NCBI GenBank assembly: GCA_902826775.1
Contig: CADEHE010000002.1
Location: 1 to 64,000, forward strand
DNA from: an uncultured Pseudomonadota bacterium
GTDB taxonomy: Bacteria; Pseudomonadota; Gammaproteobacteria; Burkholderiales; JALYOK01
DNA length: 64,000 bases
Direction: 5' to 3'
Numbering within the stretch: the stretch's first letter is position 1; every line of letters begins with the position of its first letter. The notes beneath the pieces are model-generated. The model was not told where the DNA came from and ran no database searches. It was given only the letters and a program-made list of their open reading frames with translations. The translations under genes and the position numbers were made by a program. This document shows, piece by piece, positions 1-64,000 of the stretch.

Positions 1-186
1 TTCGTCAGAAAAACTCTACTTGAAATCGGCTCAACTTTCCGAGGAGGCTTCAGATAGATCCAAATCATCTATGATTCCTTAGTTAGACGAGTATGCAACT
101 GAGAGTATTGGCGTTTTCCGGAGCACCGCTCGCGCCGCATCGATCTTGCGAGCGCTGGTTGCGCTCGGTAGCCGCTAGGAGAACGG

Positions 187-192
187 TATAAT
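187..192 (+). promoter_or_regulatory. -10 element of the tRNA-Ser promoter
   Basis: A perfect TATAAT lies 46 bases before the mature tRNA-Ser. No convincing -35 hexamer at 16-18 bp spacing is visible, so only the -10 box is called. Confidence 0.5.
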
Positions 193-237
193 GCGCGCCT
201 TCGACGAGCAGGCGCCCAATGGCTCGAGCGGGAGACA

Positions 238-327
238 GGAGAGATGGCTGAGTGGTCGAAAGCGCCGGACTCGAAATCCGGTGTACGGCTTGCCGTACCG
301 TGGGTTCGAATCCCACTCTCTCCGCCA
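238..327 (+). tRNA. tRNA-Ser(CGA)
   Basis: A complete class II tRNA with a long variable arm. The acceptor stem pairs GGAGAGA (238-244) with TCTCTCC (317-323), followed by a G discriminator and an encoded CCA (325-327). The anticodon loop CTCGAAA places CGA at 272-274, so it decodes UCG. The T-loop GGTTCGAATCC is intact. It is the last core-genome-like feature before the accessory island. Confidence 0.96.
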
Positions 328-382
328 AGCAACCCTCCCTCCTGGATTGGGCAATGCTTGGGAGTGGGTCAAGCTTTGGATT

Positions 383-655
383 TTACGGAATGCGCTGCCA
401 AACTCGTATTCTCCCGACTACGGCGTAACTCCCTTTGGAGCCTATTGCCCTAAAGAAGCCAGTTCCGGGAATGGGCCCTTCGATAGAACCCAATGCGCAT
501 TCGCCTGCAACCACGGTTTTCCCGACACCGGTCGATGCATAAGTAAAGCCAGCAACCGCGAGCAGTACCGGAATCAAGAAGCGCTTTGTTTTTATTCTGC
601 ACTTTCTAGGCAAAGCAGCATTGCGTGGCGCTTCGACACCAGGATGCTCCCCCAC
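383..655 (-). pseudogene. Possible small exported protein, start lost
   Basis: The frame contains a good signal-peptide-like stretch (KRFLIPVLLAVAGFTYAS) preceded by an ATA-AAA where an ATG-AAA would be expected, then about 50 residues of unrecognised sequence ending in RVWQRIP. Translation could begin only at an upstream GTG, which adds an implausible leader. I read it as a small secreted protein that lost its start codon, or as chance. The rest of the space between the two tRNA features (328-755) shows nothing else. Confidence 0.22.
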
Positions 656-755
656 TCGACAGGGAGCGCTGTGTAGCGCTTGCAGCGCAAACGAAGCGAA
701 CGTTGATCAAGTAAAATTGCAGTTACATATTTGAAAGCGGTCAATCTCGCGCATG

Positions 756-794
756 GCCCCGGTAGCTCAGTGGATAGAGCAACCCCCTCCTAAG
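756..794 (+). pseudogene. tRNA-Arg(CCU) 5' half, candidate attachment-site remnant
   Basis: Bases 756-794 match the 5' half of a proteobacterial tRNA-Arg(CCU): acceptor strand GCCCCGG, complete D-arm (GCTC-AGTGGATA-GAGC), the 5' anticodon stem ACCCC and the loop CTCCTAA. The match stops there. The 3' anticodon stem, T-arm and acceptor 3' strand are missing and were not seen elsewhere in the window. The anticodon loop is a common crossover point of tyrosine integrases, and accessory genes start directly behind the break, so it is probably one border of an integrated element. A functional copy must exist elsewhere if this tRNA is essential. Confidence 0.75.
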
Positions 795-1089
795 CAAGAT
801 GTAGTTGTTGTTTTAACAACGCGTTGCCGAGCTTTACTGAGCACTATCAGTAAATTAGGTAATTTTAGTATTTGTCGGGCAACGTGTGAATTTGCCCGTT
901 TCGAAACCGCACTGTCCCAAATTTGTCCCAAGGGCGAGCAACTGCGAGTTGCGCACCCCACGAATTTGCGCTCTTCGCAGCCACGCGCGAGGGCCGTGGG
1001 CAGCAGTCGGCAGCCGGCTTCACCTCAACTTTGTAAATTGGCGTCAGCATGTGAAATTTAGGCGTAACCGATTGAGCAGCCAAGATTGG
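795..1089. other. AT-richer non-coding stretch behind the tRNA fragment
   Basis: No supported gene. It holds an inverted repeat GTTGTT-tt-AACAAC (807-820) and two direct copies of TGTCCCA (913-919 and 924-930). Repeats of this kind occur at recombinase arm sites, but no integrase gene is present here. Confidence 0.35.
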
Positions 1090-2943
1090 TTACCCGATAA
1101 GCTCCATTGCCTTTAGATAGGGCGAGGGTCTGGCGGCACGAGCATCCCCCCAAGGCATCCTGCGAGACTTTGGATACGAGCAATAAAGAAGGCGCTTGGA
1201 TCTCGTTACCGCAACAAAGACATTTCGCCGTTCCTCCTCAAGCGCCGGCCCCTTTGCTCGGTAATCGGGGAAAATGCCCTCCGCCATCCCGACCAGAAAA
1301 ACGACTTCGAATTCCAAGCCTTTGGCGGAATGGACGGTCAGCAATGCGACACCCTCCGCGTTACGTTGCTGAGTAGTCCCGAGGGCAAGAGCGCTTAAAA
1401 AGCCGGAGATGCTCGGGTTTTGCGAGGATGCGCGAAGATAGGCATCCCACTCCTGAAGCAGGACCTCGGTGTCATCGTAGATGGCTTGACGTTCATCGTC
1501 TCCCTGTGAGTCAGCAAATCCCCTAAGGATGCGCACCGACGCCGTCATATCCAATCGCTGCGTGGCAGCGGACACAACCTTATCTAATGCCTCAACGCTC
1601 ACCGTCCAGTCCGATGTCTTCGCGTGGGATACGACTTGCCGTAAGTAACCAATGAGGCCGTGGTGATCGACCGGTGGCTCACTTTCGGTACTGACACCCC
1701 ATTTCTTGAGAAGCGCGGCGAGGTGAAATCTATCCTTCGGATTAGCGATTAGGCGCATTCCAAGTTGGAAACTTTCTACAACCTTAGATTCATTCTCGTG
1801 AATGACGGAGATCCGTTTGTGGAAAGGAATACCCACCTTCTTCAACGCGTTTTCGAAATGCAGAAGGACGAAACGAGTGCGGCCCAGGACCGCGCATCTG
1901 TTCCAGGAGATGGGTCCCTCTACATCCTGGTGGCCCTGCTTAGAAAGTGCTTCTAATTTCGCCACAACGAGAGATGCTTCGTTCTCCTCGTTTTCCCCAA
2001 CCAAGAGTCCCAACTCGCCAGCAATTGGCACTTGTCCGCTTACCGAATAGGTCTCTTGTAGCGATGACGCGGCTCGGACAATTGCCTTCGAACTCCTAAA
2101 GTTTTCTTTGAGCTCGATCGTCGCAGCACCGAACTCTTGCGCAAAACGATCCATAAACTTTGGACTCGCCGTATTGAACCCATAGATAGACTGCTTCGGG
2201 TCGCCAACCATCATGACGTTGTTGAATCCGTCGCCGCACATCGCAGTGAGAACTGCGTATTGAGCTTCGTTTAGATCCTGCGCCTCATCGATGCAGATGT
2301 ATTTGAAGAGACGGCGATAAAACTCAGCTACTTTGGGATACTCCGTAAGCAAGTGGTAGCTAAGCAGGAGTAGATCCTCAAAGTCATAGGCATCACACGC
2401 CCTGAGGCCGGCGTTGTACGCTTCCAGGATGCGTTGGTTGAGTTCCGAGTCTGCAAATGGCTGGGTGATTGGGTGCGCTTTAATCAGCGCGATACCTCGC
2501 AACCAACTATCAAGGGTTTGGTTTCTCGCCTTAGGGTCTCCCGACGTCATCAATTCTTCGGTCAGCAACGGGTCGGCCGCTACCGCCTCAATGAGGATGC
2601 CTTTGCGGTCAGACCATTGCTCGAACAACTGAGGAGAGCCGTTAACTCCAACGAATTTGCCTCGCTCAGAAAGCATAGTTAGACAGAATCCATGCAGGGT
2701 CCCAATGAAGGCTCGATCTAGGACGGAGCCTAGGTCTTGAAGGCGTTCCCGCATTTCATTGGCGGCCTTATTCGTAAATGTAAGAGCTAAGACCCGAAAA
2801 TGACCGGTTTCATTTACCAATCGACGGACGCGTTCTGTCAGTACCCTGGTTTTTCCAGAACCGGGGCCTGCAACGACCAACAATGGACCGTCGCCGTGAT
2901 TGACGACAAGCTGTTGCGTTTGAGACAGCCGAGCATGTGACAG
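1090..2943 (-). CDS. gajB: Gabija GajB-type UvrD/Rep-family helicase
   Basis: Superfamily 1 helicase that partners the OLD nuclease directly upstream. Visible motifs: Walker A AGPGSGKTRVL, motif II DEAQDLNEAQ, motif III GDPKQSIYGF, motif V HSAKGLEFEVVFL and motif VI VAVTRSKRLLY. An ATG- or GTG-based start would remove the N-terminal Q-motif region. Reading from a CTG at 2941-2943 restores LSHARLSQTQQLVV ahead of the Walker A, as in other UvrD proteins. That CTG sits 6 bases after a perfect AGGAGG that overlaps the end of gajA, so I choose it (617 aa). In Gabija, GajB is thought to sense or process DNA ends and activate GajA. Assignment rests on motifs plus adjacency; a generic OLD-UvrD pair is the alternative. 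Confidence 0.85.
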   Translation of the reverse strand: MSHARLSQTQQLVVNHGDGPLLVVAGPGSGKTRVLTERVRRLVNETGHFRVLALTFTNKAANEMRERLQDLGSVLDRAFIGTLHGFCLTMLSERGKFVGVNGSPQLFEQWSDRKGILIEAVAADPLLTEELMTSGDPKARNQTLDSWLRGIALIKAHPITQPFADSELNQRILEAYNAGLRACDAYDFEDLLLLSYHLLTEYPKVAEFYRRLFKYICIDEAQDLNEAQYAVLTAMCGDGFNNVMMVGDPKQSIYGFNTASPKFMDRFAQEFGAATIELKENFRSSKAIVRAASSLQETYSVSGQVPIAGELGLLVGENEENEASLVVAKLEALSKQGHQDVEGPISWNRCAVLGRTRFVLLHFENALKKVGIPFHKRISVIHENESKVVESFQLGMRLIANPKDRFHLAALLKKWGVSTESEPPVDHHGLIGYLRQVVSHAKTSDWTVSVEALDKVVSAATQRLDMTASVRILRGFADSQGDDERQAIYDDTEVLLQEWDAYLRASSQNPSISGFLSALALGTTQQRNAEGVALLTVHSAKGLEFEVVFLVGMAEGIFPDYRAKGPALEEERRNVFVAVTRSKRLLYCSYPKSRRMPWGDARAARPSPYLKAMELIG

Positions 2944-2946
2944 GGG

Positions 2947-4785
2947 CTACCTCCTGGTCAGTCCGAAATGCTTAGATATCTGTGCGAACAATTGTGCAAT
3001 AGTTGTGGGTACGCGACGGGCAGGTTCAGGCAGCGCCCCTATTGCTTCGGCAAGAGAGGTCGCAACATTCCCCTTGTAATTACGAAGAGCGTCTATGGCA
3101 GCCCTCTCACGGCCTCCGGTAGATGTGTATTCGCGAGTGTATTCAACTCCAGCCTTCTTTGGCCCTGGTTTTCCGTTTAGCTCTTTGATGTATCTATCAA
3201 GAAACCCCGGCCCGAGTACTTTGTCGAGGGCTTCTTCGATCTGCGGTAGGTAGCCGTCTCGAACAAGTTCGGCTTCGATGTCCCCTTTCTCGGGAATTAC
3301 CATTACCTCGGAGCGGGTCTTGTAGTCTGCTATTTCGATTTTTGCTAACGACGAGCTGAGCCCTTGGAGTGCAGCGTCTTCGCCGTCGGAGTAGATGAAC
3401 CACGGAATCCCAAAGCTCTCGGCAAGCCAGATGAATGGAAAGTAGTTGTGGCCACCCGCCCCAACAAAGCTAAAACCGAGTTCGTGGACAGTCTTGCCCC
3501 AATAGACTTTGGCCCAGATTGGGAACGCTAACTCCTCGGTAACGATACCCTCGTACAAGATCAAGGCTCGCGAGTACAGCAAGTCGCCTTTGCTCGCGAT
3601 AACCTGACGCTCCACAGCTCGCCGCTCTTCATCTGTGATCTTGGAAAGATCAAGCGCGGCGATGGTGCTTTCGCTTTTTGTGCGCACAACCAGACGGAGG
3701 TCGGCAAGTCCAGCTTGGCCGGATAGGTACGGCGAATGTGTACTGAGCAGGCGTTGGGCCGAGACCGTGGCAATTTGGTGAAATAGGGCTCTCTGGGCCT
3801 GAGGGTGTAGGTGAGCTTCCGGTTCTTCTAAGGCCAAAAAGGCGTGCACGGAGTCTCCTGTTGCCTCGGCTTGTTTCCTCTTCCAATCGACATAGGCCCG
3901 AAACACAAGAAGCGACGCAAGGCTTCGCGTTCCCATGCCATGCCTAGCCAAGGGGAAGGGCTGCGCGTCCGGAGTTGATAGAGTCACATCTACTCCGCGG
4001 GATAGATCTCGCAGCGTGCGCGGGACGGGTGAAATGCTGATACCGGCCTTGGACGAAGCGATAATGTCTTCGAGATCGACGAGGTTCCGGTGAATATGCG
4101 TGAGAACACCGCTCTTGGCGACCAATTCCTCATTTAGCTTGGTGAGTGCTGCCTCAAAGCTTTTTATCTCGGCATCGCTCAGCCCCAAGTCGTCCGTCAG
4201 TCGCCTCCAGAACGAGCCCCTTGCCCGGAGATCATTTTCCAAATCTCTTTGCGCGTCGATGTAAGAGACCGCAATTGGCTCGATCTGTGCACTCGTAACT
4301 GCATGCGCCTCCTCCGCGCTAAGCCAGTCTGCAAAGAGCTTCCAATCCTTTAGAAACTTCCTAGAGAGAGCATACTCGCTCCTCACCGGGTCCCACATTA
4401 ATGTCGTTCGAACTCCGACAAAGTCGTGTACTGCCGAGTCCTGCGCGATGCCTTGGCCCCAGAGCGCCGTCCAAAAACTACCCGCAGGAAACGAGTCCAA
4501 CGCCTCGCCATCTTTGCCGATGGGCTTGATCAGAACATCGATTACAGCCTTCCGTGTTTTAGGGAGGCTGATTTCGCCGATAGCGCTATAGATATCGTCA
4601 ATGCCTACCACCTTGCGACCGGTGCCGAGCGCAAGGCCTATTGCATCTAGGAGGTTTGTCTTGCCGGCGTTGTTGGCCCCCACAAGCAATGTGAGATCGC
4701 CCAGTCGTACCGACACGTTTCGGAATGATCGGAAGTTGCTAATGCGGAGCTCGACAACCGACACTCCGCTTGAAACGCCCGTCAT
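2947..4785 (-). CDS. gajA: Gabija GajA-type OLD-family ATPase/TOPRIM nuclease
   Basis: Overcoming-lysogenization-defect nuclease (612 aa from ATG 4785, preceded by GTGAGG; a GTG at 4797 is possible). The N-terminal ATPase has Walker A GANNAGKTN near residue 40 and Walker B/signature FLALEEPEAHLHP near residue 320. The C-terminal TOPRIM domain shows the acidic YEGIVTEELAFP and SDGED motifs near residues 420 and 470. The family nicks or cleaves DNA, and in Gabija the ATPase holds it inactive until nucleotides fall during infection. The helicase gene follows 3 bases after its stop, so the two form one operon. The 5' end is followed by about 230 bp without a supported gene. Confidence 0.87.
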   Translation of the reverse strand: MTGVSSGVSVVELRISNFRSFRNVSVRLGDLTLLVGANNAGKTNLLDAIGLALGTGRKVVGIDDIYSAIGEISLPKTRKAVIDVLIKPIGKDGEALDSFPAGSFWTALWGQGIAQDSAVHDFVGVRTTLMWDPVRSEYALSRKFLKDWKLFADWLSAEEAHAVTSAQIEPIAVSYIDAQRDLENDLRARGSFWRRLTDDLGLSDAEIKSFEAALTKLNEELVAKSGVLTHIHRNLVDLEDIIASSKAGISISPVPRTLRDLSRGVDVTLSTPDAQPFPLARHGMGTRSLASLLVFRAYVDWKRKQAEATGDSVHAFLALEEPEAHLHPQAQRALFHQIATVSAQRLLSTHSPYLSGQAGLADLRLVVRTKSESTIAALDLSKITDEERRAVERQVIASKGDLLYSRALILYEGIVTEELAFPIWAKVYWGKTVHELGFSFVGAGGHNYFPFIWLAESFGIPWFIYSDGEDAALQGLSSSLAKIEIADYKTRSEVMVIPEKGDIEAELVRDGYLPQIEEALDKVLGPGFLDRYIKELNGKPGPKKAGVEYTREYTSTGGRERAAIDALRNYKGNVATSLAEAIGALPEPARRVPTTIAQLFAQISKHFGLTRR

Positions 4786-5020
4786 TGCCGCCCTCACCGA
4801 ATGGATTGTGTGGAAGATATTTTACGCCCGCTTTCGCGTGTTAACTGAGCGCCGCGTTATGCACCAACCACCATCAACCGCTCCGCCGTACCGTTACCAC
4901 AGCTAAGCGGCAACGGCAATGCCAAATTTGGTGCCGATTTGATAGTGACAGCGCCTTCGCAAGCACGCAGACTTTGATCGAACGCGGGAAGCCCTTTAAC
5001 AAATTTTTGGGGGCGAACCG

Positions 5021-5488
5021 CTAACGATCCGAGTGAGATGGATAGGCAAAATGCCACTTAAACCGATCAGCGAATTCTTGCGCCAAGTCATCGATCGCTT
5101 CCCCGGCCTGGAGGCGTCGGGCCAAGGCGATCGCATCCGCTTCGCTCTGCAGCGTGCGATAGCGCAACACCCTGGCGCGCGCAAAGACAAAGCGAAAGCC
5201 GTTGTCCGACTTGGTGTTGCCCACTTTGTAGAGCCCCGGGTGCTGGATTACAAAGTCGAAGTCACCAAACTTACCGTTCGTCGAGCGGCGCGTCATCTTG
5301 CCGAAGACAAACTCATACAGCGGTTTGCCTCCAGGCGTGGCGCCGGTGATGCGCCAGACAAACGGCCGGCGGGAGCCGGAGAACTGGTGGAAGCTCCAGG
5401 TCATCATGAGCGTCGATTTAACATTCGTGGCGAACGCGAGCAATAGCAAATCCGGGTCGGATTTGCTGCTACGGTTGGAACGCTTCAT
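5021..5488 (-). CDS. Hypothetical protein in the island
   Basis: Not recognised. The 155-aa frame has protein-like composition, with a basic, aromatic-rich middle (KFGDFDFVIQHPGLYKVG) and a C-terminal half suggesting helices (EADAIALARRLQAGEAIDDLAQEFADRF). The long-frame start shares a CATG with the start of the divergent lipoprotein gene. The internal ATG pair at 5404-5407 (MMTW) is an alternative that would leave room for promoters. No Shine-Dalgarno decides between them. Confidence 0.45.
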   Translation of the reverse strand: MKRSNRSSKSDPDLLLLAFATNVKSTLMMTWSFHQFSGSRRPFVWRITGATPGGKPLYEFVFGKMTRRSTNGKFGDFDFVIQHPGLYKVGNTKSDNGFRFVFARARVLRYRTLQSEADAIALARRLQAGEAIDDLAQEFADRFKWHFAYPSHSDR

Positions 5489-6341
5489 GCTAGCCGCACT
5501 GCTTATCGTCCTTGCGCTCGCGGGCTGCGGCTTTGGAACACCCGCTCGGCGCGCTGCGCCGCCGCCGGCTTCGGCTTACGCCTTCGACTACACGGTGTCT
5601 AACGGCAAAGCGATCGATTTGGTGCGCGTCTTCAGCGGCGTCGATAGCACCTATCTCCAGTTCCGTGCCAAGCCGCCCGCCGAACTGTCGCTCAGCAAAC
5701 TGACGTCTGAAGGAACCAACGAGCCCCTAGCTCATAGCGTCGCGGGCAACTATGCAGTGGTGCGCGGCGTGCATCAGGCAATTGAGGTGGTCGGCACGGC
5801 GGTGCCGGTTTCGATCCGCAAACACGGCTTTGCCCCCCGTGCTGAGGCCAAGGCGGCCACGCTGGTACCGACGACTGCTGAAGCGCCGCCCTCGCCCGCC
5901 CTCGCCTCCCCCACGGACAATCAACCCAAAGCCGTCAGCGCCGATAAGGCAGCCAAGCCGCAGCACCCACTCGGCACCCACATCGTGCGCTTCGCGCAGC
6001 ACACTTCAAAACTGGGCCCGCGCGGTAGGCGCGATGTGCAGGCGCTCGCGAAGTTGGCCAGCGTCGTCTCGACCATTGAGATTCGCACTCGCGCCGCCTT
6101 CCCGGCGCGGCGCGGCAGTGTCAAGCTGGCAGAACGTCGAGCGAGAACCGTCCGCGCTACGCTGGTATCACTCGGGGTTGCGGCTTCGGCGATTCGCATA
6201 AATACCGAAGGTGCTCAACACGCCCTGGATGTCGAAGTCAGTCTGGGGGAGTCGAATTCCACCGGAGCAACCAACGCCACCACCCCGCTCCACTGCACCA
6301 TCGAGAACGCCGTCCATCAACCGGTGGGCGCGACGATTTGA
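5487..6341 (+). CDS. OmpA-like conjugation-type lipoprotein
   Basis: Starting at ATG 5487 gives a lipoprotein signal ending LALAGC, so the mature protein would be lipid-anchored. Residues about 30-115 resemble the periplasmic N-terminal module of TrbG/VirB9- or PilL-type conjugation proteins (a conserved extracytoplasmic beta fold). A Pro/Ala-rich linker follows. The C-terminal 90 residues look like an OmpA-type peptidoglycan-binding domain (VKLAERRARTVRATL). It is followed 17 bases later by a TrbM-like gene, supporting a role in a conjugative element's envelope machinery. No other mating-pair genes remain nearby, so it is probably a relic. Exact family uncertain. Confidence 0.6.
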   Translation: MLAALLIVLALAGCGFGTPARRAAPPPASAYAFDYTVSNGKAIDLVRVFSGVDSTYLQFRAKPPAELSLSKLTSEGTNEPLAHSVAGNYAVVRGVHQAIEVVGTAVPVSIRKHGFAPRAEAKAATLVPTTAEAPPSPALASPTDNQPKAVSADKAAKPQHPLGTHIVRFAQHTSKLGPRGRRDVQALAKLASVVSTIEIRTRAAFPARRGSVKLAERRARTVRATLVSLGVAASAIRINTEGAQHALDVEVSLGESNSTGATNATTPLHCTIENAVHQPVGATI

Positions 6342-6358
6342 TCTCAGGAGGTTTGCCC

Positions 6359-6949
6359 ATGCGTACACTGATCCTGTTTGCGTGTCTCGGAGTTGCGGCA
6401 TCGCCCGCATTCGCTAGCCGCTGGGGCTGTGAAGTATTGCTGTGCCTGTCCAATCCGGCCGGGCCCACGGCGGTGGCCGAATGCGTGCCGCCAATCAAGA
6501 AGCTTTGGCGCGCGTTGCGCAAAGGCAAGCCCTTCCCGACGTGCGATCTGCAGGACGGCAACGACGCGGACGGCACGTACGCGAGACGCGGATGGACTCA
6601 CTACGACACTTGCCCAACAGGAACAACCGAACTCGCTGAGGGCAGGCTTGCGGCGCCGGCAAGCACCCAGACAAGCCGGTTCGGCGTGCTCGTCAATACG
6701 AGAGGTGTAGTGCGCGGGATTGGTTCTGGCGACAACGTTCGGTTGGTCACGGATAGTCGATCCGGCGGCAGCTCTTTGCCGCAGAAAGTATGCGTCCATC
6801 AAGCGCGCAGCAGCGCTAAGACTCGGAACGGCACAGGCTACCAACCCGTAGCGTTGTACGATCGACTGGTGACACTCAACGCGCACACCTCGCCGCGTGT
6901 CATTGATGTCTACATCGACAGGCAACTTGTGCAGCGGGTGCGGTGGTGA
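6359..6949 (+). CDS. trbM: TrbM-like conjugal transfer protein
   Basis: The start ATG at 6359 follows an AGGAGG at 6346-6351 and gives a clean signal peptide (MRTLILFACLGVAASPAFAS). The mature protein opens with the TrbM hallmark, a Cys-rich WGCEVLLCLSNPAGP then ECVPPIKKLW and PFPTC. TrbM proteins are periplasmic components encoded in trb/tra clusters of plasmids and ICEs; their exact role is poorly known. Here the gene is separated from any relaxase, coupling protein or T4SS ATPase, so the element looks degraded. 196 aa, close to the family size. Confidence 0.72.
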   Translation: MRTLILFACLGVAASPAFASRWGCEVLLCLSNPAGPTAVAECVPPIKKLWRALRKGKPFPTCDLQDGNDADGTYARRGWTHYDTCPTGTTELAEGRLAAPASTQTSRFGVLVNTRGVVRGIGSGDNVRLVTDSRSGGSSLPQKVCVHQARSSAKTRNGTGYQPVALYDRLVTLNAHTSPRVIDVYIDRQLVQRVRW

Positions 6950-7160
6950 CTATGGTACTCGCCTCGGAATACGCACGTTTATTAGATTATTTCTTATCTA
7001 CAGACTAATAGGATATACGGCCGCTCGCCTTTCAAACTTCGCCATACGCGCCATTGTTTCGCAGTACGCCGCCGAGTACACTTGATTAATCGCAAGCGCG
7101 TATCGCACGCACCGCTGCATGCAGGCTGCGGTTCAGCTGGCGGCACGAACGGACACTCTC

Positions 7161-7391
7161 ATGGACTCCCTGAATCGGATTACTCACGACCCCGCCGTGA
7201 TGGGCGGCAAGGCTTGCATCCGCGGCATGCGCGTTACCGTTGGTGCGATAGTGGGCATGATTGCTTCCGGCTATACGATCGATCAGGTGTTGGCCGACTA
7301 TCCTTACCTTGAGCGCGAAGATGTCCTGCAAGCCCTGCGCTATGCGGCTTGGCGAGCCGATGATCGCGAGGTTGCATTGACTGGCGCATGA
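7161..7391 (+). CDS. DUF433 antitoxin-like protein
   Basis: A 76-aa protein starting MDSLNRITHDPAVMGGKACIRGMRVTV, typical of DUF433 (VapB-type, winged-helix-like antitoxins). The pattern of Pro, Gly-Lys and Cys-Ile-Arg-Gly-x-Arg is intact. It overlaps the ATG of the DUF5615 toxin gene by four bases (ATGA), the usual arrangement of this toxin-antitoxin family. It should repress its own promoter, which I could not delimit. Confidence 0.82.
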   Translation: MDSLNRITHDPAVMGGKACIRGMRVTVGAIVGMIASGYTIDQVLADYPYLEREDVLQALRYAAWRADDREVALTGA

Positions 7392-7756
7392 AAATCGTTG
7401 TGGACATGAACTTGTCCCCGCGATAGATTGCGTTTCTGAATGCCGCAGGATTTGACGCGGTGCATTGGTCAAAGGTCGGTGCCGCAACGGCGCGCGACGA
7501 AGAGATCATGGCGTGGGCCGCCTCCGCAGATGCCATCGTGCTGACCCACGATCTCGACTTCAGCGCCATTCTTGCGTTCTCGAACAACAACAAACCCTCT
7601 GTAGTTCAAATCAGAGCCGAGGACCTCAATCCAGACAAGATTGGCGCCCACGTTGTTTCTGCGATCAATCAGACGCGATCCGAACTTGCGGCCGGCGCCA
7701 TCGTTTCTGTTGACCCCGTTCATGCTCGGTTGCGATTGCTTCCTCTGCAGCGGTAA
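7388..7756 (+). pseudogene. DUF5615 PIN-like toxin, interrupted by an amber codon
   Basis: Translation from ATG 7388 gives MKIVVDMNLSPR, then TAG at 7424-7426, then in the same frame IAFLNAAGFDAVHWS and the PIN-like core with THDLDF (a conserved acidic site). Relatives have SPRW at this point, so a TGG-to-TAG change is the simplest explanation. The remainder runs to TAA at 7754-7756 without further damage, suggesting a recent mutation. A product starting at a later codon would lack the N-terminal catalytic Asp. With the antitoxin intact, loss of toxin would be harmless to the host. Confidence 0.8.
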
Positions 7757-7945
7757 CTCGACCGCGACCAAGTTTGTGTTCACCCGGCGGGGATATGTGC
7801 CCTTTACTCCACCTTCAGCACTTTTGGCGCTGGTCCAGAAGATTCGATCCCCTTTGATTTTTCCGCGGCAGAATGCGCCGCACGAACGCGAGACACATCG
7901 CGCCAAGTAAGATCAAGACCAAGTTCTTCCACAAGCGCGATCACC

Positions 7946-8203
7946 GTGCTGGAAGCGCTTTCCAAGGATCTTCTCGCGCGTGTGTGCGTATTCGCATCGG
8001 GCGCCGGCGACCAATTCGCCTCCACGACTGATGACATGCTCGCGTTCGGGCGAATGATGTCGATCGAACTCATGATCGCGGACCAATTGACACCCCGCGC
8101 AGAAGGCGGCGCCCCCTTTGTTTGGCAACTTCTGGGACTTGCGTGGCTGGGGGCTCGGTGGTTCGATCGCGACCCGGCGCGACGATGTGGCCGGGTGCTG
8201 TGA
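7946..8203 (+). pseudogene. Remnant of a beta-lactamase-fold serine hydrolase
   Basis: The frame contains STTDDMLAFGRMM then IADQLTP, which matches the C-terminal region of esterase/beta-lactamase-family proteins (STADDxxAFGRML ... MTxDQLTP). About 8-12 residues between the two motifs are missing and both ends are unrelated sequence. The SxxK active site is absent. This is a fragment, not a gene. The rest of 7757-8270 contains nothing else that I can support. Confidence 0.5.
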
Positions 8204-8270
8204 ACCGCTCCGGACAAGACGTTGGGACGGCGTTGCCGCAACACTAACTTGAACCCAGTCGTTCTCCGCC

Positions 8271-8284
8271 TTGACGTAGGTCAA
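8271..8284 (+). promoter_or_regulatory. FNR/CRP-family operator, TTGACGTAGGTCAA
   Basis: Both five-base arms are perfect (TTGAC/GTCAA). TAGCAT at 8306-8311 is a -10 candidate 21 bases past the box, putting the transcription start near 8319. It would drive the small Cys-rich gene, flavodoxin, HEAT, hypothetical and groEL genes. Confidence 0.75.
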
Positions 8285-8346
8285 AGCGCGCTACCCAGGT
8301 CGTCATAGCATTGCAATTATCTTGCGCTTCGCGAACGGAAAACACG

Positions 8347-8547
8347 TTGTACAACTCTTCGCTATACGTTTGCCCCGCTTGCAAACAGTACGTCGCCTTG
8401 GACCAAAGCAGGAAGGGCTGCGCGCGCGAGCACGCTTGCACGGTCGATCCTTGTCCGCTAGCGCACCTGTTCGCGCAATCGGACGCGGCGAACGATCAGC
8501 AAGTCAACGATGCGTCCCAACCGAAACCTAAACTTCTCGAATCGTAG
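8347..8547 (+). CDS. Small Cys-rich (zinc-ribbon-like) protein
   Basis: A 66-aa protein with CPAC, a later GC, AC and PC (residues LYVCPACKQYV, GCAREHACTVDPCPL), suggesting a bound metal. I do not recognise a named family. The frame is open from a TTG at 8311, but the predicted transcription start near 8319 lies past that, so the TTG at 8347 is preferred. It ends 14 bases before the flavodoxin gene, so it likely leads that operon. Confidence 0.5.
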   Translation: MYNSSLYVCPACKQYVALDQSRKGCAREHACTVDPCPLAHLFAQSDAANDQQVNDASQPKPKLLES

Positions 8548-8561
8548 TTCCCGCCGCAGCG

Positions 8562-9083
8562 ATGCCGAAGACTTTGCTGGTCTATTTCTCAAACACGGGA
8601 TTTACTCGCACTGTCGCAAAGGAACTTATGCGCTCGTGCGACTGCGACGTCGAAGAGATTCGCGAACTGAAGCCGCGAGGGGGAATGCTGGGTTATCTGC
8701 GCGCCGGTTTTGAGGCGCTCGCCAAGCGGCGCACTCAAATCGTACCGCCTACGCGCAATCCGGACGCCTACGAGCTGACGATCATAGGCGGACCAGTTTG
8801 GGTGGGACACGTGTCAAGCCCAGTGCGGGCATATGTGAAGAAGTTGCACCGCCAATTCGGTCAAGTAGCCTGGTTCTGCACCTACGGCGGCAGCGGCGCA
8901 GAACAAATGCTGGCCGAGTTAAGTGAGCTAGCCGGCCGGCAGCCTGTCACAACGCTAGCGCTTAAGGACAGCGAGATTGATGCCAGCACGTTCACCGAGA
9001 AGGTGAAGGGGTTCGTCAGTGAACTGGCTTTGGTCACACAAAGGCGCGAGGCGGCTAGGGCAGCGGGCGCACCCGTCCGATGA
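8562..9083 (+). CDS. Flavodoxin-family protein
   Basis: A 173-aa protein opening with the flavodoxin FMN-phosphate loop, LLVYFSNTGFTRTVAKEL, then IIGGPVWVGHVSSPVRAY and FCTYGGSG near residues 70 and 105, matching the FMN-binding segments of the flavodoxin/NAD(P)H-quinone reductase fold. It would carry electrons or reduce quinones in the cytoplasm. Second gene of the FNR-type operon, 15 bases before the HEAT-repeat gene. Confidence 0.85.
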   Translation: MPKTLLVYFSNTGFTRTVAKELMRSCDCDVEEIRELKPRGGMLGYLRAGFEALAKRRTQIVPPTRNPDAYELTIIGGPVWVGHVSSPVRAYVKKLHRQFGQVAWFCTYGGSGAEQMLAELSELAGRQPVTTLALKDSEIDASTFTEKVKGFVSELALVTQRREAARAAGAPVR

Positions 9084-9098
9084 CGGGGAGAAAGGATT

Positions 9099-9637
9099 AT
9101 GAGCTTGCTCTTAGCAATGCTCGAAGGTGGCGACCGGCGCTCGATCGGCAGATCGAACGAAGTCGTGGCGGCGGTTCTGCGCAACCCGGCATCATTCGGA
9201 CAGGTCATGCAAGGCATGTCGCATCAGGATCGCCTGGTGCGCATGCGCAGCGCCGATGCAGCGGAAAAAATTAGCGCTATCCATCCCGAATACCTCGAAC
9301 CGTACCAGCGTTACCTGTTCGCTCTGGCCGAATCGCCTGAGCAAGAACTGCGCTGGCATGTTGCGCAAATGTTGCCGCGGCCTACTTTGAGCCGTAGCAA
9401 ACGCGCGCGGGCGGTCAATATTCTGCTCGACTACGCGCACGACCAGAGCAGCATCGTACGCACACACGCGTTGCAGGCCCTGGCGGAGTTCGCGCTCGTT
9501 GACGCCAAGCTACGCAAACCGGTAGTAGCCATGCTCGTCACCGCGCTGCAGCACGGCAGCCCAGCAATGCAGGCGCGCAGCCGCAAGCTGCTCGAGCGCT
9601 TCCCTGATGTTCACGCCTCACCTCAGGAGTCTGCGCC

Positions 9638-9641
<4 letters not shown>
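9099..9641 (+). CDS. HEAT-repeat protein
   Basis: A 180-aa all-helical protein with repeated helix pairs, e.g. DRLVRMRSADAAEKISAI, EQELRWHVAQML and SSIVRTHALQALAEFALV, each with the Arg/Asp pattern of HEAT repeats. No catalytic motif. Such proteins are protein-binding scaffolds; no partner is established. SD-like GAGAAAGG precedes the ATG. Its stop overlaps the start of the next gene (ATGA), implying coupled translation. Confidence 0.7.
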
Positions 9642-11894
<2,253 letters not shown>

Positions 11895-11904
11895 ACGCCA
11901 GCCG

Positions 11905-11937
11905 GTAAAGCGATCATCTCGCGGTGTTGCGCTTTAC
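11905..11937 (+). terminator. Hairpin after groEL
   Basis: GTAAAGCG (11905-11912) and CGCTTTAC (11930-11937) can form an 8-bp stem with a 17-base loop, 10 bases after the groEL stop. No U-run follows, so termination would be weak or factor-assisted. Confidence 0.3.
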
Positions 11938-12061
11938 GTGTGGCATCTCGTCGTGAGAATGCCCGTTCTTATTGCATCACCTGTAACTGTTGCAGCAAAG
12001 GATTGGGCAGCAGCGACGGATCGGACGTGTCGGTCCCGATGACCTGATCCGGTCCGCTGAG

Positions 12062-13228
12062 CTAGTAGTAGTTGCTCCCCGCGGTTACCCGGTACTGCTT
12101 ATTGGTGCTGGGATCGTGCACCACAGTCAAGCCGAGTATCGCTTCCGTTCGACTCTGAGCGATTCTCTCCTCGCTCGCGAATTTCGCCTGGTAGGACTCC
12201 CAAGCCATGTCATTGATCTCCGAATTGGTTCGGTGGATGATCGCGCTGACTTGCCCTTGAAGTCTGAGTTCGTTGGCGTACCAGGCAGGATCAACCGCTT
12301 GGCCTGCGAGCATCTCGCGCAATACCGCGACGGCGATCGGTTCGCGTTCGGGCACACTCACGTAGCCGGCGAGAAAGGCGACTAGCCACATCCCCATATC
12401 GGGTGCCAAGATCGATTCAATCGGCATCAGTTGCGTTTGAGCGAGCGCGTAGCCCTTGCGTGGCCCATTCTGTGTAGGCAAGTCAAAAGTCGTCTCGCTC
12501 GCGTCGACACGCGGCCGCACCATGCCCAACGTCGCTTGCGCCAAGTTCTGCTCCGCTTGCCTCGAGATGTCGGGATAGTCGCGATAGCGCACGTTAGTCG
12601 CCGGTCCGACTTGTGCCTGCACGTACTCGAGCAAGAACTCGGGCGCGGGCATATAGCGCCGCAGCAACACCTGTAACCCGGCACCCGCGTTATACCAGCC
12701 GCCCTCGCGCAAGCCCTGGGCCTGCACAAACTGATCCGGAACCTCCATCGACGGCTCCGAGACATCGCCCAAGCGGATAACAATCTTGCCGTCGGGACTT
12801 GCGACCACGACTTCGGCTCTCAAATCCAAGGCATGGAAGCGCCGGATGCCCCCTTGCACACTCCATCCCTTGGGCAACGGCAGCATAAACGCGCCTTCAT
12901 TTGGCTCACGCCATGTAGCCATCTCCGGCAACGCCGAATAGAAGAAACTGGTGAGCATGCGTGTCATCACCGGCGCCTCACTTTGCCAAGCCTGTTCTTG
13001 CGCCGCCATGACATAGAGCATGCCGGAGCGCTGTTGGCGAATACACAGGGCCGCACCGCGAAAGGCTAACCCTTGAACGTTAAAGCGCAGCGTGGCGAGC
13101 GCCGCTTCTGGCCGCGCTGCGGGAAGATCGTGCGGTGTCACTTGAGGCGCGGGGAACAGATCAGGCGCCAGCGCGCCAAGCCCCTGCAGCACCAGCGAGG
13201 CGCCCCGTGCGAGCGCAAAGAAACGCAA
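12062..13228 (-). CDS. Hypothetical protein, amber-truncated near its C-terminus
   Basis: No family recognised. 388 aa starting at a TTG (no better start in frame; TGA further upstream). The first 25 residues are hydrophobic enough for a weak export signal. The body alternates beta-rich (VVVASPDGKIVIRLGD) and helical stretches, with a late segment ERIAQSRTEAILGLTVVHDP. It ends SNYY-TAG. Reading through that TAG gives LSGPDQVIGTDTSDPSLL and 30 codons to a TAA at 11969, so the original protein probably ended there. TAG may replace a TGG (Trp). Convergent with groEL. Confidence 0.6.
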   Translation of the reverse strand: MRFFALARGASLVLQGLGALAPDLFPAPQVTPHDLPAARPEAALATLRFNVQGLAFRGAALCIRQQRSGMLYVMAAQEQAWQSEAPVMTRMLTSFFYSALPEMATWREPNEGAFMLPLPKGWSVQGGIRRFHALDLRAEVVVASPDGKIVIRLGDVSEPSMEVPDQFVQAQGLREGGWYNAGAGLQVLLRRYMPAPEFLLEYVQAQVGPATNVRYRDYPDISRQAEQNLAQATLGMVRPRVDASETTFDLPTQNGPRKGYALAQTQLMPIESILAPDMGMWLVAFLAGYVSVPEREPIAVAVLREMLAGQAVDPAWYANELRLQGQVSAIIHRTNSEINDMAWESYQAKFASEERIAQSRTEAILGLTVVHDPSTNKQYRVTAGSNYY

Positions 13229-13408
13229 ATTACACCGGATGCTTTTCGCCCTATTCCACCTGCGTCAAGGCGCTCGCGGCGCAGCAGTGCGCAAGTACAG
13301 GTGTGTGTATTTATTCTTTATTCTTTCAGATACTAAATGACAGACACATCCATGGCCTAGTATACGCGATTCTTAAGAATGAGTCGCCGGCTGTGTTGCT
13401 AGAGGGCG

Positions 13409-16216
13409 CTAACTCCGCTCGGCCTCGCCGCAATCGCGCACAATCTCCCTGCGCGCGGCATCGCGTAGCTGCAGTGCCGATTCCCACCCCACACCTCGGG
13501 GTCTAATCGGATTGGCAACGGTTATGACTACCGGGTTTCTACGTGGCAGCCAGTCGTCGCCTTTGAGAACGCCGCGCGTTCCCTTTAGTGCAATCGGCAC
13601 GACGGGCAGACCGGCCTCGGCGGCAATCAAGAATGCGCCCATGTGAAACGGCGCGAGTCCGGGCATTGCGGTAAACGTGCCTTCGGGAAAGAAGAACAGC
13701 GAACTTCCCTGCTTAGCACGCTGCGTCAAACGCCGCGTGTCCTTAACACCCTGCTTCAGATCGAAGCGTTCGACGAATTGCGTGCCCAAGTGCGTCATGA
13801 ACATTCCTGAGATGAAGTGCGGCGCTAGTTCCTGTTTGGCAACAAAACTGCATGGCCGCGGTAGCCGCGCAACCAGCAACAGCCCGTCGATGTAACTGGC
13901 GTGGTTAGCTACCAGCACGCACGGCTCGGATGGAATGTTCTGCATTCCCGTCCACGTGATCGGCAGCCGCGCAAGTCGAAAGAACAGCCGCGCCGCAGCG
14001 CGCGCTACACGCCAGCTTCTGTCGGGATTCGGCAGCAGCGCGACGGCACCCCAGGTCAGAGGCGCCAAGCAGGCGAACAAGACCCAAACATAGGCGGCGT
14101 AGCCCCATTCAGCGGCGCGGCGCAACACACGGCGCAGCGATGATGCCGCGCTCTTCGCCGCGAAGCGCGCCAACTGCCGCCACAGTGCCGTCCTGGTTGT
14201 GGCGCCCAGCGCACCACTCTGATAAAGCTCGCGCGTGGCGGCGCGCCGAATCTTGCCGCTGGAAGTCTTCAGCACGCTGTGGGCGGGCGCGAGCACGACA
14301 TCGTCGGGCGGTGTGCCCAGCAGCTCCACCGCAAGCGCGTTGATGCGGCGCCGCAGCTCATTCGTTGTGGCGGCGTCTGCTTCGCGCATTTCGGCCACCA
14401 CCACCAGGCGTTCCGTCGCGGCAACGGCATCAGCCACGCCGAAGATCGCAACGCAACCCTTGCGCACGCCGGCGATATTGCCAATCGCCTCCTCCAGCTC
14501 GTAGGGGTAAATGTTGTGACCGCCGCGGATGATCATGTCCTTGACGCGGCTGGTCAAGTAGACCTCCCCTTGCGCCATGTAGGCCAAGTCGCCCGTGTCC
14601 AGCCACTCGCCGTGGAATAGCGCGCGCGTCGCCTCGGGATTACGAAAATAGCCGCTCGTGGCCGAGGGGCCGCGGAATTCGAGCCGTCCGACTATGCGCT
14701 CGGGCAACTCGCGTCCGCCATCGTCGACCACGCGCAAGCCATGCCCCGGCAGCGCCCGGCCGCACGCAACAATGCGCAGAGCATGAGCATCGCCCTCCTG
14801 CGCCGGCACTGCTCGGCCCGTGCGCGTGAAGGCTTCGCGCTCGATGCGATCGATGAGCGCCCCCCGACCCAGGGCAGGCACTGCCAGGCCGACCGCGCTT
14901 TCGGCCAGACCATACACCGGCGCCAGCGCTTCGGCGCGAAATCCGTAGCGCGCTAGGCGCGCGCTGAAGCGCGTCAGTGTGTCGGGGCTGACCGGCTCCG
15001 CGCCATTGGCGGCGAAGCGCCACGAACTCAAGTCCAGCCCGGAGAGATCGGCGTCGTTCAATCTGCGCAAGCATAGTTCGAACGCGAAGTTCGGCGCTGC
15101 GGTGACTGTGCCGCGATGGCGATGGACGGCCCACAACCAGCGCTCGGGGCGTGCCAGAAAATCCATTGGCGACATCAGCACCAGCAGGTTGGCGTGATAC
15201 AGGCTGCCTAGCCAGGTACCGATCAATCCCATGTCGTGATACAGCGGCAGCCAACTGACGCAGACATCGGCGGAGCTCACTTGCACCGCCTGCCCAAAAG
15301 CGCGGATGTTCGCAAGCAGATTAGCGTGCGTGAGAATCACCCCTTTGGGATTGCCGGTGCTGCCGGAAGTATATTGCAGCAGCGCGGTGGCCTTCGGAGT
15401 GAGCGTTGGCCGTTCCGGGACTGCGTTTGGCGCGCGCAGGTCTTTCGGCGTGACAATGCTGCGCAGAGTGTCGACCTGGGCTTGCAGAAAGCGCGCGAAC
15501 ATCTTCGCCTCAGGCACGGTGATGAGAATTGGCGCAAGACAGCTCGCCAGAATGCCGGACTGGCGCTGCAAATGGTCCTCGATTTGCGCGCGCCGCGCCG
15601 GCGGATACATCGGCACCGGAACGCCGCCCGCCAGCAGGACGCCGAAGAAGCTATGGAAGAACTCAAAGCTGGTGGGCAACATGATGGCAACGGCTTCGCC
15701 CGATTTCAGCCCGAGTGAGAGGAGTCCGGCGGCGATCGCTTGAGCACCCTGCAGCAACCCCAAATAGCTGAGTTGTTCGGTCTGTTCGGGTGTGCGGTAG
15801 AACAGAATATGCGTGCGCTCGCCATGCACATTGACGTGCCAGTCAAGCATCTCCAAAAGCGTTGTAGCTTGCTCGGGCACGCCCTGCACTTGCGGCAGCG
15901 CGGCTTGCACAAGCGTCGAGGCCGGCGCCAGCGTAACGCTGGCGGCTCGTTGCAGCGCTTTCAATAAATCGCGCGGCGTTTCACTCTCGACCAGCGTATC
16001 TTCCGGTAAGTGCACCTGGAACAGCTGCTCGATGCGCGCCAGCAGCTCAACACGGGCCAAACTGTCCAGCCCAAGATCGCGCTCCAGTGAACTGTCCAGT
16101 TGCGCGCGCACCGCGCGTCCCGGGCGCGCTTCCTGAGCCAACTTGTCGATCGCACTGAGCAACGCCGCGTCAAGGTTCGGCACTGCATCGCCGCGCGGCT
16201 GCTCGTTGGGTGACAT
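13409..16216 (-). CDS. ACP / acyl-AMP ligase / PlsC acyltransferase fusion
   Basis: A 935-aa three-module protein. Residues 10-95 form an acyl carrier domain with GLDSL, Ser52 being the phosphopantetheine site. Residues about 120-690 are an AMP-dependent acyl ligase (YTSGSTGNPKGV, then GWLDTGDLAY-like and a C-terminal GKIRR Lys motif). The last 230 residues hold a 1-acylglycerol-phosphate acyltransferase with NHASYID and FPEGTF. It could activate a fatty acid, load it on its own carrier and transfer it to a lysophospholipid, similar in idea to Aas. It follows the cardiolipin synthase gene by 2 bases, supporting membrane-lipid remodelling. ATG 16216 is chosen; TTG 16228 is possible. Confidence 0.88.
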   Translation of the reverse strand: MSPNEQPRGDAVPNLDAALLSAIDKLAQEARPGRAVRAQLDSSLERDLGLDSLARVELLARIEQLFQVHLPEDTLVESETPRDLLKALQRAASVTLAPASTLVQAALPQVQGVPEQATTLLEMLDWHVNVHGERTHILFYRTPEQTEQLSYLGLLQGAQAIAAGLLSLGLKSGEAVAIMLPTSFEFFHSFFGVLLAGGVPVPMYPPARRAQIEDHLQRQSGILASCLAPILITVPEAKMFARFLQAQVDTLRSIVTPKDLRAPNAVPERPTLTPKATALLQYTSGSTGNPKGVILTHANLLANIRAFGQAVQVSSADVCVSWLPLYHDMGLIGTWLGSLYHANLLVLMSPMDFLARPERWLWAVHRHRGTVTAAPNFAFELCLRRLNDADLSGLDLSSWRFAANGAEPVSPDTLTRFSARLARYGFRAEALAPVYGLAESAVGLAVPALGRGALIDRIEREAFTRTGRAVPAQEGDAHALRIVACGRALPGHGLRVVDDGGRELPERIVGRLEFRGPSATSGYFRNPEATRALFHGEWLDTGDLAYMAQGEVYLTSRVKDMIIRGGHNIYPYELEEAIGNIAGVRKGCVAIFGVADAVAATERLVVVAEMREADAATTNELRRRINALAVELLGTPPDDVVLAPAHSVLKTSSGKIRRAATRELYQSGALGATTRTALWRQLARFAAKSAASSLRRVLRRAAEWGYAAYVWVLFACLAPLTWGAVALLPNPDRSWRVARAAARLFFRLARLPITWTGMQNIPSEPCVLVANHASYIDGLLLVARLPRPCSFVAKQELAPHFISGMFMTHLGTQFVERFDLKQGVKDTRRLTQRAKQGSSLFFFPEGTFTAMPGLAPFHMGAFLIAAEAGLPVVPIALKGTRGVLKGDDWLPRRNPVVITVANPIRPRGVGWESALQLRDAARREIVRDCGEAERS

Positions 16217-16218
16217 GG

Positions 16219-17475
16219 CTACATCCAACTGGAAGTCGGCTTGCGCTCAGTACCGTTCATGGTGCCGCGCAAATTACGCTCGGCGCCGGATGCTCGGCTC
16301 TCGAAGTGCCGCAAGCGCTTGAGCCAGTCGTCCACCACGCCCCAGAGCCGCTCCAGCACACGCGCACCCCAGCGGCGGCGCTGCCAGCTCGCGTGATCGA
16401 TTTCGACGCTATGTTGAAAATCGTCCTCGAACATTACCGCCATCTGCCGCGCCACGCGCGCGTCATGCGCCTCCTGGTTTGCTTCCAGATTCCAGCGCAG
16501 GTTCCAGTGATCCAAGTTGCTCGAACCGACCGATGCCCAGTCGTCGCACAACACTACTTTGGCGTGCATGAAGCGTGGCTGGTACTCATAGATGCGCACA
16601 CCATTCGCCAGCAAACCGGCAAAGAACCTGCGGCCGGCGTAACGCACCGACGGATGATCCGTATCCGGGCCGGGCAGCAGCAAGCGTACGTCGACGCCGC
16701 GCAGTGCGGCGCGGCGCAGCATGCGGCGCAGCTTGCGCGACGGCACAAAATACGCCGTTGCCAACCACACACGATGCTCGGCACGCGCGATGCGGGCGAT
16801 GACTGAGCGCGTGATCTCGTTGCGTACACGCGCGCCGCTGCTTGCCACGACTCTGCCCCATTGCCCGTCCGCGAAGGGCGGCGGTGGCGGCGTCGGCAGC
16901 ACGAGATTCTGCCCGCCGGCTTGGCTCCAAGTGGCGGCGAACAACGCCACCCAGTCCGCGACGACCGGACCTTCAATGGCCAGCATCGTTTCGCGCCACG
17001 GGCGTTGCCCGGACGCTTCGAAGGCGTCGGTGATACCGGCGCCACCCACAAACGCTTGCCGCGCATCGACAATAAGCAGCTTGCGATGATCACGCAGCAG
17101 ATTGCCCAGGCGCTTGCCGTGGTGCAGTACGTTGTAGAAGAGCAGGTCAGCGCCCGCTTCCTTAAGCCGCCGTTGATCACTGGGTTTGACTCTAATCGCG
17201 CCGAACGCATCCAGAAGCAGTTTGACGCTGACCCCGCGCGTGGCTGCTCTGCCCAGGGCATCAATAAACTTGGTAGCGACCGTGCCTGATTCGAACAGGT
17301 AGAACTCCAGCAGCACGAGTTGCTGCGCCTGTTCAATCGCGTGCAGCATTTTCTCGAAAAACACAGACCCATCGACCAGCAATTCGAATCGGTTGCCGGT
17401 GCGCCAGGGAAACAGATGCTTGGGGTGAGGTTTAGTAGTCAACGCCAAACCCTCATACGTGCATCGAATAAGCAT
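16219..17475 (-). CDS. clsB: Cardiolipin synthase, ClsB-type
   Basis: Phospholipase D superfamily protein (418 aa from ATG 17475) with both HKD motifs: HRKLLIVD in the first half and HAKVVLCDD in the second. The order and spacing match bacterial ClsB, which makes cardiolipin from phosphatidylglycerol and/or PE at the inner membrane. No N-terminal membrane helices, as expected for ClsB rather than ClsA. A TTG at 17496 would lengthen it by 7 residues but nearly touch the FNR-type box. Operon with the ACP-ligase-acyltransferase fusion. Confidence 0.88.
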   Translation of the reverse strand: MLIRCTYEGLALTTKPHPKHLFPWRTGNRFELLVDGSVFFEKMLHAIEQAQQLVLLEFYLFESGTVATKFIDALGRAATRGVSVKLLLDAFGAIRVKPSDQRRLKEAGADLLFYNVLHHGKRLGNLLRDHRKLLIVDARQAFVGGAGITDAFEASGQRPWRETMLAIEGPVVADWVALFAATWSQAGGQNLVLPTPPPPPFADGQWGRVVASSGARVRNEITRSVIARIARAEHRVWLATAYFVPSRKLRRMLRRAALRGVDVRLLLPGPDTDHPSVRYAGRRFFAGLLANGVRIYEYQPRFMHAKVVLCDDWASVGSSNLDHWNLRWNLEANQEAHDARVARQMAVMFEDDFQHSVEIDHASWQRRRWGARVLERLWGVVDDWLKRLRHFESRASGAERNLRGTMNGTERKPTSSWM

Positions 17476-17498
17476 GCCTGGCCGCCCCAATCCCAACT

Positions 17499-17512
17499 TT
17501 GATTTAGATCAG
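17499..17512. promoter_or_regulatory. FNR/CRP-family operator, TTGATTTAGATCAG
   Basis: One arm base deviates (ATCAG). It lies between divergent clsB and the PRPP synthase gene. Toward the PRPP gene, CAGAAT/TATAAG at 17535-17546 are -10 candidates at about the class II spacing. Confidence 0.65.
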
Positions 17513-17587
17513 GATTGAGCGAGCGTCTATCTTCCAGAATTATAAGAGCCGGTACAGTGCCGACAGGCAGCATCTAATGGGGAGTTG

Positions 17588-18571
17588 ATGGGAAATCACG
17601 AATTAAGCCTATTCGCGTTGGACTCCAGTAAAGCCTTCGGCGAACAGATCGTGCGGCACTTGAGCATGGCACTGTCGCCGCATGAGGAACGCGACTTCGA
17701 AGATGGCGAACACAAGGCCAGGCCCTTGGTCAACGTGCGCGATAAGGACGTGTACGTCATTCAATCACTGTATGCCGACGCACAGTTCAGCGTCAACGAC
17801 AAACTTTGCCGGTTGCTGTTCTTCATCGGCGCGCTCGTCGATGCCGGGGCGCAGCGCGTGACCGCGGTGGTCCCGTATCTTTGCTACGCGCGCAAAGACC
17901 GCAAGAGTCAGCCGCGCGATCCGGTCACCACGCGCTACATCGCGCGTTTGTTCGAAGCCGTGGGCACGCATCGCGTCGTCACGCTGGACGTGCACAACGT
18001 TGCTGCGTTTCAAAACGCGTTTCGCTGCGCCAGCGAGAATCTGGAGGCTAACAAGCTGTTCGTCGACTACTTCGCGGCGCGCCGGGCGCAGGAAGAGATC
18101 GTGGTCGTCTCACCCGATGCGGGCGGCATCAAGCGCGCCGATCGCTTTCGCCAAAGCTTGGGGCGTGCGCTCGGGCGCCCGATCGGCAGCGCCTTTATGG
18201 AGAAGCAGCGTGCCGGCGGGGTCGTCAGTGGCGAAGCGGTGATCGGCGAAGTGGCCGGCAAGACCGCGATCATCATCGACGACTTAATCAGCACCGGCAC
18301 CACCTTGGCGCGCGCGGCTCAAGCTTGTCGCGCACATGGCGCAACTAAAGTCTTCGCAGCGGCATCGCACGGCTTGTTCGTCGCGGACGCAGGTCGCGTG
18401 CTGAGCGGTGCAGCGTTGGACCAAGTCGTGGTCACAGACAGCGTGCCGGCATTCAGACTATCCGCCGAGATCATACAGTCGAAGCTGGTCGTCGTGAGCG
18501 TCGTCGCGTTGTTTGCCGAAGCGATCAAGCGCATGCACGAAGGCGGCTCGATCGTCGATCTACACGGATGA
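17588..18571 (+). CDS. prs: Ribose-phosphate pyrophosphokinase
   Basis: A 327-aa PRPP synthetase-type protein. Visible: the flexible-loop region [34 protein letters not shown] (pyrophosphate-binding), and the PRPP loop [12 protein letters not shown]. It makes PRPP from ribose 5-phosphate and ATP for nucleotide and NAD synthesis. Compared with canonical Prs, the N-terminal region is diverged ([14 protein letters not shown]), so this is probably a second, stress-specific copy rather than the housekeeping gene. Monocistronic, behind an FNR-type box; ends convergent with a usp gene. Confidence 0.88.
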
Positions 18572-18671
18572 AACGTCTCGGGGCGGGGTCGCCGCGCCGC
18601 ACCATGGTTTGTAGCTATCCGAGAAGCCGCCGCAACTGCTCGATGTCGGTTTGGGTCTGTCGTTTTATCCG

Positions 18672-19115
18672 CTAGCGATAGACCAATACAGGAATCTTGC
18701 TGTGGATAAGTACTTTGTGGGTTTCGCTGCCCAACACCAATGCTTTGACGCCGCGGCGCCCATGTGATGCCATCAAGATCAAATCGCAGTTGTGCTGCTT
18801 GGCGGCCGCAAGAATGCCTTCATAAGGTTGCAGATAACGATTCTTCACCAATCCGCAGGTCACGCCGGCGCCCTGCGCTTCCTCGGCAACGACTGCCAGT
18901 GCTTTGTCCGCCTCCCGTTCGGTATCCGTATTGAATTCCTCGGCGCTTATCGCGCCGTACATGACAGCTTCTGGGTATACCATCGCTGCAAAGGTAGGCA
19001 TGACATATACAGCGCTGAGCGACGCATTGACGCTCTTGGCAAGGGCAACCGCCGCCTTCACTGCAGTCACCGAGAGTGCGGACCCATCGGTTGGAACGAG
19101 TATGCGCTTGAACAT
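18672..19115 (-). CDS. Universal stress protein (UspA family)
   Basis: A 147-aa UspA domain: starts FKRILVPTDGS, and has the ATP-binding ASHGRRGVKALVLGSET (G-x2-G-x9-G-S/T). ATP-binding Usps support survival under growth arrest and hypoxia. Its own perfect FNR-type box lies 58-71 bases upstream of the ATG, making it a single-gene member of the regulon. Confidence 0.93.
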   Translation of the reverse strand: MFKRILVPTDGSALSVTAVKAAVALAKSVNASLSAVYVMPTFAAMVYPEAVMYGAISAEEFNTDTEREADKALAVVAEEAQGAGVTCGLVKNRYLQPYEGILAAAKQHNCDLILMASHGRRGVKALVLGSETHKVLIHSKIPVLVYR

Positions 19116-19172
19116 TGAAGTCTCCCCGGACTTGCGCGAGACCTCATGCTAGCGATCGGGAAGACGCGGTCT

Positions 19173-19186
19173 TTGACTTAGGTCAA
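19173..19186 (-). promoter_or_regulatory. FNR/CRP-family operator, TTGACTTAGGTCAA
   Basis: Perfect arms. Reading toward the usp gene, TAGCAT (19146-19151) starts 21 bases past the box, giving a predicted start near 19138 and a leader of about 23 bases. Confidence 0.82.
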
Positions 19187-19215
19187 TGATAACCCTTCTC
19201 GTCTTATCCAATGCT

Positions 19216-19485
19216 CTATTCAAGGCTGCCACTCGGTCGGGGACCGAGTCTGAGCAACAAGTAACGCGTGAGATCATTCAGCGTCACGAGTTTGGCGTAG
19301 TCGGTTTCCGGAATGTCGACCTGCAACCGGTCGTGCAATGCGATCAAGAAATTGAGCCAGTCCATCGAATCCAGGTCGACTTGATCGCGCAGCGGCGTAC
19401 TCGCATCGAGGCTGTTCACTTCCACTTCCGGGGCGATGGTGGTCAGCGCGGCCAGCGCGATCGCGCGCAGTTCAGCTTCAGTCAT
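19216..19485 (-). CDS. Stand-alone acyl carrier protein
   Basis: An 89-aa acidic protein with the carrier signature VDLDSMDWLNFLIAL (Ser is the phosphopantetheine site). ATG 19485 overlaps the stop of the upstream E2 gene by 8 bases, so it is the last gene of the acs-pdh-like operon. A dedicated carrier next to a dehydrogenase E2 is not part of standard pyruvate dehydrogenase clusters; it could receive an acyl group made by the complex or ligase, but no substrate can be read from sequence. Confidence 0.82.
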   Translation of the reverse strand: MTEAELRAIALAALTTIAPEVEVNSLDASTPLRDQVDLDSMDWLNFLIALHDRLQVDIPETDYAKLVTLNDLTRYLLLRLGPRPSGSLE

Positions 19486-20716
19486 TTTGGCTCGCCAATT
19501 TCTCGGGTGTCTGCAGCAAATCGCGCACGGCGGCAAGAAAGAGGCCGCCGCGGTGGCCATCGCTGACGCGGTGGTCGGCGGCAAGACTGGCCGTGACGAT
19601 GGGCGCAATGCGCAGTTGCCCGTCGACCACCCAAGGCCGCTGGCGCACGCGTCCGAAACCCACCAACGCCACCTGCGGCGGATAGATCACACCGAACACG
19701 CTGTCCACGCCTTGATCGCCGAGATTGGTGATGGTAACGGTCGGATCGGCCATCTCAGAGCTTTTCAGCGAACCCGCACGCGTACGCTTGACCAAATCGC
19801 CCAACTCACGCATGAGCGGATGCAAGTCTTTCTGATCCGCATCATGAATCGCCGGCGCGATCAATCCGCCTTGGCGCAGCGAGATTGCCACGCCTACGTG
19901 AATGCCTACGCCTGGAACGAAATCAGTATCGCGCCAGAAGCCGTTCAGTTCCGGAAACTGCTTCAGCGCCACCGCCACGGCTTTGACGTACAGCGGTGCG
20001 AGCAGAAGACGTTCGGTGATCGGCCGCGTGGCATTGGTGTCGGCGAGCCACTGCATCGCGCGCGTCAGCGGCACCTCCTCGGCGAGATAGTAGTGCGGAA
20101 TCTCGCGCTTCGAGCGCGCCATGGCCGCGGCGATGATGCGGCGCATCTCGGCAGCTTTGTCGCCCGGCGGGTGCGCTTGCACCGCTTCTTCCTTTGGCGG
20201 CGGCGCAACGGCAGGCGCGGCGCTCGCCGCTTGCTCGACATCGGCAACAGTCACCGCGCCGTCGGGACCCGTGCCCAGGACACGTTCCAGTTTGACGCCC
20301 AACTCATCGGCGCGCTTGCGCGCGGCGGGCGAAACGCGCCGACGCGCTGCAGTCGCCGGCTGCGCTGTGACGACGGGTGCGCCCGAACCCATCGCGGCGA
20401 GTTGTGGCCTCGGTGCCGTCGCGGGAACCAGCGTCGCAGCATGCGCTGCTTTCCACTGCGCCGCTTGCTCGGCGCTCTCGCCTGATTCGAGCAACAGCGC
20501 CATCGTCGCGCCGACCGGGATCAAGTTGTCGGGTTCGATCAGCAGCTCGGATACCGTGCCCTCCTCCCAGCTCTCGATGTCCACGGCCGCTTTGGCAGTG
20601 TCGACTACGGCGACCACAGCCCCCTTCGTCACGCGGTCACCGGGCTTGACGTGCCACTCAAGCAACGTGCCCTCGTCTATGTCCGCGCCGAGATACGGCA
20701 GTTTGAATTCGATCAT
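19478..20716 (-). CDS. 2-oxoacid dehydrogenase E2 (dihydrolipoyl acyltransferase)
   Basis: 412 aa. N-terminal lipoyl domain with DTAKAAVDIES (lipoyl Lys42), an Ala/Pro linker, a peripheral-subunit-binding domain near residues 130-170 (VSPAARKRADELG), then the catalytic domain ending with HRVSDGHRGG (the HxxxDG active site). One lipoyl domain, as in acetoin and branched-chain type complexes. With the adjacent E1 subunits it would convert a 2-oxoacid (pyruvate most likely) to acyl-CoA. No E3 (dihydrolipoamide dehydrogenase) in the operon. Confidence 0.93.
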   Translation of the reverse strand: MIEFKLPYLGADIDEGTLLEWHVKPGDRVTKGAVVAVVDTAKAAVDIESWEEGTVSELLIEPDNLIPVGATMALLLESGESAEQAAQWKAAHAATLVPATAPRPQLAAMGSGAPVVTAQPATAARRRVSPAARKRADELGVKLERVLGTGPDGAVTVADVEQAASAAPAVAPPPKEEAVQAHPPGDKAAEMRRIIAAAMARSKREIPHYYLAEEVPLTRAMQWLADTNATRPITERLLLAPLYVKAVAVALKQFPELNGFWRDTDFVPGVGIHVGVAISLRQGGLIAPAIHDADQKDLHPLMRELGDLVKRTRAGSLKSSEMADPTVTITNLGDQGVDSVFGVIYPPQVALVGFGRVRQRPWVVDGQLRIAPIVTASLAADHRVSDGHRGGLFLAAVRDLLQTPEKLASQND

Positions 20717-20798
20717 CGGACGAATCCGAACCGCGCGCTTGGACGCGAGGCGCAGAGGCGGTGCTTGGTGGTTTGCATGCTCGCCCCCTCTCGTGCTG

Positions 20799-21248
20799 CT
20801 ATTTCACTCGCACCAAATCGGTATGGCCAAACCCCTTGGTGTAGTCCAACACCGAAATCACTTCGGGGTTGATCTTCAGAAACGCCAAGTTCGCATAGTC
20901 AGCCATGCTCAGCTCGTTCATGTCAGGGAATTTCTCCGCCAACAACGTTTGCGCTTCAGTCAACGCTGGGCCTTTCCTCAGCACCTGCGCCGTGCCACCG
21001 ATCGATAGTCCCTTTATCTTGTTCCAATCCTTGTAGTCGTGATCGATGGTTGCAGAAATTTTGTTGTTCTTCTTGATGTTCTTCACCTTCTGACTGCTTT
21101 TTCCGACCGCCGCGTAAATGGCCAGACCGTCATTCGCGAACGTGATCGTTGTAGCCTGCGGATAGCCGTCCGGGCGGATCGTTGCCAATGTCAGCAAGTT
21201 GTGGCGCTTCATGATCTTGAGGATATCGCGTTCGATAGCCTTTTCCAT
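20799..21248 (-). CDS. Pyridoxamine-phosphate-oxidase-fold flavoprotein
   Basis: 149 aa with the split-barrel FMN-binding pattern: LLTLATIRPDGYPQATTI, then VKNIKKNNKISATID and GGTAQVL. General-stress/F420-like members of this fold bind FMN or other cofactors; function is not assigned. It sits between the E1-beta and E2 genes, with 22 and 82 bases to its neighbours, so co-transcribed with them. Confidence 0.8.
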   Translation of the reverse strand: MEKAIERDILKIMKRHNLLTLATIRPDGYPQATTITFANDGLAIYAAVGKSSQKVKNIKKNNKISATIDHDYKDWNKIKGLSIGGTAQVLRKGPALTEAQTLLAEKFPDMNELSMADYANLAFLKINPEVISVLDYTKGFGHTDLVRVK

Positions 21249-21270
21249 GGTGTCTCCTGTCAGTCTTGTC

Positions 21271-22263
21271 TCACTGCGCCGCCGCGCCGAACAACGCGCG
21301 CGCTGCGGCTACGATCTTGTCAACCTGCGGCAATGCGGCGTCCTCAAGATGCTTGGGATAGGGAATCGGCACTTCCTCGCTGCACACGCGCGCAACCGGC
21401 GCATCTAGATCGAAAAACGCCTGCTCCATGATGCGCGCGCTGATCTCGGCGGAGAGGCTGCCGCTACGCCAACCCTCGTCGATGACGACTGCGCGGCGCG
21501 TTTTGCGCACGGAAGCGAGAAAGCTCTCCGAATCGAGCGGGCGCAGCACGCGCAAATCAATCACTTCCGCCTCAATGCCGTCCGCAACGAGCTCCTGCGC
21601 TGCTTGCAATGCTTTCGGCAGCATTCCGCCGTAGGTGATCAGCGTGACGTTCGCACCTTCGCGCGCGACTTTGGCATGCCGGATGTCGACGACCGCACCT
21701 TCGCTCACCTCTGCCGTGACACCGAACAACTGCGCATGTTCGAAGATCAGCACCGGATCCGGGTCTTCGAGTGCGGGCCAGAGCATGCCGCGCGCATCTT
21801 CCACTGTGGCGGGGGCGAGCACTTTGATGCCCGGCACGTGCGCGTACCAGCCTTCGAGGCTATGCGAATGCTGCGCCGCGAGCTGGCGCCCGGCGCCAGT
21901 GGTCATGCGGATCACCAGCGGAATGCTGAACTGCCCGCCCGACATATGGCGAATCGTCGCCGCGTTGTTGACAATTTGGTCCAGCGCCAGCAAGCTGAAG
22001 TTGACCGTCATCACTTCCACGATCGGGCGCATGCCGCCGAGCGCGGCGCCGATGCCGGTGCCGACGAACGCTAGCTCCGAGAGCGGCGTATCGCGCACGC
22101 GTTCGGCGCCGAATTCCTCCAGCAAACCCTTGGTCACGGCGTAGGTGCCGCCGTATCTGCCGACGTCTTCACCCATAACGAACACGCGCCCGTCGCGCTG
22201 CATAGCCTCGCGCATCGCTTCGCGCAGCGCATCTCGGTAGGTGAGCTTGCGCGCGGCGTTCAT
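21271..22263 (-). CDS. 2-oxoacid dehydrogenase E1 beta subunit
   Basis: 330 aa from ATG 22263, sharing ATGA with the E1-alpha stop. Typical features: [51 protein letters not shown], and C-terminal [13 protein letters not shown]. Pairs with the E1 alpha to decarboxylate a 2-oxoacid with thiamine diphosphate. High similarity of the pattern to PdhB/AcoB; pyruvate or acetoin is the likely substrate. Confidence 0.93.
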
Positions 22264-23239
22264 GTTGCTTCGGTGTAGACGTCGCGCGTCAGATCCTCCA
22301 CCGGCTCCCACTGCCCGGCTTCGGCGAACGCGACCGAGGCTTCGACTTCAGCAAGCACCTCATGGTCGATGGCGAGGAAATCCTCCTCGCTCATCAACCC
22401 TGCCCGCTTCAACTGCTGCGTGAAATTGTGAATCGGACCGCGCTTTTTCCATTCCTCGACTTCCGCCTTGTCGCGGTACAGCTCGGGATCGAACATGGAA
22501 TGCGCGCGGAAGCGGTAGGTTTGCAGTTCGAGGAAATACGGCTTGCCGGTTTCGCGCACATAAGCGCTCGCGCTCTTCGCCGTTTCGTACACCGCGAGCA
22601 CATCCATGCCGTCGACGCTGGCGCTTGTCATGTTGTAGCTCGACGCCTTCTTAGCAAGATCGGTCTGCGACTCGGAGCGCGCCAGCGCTGTGCCCATCGC
22701 ATACAAATTGTTCTCGCAGCAAAACAACACCGGCAATTGCCACAACGCTGCCAAATTCATCGATTCGTGAAATACCCCCTCCGCTATAGCTCCCTCACCG
22801 AACACGCATGCGGTTACGGGTCTTATACTCTGCAAGCGATGGGCGAGCGCCAGACCCAGGGCGATCGGCAAACCGCCGCCGACAATGGCGTTGCCGCCGT
22901 AGAAGCGCGTGGCCGCATCGAACAAATGCATGGAGCCGCCGCGGCCGCGGCTGCAGCCTTCGCGCTTGCCGAACATCTCCGCCATGATGGCGTTCATGCT
23001 GATGCCGCGCAGCAGCGCGTGGCCGTGTTCGCGGTACGTCGCCACCACCGCGTCTTCGGCGCGCAGATTCGCCATGACGCCAGTGGCGACCGCTTCCTCA
23101 CCGATGTACAGATGCAAGAACCCGCGAATCTTGCCTTCGCCGTAGAGCTGCGCGCAGCGCTCTTCCATGCGACGGATACGCAGCATGTTCCGCACCAGGC
23201 GCAGGCAAAACTCGCGGCCGTAACTTGCAATGCCGCGAC

Positions 23240-23243
<4 letters not shown>
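22260..23243 (-). CDS. 2-oxoacid dehydrogenase E1 alpha subunit
   Basis: 327 aa. The TPP/Mg motif reads [31 protein letters not shown] (GDG replaced by GEG). [11 protein letters not shown] and the phosphorylation-loop-like [15 protein letters not shown] are present. Its start overlaps the ligase stop and its stop overlaps the E1-beta start, so ligase, E1 alpha and E1 beta are tightly coupled. Confidence 0.93.
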
Positions 23244-24997
<1,754 letters not shown>

Positions 24998-25050
24998 CAA
25001 CTCACACTCCGCTCTCTCTTCGTAGGCTAATGCGAGTGTTGGCGCCGGCC

Positions 25051-25064
25051 TTGAGATAGATCAA
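25051..25064 (-). promoter_or_regulatory. FNR/CRP-family operator, TTGAGATAGATCAA
   Basis: One arm base deviates (TTGAG). TAGCCT (25024-25029) lies 21 bases past the box toward the acyl-CoA ligase operon, predicting a start near 25016. Confidence 0.75.
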
Positions 25065-25081
25065 ACTGACGCGCAAAACCG

Positions 25082-26128
25082 TCAATCGAAGTGGCGCGTA
25101 CAGCGCTCGGCGGCATCGAGGTATTGCTGCGCCATCGCCGACCACTTCGCCGGGTTGCTCACCGCCGGTTCGCGTAGGTGCCAAACCGCCAGTTTGGCGC
25201 GCAGACAGGCGCGATAGCTCTTGTAGAAATGCACCAATAGCTCTGGCGGATCGTCAAAGCCGGACTGGCGGTAAGCGTCGAGGATCCACTGCGCGACTTG
25301 CGCACCGCCGAGGCGTTCGCATTCCATCGCCAGGAAGGCGATCTCGTCCGCGGGATCGAGCACACGGAACTCGCGTTTGAATTCCAGGCAATCGATGATG
25401 ACCGGTGTCGGTTCGAGGCAGATATGCTCAGGACGCAAATCGCCGTGGCCTTCGACGATTTTGTCGTCGCGCACACGCTGCTCAAACAACTCCGGTTGTT
25501 CGCGTAACAAGCGCTGCTGGGCATGCAATATCGAACCGATTTGAGCTCGGTTGAGCCGATACTGCGGTGCCATCAGCTGACGTCCGTTATCTGTCACTTC
25601 GCGGCTAATCTGCGCCGAGTAGGTGCTTGGATCGATTCTTGGTATTGATTCACGGCGGTAAAGTGCCACCAGCATATCTACGATGGCGCTAACCTGGCCG
25701 GCAGCCACGCGGCGCTCCTTGATTGTTATATCCAGCATGCGCTGCGCCGGTAAGCGCCGCATCATTACCAGCCAATCCTCCACCTGCCCGTCGCCGTTCA
25801 GTTGCAGCTGCCCCGAGGCCGAGCGCGTCAGCGGCACCACACCCAGGTAGACATCAGGCGCCAAGCGACGATTAAGCCTGACCTCCTCAAGGCAGTCGCG
25901 ACGCCGAGCATCGATGGTGCTGAAGTCGAGATATTCATAGCGCACCGGCTTCTTTAGCTTGTAGGCGTGCTGGTCGGTTAGAAACACCCATGACATGTGC
26001 GTTTCAATCGCCACAACTTGCGAGGGCTGCTCCGAATAAGACGCCGGCTGCGTGAGAAACGCGACCTTGGTTGCAAGCGCTGCTGCCGTGTCTCCAGTAG
26101 CGTCCGAGCCACTCAGCAATGCGTTCAC
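25082..26128 (-). CDS. Aminoglycoside-phosphotransferase-like kinase (COG2187 type)
   Basis: 348 aa from a GTG start. The Brenner-type catalytic motif EGHGDLRPEHICL near residue 220 and the following IDCLEFKREFRVLDPADEIAF (Mg-binding Asp) place it in the APH/kinase fold family. Many relatives carry a second C-terminal P-loop kinase domain; here it is absent. Substrate unknown. Last gene of the BCAM0308 operon, 27 bases after the CBS gene. Confidence 0.78.
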   Translation of the reverse strand: MNALLSGSDATGDTAAALATKVAFLTQPASYSEQPSQVVAIETHMSWVFLTDQHAYKLKKPVRYEYLDFSTIDARRRDCLEEVRLNRRLAPDVYLGVVPLTRSASGQLQLNGDGQVEDWLVMMRRLPAQRMLDITIKERRVAAGQVSAIVDMLVALYRRESIPRIDPSTYSAQISREVTDNGRQLMAPQYRLNRAQIGSILHAQQRLLREQPELFEQRVRDDKIVEGHGDLRPEHICLEPTPVIIDCLEFKREFRVLDPADEIAFLAMECERLGGAQVAQWILDAYRQSGFDDPPELLVHFYKSYRACLRAKLAVWHLREPAVSNPAKWSAMAQQYLDAAERCTRHFD

Positions 26129-26155
26129 CGTCGGCCCGCCATTGCATGAGACGCG

Positions 26156-26605
26156 CTAACGGCGCAGTTGCCCTTCCTGAAACTGCTCGCGTGCGACGAT
26201 TCCGCCGAGCATGGCGAGCTCTTCACCTAGCGCTCGGACCAGATCGTCCATCGTCACGATGCCGATCAACCCGCCGTGCTCATTGACGATGGGAATACGC
26301 CGCACGCCTTTGGCGCGCATGCGCGCGACAACGTCATACACCGTCTCATTCTCGCTGCCGGTGATAAGTTCCGCGCTCATCAAATCGCGCGCGACGACGC
26401 TGCTGGGGTCGACTTCCTTCGCCATCACCTCAATGACCAAATCGCGATCCGTGAGGATGCCGATCGGCAAACGTTCGCCGTTGTACTGCTCCACGACCAC
26501 GACATCGCCGACGTGCGAATTGCGCATCAGTTGCGCTACCTCCAGCATGCTGGCGCGCGCGCCGCAGTAGACTACGTTGCGGGTACAAATCTCTCCGATA
26601 CGCAT
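26156..26605 (-). CDS. Tandem CBS-domain protein
   Basis: 149 aa made of two CBS motifs (residues about 8-65 and 75-130), e.g. GILTDRDLVIEVMAKEVDP and GVRRIPIVNEHGGLIGIVTMDDLVRAL. Such stand-alone pairs bind AMP, ATP or other nucleotides and act as energy sensors; several sit in low-oxygen regulons. A GAGAAGG ribosome site precedes the ATG. Confidence 0.92.
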   Translation of the reverse strand: MRIGEICTRNVVYCGARASMLEVAQLMRNSHVGDVVVVEQYNGERLPIGILTDRDLVIEVMAKEVDPSSVVARDLMSAELITGSENETVYDVVARMRAKGVRRIPIVNEHGGLIGIVTMDDLVRALGEELAMLGGIVAREQFQEGQLRR

Positions 26606-26624
26606 ACCCTTCTCCTCGTAATGT

Positions 26625-27311
26625 TTAGCTCAGACTGCTTGCTCGGATGTTGGGCTCACCTACCGGCTCACGCGCTAGGTGAAGCACGAACCACTGTGTC
26701 GCCAACCGCGCGACTTGCTCAAGCGCGCCGGGCTCCTCAAACAGATGCGTCGCGCGCGGAACTACCGCGAGTTCGCGCATACAAACCAAGCTGTTGCGTG
26801 CAGCTTCGTTCAGCTCCATGACCACATAGTCACGCCCGCCGACGATCAGCAAAGTCGGCGCTTGGACTTCGGCTAGCGCACGCTCGCCGGCAAGGTCCGG
26901 ACGCCCGCCGCGCGAGACCACCGCGCCGATATCCAATGGCATCCGTGCCGCGACACGCAGCGCCGAAGCCGCGCCCGTGCTGGCGCCGAACAATCCGACC
27001 GGCAGCGTTCGGGTGGCGGCGTGCGTACGCACGAAGCGCACTGCATGCGTCAAGCGTTCGGTCAGCAAGTCGATGTCGAAGCGTGCGTTATGGTCTTGAT
27101 CCTCCGCTTGCGTCAGTAGATCGACCAACAAAGTGCCCAAACCAGCACGGCGCAATTCCGCAGCCACGAACTGATTGCGCGGCGAATGGCGCCCGGAGCC
27201 GCTGCCGTGCGAGAACACAACCACTGCCTGCGGCCGCGGCGGCAGCGCCAGCAGGCCTTCGATCGCAACCGCGCCGGCTTTGATCGAAACAGCTTGTTCT
27301 CGTTCACTCAT
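26625..27311 (-). CDS. Alpha/beta hydrolase (dienelactone hydrolase-like)
   Basis: 228 aa from ATG 27311, overlapping the PRTase stop (ATGA). The fold is recognisable from VVVFSHGSGSGRHSPRN (oxyanion loop), nucleophile elbow GLFGASTGAAS (Ser) and the late ATHLFEE His. In related bacteria a similar hydrolase is often fused to or encoded beside a phosphoribosyltransferase, as here. Substrate unknown. Confidence 0.85.
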   Translation of the reverse strand: MSEREQAVSIKAGAVAIEGLLALPPRPQAVVVFSHGSGSGRHSPRNQFVAAELRRAGLGTLLVDLLTQAEDQDHNARFDIDLLTERLTHAVRFVRTHAATRTLPVGLFGASTGAASALRVAARMPLDIGAVVSRGGRPDLAGERALAEVQAPTLLIVGGRDYVVMELNEAARNSLVCMRELAVVPRATHLFEEPGALEQVARLATQWFVLHLAREPVGEPNIRASSLS

Positions 27312-27964
27312 GCCCGCGCCGTCCCTGCCTGTGTATCCCCGGCGAGCAACGCAACGACCTCGCGGTCTTCCACTTGACGGAAGTCGAGGTAGAACTGGCC
27401 CACTGCATAGAACATTTCCGGCGTGTGCAGACACACGACTTCGTCGGCGTAGGGGCGCACGCGCTCGATGCTATCGGCCGCCGCGACCGGCACCGCGCAC
27501 ACTACTTGCGCGGCTTTCTTGCCGCGTGCCGCGTGCAGCGCGGCAATCATCGTCGCGCCGGTGGCCAGCCCGTCGTCGACGACAATGACGATGCGTCCCT
27601 TCGGATCAAGCGGGGCGCGCTTAGGCGTGTACTGCGCGCGGCGCTGGCGCAAAATCTCCAGTTCGGCGCGCTTTTCTTCCTCGACATAGCGCTCGTCCGC
27701 GCCGGTGCGGGCGGCGTGCGCGGCGAGGTAAACCCACCCGGTCTCGTCGATCGCACCGATGGCGAGCTCCGGATTACCCGGCGCGCGCAGCTTGCGCACC
27801 AAGACCACATCGAGATCGCCGCCCAATTCGGTCGCGATGATGCGTCCCATCGGAACGGCGCCGCGCGGAATCGCGAGCACCAGCGGTTGCCTGCCGCGAT
27901 AGCCCGTCAATGCTTCAGCCAGCAGCCGCGCCGCTTCAGCTCGGGATTCGAACACGATCGCCAT
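27308..27964 (-). CDS. Phosphoribosyltransferase-fold protein
   Basis: 218 aa with the PRPP-binding loop VVDDGLATGATMIAAL and the N-terminal AIPRGAVPMG. Type I PRTase fold similar to ComF/Rv0571-like stress proteins. Its acceptor is unknown. Second gene in the operon, 29 bases after the BCAM0308-family gene and coupled to the hydrolase. With a PRPP synthase elsewhere in the same putative regulon, supply and use of PRPP under low oxygen may be linked. Confidence 0.87.
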   Translation of the reverse strand: MAIVFESRAEAARLLAEALTGYRGRQPLVLAIPRGAVPMGRIIATELGGDLDVVLVRKLRAPGNPELAIGAIDETGWVYLAAHAARTGADERYVEEEKRAELEILRQRRAQYTPKRAPLDPKGRIVIVVDDGLATGATMIAALHAARGKKAAQVVCAVPVAAADSIERVRPYADEVVCLHTPEMFYAVGQFYLDFRQVEDREVVALLAGDTQAGTARA

Positions 27965-27993
27965 GGCGCACCGCCGACCGGGCTGTGTCCCGC

Positions 27994-28497
27994 CTATGTC
28001 TCTCGCGACCAGGAGACGCGCGCCAGATCGTCTTCCCTGTTGTAGCTGAGGTCCAATTCGCCCCGATACGCTCGATGCACCGCCTCGCCGAGGGTGCGTG
28101 CCAGATGGCTGTCCGTCGTGGTGATCTCGACTTGGTGCGTTTGGTCAACGATTTTGATGATTCGCTGCAGCGCGTGTTCGGACTTCTCGCGTGCTTCCGC
28201 GTTCTTCACCAGGTCGATGATCTCTTGCTTGTGCGCGCCAAGAAAGCCTCCGCTCAGCGTCACATAGCCCGCCGGGAAATCGTCGTGAATCCTGCGGCAA
28301 GCCGGGCACAGCGTCTCGTGCGCTCGTGCCGGCGCGGCCGTCCACTGCCAGTGCCCCTTGTGATATACCGCCCCGCACTCAGGACAGGTAGTGGGTTCTC
28401 GCAATTTCGCGTCAGCCTTGTACGCGTCATACTTGTTGTCCGACCAATTGGTGGCCCGGCGCCGCTTCTGAAACCCAGTGGGTCGCACCTCTTTCAT
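27994..28497 (-). CDS. BCAM0308-family protein
   Basis: 167 aa. Two CxxC pairs (CPECGAVYHKGHW and LCPACRRIHDDFPAGY) form a zinc-ribbon-like core similar to the NMD3 N-terminal region, followed by a mixed alpha/beta C-terminus. The family is named after a gene in the B. cenocepacia low-oxygen locus; biochemical role unknown. First gene of a five-gene operon with a class II-style FNR promoter. Confidence 0.9.
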   Translation of the reverse strand: MKEVRPTGFQKRRRATNWSDNKYDAYKADAKLREPTTCPECGAVYHKGHWQWTAAPARAHETLCPACRRIHDDFPAGYVTLSGGFLGAHKQEIIDLVKNAEAREKSEHALQRIIKIVDQTHQVEITTTDSHLARTLGEAVHRAYRGELDLSYNREDDLARVSWSRET

Positions 28498-28551
28498 GGA
28501 CGTCCTCCTTAGATGAATTTATTAAGTTTAACGAGAACGCAAGCTCGCGCC

Positions 28552-28565
28552 TTGCGTTAAGTCAA
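28552..28565 (-). promoter_or_regulatory. FNR/CRP-family operator, TTGCGTTAAGTCAA
   Basis: Left arm is TTGCG (two deviations), right arm perfect. TAAACT at 28525-28530 starts 21 bases past the box toward the BCAM0308-family operon. Confidence 0.65.
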
Positions 28566-28809
28566 AGTAACTCGGGAAGCGATGCTGGCAGTGGCAAATC
28601 TCCATCTCCGCCACCCCGCCGCCGAACTGGCTGCGTGAGACGACTAAGCCAGCGCTGGGACCAGCCCAAGCCTATCGAGTAGCGGCTGCCATTCTGCGCG
28701 ATGAGGTTGTTCACTCCCCCTCGCGGCGCTGAAAGTCCAAACGTCCGCGGTCTCTTCGGGGGCGAGCGCCTCGTAAGATGCGACTTGGTGTTCATGGGCA
28801 TGGGGACTC
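28566..28809 (-). other. Gap with a possible short coding remnant
   Basis: No intact gene. On the minus strand, one frame (about 28650-28795) has no start codon but reads like protein, including SYEALAPEETADVWTFS and a clean stop. A different frame carries the ATG (MPMNTK) just after the usp gene. This could be a frameshifted small gene, or coincidence. Confidence 0.25.
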
Positions 28810-29232
28810 CTATTTCACCAAAGTCACGGGAACGTCGACCAAGTGAATCACTTTGGTCGCCACGGAGCCGAGCACCAAGTTTCGAAGAGAATCCATGCCG
28901 CGCGTTCCCATGACGATCTCACTGCAGCTTTGCTCCTTCGCGTACTGCGCGATGCTCTCTGCCACCGGGCCGATAGCCACCTTGATCTTGTAAGACACAT
29001 GGGCAGCGTCGAGCGCCGCGCGCGCTGCCTGCAGCTCTTGCTCGCCGACGGCTTCTTGCATGGGTCGAATGTGTTCCGGCGTCAGCGTCGGTTCGGCATT
29101 CAAACGAATAGGCAATTGCACGTTGGTCAATTGGACTTCCGTTTGCTTGCCAGCCACTACTTGCCTTAGCAGAAATTGCAGTGCGCGAGCCGCGCTGTCC
29201 GGACCGTCGATGGGCATCAGAATCTTTTCCAT
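28810..29232 (-). CDS. Universal stress protein (UspA family)
   Basis: 140 aa from ATG 29232 (MEKILMPIDGPDSA). The ATP-binding motif is MGTRGMDSLRNLVLGSVAT, with the G-x2-G-x9-G-S spacing conserved. Single gene behind its own FNR-type box. A second, in-regulon Usp paralogue distinct from the one at 18.7 kb. Confidence 0.9.
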   Translation of the reverse strand: MEKILMPIDGPDSAARALQFLLRQVVAGKQTEVQLTNVQLPIRLNAEPTLTPEHIRPMQEAVGEQELQAARAALDAAHVSYKIKVAIGPVAESIAQYAKEQSCSEIVMGTRGMDSLRNLVLGSVATKVIHLVDVPVTLVK

Positions 29233-29291
29233 AGCGCTCTCGTTTTGTGCGTAGACCAGGGTCAATATCCCGCTTTTCTTCGCTTGAGGAT

Positions 29292-29305
29292 TTGATTCAG
29301 GTCAA
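29292..29305 (-). promoter_or_regulatory. FNR/CRP-family operator, TTGATTCAGGTCAA
   Basis: Perfect consensus arms. TATTGA at 29262-29267 starts 24 bases past the box toward the usp gene. Confidence 0.8.
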
Positions 29306-29355
29306 CGGTATTGAAGTCTTGGGTGCGCGCCGGACGAGGAGCCCGCCATGGCAAC

Positions 29356-30150
29356 TCACCGGGCAACGAAGACCGGGCAGTTGAGGCCGGCAAGTAGAGT
29401 GGCGAACGCATGCTGTCGGACCACTTCGGATGCCTGCGGCAACAGCAGGCAAGCGGCCCGCTCCGATCCGGCTAGTTCGAGCAGGCGCTGCGGATCAAGC
29501 TGCGCCGCATGTAGGTAGCGCGCGGAGATCCCGCGCCGGGCGAGCCATTGCTGAACCTGCTCACGTCCGCGCTCGAACTGCGCGCCATCGGCGGCGAGAA
29601 TCACCACCAGCATGGCGATCCCGCGCTGCTGCGCGAACGACATTGCGGCACTCAGTGTGCGGTACGCGCCCGGCGAAGCGTCGAACACCGCGACCACCGG
29701 TCCCTTCGCGGCGTTCGCAACGGCGGGAACGGGCCACAGCCGCGCCGGACCAAAGGCGCCCGCGAGCAGCAGAAGATCCGCTTCCCGGGCAAACGCCTCG
29801 GCCAGCAATTGGCCGCGCGCAACGGCGAACGACCAGGGCAGCTGCGAGCGCTGTGCGGCAGCGGCGAGCACGCGCTCTAGCCGCTGCGCCTGATCGCGCA
29901 ACATGCGCTGTATGTGCGCCATTTCCAACGGCCGTGACGCCGCAGTGGCTATTCCGGTCTCGCGCGCGAACGGCAGTTCGGCCAGACGCAGCAGATTGAC
30001 GTCTTCCACGAATAGCCCGGCGAGCTCCGCGTGCAAACTTTGCGCCACGCTCAGCGCAGTATTCACTGCCTGCTCCGCGTACTCCGCGGCGCTTAGCGCG
30101 ATCAGAACGCGGCCGATGCTGCTGGCGCTGTCATCGTTGCGCTCGACCAC
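29356..30150 (-). CDS. Tandem Usp-like protein
   Basis: 264 aa from GTG 30150. Two UspA-like halves: GRVLIALSAAEYAEQAVNTAL at the start and GPVVAVFDASPGAYRTLSAAM near residue 150, but neither half keeps the G-x2-G-x9-G ATP motif (the first has LLLAGAFGPARL). Probably a non-ATP-binding Usp. Its start lies within the last 20 bases of the lon-like gene, so the two are translated together. Confidence 0.72.
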   Translation of the reverse strand: MVERNDDSASSIGRVLIALSAAEYAEQAVNTALSVAQSLHAELAGLFVEDVNLLRLAELPFARETGIATAASRPLEMAHIQRMLRDQAQRLERVLAAAAQRSQLPWSFAVARGQLLAEAFAREADLLLLAGAFGPARLWPVPAVANAAKGPVVAVFDASPGAYRTLSAAMSFAQQRGIAMLVVILAADGAQFERGREQVQQWLARRGISARYLHAAQLDPQRLLELAGSERAACLLLPQASEVVRQHAFATLLAGLNCPVFVAR

Positions 30151-32566
30151 GGCTTGCCTTCCTCACGCCTTTGCCTTCCGGTCTGGCGTATTGCTGGCGC
30201 AGCTTTGACAACTGCTGCAAGCGTTGCACGACCAGGTAGTTGACGCTGCCGCGCGGCGGCTCGCCGCGAGCGTCGAGCTCACCAGCCGGCATCCCGGTCA
30301 GCAATTCGATTGCTTCATCCACAGTGGCAATCGGGTAGATCGAAAACTGCTTCGCGACAACAGCGGCGACCACATCCTCGCGCAGCATTAAGTGACTGAC
30401 GTTCGCCGCCGGAATGAGTACGCCTTGAGAGCCGCTCAGGCCGCGCTTCGCGCAGATGTCAAAAAATCCTTCAATCTTCTCGTTGACGCCGCCGATCGCC
30501 TGCACTTGCCCCCATTGGTTAACCGCGCCGGTGACCGCCAATGATTGTTTGATGGGAACCTCGGCGATGGAGGACACAATCGCACACAACTCCGCCACCG
30601 AGGCGCTGTCTCCCTCGACGTGGCCGTAGGTTTGTTCCAGCGTGATGCTGGCCGATAATGACAGCGGCCGGCTTTGCGCATAGCGAGTCGCCAGGAAGGA
30701 GGACAAGGTGAGCACACCCTTCGAGTGCAGCGGACCGCCCAATGCCACCTCGCGCTGGATATCGATCATCTCGCCGTCGCCCAGACGCGTCGCAGCGGTG
30801 ATGCGCGTCGGATGCGCAAAGGCGAAATCGCCAAGCTGTATCACCGACAGTCCGTTAACCTGCCCTACCCTAGCGCCGTCCGTGTCGATCAACATAATGT
30901 TGCGCAGTATGGCTTCCTGCGAGCGCTCGCGCAGCCGATCGAGCCGGTAGATTTGCGTCTTGATGGTGTGTTCGATGTCCTCGGCAGATACCACCGTGCG
31001 CCCTGCGGCGCCGGCCCAGTGGTCGGCTTCGTGCAGCACATCGGCCAACGCTTGCAGATGGGTGGAAAGTTTTTCCGCGTCTCCCGCCCGGCGTGAACTC
31101 CATTCGACGACCCGTGCCACGGCGCCGCGATCGAAAGCCTTGAGCGCTTCCTTGCGCGCCACCGTGGCAATCAAGCGTGCGTAGTCGAGCACCCGCTCTG
31201 GGTTGCGCGCCACCTCGTCCTCAAAATCCGCCGCCACCTTGAACAGTTTGCTGAAGTCCGGATCGTATGCGGACAACAAGTAATAGGCATAGCGGTCGCC
31301 GAACAGCACGACCTTGAGGTCCAACGGGATGGGCTCCGGTTCTAGCGAAACTGTGCTAATTAGACTGTACATTTGACCGAGCGATTCGATCGCTATCACC
31401 CCCGTCAACAGTGCGCGCTTGAGTCCATCCCATGCGAATGGCTGCGCGAACAGTTTGTGCATGTCGATCAACAAATAGCCGCCGTTCGCCAAATGCAGCG
31501 AGCCGGGCTTGATCAAGGTGAAGTCCGTGACCAACGCGCCGAACTGCGACAAATGCTCGACCCTGCCGATCAAGTTCTGAAAAGTCGGATGATCTTCCTG
31601 CCGCACCGGCGCGCCATTGGCTTCAGCATGCTCCACCAACACATTGACTTGATAGCGGCGAAAGTTAGTGGGCTTGGCGGCGGCGGGTCCAAATGCCGGC
31701 GCCGGTGCTTCCGCCGGTTTGCGAAAGTCGTCGACGTTCTCGATGACGTCCTCGCGCACGGCGTCCAAATATTTGACGACGTCGGGCAAGTCCTTGTAGC
31801 GCTCCTTCAACTCATCGGCCAAATGTCCCACCGCGAATTGAGAGACCTCCCGGTTGAGCGCACGCAGCCGATCGCGCCGTTGCCGATGCCACACGTGCGC
31901 CTGGCGGATCACCTTCTCCAGCCGCTCGCGCAGCGCGCTCATCCTGTCTTCCATGTGCTCGCGCTGCTGCTCGGGTAGTTTGTTGTATTCCTCGGGGCTG
32001 ATGACTTCGTTCTCTTTCACCGGTGCAAACGAAAATCCGGCAGGCGTACGCAGCAAAGCAATGCTGTCTTTGGCGGCATCCTGGCCGATCTCTTCGAGCG
32101 CTAGCCCTTCCTGCTCTCTGAATTCGGCGTCAATTTGCTCGACCTTGGCGCGATACTCTTCACTATCGAACGTCGCCGGGATGCTCGCGCGCAGCTCCTC
32201 GACGAACTGCTGCATGTCGGCTCGCAGTGCGCCGCCTCTTCCCAAAGGCAGACGCAGCGCACGCGGCTTGTGCGGCTCGGTGAAGTTGTTCACGTAGCAC
32301 CATTCGGGGGGCCGCGCTTGGCTGCGCGCGAGCTTCTCAAGATGCTGGCGCAGCATCGTGTGTTTGCCGGCGCCCGGCGGGCCGAGCACAAACAGGTTGT
32401 AACCCGGCTTGCGCATACTCGTACCGAACTCGACCGCGCCCATCGCTCTGGGCTGCCCGGTGATGCTGGGCAGATCATCCAGTTCGGCGGTGGTCTGAAA
32501 CGCGAAAACGCTCGTGTCGCAGCGTCGGCATAAGGCTTCCGGTTGCAACGCAGAGATATTCTTCAT
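30131..32566 (-). CDS. Lon-like ATP-dependent protease (AAA + S16)
   Basis: 811 aa. Starts with Cys pairs (LCRRCDTSVF), Walker A LGPPGAGKHT at residues 61-70, a long coiled-coil/helical insertion (residues about 130-330), Walker B region GGYLLIDMHKL, and a C-terminal Lon-type protease with GDSASVAELC (nucleophile Ser) and GGVNEKIEGFFD (Lys of the Ser-Lys dyad). This is the LonB-like/AAA_32 family rather than LonA. It removes damaged proteins during stress. No FNR-type box directly upstream. Confidence 0.92.
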   Translation of the reverse strand: MKNISALQPEALCRRCDTSVFAFQTTAELDDLPSITGQPRAMGAVEFGTSMRKPGYNLFVLGPPGAGKHTMLRQHLEKLARSQARPPEWCYVNNFTEPHKPRALRLPLGRGGALRADMQQFVEELRASIPATFDSEEYRAKVEQIDAEFREQEGLALEEIGQDAAKDSIALLRTPAGFSFAPVKENEVISPEEYNKLPEQQREHMEDRMSALRERLEKVIRQAHVWHRQRRDRLRALNREVSQFAVGHLADELKERYKDLPDVVKYLDAVREDVIENVDDFRKPAEAPAPAFGPAAAKPTNFRRYQVNVLVEHAEANGAPVRQEDHPTFQNLIGRVEHLSQFGALVTDFTLIKPGSLHLANGGYLLIDMHKLFAQPFAWDGLKRALLTGVIAIESLGQMYSLISTVSLEPEPIPLDLKVVLFGDRYAYYLLSAYDPDFSKLFKVAADFEDEVARNPERVLDYARLIATVARKEALKAFDRGAVARVVEWSSRRAGDAEKLSTHLQALADVLHEADHWAGAAGRTVVSAEDIEHTIKTQIYRLDRLRERSQEAILRNIMLIDTDGARVGQVNGLSVIQLGDFAFAHPTRITAATRLGDGEMIDIQREVALGGPLHSKGVLTLSSFLATRYAQSRPLSLSASITLEQTYGHVEGDSASVAELCAIVSSIAEVPIKQSLAVTGAVNQWGQVQAIGGVNEKIEGFFDICAKRGLSGSQGVLIPAANVSHLMLREDVVAAVVAKQFSIYPIATVDEAIELLTGMPAGELDARGEPPRGSVNYLVVQRLQQLSKLRQQYARPEGKGVRKASRGRAQR

Positions 32567-32653
32567 GTTGTTTCAGCGCATGTACTCAGTCTAGGATATT
32601 TTGTCTTCTCTTTTTCTATTGATGTACGAGATCTTTCTACATGGAGTATTAGT

Positions 32654-32904
32654 CTAATCGCGGCGCGCGTAGGGATCCCGCCACTGCCTACGAACATGAT
32701 GCTTGCCGGCGCTAACGCGCTTGGCTTGTGGCCCTTCCGCGCCCATTTCTTCCAAGAACTGAACTTCGATACCAACCCGTAAAGCGTCGAAGCCCGGCGC
32801 AACACGAAGAATTCTTCGAGTTTGCCTACCTTTTGGTGAATATGCGCGTCCAACGCCTCGGAATGCCGCCTATCGCGGACCTCAATTTTTGGCGCAATTT
32901 GCAT
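32654..32904 (-). pseudogene. Hibernation factor/cold-shock fusion, internally deleted
   Basis: From ATG 32904 the frame gives an HPF/RaiA N-terminus (MQIAPKIEVRDRRHSEALDAHIHQKVGKLEEFF). Directly after, the other frame continues with the C-terminal cold-shock domain end known from long betaproteobacterial HPF fusions (PGFDALRVGIEVQFLEE, then GPQAKRV and GKHHV) to a TAG at 32654. Roughly 120-140 codons between are gone, and the junction also shifts the frame. The operator and -10 upstream are still intact. An intact short HPF exists at 48.8 kb. Confidence 0.72.
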
Positions 32905-32958
32905 GACCTCTCCGCGCTGAGACACAGCACACCCTAGCGCTTGCGTAGACGGCAAAGG

Positions 32959-32972
32959 TTGACATGCATCAA
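32959..32972. promoter_or_regulatory. FNR/CRP-family operator serving two directions, TTGACATGCATCAA
   Basis: Perfect arms. Toward the minus strand, TAGGGT (32931-32936) is placed 22 bases past the box; toward the plus strand, TACGCT (32994-32999) 21 bases past it. One box may activate both the decayed HPF fusion and the 55-aa membrane protein. Confidence 0.75.
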
Positions 32973-33020
32973 ACCGCCGAAGCGCATGGGCACTACGCTG
33001 TGTCAAGGTGGTAGCTGGCA

Positions 33021-33188
33021 ATGGTTCGCAATGTTCGACTGAGACGGATTGTCGCAACCTGCCTCGCCGCGGCGGGTGCTGCGATGCTGTTGCTTGCGCC
33101 GCGGAACGCATGGCTCGGTATCGTGCTGATCGCGCTTGGTTTGGCCCTTGAAGTTATCGGCATGAACCTACGCCACAGAGACAGATAG
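33021..33188 (+). CDS. Small two-helix membrane protein
   Basis: 55 aa: a basic start (MVRNVRLRRI), hydrophobic segment ATCLAAAGAAMLLLA, a short PRNAW turn, second segment LGIVLIALGLALEVIGM and a basic tail (NLRHRDR). Two transmembrane helices with positive ends inside. Predicted start near 33007 from the shared FNR-type box leaves a 14-base leader. Similar small hydrophobic proteins with LGxALE patterns are common in betaproteobacteria; function unknown. Confidence 0.6.
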   Translation: MVRNVRLRRIVATCLAAAGAAMLLLAPRNAWLGIVLIALGLALEVIGMNLRHRDR

Positions 33189-33285
33189 CTAACAAGCGCG
33201 GCCGCGGCTTGTTGCGTCGATGATCGAATACGCCCATGCTTAGGCGCTGAAGATTTTCCGGTCTGCTGCTAAGTTCTGAAGGCCC

Positions 33286-33594
33286 GTGAAACTGGCCGAC
33301 TGCAGCGAAACCGAGCAGATTGAACTCGCCGTTCTTGAGCAGCGGATCGGCCGCGTACATCTGCGCCAGCGCCTCGGACTGGAGGGCGAGCATGAAGCGC
33401 ACGTGTTTCGCCGTGGCACGCATTTCTTCCACCTCGAAAACTGGTATTCGGTGCACGGTTTGATGCGCGCCGTGCTCACGCTGTCCGGTTTGCACGGCCG
33501 CGGCCGGCGCAATGCGTTGAACATCCAGCGCAAGGACAACGAAGTGCGCCTTAGCCGCCTGCCAGCGACGTTTGACGGCTACACGCTGCTGTAA
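33286..33594 (+). pseudogene. C-terminal fragment of a metallophosphoesterase-like protein
   Basis: The frame holds an acidic/basic stretch then GTHFFHLENWYSVHGLMRAV, GLHGRGRRNALNIQ and LPATFDGYTLL, a pattern I associate with the C-terminus of calcineurin-like phosphoesterases. The metal-binding N-terminal two-thirds is missing and no start with ribosome site exists. Family assignment is from memory of the C-terminal pattern and is moderate. Intergenic DNA on both sides is otherwise empty. Confidence 0.5.
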
Positions 33595-33665
33595 CTCAGC
33601 GACTTGCACCTGGACATGAGCGACACCTCGACGTGCTCTCGATAGCGGTAAGGCCCCACTGCTGC

Positions 33666-34802
33666 CTACGCCCCCGGTGCGCTGTGGTAACGGTTGTACA
33701 GAGAGAGGGTCCAGGCGCCTAAGCCCATCAGCACGACGACAAATGCGATCACACCACCGATGAGTGGGAGCGCTTGCAGCAGCGCAAGCAGTACCAGCGC
33801 CCCTGCGAGTCCGAGGATCCGATAGCCTGCGGTTAATGGTTTGTCTTTGCGCAACGCGCTGACAGCGCGATCGCCGATAAAGAATGCCGCCGTCACGTAG
33901 CCGATCATGAGCACCAGCGGATAGACGAAGAACAACAGCAGCCCGAACGGAATGCCGATGATCGTCAGCATGAACAGTATTGCGACCAGCGGCAGCACGA
34001 AGAACACCGCCAAGCCCAGCAAGAAACTCTTGCCTGGACTGCTCGCAAAAGCGCGCTCTACCGTACCGGTGAAGTTCGGCAAAAGCAGCAGCAGCAAGCC
34101 GCCGAGCACGGCAAATGCCAGGAATACAAACATACTGCCCACAACGAGCGCAGCCATGCCCATGTGATGCATGCCGCGTGGCATATCCACCGCATGATGC
34201 TGCACCGCGCCGGCGATCTTCGCGGCGGGGTCTATGCGCGCCGGCTGCGCGCTCCAATAGGTAAGCGTGCCACCGATATCGGCGTGTGGGCCGATATCGA
34301 TGTCGCGTGCCGACAGTTCGACATTGCCCTTGATCGGCGCGTCGATCTCCACCGACTCGGCGGCGCCGGTCAGATGCGACCCGACCGCGCCCTTGATCTC
34401 AATGTGTCCGCCGGCGAGCGTGGCTTTGCCGCCGATGTTGGCGTTCGGCGCGATGGTGATATCGCCGCCCGCTGCGCGGACATGCTGGCCGATGTCCCCA
34501 ACGACCACAATGTTGCCGCCCACGGCGTAGAGATCTTGGTCGACGTTCTTGTTCACCGACACCTTTCCGCCGACGGCAAATGCGTCGCCGGCGACCACGC
34601 CATCCAACGACACGCGGCCACCCGCGAGGAACGCGTCGCCAGCGACTCGATCGCGCACTTCGACTTTGCCGCCCGCGGCAAACATATCGCCAGCGCTCGT
34701 GCGCCGCTCTGCGGGTACGTCGGCCGCTCTAACTGGCGTCAGAGCAGCCACAACGCACACCACCACAAGCCATCGAATCGTCATGAAGAAAGCATCGCTC
34801 AT
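33666..34802 (-). CDS. Bactofilin-like repeat protein with C-terminal membrane domain
   Basis: 378 aa. Signal/anchor at residues 7-27, then about 160 residues of short repeats with GGK/GGR/GGN every 18-20 residues (AGDAFLAGGRVSLDG, AGDAFAVGGKVSVN), the pattern of a polymer-forming beta-helix. The second half has four to five hydrophobic helices (MAALVVGSMFVFLAFAVLG, FLLGLAVFFVLPLVAILF and others). Probably an envelope protein with an extracytoplasmic beta-helix. SD AGGGAA precedes ATG 34802. Located 30 bases after hsp20, so probably in the same transcript. Confidence 0.8.
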   Translation of the reverse strand: MSDAFFMTIRWLVVVCVVAALTPVRAADVPAERRTSAGDMFAAGGKVEVRDRVAGDAFLAGGRVSLDGVVAGDAFAVGGKVSVNKNVDQDLYAVGGNIVVVGDIGQHVRAAGGDITIAPNANIGGKATLAGGHIEIKGAVGSHLTGAAESVEIDAPIKGNVELSARDIDIGPHADIGGTLTYWSAQPARIDPAAKIAGAVQHHAVDMPRGMHHMGMAALVVGSMFVFLAFAVLGGLLLLLLPNFTGTVERAFASSPGKSFLLGLAVFFVLPLVAILFMLTIIGIPFGLLLFFVYPLVLMIGYVTAAFFIGDRAVSALRKDKPLTAGYRILGLAGALVLLALLQALPLIGGVIAFVVVLMGLGAWTLSLYNRYHSAPGA

Positions 34803-34832
34803 GGCAGGTTCCCTATCGCGCCCGGGGCGGCT

Positions 34833-35282
34833 TTAGTGAATCTCTAACTTCTTGGCGCCGTTTCCGCCCGCCTTCTTCGGCAAAGTCAACTCTAGTACGC
34901 CATTGTTGTACTTGGCGTCAGCCTTGGCCTGATCCACATCGCTCGGCAACGTAAAGCTGCGATACATGCTGCCGTAGTAACGCTCGCTGCGCAGCACGTT
35001 TTCGCCCTTCTTCTCCTCATGTTCTCTCTTGACTTCGGCGGTGATCGCCACTTGATTACCATCGATGGAAACACCGATGTCTTCTTTCTTGACGCCGGGT
35101 ATCTCGGCTTTCACCGTGTACCCGCCATTGCTTTCGCTGACATCGATCGCAATGTCGACCGCCTCTTCACCCTTGACGCGCAACGGACGAAACGCGCGTC
35201 GCATGAGGCGCTCCATCGGATCGTCCCATACACTCGAGGCGCTAAACTCGCTAAACGGATCCCAACGCATCAGATTGGCCAT
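34833..35282 (-). CDS. Hsp20 small heat-shock protein
   Basis: 149 aa. Alpha-crystallin domain from about residue 38 to 135 with DVSESNGGYTVKAEIPGVKKEDIGVSID, SERYYGSMYRSFTLP and the end motif YNNGVLELTLPKK. N-terminal region MANLMRWDPFSEF is typical for the bacterial class A. ATP-independent holdase. Follows an FNR-type box, with TAGATT in place as -10. Confidence 0.95.
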   Translation of the reverse strand: MANLMRWDPFSEFSASSVWDDPMERLMRRAFRPLRVKGEEAVDIAIDVSESNGGYTVKAEIPGVKKEDIGVSIDGNQVAITAEVKREHEEKKGENVLRSERYYGSMYRSFTLPSDVDQAKADAKYNNGVLELTLPKKAGGNGAKKLEIH

Positions 35283-35370
35283 TGCTATCTCCTTTGTTTC
35301 TCAGTGAAATCACCTGTTAACCGTAGCTAAGCTGCAACTTGCAATCTACCGCTCGGTATGGCACCGGTAT

Positions 35371-35384
35371 TTGACTTGAATCAA
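35371..35384 (-). promoter_or_regulatory. FNR/CRP-family operator, TTGACTTGAATCAA
   Basis: Perfect arms. TAGATT (35343-35348) starts 22 bases past the box toward hsp20, predicting a start near 35336. Confidence 0.82.
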
Positions 35385-35395
35385 GCTTCGCCGAG

Positions 35396-36222
35396 TTGGC
35401 GCAGGCATCGCTTGCCGACTTGCGGGTGCCGCTCGTGGCGGTCACGCTTGCCAGCCGCGCGGGTTACTTCCGTCAAGACATCGGCGCCGGCGGCGGGCAA
35501 GTCGAGCTGGCCGATGTGTGGCATCCGAGTCAATTCGCGACCCGGCTGCGGGCCGGCGTGGCCGTGTCGATCGAGAGCAGAGACGTTTAGATCAGCGCTT
35601 GGCTGTTCGTGCTGGAGAGTGCCCTCGGCGGCCAAGCGCCGGTGCTGCTGCTCGATACCGACCTGCCTCTGAACGCGGCCGAGGACCCCGTTGACGCCGG
35701 CCACGACACGTTTCCCTACGATCTGGTCGGTCGCTTACTTTGCTACGCGGATATACCCATACCCAGGCCACTAGCCGGTGATGATGCTCTGAACATGACA
35801 TATCTGGGCTTACACCTTAGCGAGTATGTCAATCGTGTAGCGGAACGGCACGCCGAAGTTTCGCGCAAACTGTTCCCCGGCCATCACGTGTACGCGATTA
35901 CCAACGGCGCGCACGCATCCACTTGGACCGGCCCGTGCTTTGCCGCGCTGTTTGATCGCCACATCCCCGGCTGGCGTCACGAGCCGCAGTTGCTCATGCG
36001 CGCCGACCACATCGCGGACGACGAAGTATGGATGGCGCATGCCGCACAGAAGCAGTCTCTGATCGAGTTTGTAAAGGCCAGGCTCGGCGTGACGTTGAAT
36101 CCGGAACGGCCGATCATCGGCTTCGCGCGCCGCATGACCGAATACAAGCGACCGGGCTTGTTGTTCTCCGATCGGGCAGTCAAGCGGCTAGAGATTGCTT
36201 CGTCGCTGCGCTCCTCGCATAG
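35396..36222 (+). pseudogene. Alpha-glucan (glycogen) phosphorylase remnant
   Basis: Pieces of a bacterial alpha-glucan phosphorylase occur in order: DLRVPLVAVTLASRAGYFRQ, then a TAG at 35588-35590 (after RDV), ISAWLFVLE, LLLDTDLPLN, and after a jump NMTYLGLHLSEYVN, AERHAEVSRKLFPGH, ITNGAHASTW, ALFDRHIPGW and IGFARRMTEYKRPGLLFSD. Missing are the N-terminus, about 90-100 residues between LPLNAAEDP and DTFPYDL (including the NEGH-type motif), and everything after LLFSD, i.e. the pyridoxal-phosphate Lys domain. It cannot be active. Confidence 0.85.
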
Positions 36223-36227
36223 ACGAC

Positions 36228-38858
36228 CTATTCAGAAACTCCCCGGCGGGTCTCAACCACCGGGTTGCGCGGTATTCTCAACGCCCGCCGGTAGAACCGG
36301 CGCTTGACTATCTCAACCAGTACCAGGTAGGCCGCAACCATCATCCCCAGAATGACGAAGTACTGCAAAGGCGGCACAACAAGACCGAAGTAATGTCCGA
36401 TCGGCGTGAACGGCAAAGCTACCGAGAGTGCGACGACACCGACTGAGGACGCAATCAGCCAAGGGTTGGCGCGGCTTTGCCAAGGCTTGCCGCGCGTACG
36501 TATCACAAAGATCACCAATACCTGCGTAGCGATGGATTCGATGAACCATCCCGTGTGAAACAGCTCCGCATCGGCATGCAGCACAGCCAGCATCACGTAG
36601 AAGGTCAAGAAATCGAACAACGAGCTGACTGGACCCAAGGTAAGCATGAAGTTGCGGATAAAGCGGATATCCCAGGGCCGTGGTTGCTTCGTCTCTGCGG
36701 CATCCACTTCGTCGAATGGGATGGCGATCTCAGAGACATCGTAGAGCAGGTTGTTGAGCAGGATCTGCAGCGGGGTCATCGGCAGGAACGGCAAAAACAG
36801 CGTGGCCCCCGCCATGCTGAACATGTTGCCGAAGTTGGAACTGGTCGCCATCATCAGGTACTTCTGAATGTTGCCGAAAGTGCGCCGGCCCTCCAGCACG
36901 CCCTCGTGCAGCACCCGCAGATCGTGCTCGAGCAGAATCAAGTCGGCCGCCTCTTTCGCAACATCCACCGCTTCATCCACCGAGATGCCGGCGTCCGCGA
37001 CATGCAGCGCAGGCGCATCGTTAACGCCGTCGCCTAGATAACCCACGACATGACCGCGGCGCTTGAGCACGCTGACGATCCTATTCTTTTGCGCCGGGTT
37101 CACGCGGCAAAACAGCGTCACCGCCGCCACCCTTGCCGCCAGTGCTTGATCGTCCATGGCGGCGATTTCATTGCCGAGCAGCACTCCCGTTATCGGCGCA
37201 TGGAGGGCGGTGCAGATGTGCCGCGTCACCAACTCGTTGTCCCCCGTGACGATCTTCACCGCCACCCCGCTTTCTCGTAGCGCCGCAAGCGATTCCTTGG
37301 CTTCGAGTTTCGGCGGATCGAGAAACGCGGCGAAGCCGGCGAAGGTGAGCTCGGTTTCGTCATCGACCACAGCGTGCGGATGATCGAGCGCCACTTCGCG
37401 CCAAGCGATCGCGAGCACGCGAAATCCTTCCTGGCTAAGCGTGTTGAAGAGCGCATCGATGCGCTGTCGGTCAGCGCCACTTAACGCACACGGCGAAGTG
37501 GCATCTGCGCCGCCATCCACGCACTTGCATAGTTTCAATATGCTTTCTGGCGCTCCCTTCACCACCAAGATGCGATGTGTGTCATCCTCCACCAACACGG
37601 ACACGCGTCGGCGCTCGAAATCGAACGGCACTTCGTCGATTTTGCGCCAGCTCTTAACGTCGATCTCGCCATGCTTCAAGATAGCGTCGTCCAGCGGGCT
37701 GCGCAGTCCCGTCTCGAAGAAGCTGTTCAAATAGGCGAATTCCAGCACGCGCTCGCTGTCGCGCCCGAAACTATCCACGTGCCGCTCCAACCGGATGCGC
37801 GCCTCGGTCAATGTCCCGGTCTTGTCTGTGCACAGCACGTCCATTTGCCCGAGGTCGTGGATCGCGCCCAAGCGCTTCACGATCACTTTCTTCTTCGCCA
37901 TGCGCAACGCGCCGCGCGCCAGCGTCACCGAGACAATCATCGGCAGCAGCTCCGGTGTAAGCCCGACGGCTAGGGCAACGGCGAACATAAACGATTCCAG
38001 CCACGGCCGGTGAAACCAGGCGTTCGCCAATAGCACAAAGAGCACCATGAACACGGTCAGCCGCATGATCAGCAGCCCAAAGCGGTGACTGCCCGTTTCC
38101 AGCGCATTCGGCGGTGAGCGCTGCGTCAGCGTGTCGGCGATGTTGCCGAGCGCGGTGCCGGCGCCGGTGCGAACGATGAGCAAGCGCGCCGAACCGCTGA
38201 TCAGCGAAGTGCCCATGAACATGGCGTTTGCGGCTGTAGCGAAATCGCCGATCGTTGCCGCGCCATCCCCCGCGTTTTTCTCCACGGGATACGGCTCGCC
38301 GGTGAGCAGTGCTTGGTTCACGAAGCAATCGCGGGCTTCGAGCAGCACGCCATCGGCGGGGACAAGATCGCCCGCGGCGAGCAGCACAATATCGCCCGGC
38401 ACCAGGTCGGCCGCGGGAATCTCGTTTTTTGTGCCGCCGCGCAACACCGTCGACCTAAGCGCGACCGATTGGCGCAACCGCTCGGCCGCATTGGCAGCGC
38501 GCGTCTCTTGCACAAAATCCAGCGTGACGCTCATCAGCACCACGCCGATAATGACCACAAAGCTGGTGACATCACCGGTCACGGCAGATACCGCGCTCGC
38601 GGCGAGCAGCAGCAATACCAGCGGATTGCGCAAGCGCGCCCAGAGCTGAGCAAGCAACGAGCCGCGTTGGCTCTTGATCACATTAGCGCCGACTCGCTCG
38701 AGGATTTCTGCGGCTTGCGCCTCGGACAGCCCTCTTTCCCCGCTTTGCAGGCGCGTCAACAAGTTGGCCCTGCCTTCGAGCCACCAGGATGCGATGGGCT
38801 TAGAGCTTGGCGCGCCAACGGAGCTGATCAGTGACGGTGAATCGATGGTGAGCGGCAT
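36228..38858 (-). CDS. mgtA: MgtA-type Mg2+ P-type ATPase
   Basis: 876 aa P3B-type ATPase. TGE loop LLTGEPYPVEK near residue 196, phosphorylation motif DKTGT at 345-349, nucleotide-binding KGAPE, LDPPK, and GDGVNDAPAL in the hinge. About ten membrane helices, with TPELLPMIVSVTLA as the P3 ion-site helix. It likely imports Mg2+ using ATP. The FNR-type box 59-72 bases upstream is shared with the broken PEP-synthase gene. The end lies 6 bases from the phosphorylase remnant. Confidence 0.93.
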   Translation of the reverse strand: MPLTIDSPSLISSVGAPSSKPIASWWLEGRANLLTRLQSGERGLSEAQAAEILERVGANVIKSQRGSLLAQLWARLRNPLVLLLLAASAVSAVTGDVTSFVVIIGVVLMSVTLDFVQETRAANAAERLRQSVALRSTVLRGGTKNEIPAADLVPGDIVLLAAGDLVPADGVLLEARDCFVNQALLTGEPYPVEKNAGDGAATIGDFATAANAMFMGTSLISGSARLLIVRTGAGTALGNIADTLTQRSPPNALETGSHRFGLLIMRLTVFMVLFVLLANAWFHRPWLESFMFAVALAVGLTPELLPMIVSVTLARGALRMAKKKVIVKRLGAIHDLGQMDVLCTDKTGTLTEARIRLERHVDSFGRDSERVLEFAYLNSFFETGLRSPLDDAILKHGEIDVKSWRKIDEVPFDFERRRVSVLVEDDTHRILVVKGAPESILKLCKCVDGGADATSPCALSGADRQRIDALFNTLSQEGFRVLAIAWREVALDHPHAVVDDETELTFAGFAAFLDPPKLEAKESLAALRESGVAVKIVTGDNELVTRHICTALHAPITGVLLGNEIAAMDDQALAARVAAVTLFCRVNPAQKNRIVSVLKRRGHVVGYLGDGVNDAPALHVADAGISVDEAVDVAKEAADLILLEHDLRVLHEGVLEGRRTFGNIQKYLMMATSSNFGNMFSMAGATLFLPFLPMTPLQILLNNLLYDVSEIAIPFDEVDAAETKQPRPWDIRFIRNFMLTLGPVSSLFDFLTFYVMLAVLHADAELFHTGWFIESIATQVLVIFVIRTRGKPWQSRANPWLIASSVGVVALSVALPFTPIGHYFGLVVPPLQYFVILGMMVAAYLVLVEIVKRRFYRRALRIPRNPVVETRRGVSE

Positions 38859-38916
38859 TCAGCAGTAGTGAAATAAGCCGACTTCCAACTATCACCCGCA
38901 GGAGTGTTTCCACTCA

Positions 38917-38930
38917 TTGATGTAAGTCAA
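38917..38930. promoter_or_regulatory. FNR/CRP-family operator serving two directions, TTGATGTAAGTCAA
   Basis: Perfect consensus arms. Toward the plus strand TAAAGT (38953-38958) begins 22 bases past the box; toward mgtA, GATAGT (38888-38893) begins 23 bases past it. Confidence 0.8.
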
Positions 38931-38996
38931 GGTGCGGCGACACCCGTCCAGCTAAAGTCAGCGACTGCTTCGCTGCCAGACTCACCTCGGCTGTCT

Positions 38997-39385
38997 ATGG
39001 CTACCAAACCGCTCTACACCGTCGATTTCAGCGAGATTGGCATGCAGGACTTGCCGCGCGTCGGCGGCAAAAACGCCTCGCTTGGGCAGCTCTTCAACAA
39101 TCTGAAGCCTCTCGGCGTGGGTGTGTTGGACGGTTTCGCGACCACAGCCCAGGCGTACCGGCGACTCCTCGACGAGAATGGCCTGGAAGCGAGGCTGCGC
39201 GCGATTTTCGCCGGCTTGAATCATGAAGACGTTACCCAGCTCGCGCAGCGCGGGGCGCAGGCGCGTGCCGCGGTACTCGAAACAAATATCCCCGACGACA
39301 TCAAAGCGGCGGCGATTGCGGCGTATGCGCCTGTGCCAGCGCCTTGGGCGCGAGCCGGAAATGGCAGTGCGCTCCTCCGCTACAC
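38997..39385 (+). pseudogene. ppsA: PEP synthase N-terminal remnant
   Basis: From ATG 38997: LYTVDFSEIGMQDLPRVGGKNASLGQLF and PLGVGVLDGFATTAQAYRRLL, the N-terminus of phosphoenolpyruvate synthase/PPDK. Near 39330 the frame shifts: in the other frame LCQRLGREPEMAVRSSAT continues the family pattern (the ATP-binding VRSSAT). The sequence then breaks off at 39385 and joins an aldolase fragment. About 130 of some 800 codons remain. A promoter with a complete FNR-type box and -10 still stands in front. Confidence 0.85.
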
Positions 39386-39679
39386 GGCATCCCGTTTTCC
39401 AAGCTGCTGTCGAGCCGTGGAATCATCCCCGGCATTAAGGTCGACAACGGCGCCAAAGCGGCGGTGCCGGGGATCGTATTTCTCTCCGGCGGTCAAAGCG
39501 CCGAATAAGCGACCGATCACCTCAATGCCATGAACGCGATGGGTCGGAATCTGTGGGAGATCAGTTTCTCGTATGGGCGAGCGCTGCAAGCGCAGGTGCT
39601 CGCTGCCTGGCAGGGAATGGAAAGCAATGTCGTTGCCGCGCAGAAGGCATTCGAGATCCGCTGCCGGCTGAATGGTTGA
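39386..39679 (+). pseudogene. Class I fructose-bisphosphate aldolase remnant
   Basis: In one frame: GIPFSKLLSSRGIIPGIKVDNGAK is followed without a gap by AVPGIVFLSGGQSAE, then TAA (39506-39508), then TDHLNAMNAMGRNLWEISFSYGRALQAQVL to a final TGA. These are the early and the last parts of vertebrate-type class I aldolase. The middle 150-180 residues, including the Schiff-base Lys, are deleted in frame. The deletion, the TAA and the fusion to ppsA make a dead gene. Confidence 0.85.
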
Positions 39680-39728
39680 GGGAAAATACGCTCGGTCGAT
39701 GGAGCGCACGGCGTAACGCGCGCGAGTC

Positions 39729-39917
39729 TCATCGGCGTTGATCGAACGCGCCGTGGTGCTGCCACCACTGTTTTGCTTTGGCAATCGCAATGCGGATGGC
39801 TTTACCCTCCTCGTAACCATCTTCCAGTAGCGCGTTGGCGATTTCGATCGCTTTCTCGCGCACCACAGGATCAAGATACTTCATGGACACTGGAAAGTAG
39901 CTGCTGTTCCACGGCAT
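39729..39917 (-). CDS. Small conserved stress-region protein (62 aa)
   Basis: MPWNSSYFPVSMKYLDPVVREKAIEIANALL then EGYEEGKAIRIAIAKAKQWW. This MPW...KAIEIANALLE...EGKAIxIAxAxAK pattern is shared by short DUF2188-neighbour proteins found in stress clusters; function unknown. It follows the carbamate kinase gene by 4 bases, so it is the last gene of that operon. Confidence 0.75.
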   Translation of the reverse strand: MPWNSSYFPVSMKYLDPVVREKAIEIANALLEDGYEEGKAIRIAIAKAKQWWQHHGAFDQRR

Positions 39918-39921
39918 GGCG

Positions 39922-40854
39922 TCACGCCCACTCAATGCGCTCGCAACCCGCATCGATGCGCGTGCCCGAGCTGCCGTGCAACATGCGGTCCAGATCACTC
40001 ATCGCGCCGATGGTGGCGGGTGCCCCGCTCGACTCAGTGAATTCGCAGGCAGCAGCCACTTTGGGGCCCATGGAGCCGGCAGCAAACGTGCGCCTGCCCA
40101 GTTCAACGGGCGCGATACGGCGCACCGCGCGCTGGCTCGGCAAGCCCCAGTCGAGGTAGACAGCGTCAACGTCGGTGGCGATCAGCAAATGATCCGCGCG
40201 CAGCTCGCGCGCCAGTAGACTCGCGCAGGCGTCCTTGTCGATGACCGCTTCCACGCCGATGCAAGCGTGATCCTCACTCGCGCGCACCACCGGAATCCCG
40301 CCCCCACCCCCCGCGATGACGATCGCGCCGTGGCCCAACAACCATGCGATCGCTTGCAGCCCGAGAATGCGGCGCGGCGCGGGCGACGCGATGACGCGGC
40401 GGTAGCCGCTGCCGTCCGGCGCCACGTGCCAGCCCTGTGCGGCCGCGAGCTGCTCGGCCTGCGCGCGCGAATACATCGGGCCGATCGGCTTGCTCGGACG
40501 GCCGAAGGCGGGATCATCGGGATCTACTTCGACGCGTGTGAGCAACGTAGCCACCGTTTTGGCCTCCGGTAACTGATTCGCGAGCTCTTGCTCGAGTAGG
40601 TAGCCGATCATGCCTTCGCTTTCGGCATCCAACACATCGACCGGGTAGGGCTCCACTTCCCGGTACGCGGCGCTCTGCAGCGCCAACAATCCAACTTGCG
40701 GGCCGCTGCCGTGGGTGACGACCAGCTGATGCTCCCGCGCGAGTTGTGCCAGCGCCAGCGCCGCCGTCTTGATGTTCGCAAGTTGATTCTTCGCGCTCAG
40801 TGCCTGGCCGCGGCGCAGCAAGGCGTTTCCGCCGACTGCGACTACTATAAGCAT
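39922..40854 (-). CDS. arcC: Carbamate kinase
   Basis: 310 aa amino-acid-kinase fold: VAVGGNALLRRGQ at the start, VTHGSGPQVGLLALQ, GHGAIVIAGGGGGIPVV and KVAAACEFTE near the end. It makes ATP from carbamoyl phosphate and ADP, a classic anaerobic energy source in arginine or purine breakdown. No arcA or arcB is next to it, so the carbamoyl-phosphate source is elsewhere. Six bases after the cyclic-DPG-synthase-like gene; likely one operon. Confidence 0.94.
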   Translation of the reverse strand: MLIVVAVGGNALLRRGQALSAKNQLANIKTAALALAQLAREHQLVVTHGSGPQVGLLALQSAAYREVEPYPVDVLDAESEGMIGYLLEQELANQLPEAKTVATLLTRVEVDPDDPAFGRPSKPIGPMYSRAQAEQLAAAQGWHVAPDGSGYRRVIASPAPRRILGLQAIAWLLGHGAIVIAGGGGGIPVVRASEDHACIGVEAVIDKDACASLLARELRADHLLIATDVDAVYLDWGLPSQRAVRRIAPVELGRRTFAAGSMGPKVAAACEFTESSGAPATIGAMSDLDRMLHGSSGTRIDAGCERIEWA

Positions 40855-40860
40855 CGACGA

Positions 40861-42228
40861 TCACCCCGAGCCATGGCGGGCGGTACGCAACCGACCCAGG
40901 AACCCCTCGATAAAGCTTGCCAGCGTCGGCTCACCCGCTTCAGCGAAGTCATAGCGTGCACGCAGAACCGGCTTATTGATCTTGATCAGCGCGGCCAAAT
41001 CAATCGGCGTGCCAGTGATGATCGCCTCCGCATCCGAGCTGTTGATGGTTTGCGCGAGCGAGCGCAACTGGCTTTCGTCGTAGCCCATCGCCGGTAGCAC
41101 ATTGCCGATGTGCGGGTACGCCTCAAACACGCGTAGCAGATCAGGGGTGGCGCTGCGCCGCGGATCGATCACCTCCTTCGCGCGAGCCTCGACGGCGGCA
41201 GCATAGCCTGCACCGTAGGGCATGCCGCCATGGGTGATACTCGGCCCGTCTTCCACCACCAGCACGCGCTTACCGCGAGCCAGCGCGTCATCGAGATGGA
41301 CTGCGGAGGCTGCCAGCACGATGGGTGCGCTGGCGTTGAGCATGCGCACCTGGTCACTCACCTCCTTTATCGCGGTGCTCGAGGCCACATTCACTTTGTT
41401 GACGACGATTACGTCAGCCATGCGCACCACCGCTTCGCCCGGGTGATGGCTCGCCACTTGCGTCGGGCGCAGCGCGTCGGCGAGCACGATGTGCAGGTCG
41501 GGCTTGAGAAACGGGAAGTCGTTGTTGCCACCATCCCAGACAATGATGTCGGCTTCCTGTTCGGCTTGATTCAAGATCGCTTGGTAGTCAACGCCGGCAA
41601 ACACGACGTTGCCAAAGACGAGGTGTGGCTCGTACTCTTCGCGCTCTTCGGCGGTGCAACGCGCTGCATCCAAGTCTGCGCGGGTAGCGAAGCGCTGCAC
41701 ACGCGCCTGTTCAAGATCTCCGTACGGCATGGGATGGCGCAGCAGCGCCACGCGCTTGCCCGCTCTGCGTAGATAGCGCGACAGCCATCGCGCTACTTGC
41801 GATTTACCGCAGCCGGTGCGCACAGCCGATATGGCAATCACCGGGTGCCTCGAGCGCAGCATGGTGCGCTGCGGCCCAAGCAAAACGAAATCGGCGCCGG
41901 CCGCCAACGTGCGCGATGCCAGATGCATGACGTGCGCATGCGTGACGTCACTGTAGGCAAACACAACGTGCTCCACACTATGCTTTCGGCACAGCACCTC
42001 TAGCTCGCCCTCGTCGCAAATCGCAATCCCCTCGGGATAAAGCTCACCCGCCAACGCACGCGGGTAACGCCGGCCGCCGATGTTCGGGATCCGCGTCGCG
42101 GTGAACGCCACTACCTCAACGCCCGGATCGTCGCGATAAACGACGTTGAAATTGTGGAAATCGCGCCCCGCCGCGCCGAGGATGACCACGCGAGTGCGCG
42201 CCGTTGCCTTTGTTGAAGTTGCTCTCAT
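40861..42228 (-). CDS. Cyclic 2,3-diphosphoglycerate synthetase-like protein
   Basis: 455 aa. N-terminal Rossmann-type VVILGAAGRDFHNFNVVYRDDP, a P-loop near residue 140 (ISAVRTGCGKSQVARWL) and GGNNDFPFLKPDLHIVLADALRP with VVNKVN. This is the family of archaeal cyclic 2,3-diphosphoglycerate synthetase, frequent in bacteria beside carbamate kinase, where its product has not been established. It forms an operon with arcC. The likely promoter (FNR-type box 42605-42618, -10 TATTAT) is about 340 bases upstream. Confidence 0.82.
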   Translation of the reverse strand: MRATSTKATARTRVVILGAAGRDFHNFNVVYRDDPGVEVVAFTATRIPNIGGRRYPRALAGELYPEGIAICDEGELEVLCRKHSVEHVVFAYSDVTHAHVMHLASRTLAAGADFVLLGPQRTMLRSRHPVIAISAVRTGCGKSQVARWLSRYLRRAGKRVALLRHPMPYGDLEQARVQRFATRADLDAARCTAEEREEYEPHLVFGNVVFAGVDYQAILNQAEQEADIIVWDGGNNDFPFLKPDLHIVLADALRPTQVASHHPGEAVVRMADVIVVNKVNVASSTAIKEVSDQVRMLNASAPIVLAASAVHLDDALARGKRVLVVEDGPSITHGGMPYGAGYAAAVEARAKEVIDPRRSATPDLLRVFEAYPHIGNVLPAMGYDESQLRSLAQTINSSDAEAIITGTPIDLAALIKINKPVLRARYDFAEAGEPTLASFIEGFLGRLRTARHGSG

Positions 42229-42261
42229 GCTATTGAGAATTACAAAATCGGGCGACAGTTT

Positions 42262-42381
42262 CCCCCCATCCTAACCTTCCCCCGCACGCAAAGACGGGCG
42301 CAGCCTGAGCTTTGCTCATCTGCGCGTGGAGGGAAGGAACTTCCCCCTCCCTTGCGCACCGCGCGGGGGAGGGATGGGGTG
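42262..42381. repeat. Palindromic REP/MITE-like intergenic element
   Basis: Nested inverted repeats: outer CCCCATCC (42264-42271) with GGATGGGG (42372-42379); CCTTCCCCCGC with GCGGGGGAGGG; an inner hairpin GCGCAG..TGAGC-ttt-GCTCA.CTGCGC (42298-42325); and GGGAAG-gaa-CTTCCC (42331-42345). Typical of short mobile palindromic elements in proteobacterial intergenic DNA. It lies in the long leader in front of the cyclic-DPG-synthetase-like gene. Confidence 0.6.
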
Positions 42382-42604
42382 AGGGCTACGCGGCGCATTG
42401 GCGTATCACGGGGTTATGTAACACTCGATAAGCGGCTGGGTGGGCGGGGTCGAACGCGAGACATCGCTGTGATATACAAGGGCTAGGATAGGTTGATAAT
42501 TCGCTCTGAATGAGATTGTTCCCCCTATACTCCCGCTATTTCTACACTATCGCGGCGGGAGGATACAGAAAAAAACAATAATAGCGGCGCACCCGGACGC
42601 GCTT

Positions 42605-42618
42605 TTGACCTTGATCAA
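42605..42618 (-). promoter_or_regulatory. FNR/CRP-family operator, TTGACCTTGATCAA
   Basis: Perfect arms. On the minus strand TATTAT (42578-42583) starts 21 bases past the box, so transcription should run toward the cyclic-DPG-synthetase/carbamate kinase operon. No -10 is evident on the plus side. Confidence 0.75.
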
Positions 42619-42702
42619 GTTCGCCTGCGCATGGCGCAGATTCCTCGCCCACGCGGCCCCGGTTGCGATCACATCGATCGGCAATACGCGCGCTTGCCCG
42701 AA

Positions 42703-42917
42703 CTAAGCCGCCGCGAGTGCATGTCTCTGGCGAAAGGCCTGCTCAATCTCGCGCGGGGTGAGAAAGCGCCCCTCGGATGCAACCCGCTGCATGAGGGCCA
42801 CGATCAGCTCGTTCAGCGGCGTGGCGACGTGCAACTCCTTACCTTGGCGGACGATTTCGCCATTTAGGTAATCGATCTCGGTCGGGCGTGTGCGCGCGAC
42901 GCTTTGCCACGTGAATC
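42703..42917 (-). pseudogene. C-terminal fragment of 2-dehydropantoate 2-reductase
   Basis: On the minus strand the frame reads TRPTEIDYLNGEIVRQGKEL then TPLNELIVALMQRV and a C-terminal helix, ending at a TAG at 42703. This is the characteristic EIDYLNGEIV segment of ketopantoate reductase (PanE/ApbA). The NADP-binding N-terminal domain is missing and a TGA precedes the fragment. The remainder of 42918-43167 has only the tandem repeat. Confidence 0.75.
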
Positions 42918-43022
42918 AGCCGGGCCCGCTAAATACCTTTATTCGCGCTCTTACATGGGTCGGCTAATGGGTGACCCTGTTTCTCCAATTAAGTGGGGAA
43001 TAATCATCCGGGCACGGATTCT

Positions 43023-43092
43023 CTTCCGAATATATCGCGCCTGGCCCGTTTGATCTTCTTCCAAATATATCCAGCCTGGTCCGTTTGCTCTT
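43023..43092. repeat. Two tandem 35-bp repeats
   Basis: Copies 43023-43057 and 43058-43092 share CTTCC.AATATATC, CCTGG.CCGTTTG and CTCT with about 5 mismatches. They lie downstream of the glycine-rich PEP-CTERM gene. Purpose unknown. Confidence 0.6.
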
Positions 43093-43167
43093 ATCTTGCA
43101 CCTTTCCCATACGACACCTCCTTCGGTATTGTCTACCCTTAAAAGTGCCTAGGTAATCTGGGACAGC

Positions 43168-45357
<2,190 letters not shown>

Positions 45358-45409
45358 ATGGCCCTCCCGATCATTGTGCAAGGAAACGCTCCAATCTTGT
45401 TTACAATAA

Positions 45410-45425
45410 TGCATATTGCGTGCCA
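45410..45425 (-). promoter_or_regulatory. Sigma-54 (RpoN) promoter
   Basis: On the minus strand TGGCACG-CAAT-ATGCA: the -24 GG and -12 GC are in exact register and 7 of 7 bases of the -24 block match. The predicted start is about 42 bases before the PEP-CTERM gene. RpoN control with the PrsK/PrsR system is known for PEP-CTERM proteins in some betaproteobacteria. The region 45426-45627 holds no gene. Confidence 0.78.
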
Positions 45426-45627
45426 GCACATTTTTGCTTCTCAATCCAAGTAGTTATGATCAATAGGCGCTTCAATGTAATGCGGATCGACACACTTGTT
45501 GATCTCTTGTAGATATTTTTCCCGACAAGAGAACGGTCGCATTATTTACATTTGGCAACATAAACAATGACAAACAGATACTTCGTTCCCAACCTGCTGT
45601 CTGTAAAGAAAATCGACAACACAACCA

Positions 45628-46281
45628 TCAATCATTCAGTTCATGGTTGATCGCATAACGAATCATTTCCGCCTTATTGCGCAAACCAGTCTTTTCGGTA
45701 ATGCGGCTCTTATAGGTGTTGACGGTTTTAACGCTGATGCGCAGGCTCTCGGCGATCTCCGTCGCGCGGAGCCCGCGACTAAGCAAATTGAGTACGGCGG
45801 ATTCTTGCGAGGAAAGTGCTTTAGCCTGCGCGCGTGGTGTAGGCTGTAAAGCCCCCTCGCCGGCTATCAGATCGGCAAGCGCCGAACTCAAGTACTTGCC
45901 GCCCCCGGCCGCGGAGCGCACCGCCGCCAAGATCTGATCCGGCGCGCTGTTTTCACTCAGGTACCCGGCGGCGCCGGCTTGCAATAGCGCGATGGCGCGA
46001 CGCTCGTCGCGATCTCTGCCTAGTAACAGAATCTTCGCGCTGGCGAGTGCGCTGGACGCTGTCGACACGCTATGCATGAGAATTTCAACTTCGTGCTCTG
46101 AGCCGAGCCGGATCAAGACCACGTCGTAGGCGCGCTTGCGCAGCAAGGATTTGGTATCGGCGATAGCGTTTACTTCGTCGATGCGCTTGGCGATGCCGCT
46201 GGCGAACAAAATCTGCTTCAGTCCACTGCGCACGATGACGCGCGAATCGACGATGAGAATTTTGAACACGGAGGCGTTCAT
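45628..46281 (-). CDS. LuxR/NarL-type regulator with a degenerate receiver
   Basis: 217 aa. A receiver-like N-terminal domain (KILIVDSRVIVRSGLKQIL) and a LuxR helix-turn-helix near residues 150-210 (LSSQESAVLNLLSRGLRATEIAESLRISVKTVNTYKSRI). The receiver has lost its active site: the phospho-Asp position is Arg58 (VVLIRLGS), the second acidic residue is Ser13, and the conserved Lys is Ser (GYLSENSAP). It cannot be phosphorylated in the normal way and probably acts constitutively or by another signal. Encoded between the PEP-CTERM gene and the stress genes, both of which could be targets. Confidence 0.85.
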   Translation of the reverse strand: MNASVFKILIVDSRVIVRSGLKQILFASGIAKRIDEVNAIADTKSLLRKRAYDVVLIRLGSEHEVEILMHSVSTASSALASAKILLLGRDRDERRAIALLQAGAAGYLSENSAPDQILAAVRSAAGGGKYLSSALADLIAGEGALQPTPRAQAKALSSQESAVLNLLSRGLRATEIAESLRISVKTVNTYKSRITEKTGLRNKAEMIRYAINHELND

Positions 46282-46411
46282 CTCAGATGAAACTGCGTCG
46301 CACGGCGCGTAAGGGTTTTGGTGTGTTCTCTTACAAAAACAGTATACGAGGAATCACGGCACGATCATTTGACAAATGGCGTGCATGCAAACGCGATCGC
46401 CCGGCATCAGC

Positions 46412-46930
46412 TTATTTGCCGCCTTGCGCACCAGATTTTTCTCCCTGCTCTTTGGCACTCTTTTTGACCCGCGCCGCCACCTTTTCCACAGAGCCGCGAA
46501 AATCATCCAGGAGTTGCTGTGCGCCTTCACGCAATTCATCCCACGCCTCTGCGCCGTGGTCACGCAATTCAGCGAGTTTTCGTTGCGCCACGGAACGCTC
46601 TTGCGCCAACGTCTGCATTTGCGCATGAATTTCCTTGCTTATCGTGGCGCCCGCTTTCTTCGCGGCGGCTGTCAGCTCTTCGAGTTTCTCATCCCATTCG
46701 GTGAGCTGCTCTTCCAGATTGCGCTGGAATGAACGCTTTGAATCAACCTCGCTGCGCGGGCTTTCCTGGCGCATCAATAGGCGATCGACCTCAGCTTCAG
46801 CTTCGAGCCAATCCGCAATGGCGTCGCTACTAAACCCATTGTGTTCGGCGCGGTAGTATGCTGCCTCGGCGATCATTTCACGGCGTTGTTCGGATGAAAC
46901 GCTCGCCACGCTTTGCGTCTTGGTTCCCAT
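46412..46930 (-). CDS. DUF2934 protein with coiled coil
   Basis: 172 aa from ATG 46930, seven bases after AAGGAGGT. Residues about 15-50 are the DUF2934 motif (IAEAAYYRAEHNGF then IADWLEAEAEVDRLL). The rest is a long charged helix (LEEQLTEWDEKLEELTAAAKKAGATI...) ending with a Lys-rich tail. DUF2934 proteins are common in stress and plant-associated regions without a known function. Behind an FNR-type box. Confidence 0.82.
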   Translation of the reverse strand: MGTKTQSVASVSSEQRREMIAEAAYYRAEHNGFSSDAIADWLEAEAEVDRLLMRQESPRSEVDSKRSFQRNLEEQLTEWDEKLEELTAAAKKAGATISKEIHAQMQTLAQERSVAQRKLAELRDHGAEAWDELREGAQQLLDDFRGSVEKVAARVKKSAKEQGEKSGAQGGK

Positions 46931-47007
46931 GGACATACCTCCTTGCGTTGATAAAGCCAACTACGTGCAGAACGTGGCCAGTTTGGAGATTCTTCGACGA
47001 GAAGGTC

Positions 47008-47021
47008 TTGATCTACGTCAA
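47008..47021 (-). promoter_or_regulatory. FNR/CRP-family operator, TTGATCTACGTCAA
   Basis: Perfect consensus arms. CAAACT (46980-46985) is a weak -10 candidate 22 bases past the box, toward the DUF2934 gene. Confidence 0.72.
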
Positions 47022-47070
47022 CGCAGCGCACCGAGCAGCAAACTCTGTCCAAGCCCCATATATCCTCGTA

Positions 47071-48810
47071 TCAACTCGCGGCGCGCAGCGTGGTGTGCTT
47101 CAACAAACTTCGCAACGCTTTGAGCGAGCGCGTGTTGAGTACGTCTTGTTTCGACAACCAGCCGCGCCGCGCTTGGCCGACGCCAAAGCGCAGATTCGCC
47201 AAATCGAAGGTGCTGTGCGCGTCCGAGTCGATGGCGATGAGCACGCCCTCGGCCTGCGCCATTTGGCAGTGCACGTCCCACAGATCCAGGCGTTCGGGTT
47301 GCGCATTCGCCTCCAGGAAGCAGCCGCGCTGCTTTGCGTGCCGAATGATGCGGGCCATGTCGACTTCATAGGCGGCGCGCTCATCGAGCAAGCGTCCGGA
47401 CGGATGCGCCAGAATGGAAAAGCTCGGATGATCCATCGCGCGCAGGATGCGCTCGGTTTGCTTCGCGCGCGGTAACTCAAACTTGCTGTGCACCGCGCCG
47501 ATGACGAGATCGAGCCGGCGCAGCGCCGCATCCGGCAAATCCAGGCTGCCATCGGCAAGAATTTCCACTTCGATTCCCTTGAGCAAGGTGATGCCGTCCA
47601 GGCGGGCGTTGAGGCGATCGATCTCATCGCTTTGCTGCGCCAAACGCTTCACGTCCAGTCCGCGCGCGATGCCAAGCTGGCGCGAATGCTCGGTGATGGC
47701 GAGATACTCGAGCCCAGCCGCGCGCGCGGCCAGCGCCATCGCTTCGAGGCTATCGCGGCCGTCGCTCGCCTTGGTGTGGGCGTGCAGATCACCGCGCAGG
47801 TCGGCAAGCTCCACCAGTTTCGGCAAGCGCCCGCTCTGCGCTGCTGCAATCTCACCGCGATCCTCGCGCAGCTCCGGCGCCAGCCACGGCAGACCGATCG
47901 CCGCGTACACGGACTGCTCGGTTTCGCCGGCGATGCGCTCGTCGCCGCGAAACACGCCGTACTCGTTGATCTTCAGGCCGCGCTCCTGCGCGATGCGACG
48001 CAGCGCAATGTTGTGCGCCTTCGAGCCGGTGAAGTAGAGCAAGGCGGCGCCGAAACTTTCCCGCGGCACGATGCGCACATCCACTTGGATGCCGCTCTTC
48101 AGCACAACGCTGGCGCGCGTATCGCCGCTCGCAAGGATGCTATTGACTTCGTCGTACTCGACGAATCGTTTGGTCACAACAGCCGGATTGCTTGCGACCA
48201 CCAGCAAATCTAAATCACCCACCGTGTCGCGCATGCGGCGAAAACTGCCCGCCACAACCACTTGCGACACGCCGCGCGTTTCGCGCAGGTATGCTACTAG
48301 CGCATCGACATACTGGGACGCTCTTGCCAGATTGAACCTTTTTGGCCATGACTGATAGCCTTCTACTGCTCTGAGTATATGCTGTTCCGTCTTCTCGCCG
48401 AAACCTTTCAGTTCATGGATGCGCCCTTCAGCAGCGGCGCTGCGCAGTTGCTCCAGATTCTGGATGTTGAGTTCGAGCAGCAGCGCCTTGACGCGCTTCG
48501 GACCGAGTCCGGGAATCTTTAGCAATTCGCTCGCACCGGCCGGCACCTCGCTGCGCAGCCGCTCCAGGAAAGCGCACGTACCGGTATCGAGTATCTCGTC
48601 GATTTTGGCGGCCAGATCGGCGCCGATGCCGGGCAGGTCGGTGAGCGCCTTGCCTTGCGCGCGCAGCGTGTTCAAGTCGGAAAGCAGGTCGCCAATAGTG
48701 CGCGCGGCATTGCGGTAAGCGCGGATGCGAAACACGTTCGCGCCTTGCACTTCCAGCAAATCCGCGATCTCGCCGAAGACCGCGGCCACATCGGCGTTAT
48801 GGACAGGCAT
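47071..48810 (-). CDS. polX: DNA polymerase X family protein with PHP domain
   Basis: 579 aa. N-terminal helix-hairpin-helix part (DLPGIGADLAAKIDEIL, KIPGLGPKRVKAL), polymerase palm with VGDLDLLVV (catalytic Asp pair) near residue 205, and a C-terminal PHP phosphoesterase (LRGDLHAHTKASDGRDSLE, ITEHSRQLG, IDSDAHST) expected to give 3' exonuclease or AP-endonuclease activity. Acts in base-excision and gap repair. Follows the HPF gene by 38 bases and shares its promoter. Confidence 0.94.
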   Translation of the reverse strand: MPVHNADVAAVFGEIADLLEVQGANVFRIRAYRNAARTIGDLLSDLNTLRAQGKALTDLPGIGADLAAKIDEILDTGTCAFLERLRSEVPAGASELLKIPGLGPKRVKALLLELNIQNLEQLRSAAAEGRIHELKGFGEKTEQHILRAVEGYQSWPKRFNLARASQYVDALVAYLRETRGVSQVVVAGSFRRMRDTVGDLDLLVVASNPAVVTKRFVEYDEVNSILASGDTRASVVLKSGIQVDVRIVPRESFGAALLYFTGSKAHNIALRRIAQERGLKINEYGVFRGDERIAGETEQSVYAAIGLPWLAPELREDRGEIAAAQSGRLPKLVELADLRGDLHAHTKASDGRDSLEAMALAARAAGLEYLAITEHSRQLGIARGLDVKRLAQQSDEIDRLNARLDGITLLKGIEVEILADGSLDLPDAALRRLDLVIGAVHSKFELPRAKQTERILRAMDHPSFSILAHPSGRLLDERAAYEVDMARIIRHAKQRGCFLEANAQPERLDLWDVHCQMAQAEGVLIAIDSDAHSTFDLANLRFGVGQARRGWLSKQDVLNTRSLKALRSLLKHTTLRAAS

Positions 48811-48848
48811 GCGCGCGCCTCAACTGCCCCGCCGCCAACGCGGGCGCT

Positions 48849-49184
48849 TCACGCCGCGCTTTGGTGTCGCCCGCCGTCGCCGCGCAGCCGCTGGGCGTAC
48901 TCCTGTAGTTGCTGTGCCGCGTGGTCGAATGCCTCGCGCACCGCCGCGCGCGCATCTTCATTCTCGCCGAACGTCACGAGCGCCTGGCCCGGCACGTGCA
49001 GTTCGACGCGTACATTGAGCACGCCATGCCGATGTCTGGCCTGATCCGCGGCGCGCACGCTCACACGGCAATTGAGGATGTCGGCAAAAAACAGCTCCAA
49101 CTTCATTGCCCGTTCCCGAATCGCTTCTTCCAAGACTGGGGAACGGGGAACGTCGCGGAGAGTAATCTGAAGCGGGCTGTCCAT
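48849..49184 (-). CDS. Ribosome hibernation factor (HPF/RaiA family)
   Basis: 111 aa, intact: MDSPLQITLRDVPRSPVLEEAIRERA, KLELFFADILNCRVSV, and FGENEDARAAVREAFDHAAQQLQEY. The short type; binds the 30S subunit and inactivates ribosomes during energy shortage. Promoter with perfect FNR-type box and TAATCT -10. Confidence 0.93.
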   Translation of the reverse strand: MDSPLQITLRDVPRSPVLEEAIRERAMKLELFFADILNCRVSVRAADQARHRHGVLNVRVELHVPGQALVTFGENEDARAAVREAFDHAAQQLQEYAQRLRGDGGRHQSAA

Positions 49185-49241
49185 AGCGTTTGCATCCTCA
49201 AGTTAAGGTCAGCAGATTAGGACGCTGCGACGAGAAGGTAT

Positions 49242-49255
49242 TTGACGCCGGTCAA
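49242..49255 (-). promoter_or_regulatory. FNR/CRP-family operator, TTGACGCCGGTCAA
   Basis: Perfect arms. TAATCT (49214-49219) starts 22 bases past the box, predicting a start near 49207, 23 bases before the HPF gene. Confidence 0.85.
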
Positions 49256-49396
49256 GGTTTGAGCGTGTTGGCCTTGCCGCCCAGCCTCAAGCCATCGAAA
49301 GCTGAGGTCACACAAGAACACGTCGTTGAGCCGCGGCCCTTAACGCAGATCAAGATATAGCTGCTATGCGATGCAAGCCATAGAGGCAGCGCTTAC

Positions 49397-51136
49397 TCAA
49401 CAAGGCGAGATATGACACTCCTCGATCGCGCTATTGCAGTGCGCATCGGCCAGTACCGCGCCGCGCGCGGCGCTGGGACGAAAAGCAGTGCAACCTTTAA
49501 GCCCCAGCACGTAAGCTTGCTGGTAGATATGTTCAAAGGCAGCAAAGTCATAGTCGCTTGATACCGTTACCGATTTTGATATCGCATTGTCGACGTAGCG
49601 CTGCAGTGCCGCTTGCATTTCCAGTTGCGCCCGAGGGCTGATTCGCTCCAACGTTATGAATGCATCCGACAGCGATTGCTTGGGATGTTGTCGGCGATAC
49701 AGCCCGTAAGCGTAATCCTCCAACCGCACACTCGGCTGCGCCCCTTCCGCCGATTGCAGCGTGCGTACGTACGATGCGCCAAAGATCGGCTCCAGCCCGC
49801 TGGAAACGTTACCAGCTAGTAGGCTGATCGAGCCGGTCGGGGCGATGGCAAGCAGATGACTGTTGCGAATACCGTGTCGTCCGATAGCGCTACGCAGCAG
49901 CGCGGGGAGTGCCGCAACGAACGGCGCCCGCAGGTAGTTTGAGGCGGCGAACAGCGGAAATGCGCCCTTCTCCTGCGCCAGCTCGACCGAACTCTGATAG
50001 GCGCATTCGCATACGTTGCGCAGCAACGCGGCCGCGGCGTCTCGCGCCGGCTGCGAGTCGTAGCGTAAGCCCAGCATGAATAGCGCATCGCCTAACCCGG
50101 TGATACCAATACCAAGCCGGCGCGAGCTACGCGCGACCTGCGCTTGTTGTTGCAGTGGGAAACTTGAGACATCGTAGACATTGTCGAGAATGCGCACGGC
50201 GATCGGCACAATGCGCGCGATCTTGTCGATATTCCAGCGTGCCTTTGGACTGAAAGGATCAGCGACAAACTGCGTCAGATTAAGTGAGCCCAGATCACAA
50301 GCCCCGTATGCGGGCAGAGGCACTTCGCCGCAGGGATTGGTGGTCGAGATGGTTTCGCAGTGTGCAAGATTGTTCTCCCGCGCGATGCGATCTACGAAGA
50401 TGACGCCTGGTTCCGCACTCTCGTAGGCTGCTTGCGCGATGCGACGCCAAAGCTCGCGCGCCGGGGTGCTGCGATAGACGGTGCCATTGGCCGGGAAGCG
50501 CAGAGCCCACGCAGCGTCAACGTCCACCGCATGCATGAACTCGTCGGTCACCAACACCGAGAGGTTGAAGTGCCGCAGCACGCTCGGATCACGCTTGGCG
50601 TCGATGAAACGCTCTATGTCGGGATGATCACAGCGCAGCGTACCCATCATTGCACCCCGGCGTTCACTCGTGGACGTGAACGCCGCACAGAGGGATTGCC
50701 AGACATGCATGAACGCTACCGGCCCGGGCGAGATTTCGCTGCTCGCTTGCTCTGTCGCTGCCGGATGCAAGGTCGAGAAGTCGTACCCTACCCCACCGCC
50801 GGCTTGCATGGTGCGCGCGCCTTCCTCCAATGCGCGGCAAACCCCGGCCAGCGAATCTTCGATAACTCCCATGACAAAGCAGTTGAATAGCGTGACGGGT
50901 TTGTTGGTGCCGGCGCCCGCCAAAATACGCCCGCCCGGGAGAAAGCTGAAATCGCTCAGAATCTCAAGAAATCGCTCTGTCCACACTTGCGGTTCGCGCT
51001 CCCCGCCGGCCAAAGCCTGCGCCACGCGCTGCCACGTGGCGTCGATCGATTCATCCCAGATACCGTTACGATTGCGCTGACGGTACTTGGTCCGCCAAAC
51101 CTGTTCGGCGAAGGATGTCAATGAGCTTTCGGGCAT
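49397..51136 (-). CDS. nrdJ: Adenosylcobalamin-dependent ribonucleotide reductase
   Basis: 579-aa class II RNR. FNCFVMG (Cys86), GGGVGYDFSTLHP, the active-site Cys in TTNPCGEVPLPAYGACDLGSLNL and LAIAPTGSISLLAGNVSSGLEP are all present. The C-terminus ends HCNSAIEECHISPC, with closely spaced Cys suited to disulfide relay. Class II enzymes make deoxynucleotides with or without oxygen and need B12. Follows the cytochrome c gene by 60 bases, likely on the same FNR-type transcript. Confidence 0.93.
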   Translation of the reverse strand: MPESSLTSFAEQVWRTKYRQRNRNGIWDESIDATWQRVAQALAGGEREPQVWTERFLEILSDFSFLPGGRILAGAGTNKPVTLFNCFVMGVIEDSLAGVCRALEEGARTMQAGGGVGYDFSTLHPAATEQASSEISPGPVAFMHVWQSLCAAFTSTSERRGAMMGTLRCDHPDIERFIDAKRDPSVLRHFNLSVLVTDEFMHAVDVDAAWALRFPANGTVYRSTPARELWRRIAQAAYESAEPGVIFVDRIARENNLAHCETISTTNPCGEVPLPAYGACDLGSLNLTQFVADPFSPKARWNIDKIARIVPIAVRILDNVYDVSSFPLQQQAQVARSSRRLGIGITGLGDALFMLGLRYDSQPARDAAAALLRNVCECAYQSSVELAQEKGAFPLFAASNYLRAPFVAALPALLRSAIGRHGIRNSHLLAIAPTGSISLLAGNVSSGLEPIFGASYVRTLQSAEGAQPSVRLEDYAYGLYRRQHPKQSLSDAFITLERISPRAQLEMQAALQRYVDNAISKSVTVSSDYDFAAFEHIYQQAYVLGLKGCTAFRPSAARGAVLADAHCNSAIEECHISPC

Positions 51137-51196
51137 TCGACCTGCGTCATTGCGGCCTCAAGAACGCCGGTCAAGACGGAATATTCATCACTTCTG

Positions 51197-51718
51197 TCAC
51201 TTCTCTAACTTCATCCTCGGTCGGCCCGCGGGCAATACTCCATCAGCGCGCGCCGACAGATACGCGTACAAGTCCAGAATGTGCGGTCTCACCTTTAAGT
51301 CGGACTCCCATGCCGGCATGATGATCTCCCCGCGCTTGCCACGCTCTTTCCTCTCTACTTCCTCCATGATGGCGTCGCTATACGCCTCTGAGCTTTCGGC
51401 CTCTGTGGAGGGAATGATGATGCGATAGCTGGTGACGACTTTGGTGGCGAATTCGCGTGGCGTCATGCCCTTGACGCGCTCCACCAAATTCGGCGCCAAG
51501 TTCGTGCCCACCGCATCCACGCCATGACAGGAAAAGCACGTGCTGTGAAACACCTTCCAACCGAGATACGTACCGACATCAACCTTACCCTCCTTGATAT
51601 CGTAGCTGCCCGGCGGCAGCAGCCGATCGGCCGCACAGCTTGCTTGGCCGAAGGCGATGAGTGCCCCGAGCACGGTTGCTGTTGTGCCGCGATAAATCTT
51701 CGCGAAAAGCGTTTTCAT
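51197..51718 (-). CDS. Periplasmic c-type cytochrome
   Basis: 173 aa. N-terminal signal (TTATVLGALIAFGQASCA), one haem-binding CFSCH at residues 61-65 and a later Met (MPAW) as possible sixth ligand. Domain pattern WKVFHSTCFSCHGVDAVGTNLAPNLVERV resembles cytochromes c found with quinoprotein dehydrogenases. A role in periplasmic electron flow at low oxygen is inferred from its FNR-type promoter; the electron donor is unknown. Confidence 0.87.
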   Translation of the reverse strand: MKTLFAKIYRGTTATVLGALIAFGQASCAADRLLPPGSYDIKEGKVDVGTYLGWKVFHSTCFSCHGVDAVGTNLAPNLVERVKGMTPREFATKVVTSYRIIIPSTEAESSEAYSDAIMEEVERKERGKRGEIIMPAWESDLKVRPHILDLYAYLSARADGVLPAGRPRMKLEK

Positions 51719-51779
51719 AAACGAGCATCCCGACGGGTTACATGTGGCTTTAGGCTAGGCAAGATAACCGCAAGCGGCT

Positions 51780-51793
51780 TTGATCTGTGTCAA
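51780..51793 (-). promoter_or_regulatory. FNR/CRP-family operator, TTGATCTGTGTCAA
   Basis: Perfect consensus arms. TAGCCT (51752-51757) starts 22 bases past the box, predicting a start near 51745 for cytochrome c and nrdJ. Confidence 0.83.
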
Positions 51794-51944
51794 TAGCGTG
51801 ATATGCGGATGAAGATTGAGCAAAACAACATAACCGCCAAATCGACGACGGCCGCATCGAGGCAATGAATGATGACAGAAGATCGATCGGCAACGGGAAG
51901 TTGATCGCGGAGACCCTGTCAGCTGCGATGACCGTCAGCGTTTC

Positions 51945-52480
51945 CAATTAGCGCAGTGCAACGCTTGCGGTTGTTGCGCTAGTACTGCCGCGGCCCATTG
52001 CAGCTTCTCAGCGGCTTGCACTCGCCTTCCACGTGGATCAGTTTGGCGCGCCGTTCGCGCTGAGCTTCGGCTTGGCGGGCAATCGCGCGCACCATTGTTT
52101 CGTTTATATCGACTGTTTGACCTCTACGTTGATCACTTCGCTATCCCGGCCTCGGTTTGAGTGTCCAGAATCCTCTGAATGTCCGCGTTCAGCTTCTCGC
52201 GCTCCGACAGCATCTCATCCAGCTCGTGTTTGCCGAGCGCCGGCGCGTAGCGTCGTTTGCGCGAGTGGGCTAGTCGCCTCCGAGTGTTTCTCGACAGGCT
52301 TGATCGGGCGCTGCGGGTCGACCGCACGAAAATACAGCATGTCGCGCGATTTGACATTCTGAGCAGGCACGTGCATCACCACGCGAAGATCCTGGCGCTA
52401 TGCCACCCCGTCCAAGCACGCCGAAGCTGGCGACGAACGCTTCGGCGATAACCAGCGCCATGCTCAGCAGAAGCGAAATG
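51945..52480 (-). pseudogene. Slipin/SPFH (band 7) protein remnant
   Basis: Across several frames of the minus strand appear, in slipin order, DLRVVMHVPAQNVKSRD, MLYFRAVDPQRPIKPVEK then EATSPLAQTTLR, LGKHELDEMLSEREKLNADI, RILDTQTEA, NETMVRAIARQAEAQRERRA, LIHVEGE and AAVLAQQPQAL. At least three frameshifts and short deletions separate them and the start is missing. Slipins are membrane scaffold proteins. The remaining 51794-51944 and 52481-52522 show nothing. Confidence 0.8.
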
Positions 52481-52522
52481 TGGCCGCAGCCATCTCTTGC
52501 GCCGCCTGGCGATGCAGACCTT

Positions 52523-52828
52523 TTACCTACGCAGCAGCGCCTTCAGCGCGGCAATTTCATCGAGGAGATCCAGTGCTAGCGATACGCCTGGCGCATTGAG
52601 TTCCAGGTCGCGCGTGAGCCGCCACGCTACACGCGTGCGTCTCAAGCACCCTCCGGTAAAGCGCCAGTCCTGGGGCTGCTCGCCAAGGGGTTCGATGACG
52701 CCCTCAAGCACCCATAGCACGACCTGATCCTCGGGCACATTGCACGCCTGACATAACTCCGTCAGCGTCAACGCGATTTCTACTTCGACGATAGGAGGCT
52801 GGAAATTTGACCTGTCGGCTTCGCTCAT
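52523..52828 (-). CDS. cbpM: Chaperone modulator CbpM
   Basis: 101 aa from ATG 52828, sharing ATGA with cbpA. Pattern: ALTLTELCQACNVPEDQVVLWVLEGVIEPLGE then WRFTGGCLRRTRVAWRLTRDLELN, then a helix ending LKALLRR, as in MerR-like CbpM proteins. Binds the J-domain of CbpA and inhibits it. The upstream ATG at 52891 lies inside cbpA and is not used. Confidence 0.88.
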   Translation of the reverse strand: MSEADRSNFQPPIVEVEIALTLTELCQACNVPEDQVVLWVLEGVIEPLGEQPQDWRFTGGCLRRTRVAWRLTRDLELNAPGVSLALDLLDEIAALKALLRR

Positions 52829-53778
52829 GACAGCCCCCCCTTGAAGTGAGCCCGCGGATCGAACTCGAAGGCCTGCGCTAGCGTGCGCCAAGCTTGCCTC
52901 GCGCGCTCGTTATCGGCCGGCGGCAGCACAATAGCGAGCACAGCGTAAAGATCGCCGGGTGGATTGCCGGGGATGCCTTTGCCTTTTAGACGCAGCTTGC
53001 GCGCCGCCGCTGATCTAGGCGGAATCGTCAGTTGCACCGAACCTTCGGGTGTAGGCACGGTGACCACCTTGCCAAGCGCCGCTTCCCAGGGCGCGAGCGG
53101 CACGTCCAGATAGACATCGCGGTCATCAATGCGGAACAAAGGATCGGGATTGAAGGCAATTTCCAAGTACAGGTCACCGGCTGGACCTTGCCCATAGCCA
53201 GGCGCGCCCTGCCCCGTCAGGCGCAAATGTTGACCTGCGCGGATGCCTTTGGGGATGTTCACGTCGAGTTTACGTTCCTCAACCGCAACGTGGCCTTGTG
53301 CATCTAATGACGGTACGCGCAGCGAGAAACTGCGCCGCGCGCCATGGTAAGCGTCTTTCAAATCAATCAACACTCTGGCATGGTGGTCTTGACCGCGCGC
53401 GTGCGCGCCGGCGCGATGCGATCGTGCGCGCCGGCCTTGGCGGCCGAACAAGGCTTCGAAGAAGTCGCTGAATTCCGCGCCGTCCCCGGCTGCGAAATCG
53501 GCGCCGCTGAACTCGAAACCGGCATCCCAACCTGGCGGCGGCTGGAAATCCTGCCCGGCCTGCCACTGGCTGCCCATCTGGTCGTAAGCAACGCGCTTCT
53601 CCGGATCCTTCAGTACCGCATAGGCTTCACCGACTTCCTTGAAACGCGCCTCGGCATCGGCGCTCTTGCTGACGTCAGGATGGTACTTGCGCGCCAGCTT
53701 TCGGTAGGCGCGCTTGATGTCGTCCTGCGTTGAGTTGCGCTCGACGCCGAGAGTTTGGTAATAGTCCTTGAATTTCAT
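52825..53778 (-). CDS. cbpA: Curved-DNA-binding protein / DnaJ-like cochaperone CbpA
   Basis: 317 aa. J-domain MKFKDYYQTLGVERNSTQDDIKRAY with HPD at 33-35, a Gly/Phe region, then two C-terminal beta domains (DLKDAYHGARRSFSLRVP; LNIP-type KGIRAGQHLRLTGQGAPG; GDLYLEIAFNPDPLFRIDDRDVYLD). No zinc-finger, as in CbpA. Stimulates DnaK and binds DNA. Own sigma-70-like promoter. Confidence 0.94.
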   Translation of the reverse strand: MKFKDYYQTLGVERNSTQDDIKRAYRKLARKYHPDVSKSADAEARFKEVGEAYAVLKDPEKRVAYDQMGSQWQAGQDFQPPPGWDAGFEFSGADFAAGDGAEFSDFFEALFGRQGRRARSHRAGAHARGQDHHARVLIDLKDAYHGARRSFSLRVPSLDAQGHVAVEERKLDVNIPKGIRAGQHLRLTGQGAPGYGQGPAGDLYLEIAFNPDPLFRIDDRDVYLDVPLAPWEAALGKVVTVPTPEGSVQLTIPPRSAAARKLRLKGKGIPGNPPGDLYAVLAIVLPPADNERARQAWRTLAQAFEFDPRAHFKGGLS

Positions 53779-53815
53779 TGTTGTCTGCTACGCGGTCATC
53801 CAGGTGGTTACGCCT

Positions 53816-53843
53816 TATATACTATTAACTGTAATCGACTCAA
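53816..53843 (-). promoter_or_regulatory. Sigma-70-type promoter of cbpA-cbpM
   Basis: On the minus strand TTGAGT (53838-53843), 16 bases, TATATA (53816-53821). No FNR-type box is near, so this operon may be outside the regulon. Start would lie about 30 bases before cbpA. Confidence 0.5.
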
Positions 53844-53897
53844 AATCGCCCCCATTATTAATATCAGCGGTATAGCCGTTGGTGTATAGGCTCGTGA

Positions 53898-55169
53898 TCA
53901 CGTTTTCCCCCACCATCCTGTGCTCATAAAGCCAAGTATCACACCGCCGCTCATGAACACCAGCGGCAGCACGCATCGCCGTGCCAGCGCTACACCGCCG
54001 ACAGCGAGAATTAATCCCGCTTTCAGCAGCATGTTTGCAATGATCGCCAGCACGATCGCGGCGACCGCTTGCGTGGCGGCAATCTTGCCGAGCTTACTCA
54101 GTTGCACGCTGGATAGCGTTATTGCATCCACATCGGTAAGACCGGAGGCGAACGCAACCGCATACAAGCCTAACGCGCCGGCATTGGTGGACATCCATGC
54201 AGACACGAGCAACACCGACGCGTACATCAACCCGAAACCCAGCGCCACTTTGAGCTGCGTCGGATTGACCAGCGCCGGGCCGCGTGCGGCGGTGCTAGTT
54301 TGTTCGCGGCGCAAGAACAACACACCGACTACTCCCAGCAATACCCCGCCCAACAAAACTGGCGCTAGTGCGCCGAGCAAAGTGACGTCCGCAACGCCGA
54401 CAATGACCGCGACGCGTGCGAGCACCACTAGGTTGGCGATAACAATGATCACGCTGCTGAGACCGATCGCGCCAGCATCGCGCCGCACCTGGCGCGCATA
54501 CACCAAGGTCGTCGCGGTGCTTGACACCAGTCCGCCCAGCAATCCGGTGAGCAGTGCGCCGCGCTCTTCGCTCGCAAAGCGCAATGCGAGATAGCCCACT
54601 AGGCTGACGCCGGAAACGAGCACAACCATAAGCCAAACATGGTACGGATTGATCGCCGCGTAGGGCCCGTAGCCGTGATCCGGCAACAACGGCAGCACGA
54701 TAAACGTTAGCACCGCAAACTGCAGAATGCTGGCGATATCCTCCGGCGCGAGCCGCGCTGAAATGCCGTGCAGTTCGGTCTTGAAGTGCAGCAGGATCGT
54801 CGTCACGATCGCTAGCGCAACCGCGATTTGCGTCTGCTGGTGCCAGATCATCACCCCGAAGCAATAGCACAACAGCACCGCGATGACGGTGGTGGTGCCG
54901 GAATCGGCCCCCGGCTCGTCCTGCTCCGCGTAAGCGCCGATGATCATGGCACCCACCAATAGCAGGCCCACCACGAGTATCCACGGCGACGCGATTCTTT
55001 CCGCGAGCAGCGCATTGACGGTGCCGAAGAGCGCCACCAGAGCGAACGTGCGCAAGCCCGCCTTAGCGGTGGGATTGCGTTGACGCTCGAGCCCGAGCAG
55101 CAACCCGACCGCCAGACTGGTGAGAAATTGCAGAACGGTGCGCAGCGGCTCCGAGTTGAGATCAGGCAT
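53898..55169 (-). CDS. MgtC/DUF4010-family membrane protein
   Basis: 423 aa from ATG 55169. The first 140 residues are MgtC/SapB-like (QFLTSLAVGLLLGLERQR; LRTFALVALFGTVNALLA), followed by a DUF4010 membrane half (GLLGGLVSSTATTLVYARQ; LYAVAFASGLTDVDAITLSS). About ten to twelve helices. Transport or Mg-related function is guessed from MgtC only. Begins 5 bases after the RNase gene. Confidence 0.87.
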   Translation of the reverse strand: MPDLNSEPLRTVLQFLTSLAVGLLLGLERQRNPTAKAGLRTFALVALFGTVNALLAERIASPWILVVGLLLVGAMIIGAYAEQDEPGADSGTTTVIAVLLCYCFGVMIWHQQTQIAVALAIVTTILLHFKTELHGISARLAPEDIASILQFAVLTFIVLPLLPDHGYGPYAAINPYHVWLMVVLVSGVSLVGYLALRFASEERGALLTGLLGGLVSSTATTLVYARQVRRDAGAIGLSSVIIVIANLVVLARVAVIVGVADVTLLGALAPVLLGGVLLGVVGVLFLRREQTSTAARGPALVNPTQLKVALGFGLMYASVLLVSAWMSTNAGALGLYAVAFASGLTDVDAITLSSVQLSKLGKIAATQAVAAIVLAIIANMLLKAGLILAVGGVALARRCVLPLVFMSGGVILGFMSTGWWGKT

Positions 55170-55174
55170 GACGG

Positions 55175-56590
55175 TTAGACACTGATCGCCGCGCCCGGCG
55201 CCGGTGCGAGCGCATTCCAACCGAAGTCCTTGCGCACTGTGGCGGCGAAACCCTGCGCCGTCTCGCCTTCTCCGTGCACGACGAAAGTTTGCGCCGGCGC
55301 ACGCTTGAAGCGGCGCAGCCATTCCAGCAGTGCCGCTTGATCCGCGTGCGCCGATAATCCGCCTAGGGTGTGAACACCGGCGTGCACCGCGATCTGCTCG
55401 CCGAACAGATCAACCTGTTGCGCGCCATCGACCAGTCGTCTGCCCAATGTACCCTGTGCTTGAAATCCAGTGATCAAGATGGCGCACTCAGCGCGGTGCA
55501 AGTTGTGGCGCAGATGATGACGCACGCGGCCAGCGTCGCACATGCCGCTGGCGGCGATGATGATGGCGCCGGAGCGAATCTGGTTGAGCTTGATCGAATC
55601 TTCGACCGATTCGGTGAAACCAAAGTGGATCGGCAGCTTGCTCTCACCGGTCAACTGAAGCTGCAGCAACGCCTTTGCCTCCGCGTCCAAACTCGCTGCG
55701 TGCTGCAGCGTGATGGCGGTGACCTGGGTGGCGAGTGGTGAGTCGACAAACACATGCAAGTCCGCCAATCGGCCTTGCCTGGTCAGATCGAACAATAGAA
55801 ATAACAACTCCTGCGTGCGCCCGAGTGCGAACGCAGGCACGATCACGTTGCCCTTGCAGCGCTTGATGGTATTCTCGAGCACCTCGACCAATTCGTCGAC
55901 GGTGTCGCTAAAGCTGCGGTGCCGGCGATTGCCGTAAGTGGATTCCACTAACAACACATCAGCCTGTTCGATCGGCGCCGGATCGTTAACCACCGGACGC
56001 CCCGGCTGACCCAAATCGCCGGAAAACACCAACTTCTTGCTCGCCGCGGCCTGGTCAAGCCAAACCTCGATGATGGCCGAGCCGAGGATATGCCCGGCAT
56101 CTTGAAACACACAACGCACGCGTGGGTGCGGTTTGAATTCCGTGCGATAGCCGACGCTGCGTATCTGGCGCAAGCATGCGTGCGCTTGGACCACGTTATA
56201 CAGCGGCTCAGCGCGCGATTGCCTTGCGCGGTGCAAGCGCCGCTCGAGTTTAGGATGGCGCAGCAACCAATTGGCCTCGCTCTCCTGGATGTGGGCGCTG
56301 TCTGCCAGCATGATCGCCAGCAGGTCCGCCGTGGCTGCGGTGGTGTAAATCGGCCCCTGGTACCCGCGCGCGCATAGCCGCGGCAGTAACCCGCAGTGAT
56401 CGATGTGCGCATGGCTGAGCAATACAAAATCGATGCCACGAGGATCGAAGCTCAGTGCATCGACATTCTTTTGGTATGCGTCTCTGCCCTGGAACATGCC
56501 ACAATCGACCAAGAAACGCACACCGGTGGCTTCGATCAAGAAACATGAGCCGGTGACTTCTTGCGCTGCGCCGAGGAAGGAGATTTTCAT
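55175..56590 (-). CDS. Beta-CASP metallo-beta-lactamase RNase
   Basis: 471 aa from ATG 56590 (MKISFLGAAQEVTGSCFLIE, the usual start; ATG 56602 is possible). The HxHxDH motif is SHAHIDHCG, with later FSGDLGQPGRPV, VESTYGNRRH and C-terminal LSAHADQAALLEWL and FVVHGE (beta-CASP motifs). Bacterial relatives act as exo- or endoribonucleases; several sit in anaerobic-stress loci. The FNR-type box at 56629-56642 is too near (25-45 bases) for a class II promoter in this direction. Confidence 0.92.
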   Translation of the reverse strand: MKISFLGAAQEVTGSCFLIEATGVRFLVDCGMFQGRDAYQKNVDALSFDPRGIDFVLLSHAHIDHCGLLPRLCARGYQGPIYTTAATADLLAIMLADSAHIQESEANWLLRHPKLERRLHRARQSRAEPLYNVVQAHACLRQIRSVGYRTEFKPHPRVRCVFQDAGHILGSAIIEVWLDQAAASKKLVFSGDLGQPGRPVVNDPAPIEQADVLLVESTYGNRRHRSFSDTVDELVEVLENTIKRCKGNVIVPAFALGRTQELLFLLFDLTRQGRLADLHVFVDSPLATQVTAITLQHAASLDAEAKALLQLQLTGESKLPIHFGFTESVEDSIKLNQIRSGAIIIAASGMCDAGRVRHHLRHNLHRAECAILITGFQAQGTLGRRLVDGAQQVDLFGEQIAVHAGVHTLGGLSAHADQAALLEWLRRFKRAPAQTFVVHGEGETAQGFAATVRKDFGWNALAPAPGAAISV

Positions 56591-56628
56591 TGTTTGCGCC
56601 ATCTTGTGGCTAACCACCGCATCGGCCT

Positions 56629-56642
56629 TTGACTTTGGTCAA
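56629..56642 (+). promoter_or_regulatory. FNR/CRP-family operator, TTGACTTTGGTCAA
   Basis: Perfect arms. TAACAT (56665-56670) starts 22 bases past the box toward the DUF883 gene, predicting a start near 56677. On the other side it overlaps the RNase promoter region, where it could repress. Confidence 0.82.
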
Positions 56643-56703
56643 ACTCGCCCGGATGATGTGACCTTAACATGGACTCATGTTCAACACTTGTGAGAGGTGC
56701 AAA

Positions 56704-57024
56704 ATGGGTGCTATTGAGTCCTTGAAGGCGCAGGAGCACAAACTGGCAAAGCAGTTGCGCGAAGTCTTAGCTGGCGCTGAGGAGTTCATGCACAGCGCCG
56801 GTTATGAAACCGGTGACAAGCTCGCCGAAGCACGCAGGAAGTTCGAATCGATCACGCAGCGTGCGCGGCAAGAATTCGACGACACCGAGGCGCTGCTGCT
56901 CGCCAAAGGCAAGGCCGCAGCAGCCACGACCGATGCCTACGTGCGCGCGCATCCGTGGACTGCGGCGGGTATCTGCGCAGGCGCCGGGCTGTTGATCGGT
57001 TTGCTGGTCAGCGGCCGCCGTTAG
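56704..57024 (+). CDS. DUF883 / ElaB-YqjD-type membrane-anchored protein
   Basis: 106 aa from ATG 56704 (GAGGTG eight bases upstream). A long amphipathic helix (LKAQEHKLAKQLREVLAGAEEF, KFESITQRARQEFDDTEALLL) and a C-terminal membrane helix, DAYVRAHPWTAAGICAGAGLLIGLLVSGRR, the typical end of ElaB/YqjD. Those proteins tie stationary-phase ribosomes to the membrane, which would match the hibernation factor in the same regulon. Confidence 0.9.
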   Translation: MGAIESLKAQEHKLAKQLREVLAGAEEFMHSAGYETGDKLAEARRKFESITQRARQEFDDTEALLLAKGKAAAATTDAYVRAHPWTAAGICAGAGLLIGLLVSGRR

Positions 57025-57099
57025 CGCGCAAACTCCTGTATCACAGCTTTCACGCGGCCCTGCGGTCGCGGCCCGCCAAAGGCGGGAAAGGAGTCGACG

Positions 57100-57764
57100 C
57101 TAGTCGATCAGGTGATGCTCCAACGCATAGCGAGTGAGATCAGCATTGGTGTGAAGTCCAGTTTTCTCCAGCACGCGTGCGCGATAGCTGCTCACCGTCT
57201 TGATGCTGACATGCAAGCCTTCGGCGATGTCGGTCAGGCTCTTGCCTGCGGCGATTAAGCGAAACACCTGGAATTCGCGCTCCGAGAGCCGCTCGTGCAG
57301 CGCCTCAGCATTCGCGCCGGAGGACAGTTGCTCGGCCAGGCGATCGGCAACCCCAGCGGAAATGTAGCGCACGCCGCCTGCCACTTTGCGAACCGCTTCG
57401 AGCAAAGTCTTTGGTTCAACGTCTTTCATCAGATAGCCAGCCGCACCTAGTTTTAGCGCGCGCACAGCGAACACTTCCTCGGCGTACATGCTGAGCATGA
57501 GCACGGGCAGGTGCGGGTAGTCGGCTTTGATCAGCTTGAGCAGCTCCAGCCCGGTGCGGCCGGGCAAGGCCATGTCGGATAAGACGAGATCTAAGGACTG
57601 CTTGCGCACGACGTTCATGGCAGCCGCAGCGTCGGCAGCCTCGGCCACGCGACATCAATATCGCCCGCCTGCACGAGCATCGTGCGCAGCCCCTGGCGCA
57701 CTACTGGATGGTCATCAACCAGCAGCACGCGCAGCTTGCCTGACTTTGCAGCTTTACCGGCCAT
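57100..57764 (-). pseudogene. NarL/FixJ-type response regulator, frameshifted
   Basis: From ATG 57764 the frame reads [20 protein letters not shown] and [18 protein letters not shown], then runs out of register near 57650. The other frame continues [30 protein letters not shown] (phospho-Asp present), GYLMKD, and a complete LuxR HTH (LSEREFQVFRLIAAGKSLTDIAEGLHVSIKTVSSYRARV). One base is missing or two are extra. A truncated protein could start at GTG 57648 but would lack the acidic pocket. No sensor kinase is adjacent. Confidence 0.82.
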
Positions 57765-57952
57765 TCGGATGAATTTACGTCAAACATAAGCTCGGGTTGC
57801 TTAGAGCCGTTTAAGGCCACTATGTCGCCGGGAGTGTATCACCGGCGCCGCGCCGCGCTCCGACGCTCCCGTTCCACAAAAATCCGAAACAGGTATGACT
57901 CACAGGCAAGCGCATTGCACGCATGCAACTGAGCGTCATGCCCGTGTTCACA

Positions 57953-57966
57953 TTGACACAAATCAA
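57953..57966 (+). promoter_or_regulatory. FNR/CRP-family operator, TTGACACAAATCAA
   Basis: Perfect arms. TACCGT (57989-57994) starts 22 bases past the box, predicting a start near 58001 and a 75-base leader to the diguanylate cyclase gene. Base 57765-57952 holds no gene. Confidence 0.75.
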
Positions 57967-58075
57967 AGCTGCCGGCTGGCGCGCCGGGTACCGTCGCTTG
58001 CATGGAAGCACGCTTGCTGGTGAAGGCCGAGCGGAAAAGCGCGTATCCAATAGAAGACATCGGAGAGACAACCTA

Positions 58076-58822
58076 ATGAATGCACACGCTGGCAATGGCG
58101 TCCAAGGAAATCCATGCCCCTTTAACGATTCCCCCGGAGCCGGCCTCTACCGCCTAACCGAGGATCCCGCGCTATCGCTGCATCTGCGCCTGGACCCAGA
58201 ACGATACGCCCGCGAACGCATCGCGCAGCTCGAAGCCACCGTCGCGAACCTTCAGTGCGCTCTAAAAGATGCTGAAACGCAACGCGATGAACTACGAGAG
58301 CAATCTGTCCGCGATCCGCTCACTGCTCTGTTCAATCGTCGCCACATGGATCAGACATTGGAGCAGGAAGTCGCCCGCGCCAGGCGCTACCATACGAGCT
58401 TGGCGTTTCTCCTCCTCGATATTGATGATTTCAAGCTCTTGAATGATCGCTTCGGTCACGTCGCAGGTGACATGGTTCTGCGCGAGGTCGGCCAGCTCAT
58501 CCTAGCAAACATCCGTGCGGGAGATGTAGCGTGTCGCTATGGGGGTGACGAGTTCATTGTCGTCATGCCGGAGACATCGCTGGAGGCTGCCGCACACAGG
58601 GGCGAGCAGTTGCGGGGACGAGCGAGGCAGTTACGTCTGGAGTTTGCAGATGCGAAGTTCCCTGAGATCAGATTGTCAATGGGCGTAGCCGTCTTGCCGG
58701 AGCACGGCGGCTCCGCGATTGAACTATTGAAACGAGCCGACGCAGCGCTCTATCAGGCGAAGCGATGTCTGCCGACAAAGAACTTTAAGAGTCCAATGCC
58801 GCCGCAGGGCCAGAGCATGTAA
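58076..58822 (+). CDS. Diguanylate cyclase (GGDEF)
   Basis: 248 aa from ATG 58076. Residues 45-80 form a coiled coil (ERIAQLEATVANLQCALKDAET); the GGDEF domain follows (RDPLTALFNRRHMDQTL; LLDIDDFKLLND; YGGDEF at 155-160). The inhibitory I-site RAGD (147-150) sits exactly five residues before GGDEF, so product feedback is expected. Soluble, no known sensor domain in the short N-terminus. Makes c-di-GMP, connecting low oxygen with matrix or motility control. Confidence 0.94.
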   Translation: MNAHAGNGVQGNPCPFNDSPGAGLYRLTEDPALSLHLRLDPERYARERIAQLEATVANLQCALKDAETQRDELREQSVRDPLTALFNRRHMDQTLEQEVARARRYHTSLAFLLLDIDDFKLLNDRFGHVAGDMVLREVGQLILANIRAGDVACRYGGDEFIVVMPETSLEAAAHRGEQLRGRARQLRLEFADAKFPEIRLSMGVAVLPEHGGSAIELLKRADAALYQAKRCLPTKNFKSPMPPQGQSM

Positions 58823-59028
58823 ACTCTCGTCGACGCACTGAGCGCACCATGCGCGCTAGGTTCTCACCATTCGCCGACGCCTCACTGCGAAGCTGGCTGT
58901 CTCGATCGCCGAGCGCTTGCCCGCAAAATCTCGTAACTCTCCCGCCCGCCGGTACGTGCACTTCACAAGGCAATGCCCTGCGTCAGCACATGCGCCTATT
59001 GACGCCGTTGCGTTGAGTCGCGATGACA

Positions 59029-59070
59029 TTGACACAAGTCAACACAACCAATGGGAGATCCAGCTATGTT
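59029..59070 (+). promoter_or_regulatory. Class II FNR-type promoter of the surface-protein operon
   Basis: Operator TTGACACAAGTCAA (59029-59042, perfect arms) and -10 TATGTT (59065-59070) with 22 bases between. Predicted start near 59077. The rest of 58823-59100 shows no gene. Confidence 0.83.
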
Positions 59071-59100
59071 GCGCCTATGAAGTTCAGCTAAGGAGAGGAT

Positions 59101-60891
59101 ATGCCCCGCACCACAGAAGGTGGTATGACATCAGCGTGGAACGATTTCCCCAGTGGACGACGTACACCTGAGAGGAATGTTTGCAGCCGTACGCTGACGT
59201 TTGCGCTATGCGGACTTGCCTACGCCATCGCTGCCGGCGCCTCGGCGGCCGTGCTGAAGGTGCCGGCCGACCATCCTACGATCCAAGCTGCAATCAATGC
59301 GTCCCAGAAGAGTGACGTGGTTTGGGTGGCACAAGGCACTTACCAGGAAAACCTTACCTTGAAGCCCGGCGTCACGCTGGAGGGCGGATACAAGCCGGAC
59401 TACAGCGCGCGCAACTGGACGGCGTGGCCTTCCGTGGTGGATGGTGCCCAGAAAGGTTCGGTCGTGATCGGGGCGAATACCGCCACGCTGGACGGCTTTA
59501 CGCTGCGCAACGGTAAAGCTGCGTTGGGCGGCGGTCTGTTCCTTGAGCGCGGCAGCATGACCATTAAGAACAATACCATCGAGGACAACGTTGCAGATAA
59601 TGGCGGCGGCGGCATCTACGTCGGCTTCAATCCCACGGCGCCTCCGTATACGGACATCGACTCCAATACCATTCGCAGGAACAAGGTTCTGACCAACGTC
59701 GGCGGCAAGGGCGGAGGCATTTTTCTCGCGAATAGCAATGCGGGTGTTCGTATTACCAAAAACGTGATCGGTGGCTCTCTAGGCAATGGCAACAGCGCAC
59801 CAGCGGGTGGTGGTATCTGGGTAGAGTTCACCCCAGTGTTTCAGATCGAAGGCAACACTATCTCGCAGAACATGGCAAGCGAGTTTCATGGCGGCGGCGT
59901 CGCCATCGCGGACGGCTCGCCAAATGCGTCGCTCAGTGGTAACCAGATTCTGTACAACAGCGCCGGCGGCAACTACGGCGGCGGCGTCTACTCCATCGGC
60001 GGCACATTCATCTCGCGCAACAACATCGCCTTCAACACGATCTTCAACAACACTTCCTGGGGCGGCGGCATCGCCATTGATTCCGCGAGCGGAACCCCGC
60101 CGCGCCTTGAGAACAATTTCATTCACAACAACGAGGCCCAGCTCGGTGGCGGCGTCTACATCGTGCGCGGGGACAACGTGATCCTCATGAACAACAGCAT
60201 CGGCGGCAACAGACCCGATGCGCCGCAAGCGGGCGCAGGCGTGTACGTGAGCAGCGGCGCCACATGTATTCTGCAAAACAACATCATCTGGGCGAACGGT
60301 GACGACTTTAACGAACAATCGCCGGGCGCGTGCACGCTGAACCACAATGACATCGAGGACGGCGATCAGGCTGGGCAAAACGGCAACATCAGCGCCAATC
60401 CGCTGTTCGTGGCCTATGACAACCTACATATCCAGAAGAACTCCCCGGCCATCAACGCCGGCAACAGTGCGGCCGCGCCGTCGATCGACTACGACGGTGA
60501 TAAGCGCGCGCTGGGGGTCGACATCGGCGCTGATGAAGTGGTGTCGGAAACGCAGCAGCCTTGTCCTCTAGTAAGGGCGGCGCAAGCTTCGTATCTCGAA
60601 CCTCATTTAGGAGCGGTGCGACAGTTCCGCGACGAGCAGCTCATGACCAATGCCCCCGGACGAGCGGTGGCGCGCTGGTATTATCGCCAAGCACCGGCAG
60701 CCTCGGGATTCCTCGCGCAACATGATTGGGCACGTCACGCGACGCGTTGGTTGGCTACCCCCATCGTCTTAACCATCGCCTATCCCGAGCTGGCCTTGTT
60801 CTTGGCGCTCGCCGGTGCGCTCGCCTACCGGCGCTGCCGCGTGAGACGCGCCGCGATCGATCCTAGCCCGCGCTTGGGCGAACGGCCATGA
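59101..60891 (+). CDS. Right-handed beta-helix surface protein with CFI-box-like C-terminus
   Basis: 596 aa; ATG 59101 follows AAGGAGAGG. An extended N-terminus, a hydrophobic signal (LTFALCGLAYAIAAGASAA), then VPADHPTIQAAINAS and about 350 residues of parallel beta-helix repeats (many GGGI/GGGV and NNTI/NxI turns). It ends with a segment resembling the CFI-box C-terminal domain (CPLVRAAQASYLEPHLGAVRQFRDE, then APGRAVARWYY, membrane helix, basic tail); the CFIATAAYGS box itself is changed to CPLVRAAQAS. Likely exported and anchored. First of three coupled surface-protein genes. Confidence 0.85.
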   Translation: MPRTTEGGMTSAWNDFPSGRRTPERNVCSRTLTFALCGLAYAIAAGASAAVLKVPADHPTIQAAINASQKSDVVWVAQGTYQENLTLKPGVTLEGGYKPDYSARNWTAWPSVVDGAQKGSVVIGANTATLDGFTLRNGKAALGGGLFLERGSMTIKNNTIEDNVADNGGGGIYVGFNPTAPPYTDIDSNTIRRNKVLTNVGGKGGGIFLANSNAGVRITKNVIGGSLGNGNSAPAGGGIWVEFTPVFQIEGNTISQNMASEFHGGGVAIADGSPNASLSGNQILYNSAGGNYGGGVYSIGGTFISRNNIAFNTIFNNTSWGGGIAIDSASGTPPRLENNFIHNNEAQLGGGVYIVRGDNVILMNNSIGGNRPDAPQAGAGVYVSSGATCILQNNIIWANGDDFNEQSPGACTLNHNDIEDGDQAGQNGNISANPLFVAYDNLHIQKNSPAINAGNSAAAPSIDYDGDKRALGVDIGADEVVSETQQPCPLVRAAQASYLEPHLGAVRQFRDEQLMTNAPGRAVARWYYRQAPAASGFLAQHDWARHATRWLATPIVLTIAYPELALFLALAGALAYRRCRVRRAAIDPSPRLGERP

Positions 60892-61961
60892 AACGCCACA
60901 ACTTACGATTCGGCAGGATATTAATCTCGATTTCGGGTTGTGCCGTTGCGGCAAACCTGTGCGCGGCCGAGATTGTCTCGTTTGCGGGGATCGGCACCCG
61001 GCTCACTGAGAACAATTACACGTTTTCGCGAGGGACGGGCAATCTGTGTGAGTACGTGAATGCACAAGAGGAAGACATAACGCCGACGAAGAACCTCGAT
61101 GTGCGCCCCGCTGGCACGGCGATCAACGAATGCAACGTTCAAGTAACCGGAGTGAATTGGCCAGGATGGACCAAACCAGGTGTCGGTACCACACTTAACA
61201 AGCCTGGCGCTGCGGGGCAAACGGCTTCAGCCAGCATCTACGACAAGACGCGGATAGTCAAAGGCGATCAAGCTTCTGCTTGGGCTACTTGGACGTACGC
61301 GAGAAATCCGGCCCCGTTTTCTGACGTTGCAACATACGTCGCTCGTACGCAGCTATCGACCATTAAGTTGCCGGGCCAACCATTCACACCTTCATTGGCG
61401 GGTGCCAAGGCCGGCGACCCTATTGTGGTTCTCGCGGGAGACGCGCAAGCGATCACGTTAGATCTTGGCATCTCGCTTACGCCAGCCGTAACCGCGCTGG
61501 CTCCAACTCCCGATCCGTTGCCCCCAGCGACGCGCAGCCTGGAGTTGCGCAGCGAAGACCCAAATGGCGTGGCCTCTATCGGTTTCGTCTATGAGTTCGA
61601 TGATGCTCCGATTTTTCGGCTCACCTTAGAGGCATTCGGCATAATCGATAGCAAGGAGGATGTGTTCATCCGTGCAGAAACGTTCGGAACTTCCGCTGAC
61701 AGTGATTCACAGATCGAGGCGATGGTGCGAAGCGCACTGCAAGACGACATCTCGGGTTTGGTGTACATCGATGGCGAGCTCCCCCTCTATCAAGCTTTGG
61801 GCGTGTCTATGCAAAAGGGCGAGCACAGGCTAGAAGGAACTTTAACCGTTGCATCGACGACAGTCGACGAACCCAGCACCGTCACTCTTGCCGTAACAAC
61901 GCTTGCAATGCTTATCGGTGCCCGTTTTCGCAATCGATTTCGTGGCGCGGTCCGCGCATGA
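60888..61961 (+). CDS. Exported protein with variant PEP-CTERM end
   Basis: 357 aa, start overlapping the previous stop (ATGA). Signal peptide (GRILISISGCAVAANLCAAE), no recognised central domain, four Cys and mostly beta-type sequence. The C-terminus VDEPSTVTLAVTTLAMLIGARFRNRF is a PEP-CTERM-type signal with DEPS in place of PEP. Coupled at its end to the next gene. Function unknown, presumably extracellular. Confidence 0.72.
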   Translation: MKRHNLRFGRILISISGCAVAANLCAAEIVSFAGIGTRLTENNYTFSRGTGNLCEYVNAQEEDITPTKNLDVRPAGTAINECNVQVTGVNWPGWTKPGVGTTLNKPGAAGQTASASIYDKTRIVKGDQASAWATWTYARNPAPFSDVATYVARTQLSTIKLPGQPFTPSLAGAKAGDPIVVLAGDAQAITLDLGISLTPAVTALAPTPDPLPPATRSLELRSEDPNGVASIGFVYEFDDAPIFRLTLEAFGIIDSKEDVFIRAETFGTSADSDSQIEAMVRSALQDDISGLVYIDGELPLYQALGVSMQKGEHRLEGTLTVASTTVDEPSTVTLAVTTLAMLIGARFRNRFRGAVRA

Positions 61962-63025
61962 ACTCCCCATACCTGCTTCGGATGTGCCTCGGTGCAAGCG
62001 CATACAGCGCCCCGATGTGGCTGGGGAGTGTGAGCCTGCTGCTTGCGGTCCTATCGCAAAGCGTTTCTGTCATGGCAGTACCGCTCAATGTGAATTACGC
62101 TGACGACCCGAAGCTGTGCGATCCGATCCCCGGAACGCCGCTGAGACACGAACTTGGCGGCCAACGCTTTCCTATTGATGAGCAAATCCGCTGGACCACA
62201 AGATTGACGACACGGACTATCTGCACAGCAGACTTATTTGCGACGAACGATTGGGAGGTTCAGATCACCAATTTGGGAACAAAAACCTGGAAGGATTTGT
62301 TCTTTGTCGCCGATGATTTCATGACCCTTGGCAATGCCGACGGCCACGTTGACGGTCTGATCGGTTCGCTTGCATTTCAAATCAAGCCGTTTGGACCGAA
62401 AAACGCAAATCTGATCGCTGAAAGTATTCGCAACGACCTCCTGTTTCAGCCGCAAGAAACCTGGAGATTCCTTGTCACAGATTTCGGGCTGCTGCCCTTA
62501 GGAGTGCCAGGGCGAGCACCCGACTTTAGTTCCATCGGCCTTGGCGCAGCTTCCCTTCCACCAATAGAATTCACTTCGACCGCTAGCATAGTCGCCAATG
62601 AATACTTCGTACCGGAGCCGACAAGCGTTGCGCTGTGTGCGGTATCGCTGGCGATTCTGCTTGGCCGCAAGCGAAAGCAGAGTCTGGCGGCGCCACCAGC
62701 GACTTTTCCCCGTTTGGGATTAGCTTGCTCCCTATCGTGGTCGCTGCGCAACACCCATGAGAGATCACCACCCCCCGCTGAACCGATTGTTGACTTCTCG
62801 GACGCCTCGGAAAGCCAATCAGAAGTCTATGCCGAAATTCCGAGTTTCGAAGCGAGTGATTGGCTTGCGGGCTACAGTAGCTTTTTGACTGCGGCTGCGG
62901 TCCAGAGGAAGTATATGGTGGATTCCAGTTGTAACCGCGCCGCGCTCCACGACTCGTCGGCTGCACGCCCCGCCGCGCGAGCCATCAACTCAGCAGGTAC
63001 TCTGATCGGTTCCGCCACCGCTTAG
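61958..63025 (+). CDS. PEP-CTERM protein with a C-terminal extension
   Basis: 355 aa, ATG overlapping the previous stop. Signal region with a hydrophobic segment (MWLGSVSLLLAVLSQSVSVMA), a beta-rich domain (WEVQITNLGTKTWKDLFFVAD), then the sorting signal VPEPTSVALCAVSLAILLGRKRKQS at residues about 213-237. Unlike normal PEP-CTERM proteins, another 118 residues follow, low in recognisable structure. The ancestral stop may have been lost, or the tail may be real. Confidence 0.75.
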   Translation: MNSPYLLRMCLGASAYSAPMWLGSVSLLLAVLSQSVSVMAVPLNVNYADDPKLCDPIPGTPLRHELGGQRFPIDEQIRWTTRLTTRTICTADLFATNDWEVQITNLGTKTWKDLFFVADDFMTLGNADGHVDGLIGSLAFQIKPFGPKNANLIAESIRNDLLFQPQETWRFLVTDFGLLPLGVPGRAPDFSSIGLGAASLPPIEFTSTASIVANEYFVPEPTSVALCAVSLAILLGRKRKQSLAAPPATFPRLGLACSLSWSLRNTHERSPPPAEPIVDFSDASESQSEVYAEIPSFEASDWLAGYSSFLTAAAVQRKYMVDSSCNRAALHDSSAARPAARAINSAGTLIGSATA

Positions 63026-63089
63026 ATCGCGCAGCAGCCCCGGCAACCCCAAGCACTTATATCCGACAGTTGACCTGTGACTCTTGACG

Positions 63090-63719
63090 CTAGTCGCAAT
63101 TGTCGGGCAAGGTGTTCGCGCCCTCCGATGCCTCGACGCGCCGCTGATCGAAGAAAGGACTGTCAAGAAATGCGATTCTTTTTCTGTAGTAGACATAGAA
63201 CATCAACCCTAGGGCCAGTCCGGCGATCCCTGAGCACGTCAGAGCGGATTTCACCAAAGCAGGCGGATTGGAGGTTAAGTTCATCAAGGAGTTGAGATTG
63301 TCTCGCCATCCCAAAGCTAGCACTAACGTTGAAAGCAAGAGAGTGGTGATCAGTAAGGCGAAGCCCTCCAGTTGGAACTGTGATCGATTTTCTTTGCAGA
63401 AATCTTCATATTGCTTTTCCAATGAATTCAGCGGCCGATGGGTACGTAGGAATCGCGCAATCGCCATTATCCGTATTTCATTGTGAAAACAAATGGCGTC
63501 GACATACAAGCAAACGAATGGGATCAAAGCGAAAAGAATCGCCGAATTGGTCATCGACGCTCCCGGACCCGATCCGATGCCGAGAGCCGTCCCTCCGATC
63601 GCGGCGACTAGAATCAACTTCCATTTGAGTAGATCGGTGCGTACTTTTTGGGATTCGATGATTTCCTCTCTTAGCTTTTCAATCATACGATCCTCCGAGG
63701 CAGCGCTTAGGCTAGGCAT
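63090..63719 (-). CDS. Four-helix membrane protein
   Basis: 209 aa. Short cytoplasmic helix (MIEKLREEIIESQKVRTDLLKWKL) followed by TM segments near residues 34-50 (LILVAAIGGTALGIG), 58-76, 122-140 (FALLITTLLLSTLVLALG) and 160-180, with a charged central loop (FLRTHRPLNSLEKQYEDFCKENRS). Not recognised. Starts within the last 8 bases of the upstream gene, so translated together with it. Confidence 0.65.
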   Translation of the reverse strand: MPSLSAASEDRMIEKLREEIIESQKVRTDLLKWKLILVAAIGGTALGIGSGPGASMTNSAILFALIPFVCLYVDAICFHNEIRIMAIARFLRTHRPLNSLEKQYEDFCKENRSQFQLEGFALLITTLLLSTLVLALGWRDNLNSLMNLTSNPPALVKSALTCSGIAGLALGLMFYVYYRKRIAFLDSPFFDQRRVEASEGANTLPDNCD

Positions 63720-64000
63720 GCTGAGCCGCGGTTGTTTTCATCGATTCCAGAGCCATGAGCAGATTGGCTTGTGTCCACTGCAGCGGAACATGCGGATTTG
63801 AGACGTATTCGCCGTTGCGCAAATAATAGAGTTCGGGGCACTTCCACGAAGGCGTTATCTGCGAAAGGGCCCGATTGAAATGATAGATCTGTTGTTCGGC
63901 GGCTGATGCCAAGCCGGTTTCAAGGAAGCACCGGCCATAGTGTGCCGATAGGATTGGGTCAAACAAGCACCACTGCGCTTCGTCGCCGACATCCTCGAGG
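63712..64000 (-). CDS. C-terminal part of a glycoside-hydrolase-15-like protein (cut by window edge)
   Basis: Open to the right edge. The visible 95 residues end RALSQITPSWKCPELYYLRNGEYVSNPH then PLQWTQANLLMALESMK. The NPHVPLxWTQAN pattern occurs at the end of GH15 glucoamylase-like and phosphorylase-kinase-like proteins. The catalytic part is outside the window, so the assignment is tentative. Confidence 0.5.
   Translation of the reverse strand, partial: LEDVGDEAQWCLFDPILSAHYGRCFLETGLASAAEQQIYHFNRALSQITPSWKCPELYYLRNGEYVSNPHVPLQWTQANLLMALESMKTTAAQHA

What the first reader, a model, noticed from the sequence alone, without database searches (positions are those of the whole stretch)
1090..4785. 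Gabija anti-phage module with a CTG-initiated helicase
An OLD/TOPRIM nuclease and a UvrD-like helicase lie in one operon, 3 bases apart. For the helicase, only a CTG at 2941-2943, six bases behind a perfect AGGAGG within the gajA end, gives a full N-terminus. Starting at the first TTG removes the residues before Walker A. A non-standard start would keep GajB low relative to GajA.
Basis: partly seen in the sequence, partly recalled or inferred. Interest (0 to 1): 0.55.

Follow-up and report, generated by a model that had tools for sequence, protein, structure and literature searches.

The report
Gabija defence helicase starting at CTG
A bacterial two-gene anti-phage system of a known kind, carried near one end of what looks like a mobile DNA element, whose second gene seems to begin at a very rare start signal; the system is ordinary, while the rare start and an odd change in the first gene's active site are worth a bench test.

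Summary
On the minus strand, gajA (4785 or 4797 to 2947) is followed after 3 bases by a 617-codon UvrD-like gajB whose frame holds no ATG, GTG or TTG before residue 21. A CTG at 2943-2941 lies 6 bases behind AGGAGG. PADLOC models match both proteins nearly end to end (GajA 1.5e-201, GajB 7.2e-226); the predicted GajA resembles solved GajA and the predicted GajB resembles UvrD/PcrA.

Homology supports the CTG. In the 11 closest relatives examined a canonical start lies at aligned residues -2 to 2, and in five (three ATG, two TTG, all behind GGAGG) exactly at the CTG column. The TTG start would delete Gln10, invariant in 31 of 31. No relative needed a CTG.

'Keeps GajB low' is untested: published CUG initiation is about 0.9% of AUG in E. 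coli, while a characterised Gabija complex is 4:4; strong SD and stop-start coupling could compensate.

New here: GajA carries a one-residue insertion between the two Toprim glutamates (spacing +5 instead of +4, which 170 of 170 relatives have), and the pair lies about 300 bp inside one end of a ~120-kb putative ICE in tRNA-Arg(CCT).

The parts
   Evidence: PADLOC PDLC00067 E=1.5e-201, residues 11-613; Pfam AAA_15 and OLD-like_TOPRIM; AF2 model pLDDT 89.8, VIA Z 22.2 to GajA 8x5i_D over 489 residues
3532..3552 (-). codons for EGIVTEE: Toprim glutamate motif with one extra residue relative to EGxxE
   Evidence: 170 of 170 relatives have the acidic residue at +4, the window at +5
2950..2955 (-). 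AGGAGG Shine-Dalgarno inside the last two gajA codons
2947..2949 (-). gajA TAG stop, 3 bases before the CTG; also the in-frame stop that bounds the gajB frame
2941..2943 (-). CTG, inferred gajB start codon
1090..2943 (-). gajB, UvrD/PcrA-like SF1 protein, 617 aa
   Evidence: PADLOC PDLC00132 E=7.2e-226, residues 5-614 of 617 on 3-624 of 625; Pfam UvrD-helicase and UvrD_C; AF2 model pLDDT 89.9, VIA Z 39.2 to UvrD over 575 residues
2878..2883 (-). the two TTG codons (residues 21-22), rejected start
   Evidence: would remove L6 and Q10 and cut into the first core strand E21-25
756..794 (+). 5' half of tRNA-Arg(CCT), left attachment repeat of the putative element
   Evidence: identical 39 bp in the intact tRNA-Arg(CCT) at contig C2:120880
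913..931 (+). paired TGTCCCAA sites 11 bp apart, likely integrase arm sites
   Evidence: the only copies in the window; the same pair, same spacing, at C2:120809 and 120820

Best explanation
This is a Gabija cassette of the Class 2 OLD plus UvrD-like type. GajA (ABC ATPase + Toprim nuclease) and GajB (complete SF1A fold) are probably made from one transcript. gajB translation starts at CTG 2943-2941, in the ancestral start column, after a single-base change from ATG or TTG. The ribosome is placed by AGGAGG at a good distance, and ribosomes ending gajA at the TAG three bases upstream are well placed to restart. Formyl-Met is expected at residue 1, so the Q motif is kept. The likely consequence is less GajB than an ATG would give, partly offset by SD and coupling; whether this is tuned, neutral or mildly harmful is open. 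Shown by sequence: frame, SD, position, homology, synteny. Inferred: use of the CTG in the cell, one transcript, coupling, yield, anti-phage activity.
For: Frame, SD and spacing. Start column: L222, L223 and L219/L126 use ATG, L221/L129 and L220/L131 use TTG at exactly residue 1, all with GGAGG just upstream; L224, L225, L226 (ATG) and L228 (GTG) start at -2, L007 and L008 (ATG) at 2. 95 of 95 distinct GajA-GajB pairs have a canonical start within -10..14. Gln10 is invariant in 31 of 31 and Leu6 in at least 90%. Both proteins keep nearly all near-invariant residues: one deviation in 44 columns (GajA) and one in 47 (GajB). Literature: weak starts tend to go with stronger SDs, and 2 of 61,358 AUG and 1 of 2,468 UUG starts were reconstructed to have changed to CUG (PMC5622118, passages). 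A GajB form longer by five N-terminal residues was reported to have ATPase activity (PMC10681800, Discussion read).
Against: No relative with a CTG start was found, and CUG is only 0.024% of bacterial starts (PMC11497404). No transcript, ribosome or peptide data. No relative closer than about 59% in GajB, so the CTG rests on one assembly and a base error cannot be excluded. The SD and CTG are predicted partly paired, though folding is no stronger than shuffles (z -0.56). No promoter-like site was found for gajA on the minus strand in the scanned stretch; the one minus-strand site lies downstream of gajB.
Confidence: 0.83

Rival explanations
1. Decaying cassette: the CTG and the Toprim insertion are damage in a Gabija that is losing function, with GajB barely made.
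For: Two changes at otherwise fixed functional points; longer GajA end branch (0.81) than the seven rows of its sister clade (0.078 to 0.33) in the tree; CUG is a poor start in E. coli reporters (PMC11497404).
Against: Both frames are open over 600 codons, near-invariant residues are kept in both, a strong SD is kept, and in Bp OLD the E404A single change had no discernible effect on cleavage (PMC6755086, passages). Another relative, L008, has a GajA end branch nearly as long (0.73), and the window's GajB end branch (0.48) is not unusual.
Confidence: 0.2
2. Base error in the assembly: the real codon is ATG, GTG or TTG.
For: One wrong base would do; only one assembly was seen, reads are not available, no second copy was found in viral contigs or plasmids.
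Against: The genome is scored 99.5% complete with 0.04% contamination, and the surrounding frames carry no other sign of error.
Confidence: 0.12
3. TAG readthrough makes a GajA-GajB fusion, since the two frames are the same.
For: gajB is in frame with gajA across a single TAG.
Against: In relatives the two genes usually overlap out of frame (offset -4 in 34 and -1 in 14 of 95), so a fusion is not conserved; an SD at a good distance would have no purpose.
Confidence: 0.03
4. gajB starts at TTG 2883 and yields a shortened GajB.
For: It is the first standard start codon.
Against: No homologue read starts there; it removes Q10 (invariant in 31 of 31) and cuts into the first core strand; the bases before it hold no SD-like stretch.
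Confidence: 0.03

Closest known systems
Gabija (GajA-GajB), type example Bacillus cereus VD045
   Same: OLD nuclease with ABC ATPase and Toprim followed by a UvrD-like gene; GajA fold match over most of the protein
   Different: Low sequence identity (16%); GajB is 617 aa and closer to PcrA/UvrD than to the roughly 494-aa BcGajB; CTG start; shifted Toprim motif
Class 2 OLD nucleases of Xanthomonas and Burkholderia (6njv, 6nk8)
   Same: The profile matches their C-terminal regions, profile positions 384-600 and 381-516; helicase gene downstream
   Different: Second Toprim glutamate at +5, not +4
UvrD/PcrA/Rep SF1A helicases
   Same: GajB model matches UvrD over 575 of 617 residues at Z 39.2, rmsd 3.3
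   Different: Sits in an operon with GajA; the next best UvrD-like copy of the same genome is only 32% identical
GajAB of other genomes of the same order and phylum (L219-L226, L228)
   Same: 48-54% identical GajA and, where on the contig, 52-59% identical GajB; same gene order and N-terminus
   Different: ATG, GTG or TTG starts; no Toprim insertion

Membership tests
Gabija / Class 2 OLD system | OLD protein: N-terminal ABC ATPase plus C-terminal Toprim | tested here: met
Gabija / Class 2 OLD system | UvrD/PcrA/Rep-like gene immediately downstream | tested here: met
   3 bases between the genes
Gabija / Class 2 OLD system | GajB similarity beyond generic helicase motifs | tested here: met
   PDLC00132 matched over residues 5-614 of 617; 95 distinct relatives have GajB linked downstream of GajA
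Gabija / Class 2 OLD system | Toprim metal ligands (Bp OLD E400, E404, D455, D457, T506, E508) and K562 | tested here: inconclusive
   Counterparts of E400, D455, E508 and K562 are present as E412, D467, E504, K571 (ATG numbering; equivalences read by eye); the D457 place is Glu, as in many relatives; the E404 counterpart is moved from +4 to +5; geometry not measured
Gabija / Class 2 OLD system | GajA-GajB complex (4:4 in B. cereus) | not testable with these tools
   no complex was modelled
Gabija / Class 2 OLD system | Anti-phage activity | not testable with these tools
   needs plaque assays
CUG-initiated gene | No AUG, GUG or UUG before conserved sequence | tested here: met
CUG-initiated gene | SD at workable distance and start column shared with homologues | tested here: met
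CUG-initiated gene | Met-initiated N-terminal peptide from the CUG | not testable with these tools
   needs proteomics or ribosome profiling
tRNA-integrated conjugative element (context) | Integrase, flanking att repeats, relaxase and T4SS genes | tested here: met
tRNA-integrated conjugative element (context) | Excision and transfer | not testable with these tools
   needs excision PCR or mating

The most novel reading that the evidence does not exclude
Probability: 0.12. Interest if true: 0.55.

Novelty: new member of a known kind. Interest (0 to 1): 0.33.

Why it matters
Gene callers that allow only ATG, GTG and TTG would give this GajB without its Q motif. A small N-terminal difference was already discussed as deciding ATPase activity in B. 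cereus GajB (five residues; PMC10681800). If the CTG is used, the locus makes testable whether Gabija works with GajB well below GajA. [quoted passage not shown]

Tried and rejected
TTG start and readthrough fusion: rejected on homology and synteny (see rivals). Out-of-frame ATG 2936-2934: read by eye, its frame lacks the conserved L-S-x-x-Q; not pursued. Frameshift on the tandem AGG AGG codons: a +1 shift leads into that other frame, not gajB (read by eye). Motif rarity alone: not significant. Promoter scan: nothing above shuffles. RNA folding: no unusual structure. Close relatives to confirm the base: the family search held only the window's own genome; viral pattern scan 0; plasmid megablast 0. 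No CTG-start homologue in the loci examined. Other CTG-started genes of this genome: not tested. B. cereus GajB is absent from the 50 rows shown; this is not evidence against kinship. Loci dropped: of 198, 47 without a GajB match, 44 whose GajB match began after residue 12, 9 without a GajA match, 3 duplicates (95 kept). In one search the script preferred ATG, so L129 is listed with ATG at residue 12; one search shows TTG at residue 1. (84 pairs, looser cut) lists L058 without a start; one search shows its alignment begins only at residue 20. One search was loose: the control rang in 13 of 14 genomes, so only its top hits were used.

Full report
Observation. On the minus strand gajA ends with CTG ACC AGG AGG TAG, then CCC, then CTG TCA CAT GCT CGG CTG TCT CAA. 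The gajB frame is open from 2946 to 1090 and its first ATG/GTG/TTG is TTG 2883 at residue 21. The bare motif AGGAGG-N6-CTG is expected 0.28 times in such a window, so the case rests on homology.

Identity. PADLOC's GajA PDLC00067 (1.5e-201, residues 11-613) and GajB PDLC00132 (7.2e-226, residues 5-614) match nearly end to end. Pfam gives AAA_15 and OLD-like_TOPRIM, and UvrD-helicase and UvrD_C. A 30-row profile of GajA finds solved GajA chains and the C-terminal regions of Class 2 OLD proteins. The predicted GajA (pLDDT 89.8) matches GajA 8x5i_D at Z 22.2, rmsd 4.8, 489 aligned. The predicted GajB (pLDDT 89.9) matches UvrD at Z 39.2, rmsd 3.3, 575 aligned. It is closer to PcrA/UvrD than to B. 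cereus GajB by sequence too. That protein lacks the gating helix, GIG motif and separation pin of UvrD (PMC10681800, section read). In this group an MPWG stretch in a short C-terminal hairpin is widely kept and may be such a pin; that is my inference, and no helicase activity was shown.

Start codon. In one search, 198 loci outside the window's genome were examined: 95 gave distinct linked pairs with an alignable GajB N-terminus. All 95 have ATG, GTG or TTG (84, 6, 5 by the script's choice) within residues -10 to 14, and 82 within -3 to 6. Among the 11 closest relatives read base by base, five start exactly at the CTG column: L222, L223, L219 (the same locus as L126) with ATG; L221 (=L129) and L220 (=L131) with TTG. 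All five have GGAGG just upstream. L224, L225, L226 (ATG) and L228 (GTG) start three codons earlier, L007 and L008 (ATG) one codon later. Of L222 only the first codons of gajB are on the contig. Alignment A3 shows Gln10 invariant in 31 of 31 rows; the predicted model has helix 8-14 and the first strand at 21-25, so the TTG start would remove the Q motif. The GajA tree nests the window next to a mostly ATG clade, with TTG in a neighbouring pair, so ATG to CTG is the simpler history and TTG to CTG is possible; the GajB tree leaves the window's fork open.

Effect on level. CUG makes up 0.024% of bacterial starts and gives 0.86% of the AUG yield in E. coli reporters (figures of Hecht et al. as cited in PMC11497404; I read passages, not the original). 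Weak starts tend to be paired with stronger SDs (PMC5622118, passages). B. cereus GajA and GajB form a 4:4 complex (PMC10681800, passages, Discussion; review PMC10568477, passages). A large shortage of GajB would thus be at odds with the known assembly. Stop-start arrangement is common in the family: 48 of 95 pairs have offsets of -4 or -1. Searches for print on a Gabija start codon (12 papers by listing only) and on CTG starts in operons (3 papers by listing only) showed nothing on this case; that is a limited search.

A second oddity. The Toprim motif of GajA reads E-G-I-V-T-E-E (window 3552-3532). In 170 of 170 distinct relatives the motif is [ED]-G-x-x-[ED], the acidic residue at +4 (163 Glu, 7 Asp); the window alone has it at +5. 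In Bp OLD these are E400 and E404, in BcGajA E379 and E383 (PMC6755086 and PMC10822852, passages). E404A alone had no discernible effect on Bp OLD cleavage, while triple changes abolished it on linear DNA. Loss of nuclease function is therefore not implied. Other catalytic counterparts are kept. The GajA end branch is long (0.81) beside its sister clade (0.078-0.33), though L008 has 0.73. Decay remains a rival, but conservation elsewhere speaks against long decay: 1 deviation in 44 near-invariant columns for GajA and 1 in 47 for GajB.

Context. The first 39 bases of tRNA-Arg(CCT) at 756-794 recur in an intact tRNA-Arg(CCT) at C2:120880. A tyrosine integrase gene lies just beside that copy (L215:1683-2765). 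A pair of TGTCCCAA sites 11 bp apart lies inside each end, at 913/924 and 120809/120820. Between them lie a TrwC relaxase, a VirB4-type ATPase, TrbI and TrbL. This fits an ICE of about 120 kb, with gajB ending about 300 bp from its left end.

Verdict. An ordinary Gabija by kind, with a well-supported but unproven CTG start and an unusual active-site spacing. The two changes deserve a short bench test.

Noticed in passing
window 756-794 and contig C2:120880-120918 (L215, L118): 39-bp 5' half of tRNA-Arg(CCT) repeated 120,124 bp apart with integrase, arm-like repeats, relaxase and T4SS genes between: putative ICE that seems to supply the tRNA's 5' half rather than the usual 3' half (the 'usual' is recalled).
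   Followed up: partly
window 3532-3552: One-residue insertion in the Toprim EGxxE motif of GajA, absent from 170 of 170 relatives.
   Followed up: yes
window 10215-51136: Cargo with chaperonin, LonB-like AAA protein, P-type ATPase, DNA polymerase beta-like thumb/HHH protein and ribonucleotide reductase: looks like a stress or energy-limitation island.
   Followed up: no
window 16219-17496: PLD-domain protein with weak DrmC-like PADLOC matches (best 2e-14); probably a generic PLD enzyme.
   Followed up: partly
window 7119-7756: Two small adjacent ORFs that look like a DUF433/DUF5615-type antitoxin-toxin pair (names recalled from the sequence; no PADLOC match).
   Followed up: no
L128 (genome G739): A GajA relative whose match contains one in-frame TGA, perhaps a broken Gabija.
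   Followed up: no
L221/L129, L220/L131, L228: Weak TTG and GTG starts in 3 of the 11 closest gajB relatives.
   Followed up: partly
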